Part shown: positions 1 through 34,998 of the stretch, one piece after another
Layout of the letters: each line of letters begins with the position of its first letter
How positions within the stretch are numbered: position 1 is the stretch's first letter
From: Gammaproteobacteria bacterium
GTDB taxonomy: Bacteria > Pseudomonadota > Gammaproteobacteria > Xanthomonadales > Wenzhouxiangellaceae
Length of the DNA: 34,998 bases
Direction: 5' to 3'
Assembly (NCBI GenBank): GCA_009908385.1
Contig: JAAAPE010000055.1
Location: 1 to 34,998, forward strand
Translations under genes and position numbers: made by a program
The notes under the pieces: generated by a model
Told to the model about the DNA's origin: nothing
Seen by the model: the letters and a program-made list of their open reading frames with translations, nothing else
Database searches by the model: none

Positions 1-1
1 C

Positions 2-2215
2 GCCAGCGGCCGAGTGCGACTGCTGGATTTCGGTATCGCCAAGTTCATCGACCGGCCATCGGACAAGCCGACCGAGCTGGCGGATTCGGTTGCGGCGCCG
101 GTCGACGGCTCCGAACGCACGCTCCATGGCGGGCGGGCGCTGTCGCCGGCCTACGCCAGCCCGGAGCAGGTGCGTGGCGAGTCGATCACGACCGCCACCG
201 ACATCTACAGCCTCGGCGCGCTGCTTTATCGATTGCTTACAGGGTTCTCCCCCCACGACGATGCCGCGCAAAGTGGCGGCCGGTCGCGTCTGCCCTCGCA
301 ACTGCTCACCGACCGCGGCCGGACGCGCAACGCCCGCCAAACACGTGGCGATCTCGATGCCGTGATCGCCCTTGCGATCGCCGATTCACCGCATGACCGT
401 TACGCCAGCGTGGCGGCACTGATCGACGATCTCGACCGATGGCTGTCCGATTACCCGGTTCGCGCGCGCTCGCCCGGATGGTTCGACCAACTGGTGAAGT
501 TCACGCGTCGCAATCGGGCGCTGGCGGCCTCATTTGCAGCGTCTGCCGTGATCGTTCTTGGTTTCTCGGCGGGAGTAACCGCCCTGGCGATCAAACTCGA
601 AGAAGAGCGAGCAACGGCCCTGCAGGCCGCCGACACCACCGAACAGATCGCCGACTACCTGGTCGACCTGTTCGGCGCGGCCGATCCGGCCGCCCATCAG
701 GGAGAAACCCTGACCGCCCGCGAACTGCTCGACCGCGGGGTCGAACGGATCCGCGATCAGCCGGACATGGCGCCGGCTGTTCGCTCTCGCCTCGTACACC
801 GCATGGCCCTGGCCTACCGCAATCTTGGATTGCTCGACGACTCCGTACCGCTTTACGAATCAGCCATCGCTCTCGGTGAGCAGGGCGGTCAGGACGATGA
901 GGCGCTCTGGGCCCTTCGGCTCGAACTAGCCGACCTCCACCGCGAGCGCAGCGAATACGAAGAGGCCTCGCGACGACTGCGAACGGCCATCCGGGTCCTG
1001 GAGCGTGAAGGCGGGCCTCGAGAAGCGCTGGCCAGCGCCTACAACAACTACGGCATTCTGCTCGAAGTCAATGAGCGATTCGATGACGCCGAAAACTGGG
1101 CACGACGGGCACTCGAGATCGCCGCAACCCTGCCCGAAACGCGCCAGAATGCGATCGTCGAGACCCGCTTCCGGCACAACCTCGCCATCGCGCTGTCCGG
1201 GCAGGGCCGCTATGACGAAGCGGTCGAACTGTTCGAGCAGGTGCTCGAGGCCAAGTCGGCGCAGCTCGGATTGCGCCACCCGTCGCGCCTGGCCTCGCTG
1301 GAATCGCTGGCCTCCGCTCATCGCAATGCGGGTCGACTGGTCGTGGCGGCCGAGCTCCTCGAGGCGTCGATCGCGCTCCGGCGCGATATTTACGGCCCCG
1401 ACGCGATATCACTGGCACGGGTCGGCAACGAACTCGCCAATGTTCACCACGATGCCGGTCGATACCCGAACGCCGAGCGCGCCTATCGAGACGCGCTGGC
1501 GATCATCGACGCCAACCCACAGCGAGACCCGATGCTGCACGCATTCCTGATCAACAATCTTGCCAGCCTCTATGAAGACGCCGGCGATCTCGAACGCGCC
1601 GAGCCTTTGTTCCGACGCTCGATCGAGTTGCGCCGGGAGCTGTCCGGGCCGGACGCCCTTCCCGTCATACGAGCCCGGGTCAATCTTGCCCGGCTGCTGA
1701 TCAAACGCGGCGTGCTGCCCGAGGCCGGCCGCCTGCTCGATGCCGCCCGGGCCGCGCTGTCCGAGGAATTTCCCGACAACCGTTACCGCTGGCAGGCTTC
1801 CGAGGTGCAGGCCGCACTACTGCAGGCGGCACGCGGGCAGCCCCGGGCCGCGCGTATCCGAATGGCCAACGCGCTCGAGGCGCTCGAGTCGTTGGGGCCG
1901 ATGGCGGCGTTCGGGCTGCGGCGTGCGCGGCTGGCCGCGGCGCGACTGGATATCGACAGCGGCGATGCTGAAAGCGCCCTCGACCGCATCGAGCAGATCG
2001 ACGCAGACTTGCCGGATGGATTCTCACCGCAGCACCCCAAGCGTCAGATACTGCGCGTCCTGAAGGCTCAGGCGCTGGCTGCACTCGGACGCGGTGAAGA
2101 AGCCCGGCGACTGGCGTCGGCCGCCGAACGCCGGCTCGAGCAGCAGTTTGCCGACGGCGCCGACATCCGGCGCCGCGCGCAAGCGGTGCTGGCCGTCGGC
2201 GCGGGCTCGGGCTGA
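2..2215 (+). CDS. Serine/threonine protein kinase with TPR repeats, 5'-truncated by window edge
   Basis: The frame is open to the left edge, so the N-lobe and catalytic HRD loop lie outside the window. The visible part opens with the metal-binding DFG of VRLLDFGIAK, then the activation-segment end (YASPEQ) and the TDIYSLGALLYRLLTG helix of subdomain IX, which identifies a Hanks-type kinase. A membrane segment follows (about residues 170-190, SFAASAVIVLGFSAGVTALA), then roughly 500 residues of TPR-like helical pairs rich in A-x-x-L-x-x-R and NLA/YxxAxxxY patterns. The likely layout is a cytoplasmic kinase, one membrane pass and a periplasmic TPR domain that binds protein partners. Kinases of this layout often sit next to an ECF sigma factor gene in related bacteria, but that side is not visible. 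It converges on the next gene with only 11 bp between them. The kinase assignment is sure; the substrate is unknown. Confidence 0.93.
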   Translation, partial: ASGRVRLLDFGIAKFIDRPSDKPTELADSVAAPVDGSERTLHGGRALSPAYASPEQVRGESITTATDIYSLGALLYRLLTGFSPHDDAAQSGGRSRLPSQLLTDRGRTRNARQTRGDLDAVIALAIADSPHDRYASVAALIDDLDRWLSDYPVRARSPGWFDQLVKFTRRNRALAASFAASAVIVLGFSAGVTALAIKLEEERATALQAADTTEQIADYLVDLFGAADPAAHQGETLTARELLDRGVERIRDQPDMAPAVRSRLVHRMALAYRNLGLLDDSVPLYESAIALGEQGGQDDEALWALRLELADLHRERSEYEEASRRLRTAIRVLEREGGPREALASAYNNYGILLEVNERFDDAENWARRALEIAATLPETRQNAIVETRFRHNLAIALSGQGRYDEAVELFEQVLEAKSAQLGLRHPSRLASLESLASAHRNAGRLVVAAELLEASIALRRDIYGPDAISLARVGNELANVHHDAGRYPNAERAYRDALAIIDANPQRDPMLHAFLINNLASLYEDAGDLERAEPLFRRSIELRRELSGPDALPVIRARVNLARLLIKRGVLPEAGRLLDAARAALSEEFPDNRYRWQASEVQAALLQAARGQPRAARIRMANALEALESLGPMAAFGLRRARLAAARLDIDSGDAESALDRIEQIDADLPDGFSPQHPKRQILRVLKAQALAALGRGEEARRLASAAERRLEQQFADGADIRRRAQAVLAVGAGSG

Positions 2216-2226
2216 CAATGGGCGGT

Positions 2227-3630
2227 TCAGGTCACCCTACGCAGCGCGAGAAGGCCGATGGCCAGCAGCCCGATCATCAGGATCAACCGTCCTGGCAGCG
2301 AGGCGACCGGAATCGGCACCGCCGAGAACCCTCTGACGGTCGCCGAGTTGTTGCCGGTATCGGGATCGGGCGTCGCCGCGGCCACCGACGCGCTCATCTC
2401 CCGCGGACCACGCAAGGCCTGGTTGAGCGCCGCAATGGTAGTGACGACCTCGCTACCCGGCGGGAGGTCGCCGAGACTGCAGTCGATGGTGCCGGTGCCG
2501 TCGAAGCTACAGCCCGGGCCGGCGGTGTCGAACGATAGCCCGTCGCTGAGGGTGGCCGCCAGCTGCACTCCGAAGGCCGAGGACGGCCCCTCGTTGATGA
2601 TGACCACCTCGTATTCGACGATCTGGCCGGCATCCGGCGAGAGGTCCGAAGCTGCGAGCGACAAGGCGACATCGGCGCTGGCGACGACGCCGGTGGTCGT
2701 ATCGACCGCAATCTGGTCGGCCGGGTCAACACTGCTGCCGGCATCGAACTGGCTGACGAGGTCGGCGCGGTGGGCCGGGTCGAGAGCGCAATCGATGGTG
2801 TAGCTCACCGAGCCTCCGGCCGGCAGTTCGAGGCTTTCGTCGAGCTCGTCCGGCGCAATCGCGTCGGTATTGCCGCTCGCGCCGCCGGCAGCTTGGCTTG
2901 TCCAGCCGCAGCTCAGGGCCGCATCGAGCTGCGAGACCAGCGTCGTGGCAGGATCGTCCGAAGGTCCGCCGTTGGCGACGGTCAAGGCGTACGTGACCGT
3001 CTCTCCGGCGGCGATCGGGTCGGGCCCGGCATCGCTGGAAAGCGCCAGGACGGTGTCTGCGCCGGTCAGCGACTCGAGCAGGACAGCGTTGTCGGCTGCA
3101 TCCGACTCGAACGCCTCCCCGGCGATCGAAAAGCCGCTGCTCAGTGTCGGCGGCAGGATGCCGGCGGCCTGCGCCTGCACGTCGACGCTCGTGATCTCGC
3201 CGGGAGAGAGCATCGGCAGCGTGCAGCTCGGAATTCCCGCGGGATCCTCGGCGCAGCCGCTGGTGGTCGCCGCCGTCAATTCCGGTGGGAGGTCAATCGT
3301 CAGGGTGGAGGCGGTTGTCGCCGCCCCGCGGTTGAGAATGTCCACCGCATAGTCCACCGATGTGCCCGCGATGACCGGGGTGCTCTGAACGGTAGCCGCC
3401 AACTCGAGGTCGGCGAGGGTCACCACCGGCCAGAAGCCGCCGCCGAGCGTTAAGCCGTCGAAAGAGACCGGCTGGGAGGCATCGGGCTGAGCGAGTGTGG
3501 CGCTGAGGGTATAGGGGCCGGCGCTGGCAGCCTGCACGCCGCCGCCGTCGGTCGTCGACCATTCGATTTCCATCGTCCAGCCGGGGTTTGCCAGCAGGCC
3601 CAGGAATAAGGCTCGCAGAATGGAAGGCAC
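2227..3630 (-). CDS. Exported DUF11-repeat surface protein with C-terminal sorting-type anchor
   Basis: This 467-residue protein starts at GTG, preceded by AGGAG at six bases. It has a short hydrophobic N-terminus (ILRALFLGLLANPGW), then a segment of the type ending LTLGGGFWPVV. Three DUF11-like beta repeats follow, each beginning AD-x-x-L/A and carrying a VTYALTVANGGPS or VEYEVVIINEGPS core (about residues 75, 190 and 320). The C-terminus is a proline-marked hydrophobic helix followed by Arg (IPVASLPGRLILMIGLLAIG, then LLALRR). That resembles the IPTL/PEP-CTERM class of sorting signals, but the motif is not canonical. It is probably exported and surface- or matrix-associated. It lies 10 bp downstream of the next gene on the same strand, so the two are likely cotranscribed. 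DUF11 assignment is good; the role is inference. Confidence 0.85.
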   Translation of the reverse strand: MPSILRALFLGLLANPGWTMEIEWSTTDGGGVQAASAGPYTLSATLAQPDASQPVSFDGLTLGGGFWPVVTLADLELAATVQSTPVIAGTSVDYAVDILNRGAATTASTLTIDLPPELTAATTSGCAEDPAGIPSCTLPMLSPGEITSVDVQAQAAGILPPTLSSGFSIAGEAFESDAADNAVLLESLTGADTVLALSSDAGPDPIAAGETVTYALTVANGGPSDDPATTLVSQLDAALSCGWTSQAAGGASGNTDAIAPDELDESLELPAGGSVSYTIDCALDPAHRADLVSQFDAGSSVDPADQIAVDTTTGVVASADVALSLAASDLSPDAGQIVEYEVVIINEGPSSAFGVQLAATLSDGLSFDTAGPGCSFDGTGTIDCSLGDLPPGSEVVTTIAALNQALRGPREMSASVAAATPDPDTGNNSATVRGFSAVPIPVASLPGRLILMIGLLAIGLLALRRVT

Positions 3631-3640
3631 GATGCACTCC

Positions 3641-4681
3641 TCAGAAGGTCACGCACACGGCGAAGGCCGTGATGGAGAGCGTTTCGCCGTCGCCACCCGC
3701 ATCGGATCGCTTGAGCGCGGAGGCTGTCCACTGCGTATCTCCGAGAGGGCCCGATCGATAGAGTCTCGCCCTGGCCCCGACCCGGGCACCGCCTCCGGTC
3801 ATGATTTCGCCCGGAAGACATTCCGCAGTGGCAAAGAGCTGTTGCGTACCCCCGCCCACGATCGTGATCTGCGTGGTGTCCGACCGAATGACCAAGCTTG
3901 AGAATCCGATCGACTCACAGACCACATTGCCGAACGCATCGATTTGCGTGACGTATTCCCCGGCCGGACACTGCTGGTCGCTGACCGCAAAGTCGTTTCC
4001 GCTGTAGGTGGTATCTGTATCCGGCTCGCAAATCACATTGCCGAAAGCGTCGACTGCGCGGATGCTCTCGCCGGGGTCGCAGTCCTCGCCGATCCGATGC
4101 TGCGTTTCGTTGAGGTCGATTTGCAGCGAGATGTCCCCGCTTGTTCCACCGCCCATGAGCCCGAAGTCCGAGTTGACGGCCGTGACGTCGCCGCCGCTGT
4201 CTTGGTCGGGCGACGGCGCCCAGGCGCTGCCGTTCCAGGCCAGCACCTCGCCCGACGCCGGCGCCGCATCGCTGAGCGGCCGGCCCTGCAAACCGGTCGT
4301 GGAGAAACTGGTCAGCGAGTACGGAGAGGCCGTCAGTTGCTGACGCGGTAGCGTCGCCGATCCGGTGCCGCAGTCCACGGTGACTTCCAGCCAGCGTGCA
4401 CCGCCGTCGAACGCGCCGGGTCCGAAGTCCAGTTCGGCCGTGAAAAGACCACCCGACACCGCAAGCCCGGAGGCGGTGTCAGTGCCGATCTGCGTGCCGC
4501 CGCTGGCGGCCGTCCACAGCGAAAAGTCGAAATCGCATGTGCCGTTGACCGGCCCGTCTGCGGTAGTAAGCTGCCCCTGGTAGGCGAAAGCTCCGGGCTG
4601 CGCCGAAGACATCGCTGGCGCCAGAAGAACGGCCAGCAGGCCGAGTAATCCGGCCCCGCGGGTGAGCGTGGTTTTCGTCAT
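3641..4681 (-). CDS. Exported protein with repeated Cys/AFGN modules
   Basis: I chose the ATG at 4681 because it gives a clean signal peptide (MTKTTLTRGAGLLGLLAVLL, then APAMSSA) and has GGGGAG seven bases upstream; a 35-residue upstream extension in frame is unlikely. The 346-residue product begins its mature part with AFAYQGQL, a start seen in many exported proteins of unknown role. It has a beta-rich domain to about residue 125 (ending QQLTASPYSL, as in tail-fibre-associated proteins) and a linker with VLAWNGSAWAP. Two copies of a roughly 20-residue module follow (about 200-219 and 237-256), each running from a Cys-Pro/Asp-Gly/Ala-Glu turn to AFGNV(I/V)CE. These may be small disulfide-linked surface modules. 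It heads a two-gene minus-strand operon with the DUF11 protein. Function is unknown; secretion is well supported. Confidence 0.82.
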   Translation of the reverse strand: MTKTTLTRGAGLLGLLAVLLAPAMSSAQPGAFAYQGQLTTADGPVNGTCDFDFSLWTAASGGTQIGTDTASGLAVSGGLFTAELDFGPGAFDGGARWLEVTVDCGTGSATLPRQQLTASPYSLTSFSTTGLQGRPLSDAAPASGEVLAWNGSAWAPSPDQDSGGDVTAVNSDFGLMGGGTSGDISLQIDLNETQHRIGEDCDPGESIRAVDAFGNVICEPDTDTTYSGNDFAVSDQQCPAGEYVTQIDAFGNVVCESIGFSSLVIRSDTTQITIVGGGTQQLFATAECLPGEIMTGGGARVGARARLYRSGPLGDTQWTASALKRSDAGGDGETLSITAFAVCVTF

Positions 4682-4841
4682 TCCCAATCTCCCCAAGTCC
4701 GAGTTGAAGTGTCCTACCCCCGAATGCAATTTCCCCGACGAAAGAGTCTCACCGGATTTCGGCGAGACCTGATCGGGACGGTTCAATCACGCAATGGGAG
4801 TGACCGGGACTTGTCGCGCACCAGACGGATGACCGGTCAAC

Positions 4842-5263
4842 GGTATCAGGAGAATCAGCGAAGGCATTGCCCGCACCTACGAATGCCCGAAGACAAGATG
4901 CCCGAAATCACGATGAAGGGCGGTTCGACCCCTCTGGTAAACGATACCGCTTTGGCCAATCGACTGTCTGTCCCGCTGAAGGATCTGCTTGGCCAGGATA
5001 ACGTCGTTACTGAATTTCCGCCGTCCACCGGTTCGGAGGATGTGCACCTGCTCAAGGGGCCCCACGACGATGTGCCTTTCACATTTCTTGTCGTTGGAGT
5101 GGCAGACCCGGAGGTCTTCGCCAGAGCAATCGAAGAAGGCAAGGCTCTGCCGTACTCGGCTCATAATCCCAATTTCGTGGTCGACCTGAAGGCGATTCCC
5201 GTAGGCACCGAGGTGGCAACCGTGTCCATGCTGGAGCTACTGGGCCAGACCGCTGCAAATTGA
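4842..5263 (+). pseudogene. Remnant of an M20-family amidohydrolase/peptidase (C-terminal end only)
   Basis: The frame from about 4883 reads MPEDKMPEITMKGGSTPLVN, then a tail containing STGSEDVHLL and FLVVGVADPEVF. This is the C-terminal catalytic-domain end of M20 (AbgB/HipO-like) amidohydrolases, where the SEDxH/F segment carries metal- or substrate-binding residues. About 300 N-terminal residues are missing. A neighbouring frame (4842-4880) reads IRRISEGIARTY, which is what should precede MPEDKMPE in the family, so a frameshift separates the two pieces near 4880, and a stop lies just upstream at 4830. I therefore call it a decayed gene, not a short protein. It lies between two oppositely oriented secreted-protein genes. 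Confidence 0.75.
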
Positions 5264-5724
5264 TGATTATTGCCTGGCTCCAATGAATCGATGGCGCCGC
5301 TCGCAGGCGAGCCGCTCCGACTTTTTCCGCTGGGCTCGAGACCACAGCAACAGAACAACGGTGGGGAATCCCCGTCCTTCGGGTCATTGCGATTCAGCAG
5401 GGTCAGGCCTGCGCCGGTCAGCGTGAACAACATCACGCCGCTGATGCCCTCGGGCGGAAATCGCTGCAGTCTCACCTCCGGTCCGATACCGCCGGGAAAA
5501 TTGGACACCGAGGTCAGACTGAGCGAAGACGCCATGTCTCGAATTCTAGGTCCTCCCGGCGCGGCCCGCCCCGATCGCGAATGCGAACTCGAATCGCTCG
5601 TTCGAGGCGATCGCGGCTGTCGTGATCCGTCCCGGAATCTCGTTATAGAACTTGGTCATGCAGCGTATCGTGCGGTAACGTAGGCTGGACGATGTGCGGT
5701 TTTCGTCTACACAGGGAGGCTTCT
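5264..5724. other. Gap of about 460 bp without a confident gene; two cryptic minus-strand frames
   Basis: No recognisable gene occupies this gap. Two minus-strand stretches have protein-like composition. One runs 5659 to 5546 and begins MTKFYNEIPGRITTAAIASN (37 residues). The other starts at 5535 with MASSLSLTSVSNFPGG and continues through PEGISGVMLFTLTGAGL towards 5161. They are adjacent but in different frames, which would fit a frameshifted remnant. Neither has a well-placed Shine-Dalgarno site and neither resembles a family I know. The end of the gap supplies the leader and GGGAGG ribosome site of the next gene. Confidence 0.35.
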
Positions 5725-6585
5725 ATGCGTCATTTCTCCACTACGAATGCGCCCATTCGGGCCCTTGCCATCCTCGTTCTCGTCGCCGTCGCCCCGGCCG
5801 CCTGGGGCCAGGCCATCGTCCCGGGATTCGACTCGAACACGCTCCCGGCCAACGACGACGGGTCCACGAGCGCGGTCCCCATCGGGTTCACGGTGAACTT
5901 CTTCGGCGTGTCTCGCAGCGAGCTCTACGTCAACAACAACGGCAACGTCACTTTCGATGCGCCGTTGTCGACCTTTACGCCGTTCGACCTGACCTCCACG
6001 GGACAGGAAATCATCGCGCCGTTCTTTGCCGACGTGGATACCTCCGCGGCCGGTGATCCGGTTACCTATGGCACCGGAACGTTCGACGGCCGGCCGGCCT
6101 TCGGTGTCAACTGGGTCAACGTGGACTATTACAACAGCAGCCCCTCGCACACCAATCGCAACAGCTTCCAGTTGATCCTGGTCGATCGCTCCGATATCGC
6201 CGCCGGCGATTTCGATATCGTGTTCAACTACGGCCAGATTCAGTGGGAGGCGGGCGAAGCCAGCGGTAGCGACGCCAACGGCCTGGGAGGCAACTCGGCC
6301 CGCGTCGGTTACTCCAACGGCACCGGCGATCCGGGCACGGCCTTCGAACTGACCGGGTCGGCAGTCAACGGCGCGTTTCTCGACGGCGGTCCCAATGCCC
6401 TGGTGTCGAACTCAATCAACAGCAGCGTGACCGGTCGCTATATCTTCGAGTCTCGCGGCGGCGGCATCGGTGGTCCGCAAGCGCCGGCGCTGAGCGTGCC
6501 GGCCGGCTCGTGGATTGGCTGGGGCCTACTGGCCGTACTGCTGATGTGTGCTGCCTGGATGGGTATCGCCCATCGCACCCACTGA
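5725..6585 (+). CDS. Exported NIDO-domain-like protein with C-terminal hydrophobic sorting tail
   Basis: The ATG at 5725 follows AGGGAGG at a normal distance and opens a signal peptide (ALAILVLVAVAPAAWG, cleaved near residue 29). The 286-residue product then shows the NIDO pattern: a VNFFGVSRSELYVNNNGNVT strand, IIAPFFADVDT, AFGVNWVNVDYY, NSFQLILVDRSD and FDIVFNYGQIQWE. NIDO modules are extracellular domains first described in nidogen and are common in bacterial secreted proteins. After a glycine-rich linker the C-terminus is VPAGSWIGWGLLAVLLMC and then Arg, a Pro-plus-TM-plus-basic arrangement reminiscent of IPTL-CTERM signals. It is probably a cell-surface adhesion or matrix protein. A strong hairpin follows it. 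The domain call is by motif reading; the function is not established. Confidence 0.83.
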   Translation: MRHFSTTNAPIRALAILVLVAVAPAAWGQAIVPGFDSNTLPANDDGSTSAVPIGFTVNFFGVSRSELYVNNNGNVTFDAPLSTFTPFDLTSTGQEIIAPFFADVDTSAAGDPVTYGTGTFDGRPAFGVNWVNVDYYNSSPSHTNRNSFQLILVDRSDIAAGDFDIVFNYGQIQWEAGEASGSDANGLGGNSARVGYSNGTGDPGTAFELTGSAVNGAFLDGGPNALVSNSINSSVTGRYIFESRGGGIGGPQAPALSVPAGSWIGWGLLAVLLMCAAWMGIAHRTH

Positions 6586-6611
6586 TCGAGTGGGCAGAAC
6601 GCGTCGAGCGT

Positions 6612-6638
6612 CGTGCCGGACGGGTCGGCCGTCCGGCA
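6612..6638 (+). terminator. Strong hairpin, probable transcription terminator
   Basis: A perfect 11-bp inverted repeat, GTGCCGGACGG and its complement, is separated by a five-base loop, 26 bp after the stop of the NIDO-like gene. The downstream run is only TCTTT after a short spacer, so termination may be inefficient or Rho-assisted. No other gene lies close enough to explain it. Confidence 0.6.
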
Positions 6639-6950
6639 CACCGGTCTTTCGCTCGTCGCGCCGCACCAAGAAGTGTGATACCCGCGATCGGTGCGTCTTC
6701 GTCCGCCTGCCCGATTGCGAGATCAGTCAGGAATGTGCCCGGCGCGGTCAATGCGAAGCCGGGATTCGGGGATTTCCTCGCGACCCCGACTGGCCAGGAC
6801 CGAGGCACCGCCGGTGTCCGGGGGCGCTTCCCGGTGCCTTGCCGATCCGCGGGCTATCGGTGGAAATCCAGAAGGGAGCCTAATATACTCGAGGCAACGC
6901 GCCACAGACCACACCAGATATCTTCAACTATCCGGGGAGGGGAGGCGCTT
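6639..6950. other. Non-coding leader region upstream of exported protein gene
   Basis: I find no gene in this stretch. It probably holds the promoter of the following gene; no convincing -35/-10 pair was found. It ends in a strong purine-rich ribosome site (GGGGAGGGGAGG). Confidence 0.4.
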
Positions 6951-8579
6951 ATGAAAGTTCTCTGCATTGTGTTTGCAGTGCTCCTGTTCACCACCGCTCC
7001 TGGCTGGGCTGAGCAGAGGGTGGCGGGTCCGAAACACATCGCCACGTCGGGTCTCCCGCATCGGTCCGCGCCCCTGAGGGAAATTCCCCGGGGCTACGAA
7101 GAACGACACGTGCCAAGGCAGCTCTCGGGAAGGCAAGTTCCGGGCTGGTTCGACCCGGAAGCATCCTCGAGAGACTTCGTGGACTCCCTGTTGCAGACAA
7201 CCGAGGGTACCGTCAATGGAGTCGCTCCTTCGATCAGCTTCGAGGGCCCCGAGGTCGATGACAACCCGGGCGGTCTGGCGCCCCCGGACCCGAACATCGC
7301 CGTGGGCCCGAACCATATCGTGGCCTCGGTCAACGTCGTCACGGAAATCTATGACAAGTCCGGCAATTCGCTCGTGGGTCCGTTCCCGCTGAACGATCTG
7401 TGGTCGGGCTTCGGCGGTCCATGCGAGAACGACAACGACGGGTATCCGATCGCTCTATACGACCCCTTCAATAACCGCTTCGTTCTGACGCAGTTCGCGG
7501 TTTCAACGGGCCAGCATCTCTGCGTGGCCGTCTCGACGTCGGCGGACCCGACGGGATCGTACTATCTGTACGCGTTCGACTTCGTCGACTTCCCCGACTA
7601 CCCAAAGTTCGGCATCACCTCGGACGCCCTCCTCGTGTCCGTCCGTAACTTCGGCGCCTCGTTGGACATGCAGGCGGCTGCCATGGACTACCCCGCGATG
7701 CGGATGGGAGATCCATCCACACTGATCGTCCACTCGATTACGGACTTGCTCGGGGACGTAGACGGATTCCTGCCGATCAATGCGGACTCGAGTATCAACA
7801 CCGTTGGCGGTATCAGCGTGGGCGATACGCCCGGTAACTTCGTGGGCTTCGAGCAAGGCCCGGACAGGCTCGAGCTCCTGCAACTCGATCCCGACTTCGA
7901 CACGCCCGGCAATTCAACACTCACAGCGGTCAACTCACTGTCGGTGGCACCCTTCGACCCTTCTTTCTGCGGCGGCCTTTTCCCGGGCTGCATCGATCAG
8001 CCGTCGACGACGAACGACCTGGATGCGCTGTCATACTTCATGATGCACCGCGCCGCGACTCGCCTGATCGACGGCGATCTCCACATGGTCGTCAATCACA
8101 CGGTCGACGTGGATGGCACCGACCGAGCCGGCATCCGATGGTACGAATTGGCCAGCACCGGCGCGGGCGGTAACTGGGAAGTCGTGCAGTCGGGCACGTT
8201 TTCACCGGATACCAACGACCGATGGATGGGCAGTGCCAGCTTCAACGGCCGCGGCGATATCCTGATCGGCTACTCCGTTTCCGGCGAGGACCCGGACGAC
8301 ACGACGCCTCCCGACATCCGCTATGCCGCACAGATTCGCGGCACGCCTTCGGGACTGCTGAACGTGTCGGAAACGACCATACTTGAAGGGCCGGGCGTGC
8401 AGACGAACCCGTCCCGCTGGGGCGATTACACTGCCATGGTGCCTGACCCCTCGGATCCCAGTGCCGGTTGGTACATCAACCAGTACATCCCGATCGACAG
8501 CGCCTTCAACTGGAGAACCCGCATCGCGAAAATCTCGCTGCCCGGGGACAGCGTGTTCAACGACAGATTCGAGGATTGA
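6951..8579 (+). CDS. Large exported protein with C-terminal FNDRFED tag
   Basis: The start at 6951 follows GGGGAGG at six to seven bases and begins a signal peptide (MKVLCIVFAVLLFTTAPGWA). A longer in-frame upstream extension lacks these features and is rejected. The 542-residue product contains PPDPNIAVGPNHIVASVNVV and later DPFNNRFVLTQFAV, FPDYPKFGITSDALLVSVRN and WGDYTAMVPDPSD. These look like the repeated blades of a beta-propeller-type exported protein, as seen in uncharacterised secreted proteins that record viewing or sampling of a substrate. No catalytic triad is obvious. It ends GDSVFNDRFED; short terminal tags of the form F-x-D-x-F-E occur on many secreted proteins of Xanthomonadales relatives. 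Secretion is well supported; activity is unknown. Confidence 0.85.
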   Translation: MKVLCIVFAVLLFTTAPGWAEQRVAGPKHIATSGLPHRSAPLREIPRGYEERHVPRQLSGRQVPGWFDPEASSRDFVDSLLQTTEGTVNGVAPSISFEGPEVDDNPGGLAPPDPNIAVGPNHIVASVNVVTEIYDKSGNSLVGPFPLNDLWSGFGGPCENDNDGYPIALYDPFNNRFVLTQFAVSTGQHLCVAVSTSADPTGSYYLYAFDFVDFPDYPKFGITSDALLVSVRNFGASLDMQAAAMDYPAMRMGDPSTLIVHSITDLLGDVDGFLPINADSSINTVGGISVGDTPGNFVGFEQGPDRLELLQLDPDFDTPGNSTLTAVNSLSVAPFDPSFCGGLFPGCIDQPSTTNDLDALSYFMMHRAATRLIDGDLHMVVNHTVDVDGTDRAGIRWYELASTGAGGNWEVVQSGTFSPDTNDRWMGSASFNGRGDILIGYSVSGEDPDDTTPPDIRYAAQIRGTPSGLLNVSETTILEGPGVQTNPSRWGDYTAMVPDPSDPSAGWYINQYIPIDSAFNWRTRIAKISLPGDSVFNDRFED

Positions 8580-8700
8580 TTGCCCCGGAGAGCAGAAGCG
8601 TCGGAGCTGGCAAACCCAAGAATTCATCTATCGTCCGCTCATCGGGCGCGCGCTGGCCAGGGCTGAGGCACCTCACCGCCTTGCGTCCCTCACGGCCTCC

Positions 8701-8889
8701 GGCCAGACGACGGATTCGCCGGATCGACTCGAACGCGACGACCAGGCCGGCCAGGACGTTGTCCGCGGCGATGGCGGTGTAGACGGTGATCGAGCCATCG
8801 ATCCGCGAGGCGATCCACACCATGGGGACGTAAAAGATGATCGTTCGGGTCAGCGAATAGGCCAGGGCCAACATCGGCTTGCCCAGACC
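8701..8889 (-). pseudogene. Relic of a MATE-family efflux transporter
   Basis: A minus-strand stretch of about 63 residues begins GLGKPMLALAYSLTRTIIFY and continues PMVWIASRIDGSITVYTAIA then ADNVLAGLVVAFESIRRIRR. This matches the penultimate-helix region of MATE multidrug transporters, where a Gly-Lys-Pro, SLxR, and final helix-plus-Arg cluster occur. The upstream part of the open frame is not transporter-like and about 380 residues of a normal MATE are absent, so the gene is decayed. Identification rests on a short segment only. Confidence 0.5.
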
Positions 8890-9179
8890 GGCCCTGTCGT
8901 GAGGTTGCGCTGATCGTTCATGGATACGGGCGGCGAGCCGCCGTTGTTCCTTGCTCGAGAGCGCCGCCATGGTCCATGGTTGACCGTGCACGCAATGCTT
9001 AAGGTCAGCGCCCGTCCGGTTCCGAGGGACTTGTCGTATCAGGCCTGACAACTTCCTCTGTAGCGTGCAGAAACTTGCGGAAGCCAGTTCGTGAGTCAGG
9101 CCACCCAACATTTCGAGAGCTTCCAATCCGTGAGGCAGATCATTCTGGTTCAGATTGTTCCGACGGGCTTGCGCAACGA
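8890..9179. other. Intergenic sequence, no gene recognised
   Basis: This stretch lies between the transporter relic and the stop of the next minus-strand gene. The open minus-strand frame crossing it has no recognisable domain and only a TTG near its upstream end. It could be further decayed sequence. Confidence 0.35.
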
Positions 9180-9908
9180 CTAGGTCAACGGGAGGGAAAG
9201 GTACCAGCCCGCGAAGGCTTCCCAGGCTGGCGAGTCGGTCAGTCCCATGAACACCGGCAGTTGCGACAACAGGAAAAGCGCCAGCACGATCGGGAAGACC
9301 TCGCGGCCTCGGCGGGCATCACGTTCGAGCCAGATCAGGGCCAGCAGGATAATGTCGGTGACCGCGAAGGTCACGAACTGGGGCGGAATGCCCAGGTCGG
9401 GCAGCAGGCGGGCCAGCACGGGGTCGATGAAGGTCAGTCCGGTGGCCACCATGTAGCGGGCGTGCACCAGACGGTCCCTGCGCTCGAGCATGCCCATAAG
9501 CCAGAACAGGCCGAACAATGCTCCGAGCGAAAGTTGCAGGTAGAGGATGTAGCGCCCGAGTGGCCAGACGTCCGGTGCGGAGCGGCTGCCCAGTTGGCTG
9601 TGCGCTGCAAGGACGAAGGCGGCGACCACGAGCGGTGCGAGCGCCAGTGAGGCGTAGCCCAGCCGGCGGTGCCATGCAGGCTTGCGGTTGCGGATCAGCA
9701 AGGGCTGGGTGAACAGCAGCGCGAACCACAGCGTCGCGGTGATCGCGTGGAAGTGCAGAAAGGGCGTGCCCAGCGTGGCGGGGCTGGACAGGTAGCGCGG
9801 CCAGAAGGCCATGACCGCCAGGATCATCAACGCCATGACGGCCGGTGCCGTCCATTTGATCAGGTCCAGCCCCGGGGCGGCGCGCAGGCCGACGCTCGTC
9901 TCATTCAT
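9180..9908 (-). CDS. Multi-pass inner-membrane protein of unknown function
   Basis: The 242-residue protein has about seven hydrophobic segments, among them APAVMALMILAVMAFW, FHAITATLWFALLFTQPLL, LGYASLALAPLVVAAFVLAA, YILYLQLSLGALFGLFWLMG and FPIVLALFLLSQLPVFMGL. Histidines recur at helix ends (HFHA, WHRRLG, VHARYM), a pattern compatible with haem or metal binding as in DUF2306-like membrane proteins, but this is only suggestive. GAGGGAGGG lies six bases before the ATG. It is a single gene, with an intergenic gap on both sides. I do not recognise a function. Confidence 0.82.
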   Translation of the reverse strand: MNETSVGLRAAPGLDLIKWTAPAVMALMILAVMAFWPRYLSSPATLGTPFLHFHAITATLWFALLFTQPLLIRNRKPAWHRRLGYASLALAPLVVAAFVLAAHSQLGSRSAPDVWPLGRYILYLQLSLGALFGLFWLMGMLERRDRLVHARYMVATGLTFIDPVLARLLPDLGIPPQFVTFAVTDIILLALIWLERDARRGREVFPIVLALFLLSQLPVFMGLTDSPAWEAFAGWYLSLPLT

Positions 9909-10238
9909 GGGTTGCCCTCCCTCAGGCAGCGCATCGCGTGGCCGCTTTCAAGCGTTGCACGAAGCCCTCGATGGGACTATCTCGGGCCTGTCGGCGCGAT
10001 GCCTTTCATAAATATGATTCAGGATCGTGAGCCATGTCAATCTTTTCGAACGACGCCGACAGCCTTTCTTGCGGCATTCCGGCGGGTCGGGCGACCCGCT
10101 ACCCGGAAGGTCGCCTGCCTTGAGGTAAGAAATGAGAATGCCAAGACGGGACAAGACCCATCGAGGCGTCTCGCCGACGCTTGCTGGGCGGCTCTATCAG
10201 CGCCGTCGCGCTGGACTCTTCGAGGGGGAGAGCGCCTG
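9909..10238. other. Intergenic gap with a GC-rich hairpin
   Basis: This gap of about 330 bp carries the upstream region of the membrane protein gene, with an AT-rich patch (CATAAATATGATTC, near 10008-10021). It also holds a hairpin at 10082-10099, where GCGGGTC pairs with GACCCGC around a four-base loop. The hairpin has no T-run on either strand, so it is a weak terminator candidate for the minus-strand hydrolase gene. No coding sequence is supported. Confidence 0.4.
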
Positions 10239-11054
10239 CTATTCTCTCGTTCGGTCGTTGGCCGGGCTGAAGCTGACGAACAGGCGAGCGACGCCTTCCG
10301 GGTCTTCCCGATGGGGAACATGATTGCCGACGTACTCGACCACCGGAAAGCCGAGTTCCTCGGCTCGTTTCGCCGTCACGTTGAAATCGTCTGTTCCGCC
10401 GGCCGTCTCGCGGGTGATGATGTAGCCGGCGGGCACGCCATTGCCGGGCGCGCCCGCGAGTTTGATGGGCTCGACGAAGGTGCCCACGGGATGGGGTACG
10501 TCAGTCCGCGGCGGCGTGCCGGGCGCCACCCAGCCCGGCGGAATCCCGCCGGCGTTCGTGGGCTCGGAAAGCATGCGTTCCGCCGCTTCGTCCGTGCATA
10601 GCTCGCTGGGCTCGGCATCCCGACCCACTGCCAAGATGCACTCGCCGTCGAACGGCAGGAACGCGTCGAAGTAGACCAGCCGCTCGAGCCGCTCGGGAAT
10701 CGCCTCTGCCACGCCCGTGATGACCATGCCGCCGTAGCTGTGCCCGACCAGGATCACGTCGTCGAGCTGTTCGAAGCGCAGCACGTTGACCACATCAGCG
10801 ATGTGCGTTGTCAGGTCGATGCCCGGAGACAGCAGGTGGCGCCGCTCGCCGAGGCCAGTCAGCGTCGGCCGGTGGACTTCGAAGCCGCGGGATTCGAGGA
10901 CAGCTGCCGTTTCCTTCCAGTCCCAGCCGCCGCCCCAGGCGCCATGGACGATCACGACGGTCCGGGCCGGGGATCGTGTTTCAGCCGGGGCCCATGGCGC
11001 GACCATCAACAGGAGCAAGAGGGCGAAGAACGCCCGTGTCCGTTCTAGCGTCAT
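10239..11054 (-). CDS. Exported alpha/beta-fold hydrolase, EstC/hydroxynitrile lyase-like
   Basis: The ATG at 11054 gives a signal peptide (TRAFFALLLLLMVAPWAPA) and lies behind AGAAAGAGAG; an upstream 26-residue extension is unlikely. The 271-residue product begins its fold with VVIVHGAWGGGWDW, which supplies the oxyanion-hole HG, and continues RPTLTGLGERRHLLSPGIDL and THIADVVNVL, then the nucleophile elbow GHSYGGM with Ser106. This run is characteristic of EstC-type esterases related to plant hydroxynitrile lyases. A His in GNHVPHREDPEG near the C-terminus is the likely third triad member. It probably hydrolyses esters in the periplasm. The sugar dehydrogenase gene lies just upstream on the same strand, 112 bp away, so cotranscription is possible. 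Confidence 0.88.
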   Translation of the reverse strand: MTLERTRAFFALLLLLMVAPWAPAETRSPARTVVIVHGAWGGGWDWKETAAVLESRGFEVHRPTLTGLGERRHLLSPGIDLTTHIADVVNVLRFEQLDDVILVGHSYGGMVITGVAEAIPERLERLVYFDAFLPFDGECILAVGRDAEPSELCTDEAAERMLSEPTNAGGIPPGWVAPGTPPRTDVPHPVGTFVEPIKLAGAPGNGVPAGYIITRETAGGTDDFNVTAKRAEELGFPVVEYVGNHVPHREDPEGVARLFVSFSPANDRTRE

Positions 11055-11142
11055 GCCGGCTCTCTTTCTGGTGGCGAGTCGTGTGGGGGCGGTTGGTCCC
11101 CGCAGCTTCACTCCAGAAGATGGAATATTCATATCCGCTGGC

Positions 11143-11178
11143 CCACGTTCATTGACGTGACGTTACTCACGAACGTGG
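11143..11178 (-). terminator. Inverted repeat at the end of the sugar dehydrogenase gene
   Basis: CCACGTTC and GAACGTGG form a perfect 8-bp dyad that spans the stop codon region. Read on the minus strand, an inner GTGA/TCAC pair extends the stem across a six-base bulge. There is no T-run, so it may be an attenuator or RNA-stabilising hairpin between this gene and the esterase gene, not a full terminator. Confidence 0.35.
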
Positions 11179-12309
11179 CGTGAGTTTCAGCAGTCGACCC
11201 CGGCTCTCGCCGCGCTCGTCCTCCAAGACCCAGATGCTCCCGTCCGGCGCTTCCTCGATGCTGCGGATTCGTGCGCCCATGTCGTAACGCTCGACCTCGC
11301 TGGCATCGTTGCCGTCAAAACGGATGCGCACGATGGCCTGAGACGACAGCCCGGCCGCTAAGGCGTCGCCCTGCCATCCCTCGAAGAGGTCGCCGCCGTA
11401 GATCATGAAGTCGCCGGGAGAAATGACCGGTGTCCAGCTGATCACGGGCGCGGTGAACTCCGGACGGGCGTCGTGATCCGGCATGTCGCGTCCGTCGTAG
11501 TGGTCGCCGTTGGAGACCACCGGGTAGCCGTAGTTTTCACCGCGGACGATGCGGTTCAGCTCGTCGCCGCCCGCCGGGCCCATCTCGATTACCCACAGTT
11601 GCCCGTCGGAATCGAAGGCCATGCCCAGGGGGTTGCGATGGCCCAGGGTCCAGACCTCGCCGTAGGGGCCGACCCCATCGACCAGCGGCTCTTCTTCGAT
11701 GTAGTTGACGAAGGGGTTGTCGGACGGTATCGAGCCATCCTCTTCGAGCCTCAGGATCTTGCCCATGTTGCTCTGCATGTCCTGCGCGGGCGTGAATTTC
11801 TGTCGTTCGCCCGACGAGATCCACAGGTAGCCCTCGTCGTCGAAGGCGAGCCGATGACCGTAGTGGCCGTCGTCCAGAACCTTCGGATACTGGCGCCAGA
11901 TCACTTCCCCGTCGGTGATCCGGCCGCCGCGTTCGCCGAGCTCAAGAACCGCGCGCATGACCGCGGCACCCCGCGTGTCGCCTATGCCGGCTTCGGCGTA
12001 GCTGATGTAGACGATCCCGTTGTCCGCGTAGTCCGGATGCAGGATCACGTCGCCGAGTCCACCCTGACCGCGATAGTCTACGTCCGGCAATCCTTCGATC
12101 GGTGGTGATTGCCGGCCTTCTTTGGTAACGACCCGAAGATTCCCCTTCTTCTCGGTAACCAGCATCCGGCCGTTCGGCAGGAACGTGAGCGTCCATGGTT
12201 CGTCGAAGGAGGCGATTGGTTCGACCGAGAAGGGGCGTTCGTCCTGGGCCTGGACAGAGAACGCGAGAAGAAGTCCGAGCAGCGATGTTGATGCGAATCG
12301 TCTAAACAT
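11167..12309 (-). CDS. yliI: PQQ-dependent aldose sugar dehydrogenase, YliI/Asd type
   Basis: The 380-residue product is a secreted soluble glucose/aldose dehydrogenase of the six-bladed propeller class (GSDH/YliI family). It has a signal peptide (MFRRFASTSLLGLLLAFSVQ) cleaved after AQA, and family motifs in order: EPWTLTFLPNGRMLVTEK; GGLGDVILHPDYADNGIVY; GHYGHRLAFDDEGYLWISSG with His149 and His152 near the quinone site; LGHRNPLGMAFD; and EMGPAGGDELN. Such enzymes oxidise aldoses to lactones in the periplasm using PQQ and calcium and pass electrons to the respiratory chain. GGGAGG precedes the ATG at six bases. No pqq synthesis genes are visible in the window, so holoenzyme formation depends on genes elsewhere or on external PQQ. 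Substrate is inferred from family only. Confidence 0.93.
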   Translation of the reverse strand: MFRRFASTSLLGLLLAFSVQAQDERPFSVEPIASFDEPWTLTFLPNGRMLVTEKKGNLRVVTKEGRQSPPIEGLPDVDYRGQGGLGDVILHPDYADNGIVYISYAEAGIGDTRGAAVMRAVLELGERGGRITDGEVIWRQYPKVLDDGHYGHRLAFDDEGYLWISSGERQKFTPAQDMQSNMGKILRLEEDGSIPSDNPFVNYIEEEPLVDGVGPYGEVWTLGHRNPLGMAFDSDGQLWVIEMGPAGGDELNRIVRGENYGYPVVSNGDHYDGRDMPDHDARPEFTAPVISWTPVISPGDFMIYGGDLFEGWQGDALAAGLSSQAIVRIRFDGNDASEVERYDMGARIRSIEEAPDGSIWVLEDERGESRGRLLKLTPRS

Positions 12310-12415
12310 GGGTGGCCTCCCGTTGATGGCTCTCTTTCACTGTACCGAATCAGCCGTTCGGAGTATATGAACGGAGAATCCGGAAATCCGCGGCTTGCCC
12401 AACGTGGTGAGTGTC

Positions 12416-12594
12416 ATGTCCGACGCCCACGGTGAGACCTCGACCAATCTTCTCCGCCTTTCTTTCTACTGATCATCCTTCCCGTCATGGGTGCCGGCGT
12501 ACTGATCCAGGCCCGCGACGTGATGGGGCACCTGGTCATTCCTTTCCTGGGAAGTTACGCGCTGACTGCATTGCTTCTGATGCTCTCGACCTGA
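12416..12594 (+). pseudogene. Possible small membrane protein gene broken by a one-base frameshift
   Basis: An ATG at 12416 with GGTGAG upstream reads MSDAHGETSTNLLRLSFY and then a stop. The neighbouring frame reads straight on with FFLLIILPVMGAGVLIQARD and VMGHLVIPFLGSYALTALLL, ending at 12594. Joined by a single-base change near 12467, the two give about 57 residues with two membrane helices. An ATG at 12487 could also make a 35-residue product alone. I do not recognise the family, and both parts could be chance, but the continuity of a hydrophobic segment across the break is suggestive. Confidence 0.35.
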
Positions 12595-12712
12595 CGGCCA
12601 GGACGAAACCCTGCAGGGTCCGGTCGTCCGGGTCTCCCCGTCCTTCTGGCCGAATGCGCCGCTCGTGGACGTTCAGGGTCGGGCGAGCCTGCGCCGGCAG
12701 AGACGATACCTT

Positions 12713-13540
12713 TCAGAAGAACACCAGGCACCGCGTTTCCAGGCTCTCCCTGGCCGGGGCGTCGTCGGGTGCGTTCGGATCCCTGCACGAGGAATGCGGC
12801 GTGAAGCGGGTGGTTCCATCGAGTGCCGAGTCGTAGGTCTTGAACAGGAGCACTTCGTCGCGATTCATTTCGGGAAAGTAGTACCAGCGTTGGCTCGGGT
12901 CATGCATGGCCACCTGCAGCTCGCCGATGCGGTCTTCTCCGCGTCGCTCGACGGCGACGAGATCGTTCTCCCGAATCGTGCGCGCGTCACAGAGCACGAG
13001 CGGATGGTCGAGCACGGGTGCGCCGATCGATCGCCAGGCATTGATGATCGCGAATCGGCGCTGCTTCAGCCGGGCGGCGTCCTCAGGCGAATCGCTGAAG
13101 AAATCATCGAGCCGTCTGGGGCCTGAATCATGCGTGTAGTCGTTATGGACGATGTTGGCTGGATCGCGGGAGCCGCGGGCCTGCTGGTTCGAGACCGAAG
13201 AGCTCCGTCGGGTGTCGTCGAAGACCTCCACCCGCTGCGCACCTGTCACCCGCTTGATCAGGTCGATCAGCTCGGGATGGTAGGTCGACTCGAGCGCCGA
13301 GTCGCTGTAGAAGTCGATGACCTCGCTACGGTGCGCAATCAGCACGAAGCCTTCGTTATCCAAATCGCTTTCTGGCAACGCGGCCCTGGCATCGTGAATT
13401 TCGACCTCGTGGTTACGGTAGTTGCCGAGATGCTCCGTCTCGTCGCCGCCTCCCCTGGAGGGCACGTAGACCAGCGGTGCCGAAAGGTCGGCCAGAAACT
13501 TGAGCTCAGCTCGCAGAGGTGCCCGGGATGATGGATTCAT
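12713..13540 (-). CDS. CmcJ/NvfI-like Fe(II)/2-oxoglutarate oxygenase family protein
   Basis: The 275-residue protein matches the CmcJ/NvfI family across its length. Key landmarks are DARAALPESDLDNEGFVLIA, then VHNDYT (about 131-136) giving the HxD of a facial triad with His132 and Asp134, then NAWRSIGAPVLDHPLVLCDA, then RWYYFPEMNRDEVLLFKTYDS and RFTPHSS with His249 as the probable distal ligand. The C-terminal ESLETRCLVFF is also typical. Members of this family act in cephamycin and fungal meroterpenoid pathways, yet most bacterial ones are uncharacterised, so substrate cannot be inferred. AAGGGAG precedes the ATG at six bases. It stands alone, divergent from the dsbC gene. Confidence 0.87.
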   Translation of the reverse strand: MNPSSRAPLRAELKFLADLSAPLVYVPSRGGGDETEHLGNYRNHEVEIHDARAALPESDLDNEGFVLIAHRSEVIDFYSDSALESTYHPELIDLIKRVTGAQRVEVFDDTRRSSSVSNQQARGSRDPANIVHNDYTHDSGPRRLDDFFSDSPEDAARLKQRRFAIINAWRSIGAPVLDHPLVLCDARTIRENDLVAVERRGEDRIGELQVAMHDPSQRWYYFPEMNRDEVLLFKTYDSALDGTTRFTPHSSCRDPNAPDDAPARESLETRCLVFF

Positions 13541-13802
13541 CGCGTGCTCCCTTGGTTACGGTCGGGGCTTGAAGAGGACATGCAGGCGACAAGCCTACGC
13601 ACTCGAGTGGCGACTGTCCATCAACGAGGATGGCAGAGTGCCCACGCAAATAGTTGATCGAACAAGGCTGTCCAAGGATCAGTCGCAGGGGTGCAGTGTT
13701 GCCGACAATCGCGGACTCATCGGAACCCAGACTGCAATCGAGGGTCACAAACTCGAGGTCGGGCGTCACGGGCCGACCGCTCATTCTCTATCGGGAGTCA
13801 CG

Positions 13803-14531
13803 ATGAAGAACAAGAGCCTCTGGTATTCCTTTCTGATGTTGCTGCTGGTCTCTGGACCCGCGCTAGCGACATTCGATCAAGTCGAGCAGCGCCTGGAAAA
13901 GCTGTTTGGAGCCGATGGCGGGTGGGTGATTGCGAGTACACCGATCGATGGCCTGGTTCAAGTGACGGTGGGTACCGACGTTTTCTTCCTGACCGAGGAC
14001 GGGCAGTATCTCGTCGAGGGGCGGCTGGTCAATCTGGACACGCGGGACGACCTGAGCGAATTGGCCAGGCGCGACATCCGTGTGCAATTACTTGAAGAGG
14101 TCGACACGAGCACTTTGATCTCTTACGGCCCGGCGGATGCCGACTACGAGCTGCTGGTCTTCACCGATACCGACTGTGGATACTGCCGCCGCCTGCACGG
14201 TTTGATCGAGGATTACAACGAGCTGGGCATCAGGGTGAGTTATGCGGCATTCCCTCGTGCCGGTCTTGGCAGCACCACCTACACCGACCTCGTATCAGTC
14301 TGGTGCTCGGGCCGCCCCGAAAGGGCCATGGACCAGGCGCAGTCCGGTCAGTCGATTCAGCCGCAACAATGCGACGACCCGGTGAGCGCGCACTACAAAC
14401 TGGGCCAGCAGATGGGCATTGGCGGAACTCCGACAATGATCACGCCGTCTGGCGAAATGATACTCGGCATCGTTCAGCCGGCCGAGCTGCGCGATCGCCT
14501 CGACCAGGCGGCCGCGGGTGTGGGTTCATGA
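13803..14531 (+). CDS. dsbC: Thiol:disulfide interchange protein DsbC
   Basis: DsbC is the periplasmic disulfide isomerase that repairs wrongly paired cysteines and is kept reduced by DsbD. The 242-residue length fits. It has a signal peptide (MKNKSLWYSFLMLLLVSGPA, cleaved after LA), a dimerisation domain with VVTV-type strands (QVTVGTDVFFLTEDGQYLVE), the linker, and a thioredoxin-like domain with catalytic CGYC at 125-128 (FTDTDCGYCRRLH), a second Cys pair at about 168 and 190, and the cis-proline loop GGTPT near 210. The start at 13803 was chosen for the signal peptide; the frame is open upstream for a further 100 residues without homology. It stands alone between opposing genes. Confidence 0.95.
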   Translation: MKNKSLWYSFLMLLLVSGPALATFDQVEQRLEKLFGADGGWVIASTPIDGLVQVTVGTDVFFLTEDGQYLVEGRLVNLDTRDDLSELARRDIRVQLLEEVDTSTLISYGPADADYELLVFTDTDCGYCRRLHGLIEDYNELGIRVSYAAFPRAGLGSTTYTDLVSVWCSGRPERAMDQAQSGQSIQPQQCDDPVSAHYKLGQQMGIGGTPTMITPSGEMILGIVQPAELRDRLDQAAAGVGS

Positions 14532-14865
14532 CCATGGGCCCACCACTGGCTTTGCGCCTTTTCCCATTGATGGCGGCTGTGCTTGCTCGGCTCCGCTCCC
14601 CATGCCTTTCTGACTGACTTCAGGCCGTCCCGGCCGGCTGGCTGGGAGGTTTCTCCGGGCAAGACGGCGGCTGCCGCTGGAAGTTTCCTCGAAGCCTGCA
14701 TGGGGCGCTTCGAGTGCGACTCCAATTCGTGGCTGTCCTGGATTCCCCGCTGGATTCCCAGTACTGGATTCCCACTGCGCGGTGAGTGGTGTCTCCAAGA
14801 CCTGGCGAGCCGCCGACAGGAATCAGGACGACGAGAGGATCTGCGTTGCGATCGGGAGCGCTTTC
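14532..14865. other. Intergenic gap between dsbC and response regulator, with short direct repeats
   Basis: No gene is supported here. Between the convergent ends of dsbC and the regulator gene, the only structure I see is a set of three direct copies of CTGGATTCCC (listed separately). Small frames on both strands across this stretch are of random composition. Confidence 0.45.
14738..14773 (+). repeat. Three tandem-like copies of CTGGATTCCC
   Basis: Copies start at 14738, 14750 and 14764, so they are spaced 12 and 14 bases apart. The unit resembles the start of the dispersed CTGGATTCCCGC-type inverted repeat found in many proteobacterial genomes, but the complementary arm is not present here. 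A decayed repeat element is the simplest reading. Confidence 0.6.
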
Positions 14866-15828
14866 TCAGCCGGCAGGCGTATGCGTTGGGCCGCTGACCG
14901 CGGCCCGCCAGTGAAGCAGTCGAAATGCTTCCTCGAGCAGGTTTCGCGGGTCGTCGTCGCCGTCAAGATTGGGGAATTGGACCGCGAAGCGCACGTCGAT
15001 CGGGACCTGCATGCTCGCGAAGCTCATGTGCGTGCCGACCAGCCGGCTGCGAAGTCGCCGGATCAGGGTATGGGAACCCGCCCGGCCGGTTCCCATGAGG
15101 ATCACGCTGTTGATGTCGTCGGCCGTCCGGTGAACGCCGTCTTCGTCGCGAAGCTCCTCGTGGATGACGCGATCGATATTGCGCATGGCAGCCTCGGCCC
15201 AGTGACGGCCGAAGCGGTTCTTGAGACGCCAATAGCCCTGGAACTGGATGTGCAGGAGCGACAGATCCAACTGCTGGCGCTGGTGGAAGCAGATCATCTG
15301 CTGCAAGCGGCGGCAGTAGGCGCCCGGCTCTTCGACTTGTCCCGCGCCGGCGGCTGCGGACCCCGCCTCGTAGTGGGGGGCGGGCAATTCCGAGACCTGG
15401 GCTGTGCGATCAGGCGCTGACCGGGGCCTCCTGCGTTTGCCCGCGTCCAGGGCGGCGCGCAGGTCGTCGGGGGTGAATGGTTTGGCGATGAAGTCGCTCG
15501 CGCCCTCGCTGAGCGCGAGCTCACGCGCATTCAGCTCATCCTCGCCGGTGACGACGAGCAGGGGCAGTTTGCTGATCCTCAGTTCAGGGGAACGGCGAAC
15601 GCGTCGGATCAGCTCGTAACCGTCCATCACGGGCATCATCAGATCGGTGAAGATCAGATCGATCTGATCGTCGCGCTCGAGCATCTCCCATGCTTCCCGG
15701 CCATCCCTGGCGAGCACCAGGTCGCAGTGGCCGTCCAGAAACTTGCCCCCGGCAAGGCGCATCAGTTTCGAGTCATCGACGAACAGCACGCGACGCTGTC
15801 GGGTTGATTGGTCAATGGCCTGTAACAT
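14866..15828 (-). CDS. Response regulator with degenerate GGDEF-like output domain
   Basis: The 320-residue protein has an N-terminal receiver domain: VLFVDDS with acidic Asp18/Asp19, the phosphoacceptor Asp62 in FTDLMMPVMDGYE, Thr94 in VVTGE and Lys116 in IAKPF. After a low-complexity linker (about 130-165) the C-terminal part follows the diguanylate cyclase fold pattern (LSLLHIQFQGYWRLKNRFGR; AMRNIDRVIHEELRDEDGVH), but the active-site loop reads RTADDINSVIL where active enzymes have GGDEF. It is thus very unlikely to make c-di-GMP; it may bind a nucleotide or act as a protein interaction module. No histidine kinase gene is adjacent. Upstream sits a near-consensus sigma-54 promoter, so expression should require an enhancer-binding activator. 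Confidence 0.87.
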   Translation of the reverse strand: MLQAIDQSTRQRRVLFVDDSKLMRLAGGKFLDGHCDLVLARDGREAWEMLERDDQIDLIFTDLMMPVMDGYELIRRVRRSPELRISKLPLLVVTGEDELNARELALSEGASDFIAKPFTPDDLRAALDAGKRRRPRSAPDRTAQVSELPAPHYEAGSAAAGAGQVEEPGAYCRRLQQMICFHQRQQLDLSLLHIQFQGYWRLKNRFGRHWAEAAMRNIDRVIHEELRDEDGVHRTADDINSVILMGTGRAGSHTLIRRLRSRLVGTHMSFASMQVPIDVRFAVQFPNLDGDDDPRNLLEEAFRLLHWRAAVSGPTHTPAG

Positions 15829-15857
15829 TCAGCGTCCCCTTGCCTGGTCGGTCGGCC

Positions 15858-15876
15858 CAGTTCTTCACTAGAACTG
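15858..15876 (-). promoter_or_regulatory. Perfect 7-bp inverted repeat in the regulator's 5' leader
   Basis: CAGTTCT and AGAACTG flank a five-base spacer between the predicted sigma-54 start point (near 15885) and the regulator's ATG at 15828. It could be a repressor operator or a leader hairpin that affects translation. Confidence 0.45.
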
Positions 15877-15895
15877 AGGCTATTGACGGAATATA

Positions 15896-15911
15896 TGCAA
15901 TCTGCGTGCCA
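15896..15911 (-). promoter_or_regulatory. Sigma-54 (RpoN) promoter of the response regulator gene
   Basis: On the minus strand the sequence is TGGCACGCAGATTGCA, which fits the -24/-12 consensus TGGCACG-N4-TTGCW in every defined position. It sits about 70 bp before the ATG at 15828, giving a leader of about 57 nt. Farther upstream, near 15984-16025, GGGCC-x-AAA and ACTGGTC each occur twice as direct repeats, which could be activator sites, though this is only suggestive. Confidence 0.75.
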
Positions 15912-16194
15912 AAAAGCGCAAAATCAGAACGAGTTGGCAATAATTGCGTTCGAGGCCGCCTTTTCGGATGGGGAGACATCGAGATGGGCCGAAATTTGGG
16001 CCAAACTGGTCACAATTTGACTGGTCGAATGGTGTCCTGATCGCGCTGCATCCCGGATTTCTCCGGTCTGGCCCGGATCAGTCCCGCGTGATGTCGGTCG
16101 GTGCCATTGGAGCGCATCGGGCCTGCCGAACCGGGGCGATCGGGCACCTTGCGCATTTCTTTCGTCATGACTTTGGGTGCGTTACCCTCGCGTC

Positions 16195-17226
16195 ATGAAT
16201 AATTCAGCTCTAGCGTCAACCGTTCGTTCACCCCTGATTCCAGCCCTTCGACCCGCGCATGTCGAAACGATTGAGAAAGCCGGCGGCAGCATTCGCCCGC
16301 TCGATCCCATCGGGGCCGAGGTTCACGGGGTCGACCTGTCGTCCGAGCCCCAGTCGGAAGTGGTCGAAGCACTCGAGCGGGAGATGGCCGGTCGCGGCTT
16401 CCTGGTGTTCAGGAGCGATCAGACCTTGTCTCCGGACGATTTTCTGCAAGCCAGCAGTTGGTGGGGCGGCAGGGCGCTACACAGTACGCACGGCGTTCAT
16501 CCGGCGACCCCCGGCGGCAACCCACATATCTTCCGCTTGTCGAACGATCCTCGTCACGGCATTCCCGGCGTCGGTCCGCAGTGGCACAACGACGGGAGTT
16601 TCAATGCCGACACCTTCTCCCATGCCGGTTATCACATCGTCCGGCCGGCCGAAAAGGGCGGGGGCACGTACTTCGCGCATCAGGGCGCGGCCTACGATGC
16701 GCTCCCGGACCACCGCCGGGAATTCTGGGGCCGGCTTTCGTCGGTCAACTCGGCTTCCGGCGTCGTGCATCCGGCCGTCCACCAGCATCCGCTCTCCGGG
16801 CGCAAGAGCCTGTGGCTGCATCTGGGGATGACCGGCGCGGTGATCGAGAAGCTGCCCGATCGCGATGGCTTCCGGCTCCTCGGTCCCCGCGAACTGACGG
16901 ATCTTTGCCGGGAGTACAACGACGTCCTGAACGCCGGCCTGGAACAGGGTTACGCCATTGCCTACGAGTACCGGGAGAACGACTGCATCTTCATCGATAA
17001 CCTCGCGGTAGCCCACCGTGCCTCGCCCAAGGCACATCGGCCGGTCGAGGAGCAGGGCCTCAGGATCATGCACCGCAGTACCGTTCGCGGCGTGGCGGAC
17101 TTCGAGCCGCATTTCGGGCTCCCGCTCTACGTCGACATCCGGGGAGCCAGTCCATTCGGCGAAGGCGTCTGGCAGGCCGGCGGCATCGGCTTTCGATGGG
17201 ACGAAGACATTCGGATGCAGAACTGA
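16195..17226 (+). CDS. TauD/TfdA-family Fe(II)/2-oxoglutarate dioxygenase
   Basis: The 343-residue protein has the family layout: an N-terminal IGAEVHGVDLSSE segment, GRGFLVFRSDQTLSPDDFLQ, a metal-binding HxD in QWHNDGSF (His131, Asp133), and a distal His274 in NLAVAHRAS with a following Arg (GLRIMHRSTV) to bind 2-oxoglutarate. These enzymes couple 2-oxoglutarate decarboxylation to substrate oxidation; TauD itself attacks taurine. No sulfonate transport or ssu/tau genes are nearby, so taurine use is not implied. The ATG at 16195 lacks a clear Shine-Dalgarno site and a GTG lies six codons upstream, so the start is uncertain. It may be in a transcription unit with the OleA gene 257 bp downstream. 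Confidence 0.88.
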   Translation: MNNSALASTVRSPLIPALRPAHVETIEKAGGSIRPLDPIGAEVHGVDLSSEPQSEVVEALEREMAGRGFLVFRSDQTLSPDDFLQASSWWGGRALHSTHGVHPATPGGNPHIFRLSNDPRHGIPGVGPQWHNDGSFNADTFSHAGYHIVRPAEKGGGTYFAHQGAAYDALPDHRREFWGRLSSVNSASGVVHPAVHQHPLSGRKSLWLHLGMTGAVIEKLPDRDGFRLLGPRELTDLCREYNDVLNAGLEQGYAIAYEYRENDCIFIDNLAVAHRASPKAHRPVEEQGLRIMHRSTVRGVADFEPHFGLPLYVDIRGASPFGEGVWQAGGIGFRWDEDIRMQN

Positions 17227-17483
17227 TTTCGAGTAGCATGGGTCCTTGGCAGTCAGTCTTCATCACAAGCACTCACGACATCGGTCAAAGCCGCGGCTGG
17301 AAAACGTTCGATCCGGGATGGCCGTTGGCCGGCAGACGCCTCCAGGCACCAGCCCGCCTCAGGCAGCATCAGCATCTGCCCCGTTAAAGGCTACGCGTTG
17401 CTGTCAGCCGCGGCGCAGCGTCCGGATCCATGACACCCATCCACCGCGGTCACTCCGGGCCGCGTAAAAGAGAGTTTTCGCCA

Positions 17484-18500
17484 ATGAATTTCAAGAACGT
17501 CGTCGTCCAGTCGGTGGCGGCCGTGGAGCCGCCGATCAGCCTCAGTTCGAAGGAGATATCGCAGCGCCTCAAGCCCACCATGCAGCGTCTGGGTGTTCGG
17601 GAAGATCTGCTCGAGGAGATTTCGGGCATCAAGTCCCGGAAACTCTGGGAAGAGGGCGCCCGCGTCTCCGATGCCGCCACCCTGGCGGCGGAAAAGGCCA
17701 TCGAGGAAAGCGGCGTCGAGCGCTCGCGCATCGGTCTGCTGATCAGCACTTCCGTGTCACGCGACTTTCTCGAGCCTTCCACGGCCTGCGTCGTCCATGC
17801 CGATCTGGGGCTGGCGCCCGACTGCCTGAACTTCGACGTCGCCAATGCCTGCCTCGGCTTTCTCAATGCCATGGATATCGCGGCGGGCATGCTCGAGCGC
17901 GGGGAACTCGACTACGCCCTGATCGTCGACGGGGAATCGAGCAGGCAGCTCATCGATGCGACCTGCGAGCGCCTACTGGACCCCGCGGTCGATCAGGCGC
18001 AGTTCCGTGCCGAGTTCGCTTCGCTGACCCTCGGATCGGGCGCTGCCGCCATGGTCATGTCGCGAGGGGATCTTGAAACGGAGGGTCACCGCTATCGCGG
18101 CAGCGTGACGCGGGCCGCGACCGGGTTCAACAAGCTCTGCCAGGGCGATATGGAGCGCATGTTTACCGATACGCGCAGCCTGATGAGTGCGGGGCTGGAA
18201 CTCGCGACAAAAACCTTCGGGGCCGCCCGTGAGTCGCTCGGCTGGGTCGAGACTGACATGGACCAGTTCGTCATCCATCAGGTCAGCAAGGTTCATACCG
18301 AGTCCCTGGTGAAGGTGCTGGGACTCGATCCCGAAAAAGTTCACGTGATCTACCCCGAAATGGGCAATGTCGGCCCCGCTTCAGCGCCGATCGCGCTGGC
18401 CAGGGTGGCCGCGGCGGGAAAGCTCGAAAAGGGCGACCGGGTGGCCCTCCTGGGCATCGGATCCGGGCTGAACTGCTCCATGTCGGAGATCGTCTGGTAA
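17484..18500 (+). CDS. oleA: OleA: thiolase-type enzyme condensing two acyl-CoAs (head-to-head)
   Basis: The 338-residue product matches Xanthomonas campestris OleA across its length: LTSKEIxQRLxPTxxRLG at the start, TSVSRDFLEPSTA, FDVANACLGFLNAMDIAA, DQFVIHQVSKVHT, GNVGPAS and ALLGIGSGLNCSM. The residues known to matter line up with a constant offset of 20: Cys123 (143 in the published numbering), Glu97 (117), His265 (285) and Asn295 (315). OleA joins two fatty acyl-CoAs to a beta-keto acid, the first step to long-chain olefins; OleB, OleC and OleD finish the job. None of these is adjacent, so the product may be a ketone formed by spontaneous decarboxylation, or the partners are elsewhere. 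AAAAGAGAG precedes the ATG. Confidence 0.92.
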   Translation: MNFKNVVVQSVAAVEPPISLSSKEISQRLKPTMQRLGVREDLLEEISGIKSRKLWEEGARVSDAATLAAEKAIEESGVERSRIGLLISTSVSRDFLEPSTACVVHADLGLAPDCLNFDVANACLGFLNAMDIAAGMLERGELDYALIVDGESSRQLIDATCERLLDPAVDQAQFRAEFASLTLGSGAAAMVMSRGDLETEGHRYRGSVTRAATGFNKLCQGDMERMFTDTRSLMSAGLELATKTFGAARESLGWVETDMDQFVIHQVSKVHTESLVKVLGLDPEKVHVIYPEMGNVGPASAPIALARVAAAGKLEKGDRVALLGIGSGLNCSMSEIVW

Positions 18501-18617
18501 AAGCTGGATTCGGCGGCCCATCCGCTCACGGTTCAGCGACGTGGCATCCCTTACGGTCTCGCGTCCGGTCGTCGCCAACGGCGACCGCTTCCACGTCACA
18601 CAAGGGTCCCGATCCGC

Positions 18618-18944
18618 ATGTCCGAGCCTGGCGCTAAACCCCGAAGCACCACCATCGAATTGGTTGTGTGGTGCATTGCGGCCCCGATACTCTCGGTCTG
18701 GGCCCTGCTGTCCATGCTGCCGGTGGTCAGCCTGATTCGCGCCTGGGGCGATCCCGGACAATCGCTTATTGCCCTGGCTTTCTTGGCGACCGGCGCGCTG
18801 GGTCTCGTCGGGGGCGCCGTCGTTTATCGCTGGCTGCGCTGGGATCAGGCGGCGGCGCCGGTCGTGTCGTCCGAAACGCGCACCATCCGGGCCGTGGCGC
18901 TCTCGGCGTACGCGCTGGTGTGGATGGCGCTTTACGCCTTGTAG
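18618..18944 (+). CDS. Small two- to three-helix membrane protein, unknown
   Basis: The 108-residue protein has hydrophobic stretches at ELVVWCIAAPILSVWALLSM, SLIALAFLATGALGLVGGAV and IRAVALSAYALVWMALYAL, with a WLRW motif between the second and third. It begins 117 bp after oleA on the same strand and could be cotranscribed. Its Shine-Dalgarno site (AAGGG) is about 11 bases from the ATG, longer than usual. I do not recognise the family. Confidence 0.68.
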   Translation: MSEPGAKPRSTTIELVVWCIAAPILSVWALLSMLPVVSLIRAWGDPGQSLIALAFLATGALGLVGGAVVYRWLRWDQAAAPVVSSETRTIRAVALSAYALVWMALYAL

Positions 18945-19059
18945 GAGCCCCGGGAGACCCACAGCCGTCGCGGATCATCAGGCACGGCTGTTGAGGAGCA
19001 AGCCACGAGGCGCCCGGACTGTGCCAGACTGAGCGTTCAATCGCCGGAAGGGAAATCGC

Positions 19060-19983
19060 ATGGCCGGGGCAAGCTTACTCAGCCTTCTCGACGACATCGC
19101 CACCTTGCTCGACGACGTCTCCGTGATGACCAAGGTCGCGGCCAAGAAGACGGCGACTCTCGTCGCTGACGATCTGGCGGTCAACGCCCAGCAGGTGACC
19201 GGCATTTCCGCCAAGCGCGAGCTCGCCGTTGTCTGGGCGGTCGCCAAGGGCGCCACCCTCAACAAGATTATTCTGATCCCTGCCGCGCTACTGATCAGCG
19301 CCTTCATGCCGTGGGCGATCGTGCCGCTGTTGATGCTCGGCGGCGGCTTCCTGTGCTACGAAGGCGCCCACAAGGTCCACCAAAAGCTCTTTCACAGGGA
19401 AAGCGACAAGCAGGAGAAGGAGCAGCTGAAGAAGGCGTTCCGCGATCCCAATGTCGACCTGGTCGCGTTCGAGAAGAAGAAGATCAAGGGCGCCATCCGC
19501 ACGGACTTCATTCTGTCGGCCGAGATCATCGTCATCGCGCTCGGCGCGGTGGCCGCAGCGACACTGGGCGTGCAGCTCGGCGTCCTGATCGCCGTCAGCG
19601 CGCTCGTCGTCCTGGTCGTCTACGGGCTGGTCGCCGGGATCGTCAAGATCGACGACCTGGGTGTGAAGCTGTCGCAGCGCGACGGCGGAATCGGGCGCTT
19701 CGGGGAGTGGCTGATCGGAGCCTCGCCGGTGTTGATGAAGGGCCTGGGAATCGTGGGCACGCTTGCGATGTTCCTGGTCGGCGGCGGCATCTTTTCCCAC
19801 AACATCCCGCAGGTCGAGCATCTGTTCAAGGGATGGGCGGCGCTGACCGGACCCGCCAAGCCGGTCACGGTCCTGTTTCTCGACGGTCTCCTCGGCGTCG
19901 TGATCGGCGCGATCCTGGTGGCGATTCTTTCTCTCGGTGCGAGGCTCGCGGGGCGGGGCGGGCATTCCGGGGTCGAGCACTGA
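19060..19983 (+). CDS. yedI: DUF808 inner-membrane protein, YedI-like
   Basis: The 307-residue protein begins MAGASLLSLLDDIATLLDDV and runs into MTKVAAKKTATLVADDLAVN and AQQVTGISAKRELAVVWAVA, a signature of YedI/DUF808. Four or more membrane segments follow (IPAALLISAFMPWAIVPLLM; EIIVIALGAVAAATLGVQLG; ALVVLVVYGLVAGIVKI; VTVLFLDGLLGVVIGAILVA) with a charged cytoplasmic loop (HRESDKQEKEQLKKAF). The function is not established in any organism that I know of. It stands alone on the plus strand. Confidence 0.92.
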   Translation: MAGASLLSLLDDIATLLDDVSVMTKVAAKKTATLVADDLAVNAQQVTGISAKRELAVVWAVAKGATLNKIILIPAALLISAFMPWAIVPLLMLGGGFLCYEGAHKVHQKLFHRESDKQEKEQLKKAFRDPNVDLVAFEKKKIKGAIRTDFILSAEIIVIALGAVAAATLGVQLGVLIAVSALVVLVVYGLVAGIVKIDDLGVKLSQRDGGIGRFGEWLIGASPVLMKGLGIVGTLAMFLVGGGIFSHNIPQVEHLFKGWAALTGPAKPVTVLFLDGLLGVVIGAILVAILSLGARLAGRGGHSGVEH

Positions 19984-20127
19984 GTCGCTCGAAAGGCGCC
20001 TGTCCGTTGTAAGCGTTAGCCCAGACGCCAAGGCGCCCTTTTCCTAGGGGATTCCAGCAGAGCGCTTCGGGTATTCGGAAGACCATGCTTGAATTTGCGT
20101 TCGCTGTGAGTGGGAAGCGAGAGAGCC

Positions 20128-20817
20128 ATGGAACCGATATCGAGTCAACAGACGCAAATCTGGACCGGACTGGCCATCGCAGTGGTTTTTCTCCTGGTCA
20201 GCCGGTTAGCGCATTGGTGTTCGATCCGGTTCGGCAAGTCGGCAACGGGATCGGGGGAAGACGCTGAAAGCACCTTGTCGATCATCGCAAGAGCCGTTCT
20301 TGCCGATGCGGTCTTCGCCGTGGCGTATCTTGTATTCGGCCTGCAGAGCGCCCTGGTGTACCGCTTGACCGCTTCACTGTGGAAGGTTGGCCGGAAGTTG
20401 TTGTTCGGGCCCGCGATGAAGCCCGGTCTCGTCGTCTACCATGCATTCATGAACATCGCCCTGGCCTACATCATCATCGAAGGCTCCGAGGCCGCGTTGC
20501 ATGTCTACGGGCTGGTGGTGTTCACGTTCTTCTATGGGATTTCCGCGCATATCTCGCGCGCCAGGCTCGCCCGGGATGAAGAGAGTGGTTCGCTTGGCAT
20601 GATCAGGATCGTTTCCGTGATGGTGATCGCTTATTTCCTCATCCTTGGGGTAAGCGAATTCCTCTGGACCTCAGGCGGAATGGACTATTGGATCTGGTTT
20701 TTCATCCTCGTGAAATTCCTGGCTGTTGCCGGGTCGTTGTTTTCGGTCATCGTGCTGCTCCCATTCCTGAAAGCCTTCATGAGAGCGGTCCACCGCGCAA
20801 CCGGTCCGCTGCGCTAG
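20128..20817 (+). CDS. Uncharacterised membrane protein with about six helices
   Basis: The ATG at 20128 follows GCGAGAGA and gives 229 residues. Hydrophobic segments include GLAIAVVFLLVSRLAHW, AVLADAVFAVAYLVFGL, MNIALAYIIIEGSEAALHVY, IVSVMVIAYFLILGVSEFLW and FILVKFLAVAGSLFSVIVLL. Six upstream in-frame residues (a GTG- or ATG-initiated extension at 20110) lack support. No domain is recognisable. It does not look horizontally acquired: GC and codon use appear like its neighbours. It lies 207 bp upstream of the large regulator-hydrolase fusion on the same strand. Confidence 0.8.
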   Translation: MEPISSQQTQIWTGLAIAVVFLLVSRLAHWCSIRFGKSATGSGEDAESTLSIIARAVLADAVFAVAYLVFGLQSALVYRLTASLWKVGRKLLFGPAMKPGLVVYHAFMNIALAYIIIEGSEAALHVYGLVVFTFFYGISAHISRARLARDEESGSLGMIRIVSVMVIAYFLILGVSEFLWTSGGMDYWIWFFILVKFLAVAGSLFSVIVLLPFLKAFMRAVHRATGPLR

Positions 20818-21024
20818 TTAAAAGATCTGCGTACTCAGTTGGTTTCTCGTCAGTCGGTTTTTCTCGGCAGTTGCAGTTTTGCTTCTTGCTTGATGGTAGC
20901 GATCTCGTCCTCCGGAAGCGACCCGATTGTTTCGAAATGCGTGTCTGAGCTATTCTCTTGAGCGAAAGAGGGCCGGGGCATCTCCGGTTGTTCAACCAAG
21001 GTGGCGCGGCGCGCAGAGCGGGTG

Positions 21025-23400
21025 ATGAAATATCGATTCGGAGATTTCGAGCTCGACCCGAATATCGGCGTCCTGAACGGCCCGGCGGGGCCCGTCGCAT
21101 TGCGCCGCCAGACCTTTCGCCTCCTCGAGTCGCTGTTGAGGCATGCGCCCAACCTGGTCGACCGGGACACGCTGCTTGACGAAGCCTGGGGTCGTTCGGA
21201 ACTCTCGCCCAACGTTCTGCCCCAGGCGATCAGCGAACTTCGCCACGCGCTGGGTGACAGTGCGAGCGAATCGGCCTACATCGAGACCCGGCACCGACGC
21301 GGCTATCGGATCGTGCCCGCAGTCGAGCCGATCGAATCAGGGCCATCCATCCATGGGCACGCCGGACGTCCGCCCCGACGAAGCGTGCATGTCCTCTCGA
21401 TTCTGACGCTGGTGTCGTTGCCACTCGCGCTCGTTGCCGCATGGTGGTGGCAGGGCGCGGATGAACGATGGCTGGAAAACCACTTGCTGCCTGCCGTCGA
21501 AGAACAGATCGAGACCGACGTCACCACCGCGTGGCGGCTCGTTCGCGAAGCCCGCGAACGCCTGCCCAACGACGCGCGGCTCGAGCAGCTCTGGCGCGAC
21601 CTGACGCTGCCACTGCAACTTGATAGCGAGCCCAGCGGCGTTCAGGTCGAAGTGGCGGGATATGGTGATGGCCCTGCCGACTGGCTGGCGATTGGAACGA
21701 CGCCTCTCGAGACCAGGTTGCCGCTGTCCGCGCTTCGATTCCGGATCTCCAGGCCCGGCTTTGCCAGCCGCATCGTTGCTCCCAGCGTGCTTCCTTTTCC
21801 GGAGCTGTTCCGGCTCCATCCGGCCGACGAGGTCCCAGAGGACATGGTCTTCGTGCCCCCGGGCGCCAGCAGTTATCGCTCGGAACGGCGCGATGTGCCG
21901 GGGTTCTGGATCGATCGTCACGAGGTCACCAACGAGGCGTACCTGGAATTCGTCGAGGCCGGAGGCTATGCCGATACCGCTCTCTGGCCGGATCAAATCC
22001 AAGTCGATGGACAGGTCCTCGACCGTGAGTCTTTGCTGGCGCGGATGGTCGACCAAACGGGCATGCACGGGCCGTCGACCTGGACGCTCGGGACTTTTCC
22101 GGAGGGCGACGCGAGTCATCCGGTTTCGGGCATCAGCGCCCATGAAGCGGCCGCCTACGCGAGTTGGGCGGGCAAGTCCCTGCCGACGGCTTTTCACTGG
22201 TACCGCGCCGCCGGTCTTGGCTCGGCGCAGACGCCCGTGTTTTCAGGCGTCCTCAAGACGAGCAACTTCGGACTGGACGGATCCCGACCGGTCGGAAGCG
22301 GCCTGGGACCCTACGGGACCTACGACATGGCGGGCAATGTCCGTGAGTGGACCCGAACGTCCTACGGCGCGCTGGGCTATGCGCTTGGCGCAGCCTCGAG
22401 TGATCACGCCTATCAGTTCGCCGACTGGCAGCTTTTCGAGCCGCTGAGCCGGGAACCCGGATTCGGCATGCGCCTGATCAAGCCCATCGACCCCTTTCCT
22501 CCGGAACTACTCGCGGATATCGGATTTCCCAGCGATCCCGCAGTGGCGCCGGTCGACGATGCCACCTTCGAGATCTACGCGCGCCTCTACGACTACGACG
22601 ACATGCCGCTCAGGGCCGAATTCGTTTCCATGGACGACGACCATGCCGCCTGGCGGCGGGAGAGAATCGAGTTCGACGCCGCATACGGCAACGAGCGCGT
22701 CATCCTGCAGCTCTTCATCCCGCACGACGTCGCGCCGCCCTACCAGACCGTGGTGCACTTTCCCGGCGGCGACGCGCGCCTGCTCAAGGACAGTCGGGAG
22801 GCCGGCCTCCTCCAGGTCGAACCGTTCCTGCGCACCGGACGGGCTGTGGCCTTCCCGGTCTACAAGGGCACGTTCGAGCGCGCCGGAGAGCCAGTAAGCG
22901 GACCGATCGGCGTGCGCGATTTGGTCATCCAGCAGGTCAAGGACGTCCGACGAACGCTCGACTACCTCGAATCCCGGGACGATATCGACACCGATCGCCT
23001 GGTGTTCCACGGGCTGAGCTATGGCGCGGTCCGGTCGATGTTCATCCTCGCGGTCGAGGAGCGATTTCGGGCCGCGCTGATCATCTCCACCGGCCTGATC
23101 GCGAGCCAGCACCTGCCACCCGAAATCCAGCAGGTGGACTACCTGCCCCGGGTCACCCTGCCGGTGCTGTTCGTGACCGGACGAAACGACCTGAGCGTGT
23201 CCTACGAAACGGCGCAGCGGCCCTTCTTCGAGCAATTGGGTACGCCGGACGCGCAGAAGACACACGTGGCGCTCGACTGGGGGCACCTGCCGCCGGGATA
23301 TTCGGAACTGACGCGCTTGATGATCGAGTGGACGGACCGCTGGCTGGGGCCGGTCGAGGACGGCCGGTTCGCGCTGGTCGATTCCACTACAACTCCCTGA
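21025..23400 (+). CDS. Winged-helix/TM/PEGA-like/FGE-like/alpha-beta hydrolase fusion protein
   Basis: This 791-residue protein joins modules that normally sit on separate proteins. Residues 1-97 are an OmpR/CadC-type winged helix (FGDFELDPNIGVL; LRRQTFRLLESLLRHAPNLV; AISELRHALGD; RHRRGYRIVP). Residues 121-143 are a membrane helix. A PEGA-like segment (about 200-250, EPSGVQVEV to TPLETRLPL) precedes an FGE/SUMF1 fold (about 270-487: GFWIDRHEVTNEAYLEFV; HPVSGISAHEAAAYASWAGK; GPYGTYDMAGNVREW), which ends GFGMR without the usual Cys of active FGEs. Residues 510-775 are an alpha/beta hydrolase with GLSYG (Ser665), Asp722 in TGRNDLS and His754 in WGHLPP. The start was set at the ATG that begins MKYRFGDFE; a GTG eight codons upstream is the alternative. 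By analogy with CadC it may be a membrane-bound regulator reading a periplasmic signal. Confidence 0.87.
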   Translation: MKYRFGDFELDPNIGVLNGPAGPVALRRQTFRLLESLLRHAPNLVDRDTLLDEAWGRSELSPNVLPQAISELRHALGDSASESAYIETRHRRGYRIVPAVEPIESGPSIHGHAGRPPRRSVHVLSILTLVSLPLALVAAWWWQGADERWLENHLLPAVEEQIETDVTTAWRLVREARERLPNDARLEQLWRDLTLPLQLDSEPSGVQVEVAGYGDGPADWLAIGTTPLETRLPLSALRFRISRPGFASRIVAPSVLPFPELFRLHPADEVPEDMVFVPPGASSYRSERRDVPGFWIDRHEVTNEAYLEFVEAGGYADTALWPDQIQVDGQVLDRESLLARMVDQTGMHGPSTWTLGTFPEGDASHPVSGISAHEAAAYASWAGKSLPTAFHWYRAAGLGSAQTPVFSGVLKTSNFGLDGSRPVGSGLGPYGTYDMAGNVREWTRTSYGALGYALGAASSDHAYQFADWQLFEPLSREPGFGMRLIKPIDPFPPELLADIGFPSDPAVAPVDDATFEIYARLYDYDDMPLRAEFVSMDDDHAAWRRERIEFDAAYGNERVILQLFIPHDVAPPYQTVVHFPGGDARLLKDSREAGLLQVEPFLRTGRAVAFPVYKGTFERAGEPVSGPIGVRDLVIQQVKDVRRTLDYLESRDDIDTDRLVFHGLSYGAVRSMFILAVEERFRAALIISTGLIASQHLPPEIQQVDYLPRVTLPVLFVTGRNDLSVSYETAQRPFFEQLGTPDAQKTHVALDWGHLPPGYSELTRLMIEWTDRWLGPVEDGRFALVDSTTTP

Positions 23401-23533
23401 CAAGACGAAAATTTTAGGTTTTCTTGAGGCCTCTCTCAAGACTCTGGTCCTTGCCGAGGCGAATACTCCTGGTGCGCGAAGGGCGAACCGCCCGAAGCGA
23501 ACGTACTGTCACCAGAACATTCAGGAGAGCCTC

Positions 23534-24160
23534 ATGAAACTGCATTCCCTCATCCATCCGATTTCCATTCCCGGTGTGCTCACCGCCGTAGTATTCGCAA
23601 CCTGCCTTCTCGCCTCGCCGGTACAGGCCCAGACCGGGCCAGAAGGACCATCCGAGAGGATCTGTCGCCTGCTCACCATGCTCGGCGGTGCGCCGCCCGC
23701 CTGCCAGCAAGACGCGGTTGATCCGGAGGTCGCCGAGCAGATCGACGCGTTGACGCTCTCGGTGCTGCCCTTCTTCAACTACGATGTCGCCGTGGCGGCG
23801 GGCTGGGACACGATCCTCGGCGAGTGCGTTGAAAGCCCCGCCGGCGGCATGGGCTATCACGTTCATAACATGGACCAGTATGCCAACGGTTATCTGAATC
23901 TGCTACGGCCGGAGGTACTGCTCTATGCGCCGACCGAGGATGGTTCGATGCGCTTCCATGGGGTGGAGTACATCATCCCCGCCGAGTTGTGGACCGAGCC
24001 GAATCCCCCGAACTTCCTCGGCCGCGACCTTCACTTCAATCCGAGCGTCCCGCCGAACGGCATCTGGGCGCTGCATGTGTGGGTCGGTACGCCCAATCCC
24101 GAAGGGCTGTTCGAAGACTGGAACCCGGAAGTCAGCTGCGAGTTCGCAACCATCGAATAG
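23534..24160 (+). CDS. Small exported protein with four cysteines, unknown
   Basis: The 208-residue product has a long signal sequence (hydrophobic GVLTAVVFATCLLASPV, cleaved after AQA near residue 33) and a CAGGAGAG ribosome site before the ATG. The mature part has four cysteines (RICRLL, PACQQD, GECVES, VSCEFA), a GGMGYHVHNMDQYANG segment and a C-terminal GIWALHVWVGTPNPEGLFED, which recur in uncharacterised secreted proteins. Several His residues (GYHVHN, LHFNP, LHVW) hint at metal binding, which is inference only. The gene is followed by a good hairpin terminator, so it is probably a single transcription unit. Confidence 0.82.
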   Translation: MKLHSLIHPISIPGVLTAVVFATCLLASPVQAQTGPEGPSERICRLLTMLGGAPPACQQDAVDPEVAEQIDALTLSVLPFFNYDVAVAAGWDTILGECVESPAGGMGYHVHNMDQYANGYLNLLRPEVLLYAPTEDGSMRFHGVEYIIPAELWTEPNPPNFLGRDLHFNPSVPPNGIWALHVWVGTPNPEGLFEDWNPEVSCEFATIE

Positions 24161-24183
24161 CAGCGTTCGAATGGGAGTTCAAG

Positions 24184-24205
24184 AAGGCCGGGGGCACCCG
24201 GCCTT
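24184..24205 (+). terminator. GC-rich 9-bp hairpin after the exported Cys protein gene
   Basis: AAGGCCGGG pairs perfectly with CCCGGCCTT around a GGCA loop, 23 bp after the stop. The following bases are CCTGCTTCC, so there is no clean T-run, but the placement and stem strength fit a transcription terminator. Confidence 0.7.
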
Positions 24206-24536
24206 CCTGCTTCCCGAAGCCGGTTCCCGGCACAGCCGGCCTCCGCGCACGTCGATATCGCCCCACGGAGTGCGTCCAGGTCGAGGGCGTGACCCTGTCG
24301 ACAGCGGGCGTTGGTCAATGCGCGTCGGCTGTGGGTTGCGAGCAGTTGCTGGATACGCGGCTCGGAGAGGTCGGCCCGGGTGAATTCGATCACGTCGCTG
24401 TAGCTCGCTGGGGCGATGCCCAGGGAATGTCCGGATAGCGCCGGCCTGTCAAGCTGAAGCGGGAAGACGTCACGCCGTCCCCGTTCAGGTCTGCCGGCCG
24501 CGGGATGGATGCAGTCGTTTTCGCGGATTCCGCTGG
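24206..24536. other. Intergenic gap of about 330 bp with an unexplained minus-strand frame
   Basis: A minus-strand frame here reads SDVIEFTRADLSEPRIQQLL and ATHSRRALTNARC, which has protein-like composition and no stop for a long stretch. It has no recognisable start and does not match a family I know. It may be a gene remnant next to the stop of the MscS channel gene. Nothing else is supported. Confidence 0.35.
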
Positions 24537-25604
24537 CTATTCCTTCACACGCAAATCGTCCCGATCGAGCTGAGCGCGCAGTCGGGGCAGGTATTCGGGG
24601 AATTGTTCGTGGATGAAGGCAATCAGGTCTTCGCGCACGCTGCATCGCAGGTCCCAAAGCGTGGTCGAATTGACCGCACTCATCAGGAGCCGGACCTGTT
24701 TGGCGCGGTCGCTGGCGTCGGTGACCAGAACGGTTTCGGTCTTGCCGTTCCACTTGGGTGAGGCGCGCAGGAGCCTCGCAAATTCCTCCCGGAGCGGCTC
24801 GATGGGCATGGCGTAGTCGACCCAGATGAAGACCGTGCCGGTGAGTTCAGCCGTGTGTCGCGACCAGTTCTCGAAGGGATGGGTGATGAACCAGTCCAGC
24901 GGCACGATCATCCGGCGCAGGTCCCAGACGCGCAGGACGACGTAGGTGGTCGTGACTTCTTCGACCCAGCACCACTCGCCCTCGACGTAGAGGACGTCGT
25001 CGATGCGAAAGGGCTGGGTGAGCGCGATCTGCATGCCCGCCAGCAAGTTGCCCAGAACCGGGCGCGCGGCAAAGCCGAGAATGAGGCCCCCGATGCCGGC
25101 CGAGGCAAGCAGGCTCGCGCCGAGCTGCTGGACGGTGTCGAAGGTCATCAGCGCTGCACCCAGGCCCATCGCGACGATGAGGACCACCAGGCCGCGAACG
25201 AGGAAGCGGGTCTGCGTCTCGATCTTGCGCGCGTTCTTCCATTCGTCCTCGCCGGCGGGATTCATGTGCACGATCAGGTCGCCGATTGCCGATGTGCAGC
25301 GCACGGCGACCCAGGTCATGGCCACGATGAGCAGCACGGTGACCAGGTGCTTGATTTCCGACAGCAGCGGCAGTTCGCCCGGCACGGTCCGCAGAACGGC
25401 GTTGAGCGCGAGCATTGACAGGAAGATGCCGAGCGCTTTCGATGCGGCGTCCAGAAACAGTCGCGGCGTCTTCCTGGAGTCGGTCAGGCGGCGGGTGAGC
25501 GACAGCGCCAGGCGAAACAACAGCAGCGTGGCGAGTACGGCGACGGCCGCCGTGAGAGCGGGCCAGGCCCAGGCCTCGAGGCCCAGTTTCAGGGACGCCA
25601 GCAT
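24537..25604 (-). CDS. MscS-family mechanosensitive channel-like protein
   Basis: The 355-residue protein (ATG at 25604; an upstream TTG is a weaker start) has about five membrane segments, among them LTAAVAVLATLLLFRLALSL, GIFLSMLALNAVL, LVTVLLIVAMTWVAVRC and FLVRGLVVLIVAMGLGAALM. The MscS pore-lining helix and beta domain follow: QLGASLLASAGIGGLILGFA, then ARPVLGNLLAGMQIALTQPF, RIDDVLYVEGEWCWVEEVTT and VLRVWDLRRMIVPLDWFITH. MscS-type channels open under membrane tension and release solutes after hypo-osmotic shock, which suits a salt-adapted organism, though small MscS-like proteins also serve other roles. It is transcribed alone on the minus strand. Confidence 0.92.
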   Translation of the reverse strand: MLASLKLGLEAWAWPALTAAVAVLATLLLFRLALSLTRRLTDSRKTPRLFLDAASKALGIFLSMLALNAVLRTVPGELPLLSEIKHLVTVLLIVAMTWVAVRCTSAIGDLIVHMNPAGEDEWKNARKIETQTRFLVRGLVVLIVAMGLGAALMTFDTVQQLGASLLASAGIGGLILGFAARPVLGNLLAGMQIALTQPFRIDDVLYVEGEWCWVEEVTTTYVVLRVWDLRRMIVPLDWFITHPFENWSRHTAELTGTVFIWVDYAMPIEPLREEFARLLRASPKWNGKTETVLVTDASDRAKQVRLLMSAVNSTTLWDLRCSVREDLIAFIHEQFPEYLPRLRAQLDRDDLRVKE

Positions 25605-25873
25605 GGGATTGCCGGAATGTCGCAAGACGGCGATGCGAGGAACGCTGCGCCCGTCATTTCTCGATCGCAGTTGCCGGAGGGTGTGATCGGCCTTCCTCGA
25701 TGCCCGTCAGGCTTCCAGCCTAGGCGCTTCCCGGCCGCCGTTCAAGCCGGATGGCTGCGCCCATACTTGCTCGAGGAAGCCGCTCGCTTCGATCTGGACA
25801 CCGGACATCACCAGTTCTGGGGCGTCGCCCGGCTTGTGCGCGAGGCCCTCCACCAGGTTGCTGTGACCGTGCC

Positions 25874-26635
25874 TCAGGACAACTCGTCCGCCTGGGCCAG
25901 GAGATCCGCCCTGGCTGCCTCGCGGTTGTGGTCACCGGTGAGCACCGTGACCTGGCCGCCGTCGAGCGCGGCGAGGCTCTGGGCCACGACCTCCGACGCC
26001 TCCATCCACATCTCTTCAGGCACCTGGTCGCGGCGGAATCCGGCTCGGGTGACGCCTTCGCGGTCGTGGAACTCGCTGCAGGTGAATCCGGGGCAGAGGC
26101 TCTGCACCTTGATGCCGTGCTCGGCCACTTCGGCCTGCAGCCCCCTGGAGAAGAGGTTCAGGAATGCCTTGCTGCCGCAGTAGACCATGGCTCTGGGCTT
26201 TCCCGAGAAGGCGGCAGTGGACGACAGGTTGATGATCGTGCCCCTGCCGCGCTCGATCATGCCGGGCAGGGTCGCGTGCGTGAGGGCCAACGTGGCCGTG
26301 ATATGGAGATCGACTTGCCGTTGCTGGGCCGGCAGCTCGGTCTCGTTGAATTCACCGAAGGTACCGAGGCCCGCATTGTTGACGAGAAAGTCCACGGGGC
26401 CGAGTTCCTCCATGGTCCGGACGACGCGTTCCCGGTCCGCGGCGACGGTCAGGTCTGCTACGACGGGATGGATCTCCACGGCGTGCCCGAGTTCCGCTTT
26501 CAGTTCGTCGAGCCTTTCGCCCCGTCGTGCGACGGCGATGATGCGCCCGCAGCGCTCGGCGAGCTGGCGACAGAATTCGGCCCCGATGCCGGCGGAGGCG
26601 CCGGTGACGAGCGCGGTGTCTTTCGATGCTTCCAT
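25874..26635 (-). CDS. Short-chain dehydrogenase/reductase (SDR), DltE-like
   Basis: Starting at the ATG at 26635 the 253-residue product is a classical SDR. It has the cofactor motif TGASAGIG (11-18), ARRGERLDEL for binding the cofactor ribose (probably NADP, given the two Arg), NNAG (86-89), the catalytic Ser near 138, Tyr152 and Lys156 (YCGSK), and PGFTCSEFHD downstream. A longer upstream frame lacks homology. Substrate cannot be read from sequence. No strong ribosome site is visible before the chosen start. It reads away from the AT-rich gap that holds the candidate RNA gene. Confidence 0.92.
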   Translation of the reverse strand: MEASKDTALVTGASAGIGAEFCRQLAERCGRIIAVARRGERLDELKAELGHAVEIHPVVADLTVAADRERVVRTMEELGPVDFLVNNAGLGTFGEFNETELPAQQRQVDLHITATLALTHATLPGMIERGRGTIINLSSTAAFSGKPRAMVYCGSKAFLNLFSRGLQAEVAEHGIKVQSLCPGFTCSEFHDREGVTRAGFRRDQVPEEMWMEASEVVAQSLAALDGGQVTVLTGDHNREAARADLLAQADELS

Positions 26636-26950
26636 GTGATCGCTCAAACTGAAATTGCGCAGTGAGTATACCGGGGGCATAGACCGTTTCTCGCTCGGGC
26701 CTGTGCGGCGCTCCAGCAAGTAACGATATGAGGCAGGTTCCTTGGACGACCGGCTCGAGGGGAAGAGAGAGGCTGAAAAAATTGACGGGAGCGCCGCCCT
26801 AGGCGGTGGTTTGGCGATTCAGGCCTTGCCCTCTAATCAAGAATCAACAAGATATGACGCGCTCTTAAGAAAAACTTTCATGAAAACGCAACAAACCTTC
26901 AAGAACATGATTGTTATGAAATTTCTTCGGTTTTTTTTGCTCGAAAAGTC
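26636..26950. other. AT-rich non-coding region upstream of the RNA candidate
   Basis: This gap is unusually AT-rich for the window, with A- and T-tracts between about 26855 and 26950, ending in TTCTTCGGTTTTTTTTGCTC directly before a TTGACA box. Such tracts are typical of UP elements of strong promoters. Within it a hairpin at 26792-26808 (CCGCC and GGCGG around CTA) is weakly placed. No protein gene is supported. Confidence 0.5.
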
Positions 26951-26979
26951 TTGACAGCCCAGATTGATCGGCGTAAATC
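26951..26979 (+). promoter_or_regulatory. Sigma-70-type promoter of the structured RNA candidate
   Basis: A perfect -35 TTGACA at 26951-26956 is followed after 17 bases by TAAATC at 26974-26979, a weaker -10. A/T-tracts lie directly upstream of the -35, as in UP elements. The predicted start point near 26985 coincides with the 5' strand of the terminal stem described for the RNA. Confidence 0.6.
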
Positions 26980-26985
26980 TGTAGT

Positions 26986-27165
26986 CACGCGAAAGCCTCA
27001 CAAGGGTGAAGCGGCGCTAGAAGGCTCTCTCCACAGAGATCTGGCGACAAGTCTGAGAACTCTTCGAGTAGTCAGGTTTGCCGAGCATCAGGAGACCAGC
27101 GCTAGCGCTCCAATCTCAAATTATTCGCGGACAAACCCCGGCTCCAGAAGGCCGGGGTTTTGTTA
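26986..27165 (+). ncRNA. Candidate structured small RNA of about 180 nt, family unknown
   Basis: Between the promoter and a perfect terminator I can nest several perfect or near-perfect helices: CGCGAA at 26988 with TTCGCG at 27124 closes the 5' and 3' parts; GCGCTAG at 27014 with CTAGCGC at 27102 forms an inner helix; CTGG at 27041 with CCAG at 27096 lies inside that; and a long hairpin at 27048-27080 pairs CAAGTCTGAGAACTC with GAGTAGTCAGGTTTG around TTC (two G-U pairs and one two-base internal loop). Two small hairpins (26998-27009 and 27026-27039) sit between them. No plausible coding frame or tRNA signature spans it. The layout, closed by pairing ends, recalls regulatory RNAs such as 6S, but I cannot match it to a known family. 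Confidence 0.6.
27133..27162 (+). terminator. Intrinsic terminator of the structured RNA candidate
   Basis: AAACCCCGGC pairs over 10 bp with GCCGGGGTTT around an eight-base loop, and TTTTGTT follows. This is the cleanest Rho-independent terminator in the window. It lies about 190 bp before the AbgT gene, so it ends transcription of the gap, not of that gene. Confidence 0.9.
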
Positions 27166-27316
27166 TGCGCGATCCCAGCGACTGCTCCCACTGCACGGCC
27201 CTCTTTCTGAATTCGTCTTGCGAGTGTATCCCGCTCGGTGTCGAAGGGAACCGCGTCGCGTCGTGCTGGCACCCGCCCGGTTCCGGCGCTGACCACTCCT
27301 GTGCTCGGCGGCGGGT

Positions 27317-27322
27317 ATACTG
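27317..27322 (+). promoter_or_regulatory. Possible -10 element of the AbgT operon
   Basis: TATACT lies 27 bp before the AbgT ATG, which would give a leader of about 20 nt. No good -35 is found at the right distance, so an activator or a different sigma factor may be needed, or the match is chance. Confidence 0.35.
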
Positions 27323-27349
27323 CCCGGTCGGTCAGCACTCACTACCGCC

Positions 27350-28885
27350 ATGAATTCCAACAACACGCGTTTCGCGAGCTTCATCGAACGGGTCGGACAC
27401 AAGATCCCCGACCCGGTGATCATCTTTATGGCCTTCTACCCGGCGGCCTTCCTGATTACCGTACTGATGGGCGGCCACACCTTCGAGACCGCCGGGGCCG
27501 GCGGAGAGCCGCAAGCGTTCAGCATCCTGCCGATGTACGAGGCCGAGCACGTGCGCTGGATCTTCGAGAACGCGCTCCTGCAGAACTGGCTGGCCTTCGG
27601 CGGCGGCGTGCTCGGGGTGATCTTCGTGGTGATGCTGGCCATCGGCGTGGCGGAACGATCGGGACTGTTCGGCGCCCTGATCAAGAGCGCGGGCAGCCAC
27701 ATTCCCCAGGGCCTGCTGCCGCTCCTGCTGATCTTCATCGGCATCCTCAGCTCTCTGGCCACCGACGCCGGCTACCTGGTACTGATTCCCCTGGCCGGTC
27801 TGCTGTATGCCGGTCTCGGCCGCAACCCGCTCATCGGGATGGCCGCGGCATTCGCCGGCGTGTCGGCGGGTTTCAGCGCCAACCTCGTTCCCGGTCCCGT
27901 CGACGTGATCATCGGCATGAACGCGCAGGTCTTCGCCGAGTCTCAGGGCGTCCCCTTCACCACCGCAGACGGCGAGCCTTTGAATCCAGCGACCATGCAC
28001 TGGCGCTTCATCATCGCCTCGACCTTCGTGCTGAGCGCGGCCGGGTACTGGGTGACCCGCCGATTTGTCGAGCCGCGGCTCGACGGCCAGTCCTTCGAGG
28101 TACCCGCGGACATCAATCCGGGCGAGTTTGCGCTGTCCGATCCGGAGCGGCGCGGCCTGAAAGGCGCACTGGTCGGCACGCTGGTGGCTGCGGCGATGAT
28201 CGTGGGCCTGGCCCTGGGGCCGCTCGGTGCCTACACCGACGAGAGTGGCACCGTCGTCCGGCCCTACATGGACAACATCATCCTGCTGATTTCGCTGTTC
28301 TTCGTCGTCACCGGCGTGTTCTTCGGTGTGGCGTCCGGAAAGTTCAGGTCGGTCGGCGATACGGTCCAGGCGATGGTCGGGCAGATGAACACCATGGGCT
28401 ATATCCTGGTGCTGACTTTCTTCTGCTACAACTTCCTCGGCCTGCTCAGCTACAGCGGGCTCGGTTCCTACATCACCTATCTGGGCGCCGAGACCCTGAT
28501 GGCGCTGGGCCTGCAGCAATTTCCGATTCTGCTGCTGATCGGCTTCGTGCTGACCACCGCCGTCATCAATATCTTCATCGGCGGACTGACCTCGAAGTGG
28601 ATGCTGCTCGGGCCGATCTTCGTGCCGATGCTCTACTTCGTGAACCCGGCCATGACGCCGGACCTGGTGGCCGCCGCTTATCGCGTGGCAGATTCATCGA
28701 CTAACATCGTTACCCCGATGATGACCTACGCCGGCGTGATCCTGGCGTTCATGCGCAAGTACAAGCCGGGCATGACCTTCGGCGACATGCTGCTGATCAT
28801 GGTGCCCTATTCGATCACTTTCCTGGTGATCTGGACGGCGCTGCTGATCGCATTCTTCGCAACCGGCATTCCCCTCTCGCTGTGA
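27350..28885 (+). CDS. AbgT-family transporter (p-aminobenzoyl-glutamate/antimetabolite type)
   Basis: The 511-residue protein follows AbgT/MtrF throughout: RVGHKIPDPVIIFMAFYPAA at the start, FGGGVLGVIFVVMLAIGVAE, ERSGLFGALIKSAGSHIPQG, SSLATDAGYLVLIPLAGLLY, AFAGVSAGFSANLVPGPVDV and DSSTNIVTPMMTYAGVILAF near the end. Family members either import p-aminobenzoyl-glutamate, a folate breakdown product, or export sulfonamides by proton antiport; sequence alone does not decide which. It heads an operon with an FAD oxidoreductase (4-bp gap) and a CbiM-like membrane protein (18-bp gap). A remnant of an M20 amidohydrolase, the type of enzyme that often partners AbgT, lies about 22 kb away but is not functionally linked here. 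Confidence 0.93.
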   Translation: MNSNNTRFASFIERVGHKIPDPVIIFMAFYPAAFLITVLMGGHTFETAGAGGEPQAFSILPMYEAEHVRWIFENALLQNWLAFGGGVLGVIFVVMLAIGVAERSGLFGALIKSAGSHIPQGLLPLLLIFIGILSSLATDAGYLVLIPLAGLLYAGLGRNPLIGMAAAFAGVSAGFSANLVPGPVDVIIGMNAQVFAESQGVPFTTADGEPLNPATMHWRFIIASTFVLSAAGYWVTRRFVEPRLDGQSFEVPADINPGEFALSDPERRGLKGALVGTLVAAAMIVGLALGPLGAYTDESGTVVRPYMDNIILLISLFFVVTGVFFGVASGKFRSVGDTVQAMVGQMNTMGYILVLTFFCYNFLGLLSYSGLGSYITYLGAETLMALGLQQFPILLLIGFVLTTAVINIFIGGLTSKWMLLGPIFVPMLYFVNPAMTPDLVAAAYRVADSSTNIVTPMMTYAGVILAFMRKYKPGMTFGDMLLIMVPYSITFLVIWTALLIAFFATGIPLSL

Positions 28886-28889
28886 AGCC

Positions 28890-30011
28890 GTGACCCGGAT
28901 CGTCCTGGTCGGCGCGGGTCACGCGCATCTCGAGGTCGCCCGGCAGGCACCGAGATTCGAGGCGGCCGGCGCGCAGCTTACCCTGGTCGATCCGGGCGCG
29001 TTCTGGTACTCGGGCATGGCCACCGGGATGCTCGCCGGCATGTACGATCCAAAAGAGGATCGCCTGGACGCGCGGGCCCTGATCGAGGCCCGCGGCGGAC
29101 GATTCGTGAAGGGCAAGGTCGCGTCCGTCAACCGGCACGACAGGACCGTGCGCCTGGAAGACGGGCGGACGCTCGACTACGATCTGCTTTCCTTCAACGT
29201 GGGTTCGGAAATTCGAACGGACCTCGGCCGGGAAACGCATGTCTGGCCGGTCAAGCCGATCGCCGGCCTGTGCCGCCTGCGGGAGCGAATCGAGCAGTGG
29301 TCGGCCGAACGGCCGCTCCGCCTGCTCGTCGTCGGCGGCGGGCCGACCGGCAGCGAGATTGCCGCCTGCTTGCGCGCGCTTTGCGAGCAAAACGGCCTGG
29401 CAGCCGAAGTTTCTCTGGTGGCCGCTGGGGCGTCGTTGCTCGAGAGTTCTCCCGCTGGTGCGGGCCGACGCCTGAAGCGGGAACTCGATCGCCGCGGGAT
29501 ACGCGTGTATCTGGGTGAGCGGGTAACCGGTCATGGAGATGGGCGGGCAACGACCGATCGCGGAACATCGCTGCCGTTCGACGAGCTGGTGCTTGCCACC
29601 GGCCTCCAGGCCAAGGCACTGGTCACCGAGCTCGGTCTGCCCAGTGACCGCAAGCGCGGCCTGCGCGTCAATCATTGCCTGCAATCCGCTGCTGACGAAC
29701 GGATCTTCGCGGCCGGGGACTGCGCCGACATCGAAGGCGAGAACCTGCCCCGGCTCGGGGTGTTCGGCGTCATGGCCGCTCCGGTTCTCGTCGACAACCT
29801 GATCGCTGCGGCCGGCAGGCAACCACTCTCGTCCTATGATCCCCAGTCGCGCTACCTGGCGATCCTGAACATGGGTGATGGTCACGGCCTTGCTCTCTGG
29901 GATCGTTTCTGGTGGTTCGGCAAGAGCGCGATGTGGCTCAAGCATCGGATCGACACGCGTTTCCTGGACGCTTACCGGCAGTGCTACCAGGAAAACGGGC
30001 CATCGCCCTGA
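28890..30011 (+). CDS. FAD-dependent pyridine nucleotide-disulfide-type oxidoreductase (SelD-associated type)
   Basis: The 373-residue protein starts at a GTG four bases after the AbgT stop. It has the FAD-binding GxGxxH at the start (VLVGAGHAHLEVAR), FWYSGMATGMLAGMYDP, a second nucleotide-binding GGGPTG motif (LLVVGGGPTGSEIAA) and the terminal AAGDCAD motif. The GHAH and YSGM segments match the NADH-dehydrogenase-like domain that is fused to selenide water dikinase (SelD) in some bacteria, and to NDH-2-like reductases. No SelD domain or gene is visible here. It probably passes electrons from NAD(P)H to a membrane acceptor; the acceptor is unknown. Its operon position links it to the transporter and permease. 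Confidence 0.9.
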   Translation: MTRIVLVGAGHAHLEVARQAPRFEAAGAQLTLVDPGAFWYSGMATGMLAGMYDPKEDRLDARALIEARGGRFVKGKVASVNRHDRTVRLEDGRTLDYDLLSFNVGSEIRTDLGRETHVWPVKPIAGLCRLRERIEQWSAERPLRLLVVGGGPTGSEIAACLRALCEQNGLAAEVSLVAAGASLLESSPAGAGRRLKRELDRRGIRVYLGERVTGHGDGRATTDRGTSLPFDELVLATGLQAKALVTELGLPSDRKRGLRVNHCLQSAADERIFAAGDCADIEGENLPRLGVFGVMAAPVLVDNLIAAAGRQPLSSYDPQSRYLAILNMGDGHGLALWDRFWWFGKSAMWLKHRIDTRFLDAYRQCYQENGPSP

Positions 30012-30029
30012 CCATCACCCGATTCCGCG

Positions 30030-30695
30030 ATGAACATCCCGGCTGAACTCCTCTCGCCCTGGCTCATGATCCCGGCACTGCTGCTGTTCCTGGTGCTCGT
30101 GGGCTGGCAGGCCTGGGGTGCCGCCTGGCGGCTGTTGTTCGTCAACCGCCTGGAGTACGTTTACGTCAATGCCCTGCTGCTGCTCGCCGGCCTGTGGTGG
30201 CTGAATGCCGAGGCGGTGGCCGGGCTGCAGCTTCATTTCCTCGGGCTCAGCGCCATGGTGCTGGTCTTCGGCTGGCGCCTGGCCCTGGTGGGCGGCGCGC
30301 TGGCACTCACGGGCCTGACCGCGGCCGGGGTCTACGACTGGCCGGCGCTGGGAGTCAACGGCCTGGTCACGGTCGTCCTGCCCGTGCTGCTGGCCGACCG
30401 CCTGCACGCGCTGGTATACGCCTGGTTCCCGAAGCACTACTTCGTCTACGTGATCGTCGCGGCGCATTTCACCTCGATGATCGTGATCGCGGCGACGATG
30501 CTGACCGGCGCCATGCTGCTGTGGGGGCTCGGGGTCTACGACTGGACGCGGATCACGCGCGATTACCTGATCCTGCTGCCCGTCGCGATGCTGCCGGAAG
30601 GCTTCATCAACGGCGCCATCATGACCATGCTGACGGCCCTGAAACCCGAGTGGGTCCGCTCGTTCGACGACCGGGAATACCTGGACGGAAAGTAG
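30030..30695 (+). CDS. Energy-coupling factor permease-like (CbiM-type) membrane protein
   Basis: The 221-residue protein has about six helices, including WLMIPALLLFLVLVGWQAW, YVNALLLLAGLWWLNAEAV, LVTVVLPVLLADRL, YFVYVIVAAHFTSMIVIAA and TGAMLLWGLGVYDW. The phrase LQLHFLGLSAMVLVFGWRLA resembles the CbiM/NikM family of substrate-binding permeases for cobalt or nickel in ECF transporters, where the N-terminal segment coordinates the metal. A usual N-terminal Met-His motif is not present, so metal specificity is uncertain, and no EcfA/EcfT or CbiQ/CbiO gene is adjacent. The gene is third in the AbgT operon. Confidence 0.75.
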   Translation: MNIPAELLSPWLMIPALLLFLVLVGWQAWGAAWRLLFVNRLEYVYVNALLLLAGLWWLNAEAVAGLQLHFLGLSAMVLVFGWRLALVGGALALTGLTAAGVYDWPALGVNGLVTVVLPVLLADRLHALVYAWFPKHYFVYVIVAAHFTSMIVIAATMLTGAMLLWGLGVYDWTRITRDYLILLPVAMLPEGFINGAIMTMLTALKPEWVRSFDDREYLDGK

Positions 30696-30725
30696 CTTGC
30701 CGTCTCGCCCGCACCGATCGAGCCA

Positions 30726-31631
30726 TCAGCGCTCGCGGTGCTTCCAGCGGTCGTGAAACCAGTAGTACTGCTCAGGGCAATGTCGAATCGCCTCGCCTAG
30801 CGCCTCGTTCATCTGCTGGGCGACGTGGACCCGCATCGCGTCGCGGTCTTCTCTTGACTCCAACGGGATCGGGTCGATGTCGACGACATGCCGGCCGCCG
30901 GCGACTCGCCGGCCCGCCATGCGGAACAGCGAGAGACCGTGCTTCTCGACCAGGGCCCCGGGCAGCGGTAGCGTGTAGGCGGGTCGTCCCAGGAAGTCGA
31001 CCCGCAGCTTCTGGTCCGATGAGTAGTGGTCGGCGACCATGACCATGACGCGACCAGCGCGAATCGCCTGCAGCATGTGGCGGGGCGCCGTGCGGCCCTT
31101 CGAGATGAACGTCACCGCGTCGCCGGGCAGCTCGAGGATCAGGCGATCGACGCCGGGATTGGTCTGCTTTCCGACCAGCAAGGCCGGCTCGAGGCCGGCG
31201 TCGGCGAGTGCGGCGACGTAGAGCGCCCAGGCGCCGAGGTGGCCGGTGACCAGCGCCGCGCTCTGCCCCTCGTCCCTGAGTTGGTGCAGGCGTCCGAGTC
31301 CGCGAAACTCCACGATGTCGCCGACACGGTCCCGGTCGCCGCCGGGAAACCGGAGGAATTCCGCCACGGTCCGTCCGAAGTTCTCGGTGGAGGCCCGGCC
31401 GAGGCGTTTCCGCTCGTCTTCGGCGAGATCGGGGAAGGCGATCGCGAGGTTGTCGAGAATCAACCCGCGGCGCACGCGAATCATCCAGGCAACTCGGCCG
31501 ATGAGACCGCCGAGTCCCAGCGCCGTGCGGCGGGGCAGGACGTGGAGCGCCATGGAGATCGCCCTCAAAGCCCCCACCTCGAGGGCGTGACGGGCGCGAT
31601 AGGCAACGGAGCGCTCTGGGTCGGCACTCAT
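30726..31631 (-). CDS. Lipid A-type acyltransferase (LpxL/HtrB-like) lacking the catalytic Glu
   Basis: The 301-residue product (ATG at 31631; the longer frame would overlap the next gene) has the lysophospholipid/lipid A acyltransferase pattern: an N-terminal hydrophobic helix, RRGLILDNLAIAFPDLAEDE, a STENFGRTVAEFLRFP segment, then the catalytic HX4E region and a VMVMVADHYSSDQKLRVDFL segment, and QYYWFHDRWKHRER at the end. These enzymes add secondary acyl chains to lipid A at the inner membrane. The catalytic motif here reads VTGHLGAWAL, with His131 but Ala136 in place of the family's Glu/Asp. The codon is GCG where GAG would be expected, so either the enzyme is inactive or repurposed, or a base is wrong. 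It converges on the CbiM-like gene. Confidence 0.87.
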   Translation of the reverse strand: MSADPERSVAYRARHALEVGALRAISMALHVLPRRTALGLGGLIGRVAWMIRVRRGLILDNLAIAFPDLAEDERKRLGRASTENFGRTVAEFLRFPGGDRDRVGDIVEFRGLGRLHQLRDEGQSAALVTGHLGAWALYVAALADAGLEPALLVGKQTNPGVDRLILELPGDAVTFISKGRTAPRHMLQAIRAGRVMVMVADHYSSDQKLRVDFLGRPAYTLPLPGALVEKHGLSLFRMAGRRVAGGRHVVDIDPIPLESREDRDAMRVHVAQQMNEALGEAIRHCPEQYYWFHDRWKHRER

Positions 31632-31740
31632 TCGGAGCAGGCTCCAATGGCGGGCGGGCTGCCGCGAATCTAACACGTCGTTGGCAGGGCCGTGACTCAT
31701 GTTCTGGATAATCAGGGGCGTTTCCGCAAGGATCATCCGC

Positions 31741-32130
31741 ATGAATCGATTGCTTTTTATTGGCGCTCTTCTGGGCTTCCTGTCCGTGGCGATCGGCGCG
31801 GCCGCAGAGCACGCCCTGCGGCCAGGGCTCGACGAGGAGACCTGGCGCTGGGTGTTGACCGCGATCCGCTACCACCAGGTCGGGTCCCTGGCCGCGCTTG
31901 CCATGGGTCTGATCACCCTGGCCGATCTCGCGCCCGCGAGCTTGCGAAGACTCAGGGTCGCCGGCTGGCTGTTCGTGCTCGGCACGGTGCTGTTCAGCTT
32001 CAGCATCTATGCCGCAGCGCTCACCGGCCTCGACGCCCTGACCTACGTCACGCCGTTCGGCGGCGTCACGCTGATGATCGCCTGGCTGGCCGTCGGATGG
32101 GCGGCGCTGGCTCGCCCGTCTCCGGATTGA
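31741..32130 (+). CDS. DUF423 membrane protein
   Basis: The 129-residue protein begins MNRLLFIGALLGFLSVAIGA and then has AIRYHQVGSLAALAMGLITL, WLFVLGTVLFSFSIYAAALT and YVTPFGGVTLMIAWLAVGWA: four membrane helices with the conserved H-x-x-x-x-A/GAFxxH-like and YVTPFGG motifs of DUF423 (YgdD family). A short upstream extension in frame is not needed. The family's function is unknown. Its start overlaps nothing; the acyltransferase gene diverges 110 bp away, so the intervening sequence probably holds both promoters. Confidence 0.93.
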   Translation: MNRLLFIGALLGFLSVAIGAAAEHALRPGLDEETWRWVLTAIRYHQVGSLAALAMGLITLADLAPASLRRLRVAGWLFVLGTVLFSFSIYAAALTGLDALTYVTPFGGVTLMIAWLAVGWAALARPSPD

Positions 32131-32150
32131 GCCTCCGCGTCCGTCCCGTC

Positions 32151-32173
32151 GATTTCCGATCAGCCCGGAAATC
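32151..32173. promoter_or_regulatory. Perfect 8-bp inverted repeat before the methyltransferase gene
   Basis: GATTTCCG and CGGAAATC flank a seven-base spacer, 20 bp after the DUF423 stop and 80 bp before the methyltransferase ATG. The absence of a T-run argues against a terminator; it could be an operator for the methyltransferase gene. Confidence 0.4.
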
Positions 32174-32252
32174 CGGACTCCGCATTCGGCCGGCGAGCGA
32201 CTTCCGTTATGGTGAAGTCCATCAGGCATGCCGTTGAACGGGTAAGTTACCG

Positions 32253-33104
32253 ATGAGCGAACGCAGCGACTCAGACGCCGTCCGGATTGCGCGTGACTAT
32301 TACAACAGCGCCGACGCCGACCTTTTCTACCGGCAGGTCTGGGGTGGCGAGGACATTCATGTCGGGCTGTACGACTCCGAAGACGAATCGATCGCCGCGG
32401 CCAGTCGGCGGAGCGTGGCGCGAATGGCGGAGCTGGCCGGCGAGCTGACGCCGGAAAGCCGGGTGATCGATTTCGGTGCCGGCTATGGCGGGTCGATGCG
32501 CTACATCGCAGAGCGCTACGGCGCGCGCTGTGTCGCGCTGAACCTGAGCGACGTCGAGAACGACCGCGATCGCCACATGAATCGCGAGGCCGGCCTGGAC
32601 GATCGGATCGACGTGGTCGAGGGAGATTTCACCTTGCTGGATTTTCCCGACGCCAGTTTCGACGTGGTCTGGTCGCAGGAGGCCATCCTGCACGCCGGCG
32701 ATCGCGAAAAGGTCTGTGCGGAGGCCGCCCGCTTGCTCGTGCCCGGCGGGCGCTTCGTCTTTACCGACCCCATGCGGGCCGACGAGGCTTCGCCGAACTC
32801 GCTCAAGGCGATCTACGACCGGCTTCACCTCAGTTCGCTTGCCTCGCCGGCGTTCTATCGAAACACCCTGTCGGCCTCGGGGATGCGCGAAATCGTGTTC
32901 GAGCCCCATCCCGACCAGCTGGCCCGGCACTATGCCCGCGTGCGCGAAGTCCTGCTCGAGCAGGCCGATCGCCTGCTCGAGCAGGGCATGAGTGACGACT
33001 ACATCGAACGGATGAAGTCGGGCCTGAGCCATTGGGTCGAAGGCGGTCGCAACGGCACGCTGACCTGGGGGATTTTCGTGTTCGAAAAGATTCCGCCGGC
33101 TTGA
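32253..33104 (+). CDS. Sarcosine/dimethylglycine N-methyltransferase (glycine betaine synthesis)
   Basis: The 283-residue protein matches the SDMT/DMT enzymes of Halorhodospira and Aphanothece almost throughout: ARDYYNSADADLFYRQVWGG, EDIHVGLYDSEDESIAAASR, motif I VIDFGAGYGGS for SAM binding, VALNLSDVENDRDR, FDVVWSQEAILHAGDREKV, FTDPMRADEA and SPAFYRNTL. These enzymes methylate sarcosine and dimethylglycine with SAM to make the osmoprotectant betaine. Synthesis from glycine also needs a glycine/sarcosine methyltransferase (GSMT), which is not in this window. Its presence fits salt tolerance of the host. It is on the same strand as DUF423 upstream and the DASS transporter 111 bp downstream. Confidence 0.92.
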   Translation: MSERSDSDAVRIARDYYNSADADLFYRQVWGGEDIHVGLYDSEDESIAAASRRSVARMAELAGELTPESRVIDFGAGYGGSMRYIAERYGARCVALNLSDVENDRDRHMNREAGLDDRIDVVEGDFTLLDFPDASFDVVWSQEAILHAGDREKVCAEAARLLVPGGRFVFTDPMRADEASPNSLKAIYDRLHLSSLASPAFYRNTLSASGMREIVFEPHPDQLARHYARVREVLLEQADRLLEQGMSDDYIERMKSGLSHWVEGGRNGTLTWGIFVFEKIPPA

Positions 33105-33215
33105 GAGGAAGCTGCGGTTCGACTCGGGTCACGAGCCGGGCATCCGTGTCGACTCCGATGACCCGTTGACCCGAATCGGATACTCTCGGGGCCAGGCCTC
33201 CCCGACGATCATGAC

Positions 33216-34631
33216 GTGACCGAGCAAGCCGCCACGCCGCCGTCCCGGCTGACGCCGTTCTTCCTCGCCCTGGGTCCGCTGGCCGCGCTGGCCGTCGGCG
33301 GGCTCGGCCTTACGGCCTGGGGATTGCCGGCCCCGGCCGCCGTCGTCGCCGCCGTGACGGCCTGGTGCGCGGTATGGTGGTTGACCGAGCCCGTCCCGAT
33401 CCCGGTCACCTCGTTGCTGCCGATGGCGCTCCTGCCCCTGGGCGGGGCATTGACGCCCACGCAGGTGGCGCAGAGCTACGGCTCTCCGTTGATCCTGCTG
33501 CTGATGGGCGGGTTCATGCTGTCGGGTGCGCTGGCCAAGTCCGGGGCGCATCGCCGACTCGCGCTGGCGATGATCCGTGCCTGCGCGAGGCTGGGCCAGC
33601 GCGGCCTGGTGCTGGGCTTCATGCTGGCGGCGGCTTTCCTGTCGATGTGGATCTCGAACACCGCGACCACGCTGATGCTGCTGCCGGTCGCGCTGGCCGT
33701 CCTCGAAGACAAGCGTTTCGTGCCGCTGACCATCCCGCTGCTGCTGGGCATCGCCTACTCCGCCAGCCTGGGCGGGACGGGGACGCCGATCGGCACGCCG
33801 CCGAACCTGGTCTACATGCAGGTGGTCCAGGACCAGTTCGGAACGACCACCTCTTTCCCGCTGTGGATGAGCTGGGGTGTGCCCGTGGTCGTCCTGGTGT
33901 TGCCGTTGATGTTCCTTTGGCTGACGCGCAGCGTCACGTCGGGCGCGTTGCCGGAGCTCGAACGCCCGGGCGCCTGGACGACCGCGGAAAAGCGCGTGAT
34001 GGGCGTGTTTGCCGTCACCGCCGGGCTCTGGATGACCCGGACCGCTCCGTTCGGCGGCTGGCAGGCGGCGCTCGACCTGCCCTATGCCAACGACGCTGCG
34101 GTGGCCATGCTTGCGGTAGTTGCCCTGTGCTGCATACCGGATGGCAAGAAGGACGGCCGTGGTGGGCGGTTGCTCGACTGGGAAACCGCCGGCAGCATTC
34201 CCTGGGGCGTGCTGATCCTGTTCGCCGGCGGCATCACGATCGCGCGAGGCTTCATGGAGACGGGGCTCAGCGACGTCCTGGCGACCCAGCTGACCGCGCT
34301 CGCCACCCTGCCGCCCTGGCTGATGGTGCTGTGCATCGCCCTGGGCGTGACTTTCCTGACCGAAATGACCAGCAATACCGCGACCGGCTCGCTGCTGATG
34401 CCGGTGCTCGCGGCGACCGCGATCGCCTCCGATCTGCCGCCCGAGCTGCTGATGGTGCCGGCGGCGATCAGCGCATCCTGCGCCTTCATGCTGCCGGTGG
34501 CGACCGCCCCCAATGCCGTGATCTACGGCTCGGGCCGGGTGCCGATCCGGCGCATGGCCGGCGAGGGTTTCGTGGTCAACCTGATCGCGGCCGTGGTGAT
34601 CACGGGGGTCGTCATGCTGCGCTTTGGCTGA
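33216..34631 (+). CDS. DASS/SLC13-family anion symporter
   Basis: The 471-residue protein starts at GTG (an ATG five bases upstream is out of frame). It has about 12 membrane segments and the two SNT signatures of the divalent anion:Na+ symporter family: SNTATTLMLLP in the first half and SNTATGSLLMPVL in the second, plus the TGTPIGTPPNLVYM loop and FLTEMTSNTATG. An early motif TEPVPIPVTSLLPMALLPL is also typical. Family members carry dicarboxylates, citrate or sulfate with sodium ions; the substrate cannot be read here. Sodium-coupled transport would suit a saline habitat, which is inference. It is 111 bp downstream of the betaine methyltransferase and may share its transcript. Confidence 0.92.
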   Translation: MTEQAATPPSRLTPFFLALGPLAALAVGGLGLTAWGLPAPAAVVAAVTAWCAVWWLTEPVPIPVTSLLPMALLPLGGALTPTQVAQSYGSPLILLLMGGFMLSGALAKSGAHRRLALAMIRACARLGQRGLVLGFMLAAAFLSMWISNTATTLMLLPVALAVLEDKRFVPLTIPLLLGIAYSASLGGTGTPIGTPPNLVYMQVVQDQFGTTTSFPLWMSWGVPVVVLVLPLMFLWLTRSVTSGALPELERPGAWTTAEKRVMGVFAVTAGLWMTRTAPFGGWQAALDLPYANDAAVAMLAVVALCCIPDGKKDGRGGRLLDWETAGSIPWGVLILFAGGITIARGFMETGLSDVLATQLTALATLPPWLMVLCIALGVTFLTEMTSNTATGSLLMPVLAATAIASDLPPELLMVPAAISASCAFMLPVATAPNAVIYGSGRVPIRRMAGEGFVVNLIAAVVITGVVMLRFG

Positions 34632-34694
34632 TCGAGGGCGGGGAAGGGAGATCATGCGGCAGCGGTTTCCGGGGCACCGGGCACTGCGCCATTC

Positions 34695-34719
34695 TCCGCC
34701 CGGCTCACCGGGAGATTTT
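34695..34719 (+). terminator. Hairpin with T-run downstream of the DASS gene
   Basis: CCCGG and CCGGG pair around a CTCA loop (34699-34712), extended on one side by imperfect CTC/GAG pairing, and followed by AGATTTTG. It lies about 65 bp after the stop of the DASS gene, as expected for its terminator. Confidence 0.55.
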
Positions 34720-34746
34720 GACAGCGACTGTCGAAATCACTTAGAT
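34718..34746 (+). promoter_or_regulatory. Sigma-70-like promoter with overlapping dyad
   Basis: TTGACA at 34718 and TTAGAT at 34741 are separated by 17 bases. GACAG-CGA-CTGTC (34720-34732) is a perfect dyad overlapping the -35, so a repressor or activator site is plausible. It is placed correctly for the truncated gene at 34814, but the -10 is weak. Confidence 0.45.
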
Positions 34747-34813
34747 TTCCACGTCGCCGAAGCGTTCGGCCCGGCGCAATGCCCTGTTTCTCGTTCCTGC
34801 TGGGAGGCTAATC

Positions 34814-34998
34814 GTGGGATCAGACAAGAACGCATCGTGGGTGCGTACCGCCGGTCTTCGAACGATTATCGTCGTTGTATTGATCGCCGTCGTGACACCT
34901 TTCTGGGTCTACCTCGTCTTCTTCACCAACTTGTCGATGCTGGCCCTGGCTTTCATCGCCCTGGTGATCCTTCTTCTCCTGTCGACGGCGACCGCATG
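34814..34998 (+). CDS. Start of a small membrane protein, truncated by the window edge
   Basis: The GTG at 34814 follows GGGAGG at about seven bases and opens a frame that runs uninterrupted to the right edge. The 61 visible residues begin MGSDKNASWVRTAGLRTIIV and contain two hydrophobic segments (IIVVVLIAVVTPFWVYLVFF; MLALAFIALVILLLLSTATA). The family cannot be identified from this part. The good ribosome site and a promoter candidate upstream support a real gene. Confidence 0.65.
   Translation, partial: MGSDKNASWVRTAGLRTIIVVVLIAVVTPFWVYLVFFTNLSMLALAFIALVILLLLSTATA

Follow-up and report, generated by a model that had tools for sequence, protein, structure and literature searches.

A predicted structured RNA gene found in two genera of Wenzhouxiangellaceae represents a new candidate family of bacterial small RNAs

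The gap between an SDR reading frame (25874-26719, minus strand) and the gene of an AbgT transporter (27350-28885, plus strand) almost certainly harbors a genuine, independent RNA gene. It was studied within a window (the whole stretch of DNA analysed, 34,998 nucleotides) by comparison with other genomes; here, G000 denotes the window's own genome, other G-numbers the compared genomes, and g1 and g6 two genera. The original prediction had placed a structured regulatory RNA between these two genes. The structured RNA proved to be real, since the comparison reveals a conserved fold together with promoter-like and terminator sequences, whereas "regulatory" is a role that we infer. The case for an RNA gene is built on covariation and on the pattern of conservation and not on folding energy. 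The RNA family is new and has clear comparative support; the predicted transcript is ordinary in kind, namely a bacterial small RNA. Its features are compiled in Table 1.

Table 1. Positions of the candidate RNA, its structural elements and the adjacent signals in the window
Feature	Position	Strand	Basis and remarks
A/T-rich upstream region, moderately conserved; candidate UP-element or regulator site	26876..26950	+	blastn, identity bins
-35 box TTGACA	26951..26956	+	direct reading; homologues
-10 box TAAATC	26974..26979	+	direct reading; homologues; 17-nt spacer from -35
Predicted RNA, about 178 nt, both ends inferred	26987..27164	+	identity bins; homologues in 9 of 43 family genomes
P1 closing helix	26988-26993/27124-27129	+	every cell of its 6 pairs paired (100%, 9 sequences); 1 pair changed on both sides
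P2 hairpin, loop AAGG at 27002-27005	26995..27012	+	6 of 6 pairs invariant in 9 sequences
P3 rod	27013..27109	+	13 pairs changed on both sides
P3 lower rod	27013-27020/27102-27109	+	consensus fold
P3 next helix	27024-27032/27091-27100	+	consensus fold
P3 short helix	27036-27037/27088-27089	+	consensus fold
P3 apical helix	27045-27054/27074-27083	+	consensus fold
J3/1 junction strand AATCTCAAATTAT, unpaired except last base	27112..27124	+	same 13 bases in all nine copies
Intrinsic terminator, 10-bp stem 27133-27142/27151-27160, then tail TTTTGTTAT	27130..27165	+	direct reading; 3 main-stem pairs changed on both sides

Boundaries and Promoter-Like Elements

Mean pairwise identity per 20-base bin amounts to 0.81-0.92 over positions 26985-27164, with the exception of the apical hairpin (0.43 and 0.47). 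It is 0.56-0.57 over 26945-26984, 0.39-0.54 over 26865-26944 and 0.14-0.36 farther upstream (26685-26844); past 27164 it is 0.42 and drops to 0.12. The conservation maximum extends from the predicted start to the terminator, and blastn homology upstream of the RNA starts at 26876 (G063) and 26883 (G024).

That the RNA possesses its own promoter and terminator, as originally claimed, is borne out by the comparison and not by the consensus promoter scan. The TTGACA -35 box and the A/T-rich upstream tract are present as letters, and TTGAC is retained in all nine homologues. In eight of them it is followed, after 17 or 18 bases, by a -10 box reading TAAATC, TACAAC, TATAAC, TATAAG or TAAAAC; the exception is G034, where no -10 box beginning with TA is found. 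The -10 box in the window matches the consensus in three of six letters, and a generic sigma-70 consensus promoter scan of the window did not report the promoter site of the RNA, so that the promoter call derives from conservation. At the other end, the 10-bp terminator with its T-run was found as described. It could be aligned in all nine homologues, and three pairs of its main stem have changed on both sides; the U tail of the RNA (TTTTGTTAT) is short and broken. At one homologous locus (L040, in G061), the 3′ arm of the terminator and the tail (AGACCGGGGCTTTGTT) occur a second time a few tens of bases farther on, which looks like a duplication of the terminator end.

Secondary Structure and Covariation

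The consensus fold of the nine aligned transcripts is a three-way junction, composed of P1, P2 and the P3 rod with its internal loops and variable apex, and followed by the terminator. Pairing is possible in 96.3% of 465 cells. A check for covarying changes in homologous copies, suggested along with the original prediction, revealed that the helices are kept through compensatory changes, 18 of 52 pairs having changed on both sides. None of 500 shuffles, which ignore the relatedness among the nine sequences, reached any of five covariation measures; sliding the pairing partners lowered pairing to 38-49%, a control over which the fold is favoured because it was derived from the same alignment. 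The rod without its apical helix retains 6 of 17 pairs changed on both sides, a figure that again none of 500 shuffles attained. Invariant pairs are distributed unevenly: besides all six of P2, they make up five of six in P1, five of eight in the next helix, three of seven in the lower rod and two of nine in the apical helix. Because the pairs of P2 never vary, covariation neither supports nor opposes this hairpin, the loop of which is GAGG in G027 and AAGG in all other copies. In G034, G063 and G065, two non-standard cells of the rod are G-A followed by A-G, an arrangement that can form sheared pairs. The mean unpaired probability of J3/1 is 0.94 in G000 and ranges from 0.60 to 0.94 across the nine copies.

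Three of the four helices originally proposed, namely 26988/27124, 27014/27102 and the apical hairpin, are part of the consensus fold. The fourth, 27041/27096 (CTGG/CCAG), falls outside it: in the nine homologues, 97.2% of its cells pair and none of its pairs has changed on both sides. It competes with consensus pairs 27024-27026/27098-27100, three pairs that likewise never vary. P2 had been absent from the helices listed.

With the terminator, the MFE is -75.4 (z -4.54), and none of 200 shuffles was as low. Without it, the core of G000 yields a z of -1.92 (8 of 200 shuffles as low) and the nine homologues range from -0.76 to -3.13; folding energy is then at best mildly unusual in most copies. 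Several single-sequence predictions lose P1, with or without P2, as in G000 extended by eight bases past the terminator and in G024 with flanking sequence. An alternative fold built on local hairpins (fold B) was rejected: changes on both sides occur in 2 of its 11 pairs, a level also reached in 156 of 500 shuffles, and it is mismatched in G061. When forced, fold B has the better energy in G034, G063 and G011, by 3.4-5.3 kcal/mol over the rod, and the worse one in the other six copies. A covariance model (R2) representing fold B, made from a poorer alignment, was left out of the results.

Distribution and Non-Coding Character

A DNA search of 61 genomes brought up four strongly related sequences, with identities to the window of 91, 87, 80 and 71% in the matched portion. 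Together with the window's own sequence, they were used to build a first covariance model (R1) from five copies. Covariance model matches were obtained in 9 of 43 Wenzhouxiangellaceae genomes, one in each at E<=0.01, with a worst E of 9.8e-26. Five of the nine carriers are those that built the model and four were newly found; by genus, they comprise 4 of 30 g1 genomes, 5 of 6 g6 genomes and none of 7 from five other genera. The same nine were the only carriers among 398 order-level genomes (family included), and only the window's own copy was matched among 369 class-level genomes; in both sets, 7-8 candidates per genome were scored, so distant relatives may have been missed. A permissive model (R3), applied to the 34 family genomes in which R1 had found nothing and, as control, to three positives, gave matches at E<=1 in 14 of the 34. 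Among the best five of these 14, which were aligned (two were also read), four are G+C-rich terminators with little else; the fifth, in G022 (E 0.1), covers only model positions 49-106. None of the five was counted as a homologue. An exact two-motif scan of an 84,980-species collection, from which records very near the window's genome are possibly excluded, returned five records (Wenzhouxiangella sp. XN79A, Wenzhouxiangella sp. 15190, a Wenzhouxiangellaceae MAG, a Lysobacterales MAG and an uncultured proteobacterium MAG). These are taken to be genomes already among the nine carriers.

The earlier statement that no protein frame fits the RNA holds in the homologues. The nine cores measure 145, 145, 146, 146, 148, 146, 126, 130 and 128 nt and thus fall into all three modulo-3 classes, with some pairs of lengths differing by multiples of three. 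Stops occur in all three forward frames in six of the nine cores, while one or two frames run through without a stop in G000, G011 and G062. In view of lengths and stops, the window's 113-aa frame that overlaps the RNA is most likely an accident.

Genomic Context and Evolutionary History

The genes adjoining the RNA differ between genomes, for which reason it most likely acts in trans. Downstream lie AbgT on the same strand in G000, an ATP-grasp protein in G011 and TPMT in G062 and G061 (with MoaE upstream); genes on the opposite strand encode a hydrolase (G024), a methyltransferase (G034), SecF (G065, which has an EAL regulator upstream) and an AAA/HTH_8 regulator (G027, which has a dehydrogenase upstream). 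In these eight of nine genomes the nearest Pfam-matched downstream gene is found within about 1 kb. In G063 it is an anion transporter gene 1.8 kb away and reversed. A cis-acting leader or riboswitch-terminator controlling the downstream gene, here AbgT, would accord with the shared strand of RNA and AbgT and with the resemblance of a three-way junction and invariant core directly before a terminator to an aptamer with its expression platform. Such a leader is nevertheless highly improbable, given that the downstream gene changes from one neighbourhood to the next and is reversed in four of the eight genomes where a Pfam match lies no more than about 1 kb downstream, that AbgT relatives in G017, G026, G013 (where the match reaches the contig end on the far side) and G034 match only the AbgT part of the query, and that no antiterminator pairing stood out among the forced and alternative folds computed. 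Equally hard to credit is an RNA cassette that is mobile or passed on horizontally and persists chiefly through its own spread. The changing neighbours, the patchy occurrence in g1 (4 of 30 genomes) and the conflict between RNA and rpoB trees described below speak for it; yet each genome contains a single match at E<=0.01, phage and plasmid collections gave no blastn match, viral contigs gave no exact-pattern match, and no terminal repeats were seen when the ends were compared by eye. Certain neighbours are moreover shared: a DUF808 gene occurs near the RNA in G000 and G024, with pieces on the RNA's contig and other pieces on other contigs in G011, and the same anion transporter occurs near the RNA in G000, G034 and G063. 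Slow local rearrangement is favoured by these shared neighbours. In G003, DUF808 and a relative of window 30726-31598 are about 7.6 kb apart, without an RNA copy between them.

For a tree of rpoB, 30 genomes were queried, of which G016 gave no match and G064 no usable reading; in the resulting tree of 28 (G031 partial), obtained by a quick method, the RNA is present in five of five g6 rows and in four of six rows of one g1 clade. G064, the sixth g6 genome, is RNA-negative and 83% complete, and has no place on this tree. Covariance model searches found no RNA in G003 and G018, relatives of the carriers that are both about 99% complete. In contrast to the rpoB tree, a tree of the RNA, built from 188 columns, is at odds with a g1 clade: uniting the four g1 copies is rejected (p-AU 0.0057). 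Here G027, a long branch, groups with G061 and G062, all three having a short apex. Both exchange between genera and sorting of two old forms could account for the conflict.

Two transport genes of the window show affinities of their own. At the DNA level, the AbgT gene (27350-28885) is closer to the g6 copy of G034 (82%) than to the own-genus copies of G017, G026 and G013 (78%). The protein of the anion transporter (CitMHS/Na_sulph_symp, window 33216-34631; L042, L043) is 87-88% identical between the window and G034 or G063, and 87% identical between G034 and G063. As the window belongs to a different genus from G034 and G063, exchange of the transporter between genera is possible, judging from this level of identity. 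Another part of the window, 21001-23400 on the plus strand, contains a 799-aa frame with the unusual combination of Trans_reg_C (OmpR-type), FGE-sulfatase and peptidase S9 (E 2e-5).

Relation to Known RNAs and Possible Function

The fold had originally been left without a known family, and the search of Rfam agrees: Rfam 15 gave no match in the window at the gathering cut-off, and the matches below it, taken to E 10 for the window stretch and eight homologous loci, were weak and inconsistent, with none plausible. Weak rnk-leader matches rest on the terminator stem, and the strand matched by two sucA-II hits (E 6-8) is not that of the RNA. In titles and listings, a literature search found no small-RNA work on Wenzhouxiangella or Wenzhouxiangellaceae. 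Among established systems, CsrB/RsmZ RNAs, defined by repeated GGA in hairpin loops, may share the principle of a folded RNA titrating a protein, but the window's copy contains two GGA, neither of them in a hairpin loop. In retron msr-msd RNAs, too, the two ends pair in a closing helix and there is a long rod; the candidate differs in having its own terminator, and no reverse transcriptase was present among the flanking proteins scanned.

What is conserved in the nine copies bears on how the RNA may work. The paired letters of P2 and the strand J3/1 are invariant while the rod covaries, which suggests a core that is recognised by a protein. A trans-acting RNA of Wenzhouxiangellaceae with a putative protein partner of this kind is the reading that we tentatively prefer, without regarding it as probable. 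RNA polymerase with the housekeeping sigma factor would start near position 26987 and produce a transcript of about 178 nt, whose 5′ end would be held in P1. A partner, most likely a protein, would recognise the shape of the constant core, formed by the P2 hairpin and the 13-nt J3/1, and the covarying rod P3 would be a structural handle. By titrating or steering the core-binding protein, the RNA would follow the principle of 6S RNA and CsrB; alternatively, the protein would carry the RNA while J3/1 is offered for pairing. The invariant letters of a stem are explained by a shape-binding partner and not by a pairing seed alone. Also counted for protein recognition is the finding that a perfect 11-base complement of J3/1 exists only at the RNA's own locus in six of the nine genomes. 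The invariance of the core may in part reflect short divergence among nine sequences.

Instead of presenting a shape, the RNA could act by base pairing in trans with the help of Hfq or ProQ, the unpaired strand AAUCUCAAAUUAU serving as a seed near translation starts, where its UCUC can meet Shine-Dalgarno sequences containing GAG. This possibility comes only slightly behind protein recognition and is likewise less than probable. The candidate shares with such small RNAs its intergenic position, promoter-like elements, an intrinsic terminator and an accessible conserved strand, J3/1 being largely unpaired and identical in all nine copies, and Hfq is encoded in all 11 genomes searched (nine carriers and two non-carriers). 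Over the nine genomes, TTTGAGA occurs 3-12 bases before ATG 92 times, versus 48 times for the reversed pattern, in which ATG becomes GTA (raw sites, counted without gene or orthology annotation); it is in excess in seven of the nine, and the count is 81 versus 48 after removal of 11 copies of one repeat string in G034. This excess, largest in G027 (18 versus 2) and G065 (22 versus 8), leans towards pairing, but it is uneven, with 1 versus 7 in G000, 2 versus 2 in G063 and 10 versus 9 in G024. Further points against pairing are the 5′ end held in P1, the invariance of P2 despite its being a stem, and the short, broken U tail. Nor is there a long complement of J3/1 common to all carriers: a perfect 11-base complement outside the RNA's own locus was detected in only three of nine genomes by a search that misses shorter seeds or seeds with G-U pairs. 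A second, divergent 6S-type RNA imitating an open promoter is very unlikely. Similarity to 6S RNA (RF00013) is seen in a size near 180 nt, a long rod closed at its base, a conserved unpaired strand and the trans action expected. However, 6S RNA is a rod with a central bubble, whereas the core of the candidate is branched, with a three-way junction and an invariant side hairpin in place of a simple bubble; neither the window stretch nor the eight homologous loci gave a 6S match up to E 10, and the genome has a clear 6S RNA of its own (92 bits) elsewhere (G000:C91:7819-8005).

To return to protein recognition, a more far-reaching version would make the candidate the founder of a new type of ribonucleoprotein regulator. 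In this version, the RNA is specific to the lineage, has passed between genera and has been lost from close relatives, and its invariant three-way-junction core binds and controls a protein outside the known 6S and CsrA systems. We consider this unlikely as a whole. A new protein partner, if there is one, would extend the short list of known RNA-titrated regulators. The invariant core and the absence of the RNA from G003 and G018 make its function testable, for they offer a contrast of presence and absence, a defined strand and a defined fold.

A separate observation concerns the repeat string in G034. The string TTTGAGAGGTCATG accounts for 11 of the 14 TTTGAGA sites listed for this genome and is found on many contigs, twice at the same coordinates 48-61 and three times at 1366-1379. 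It is perhaps an insertion sequence at which the assembly breaks.
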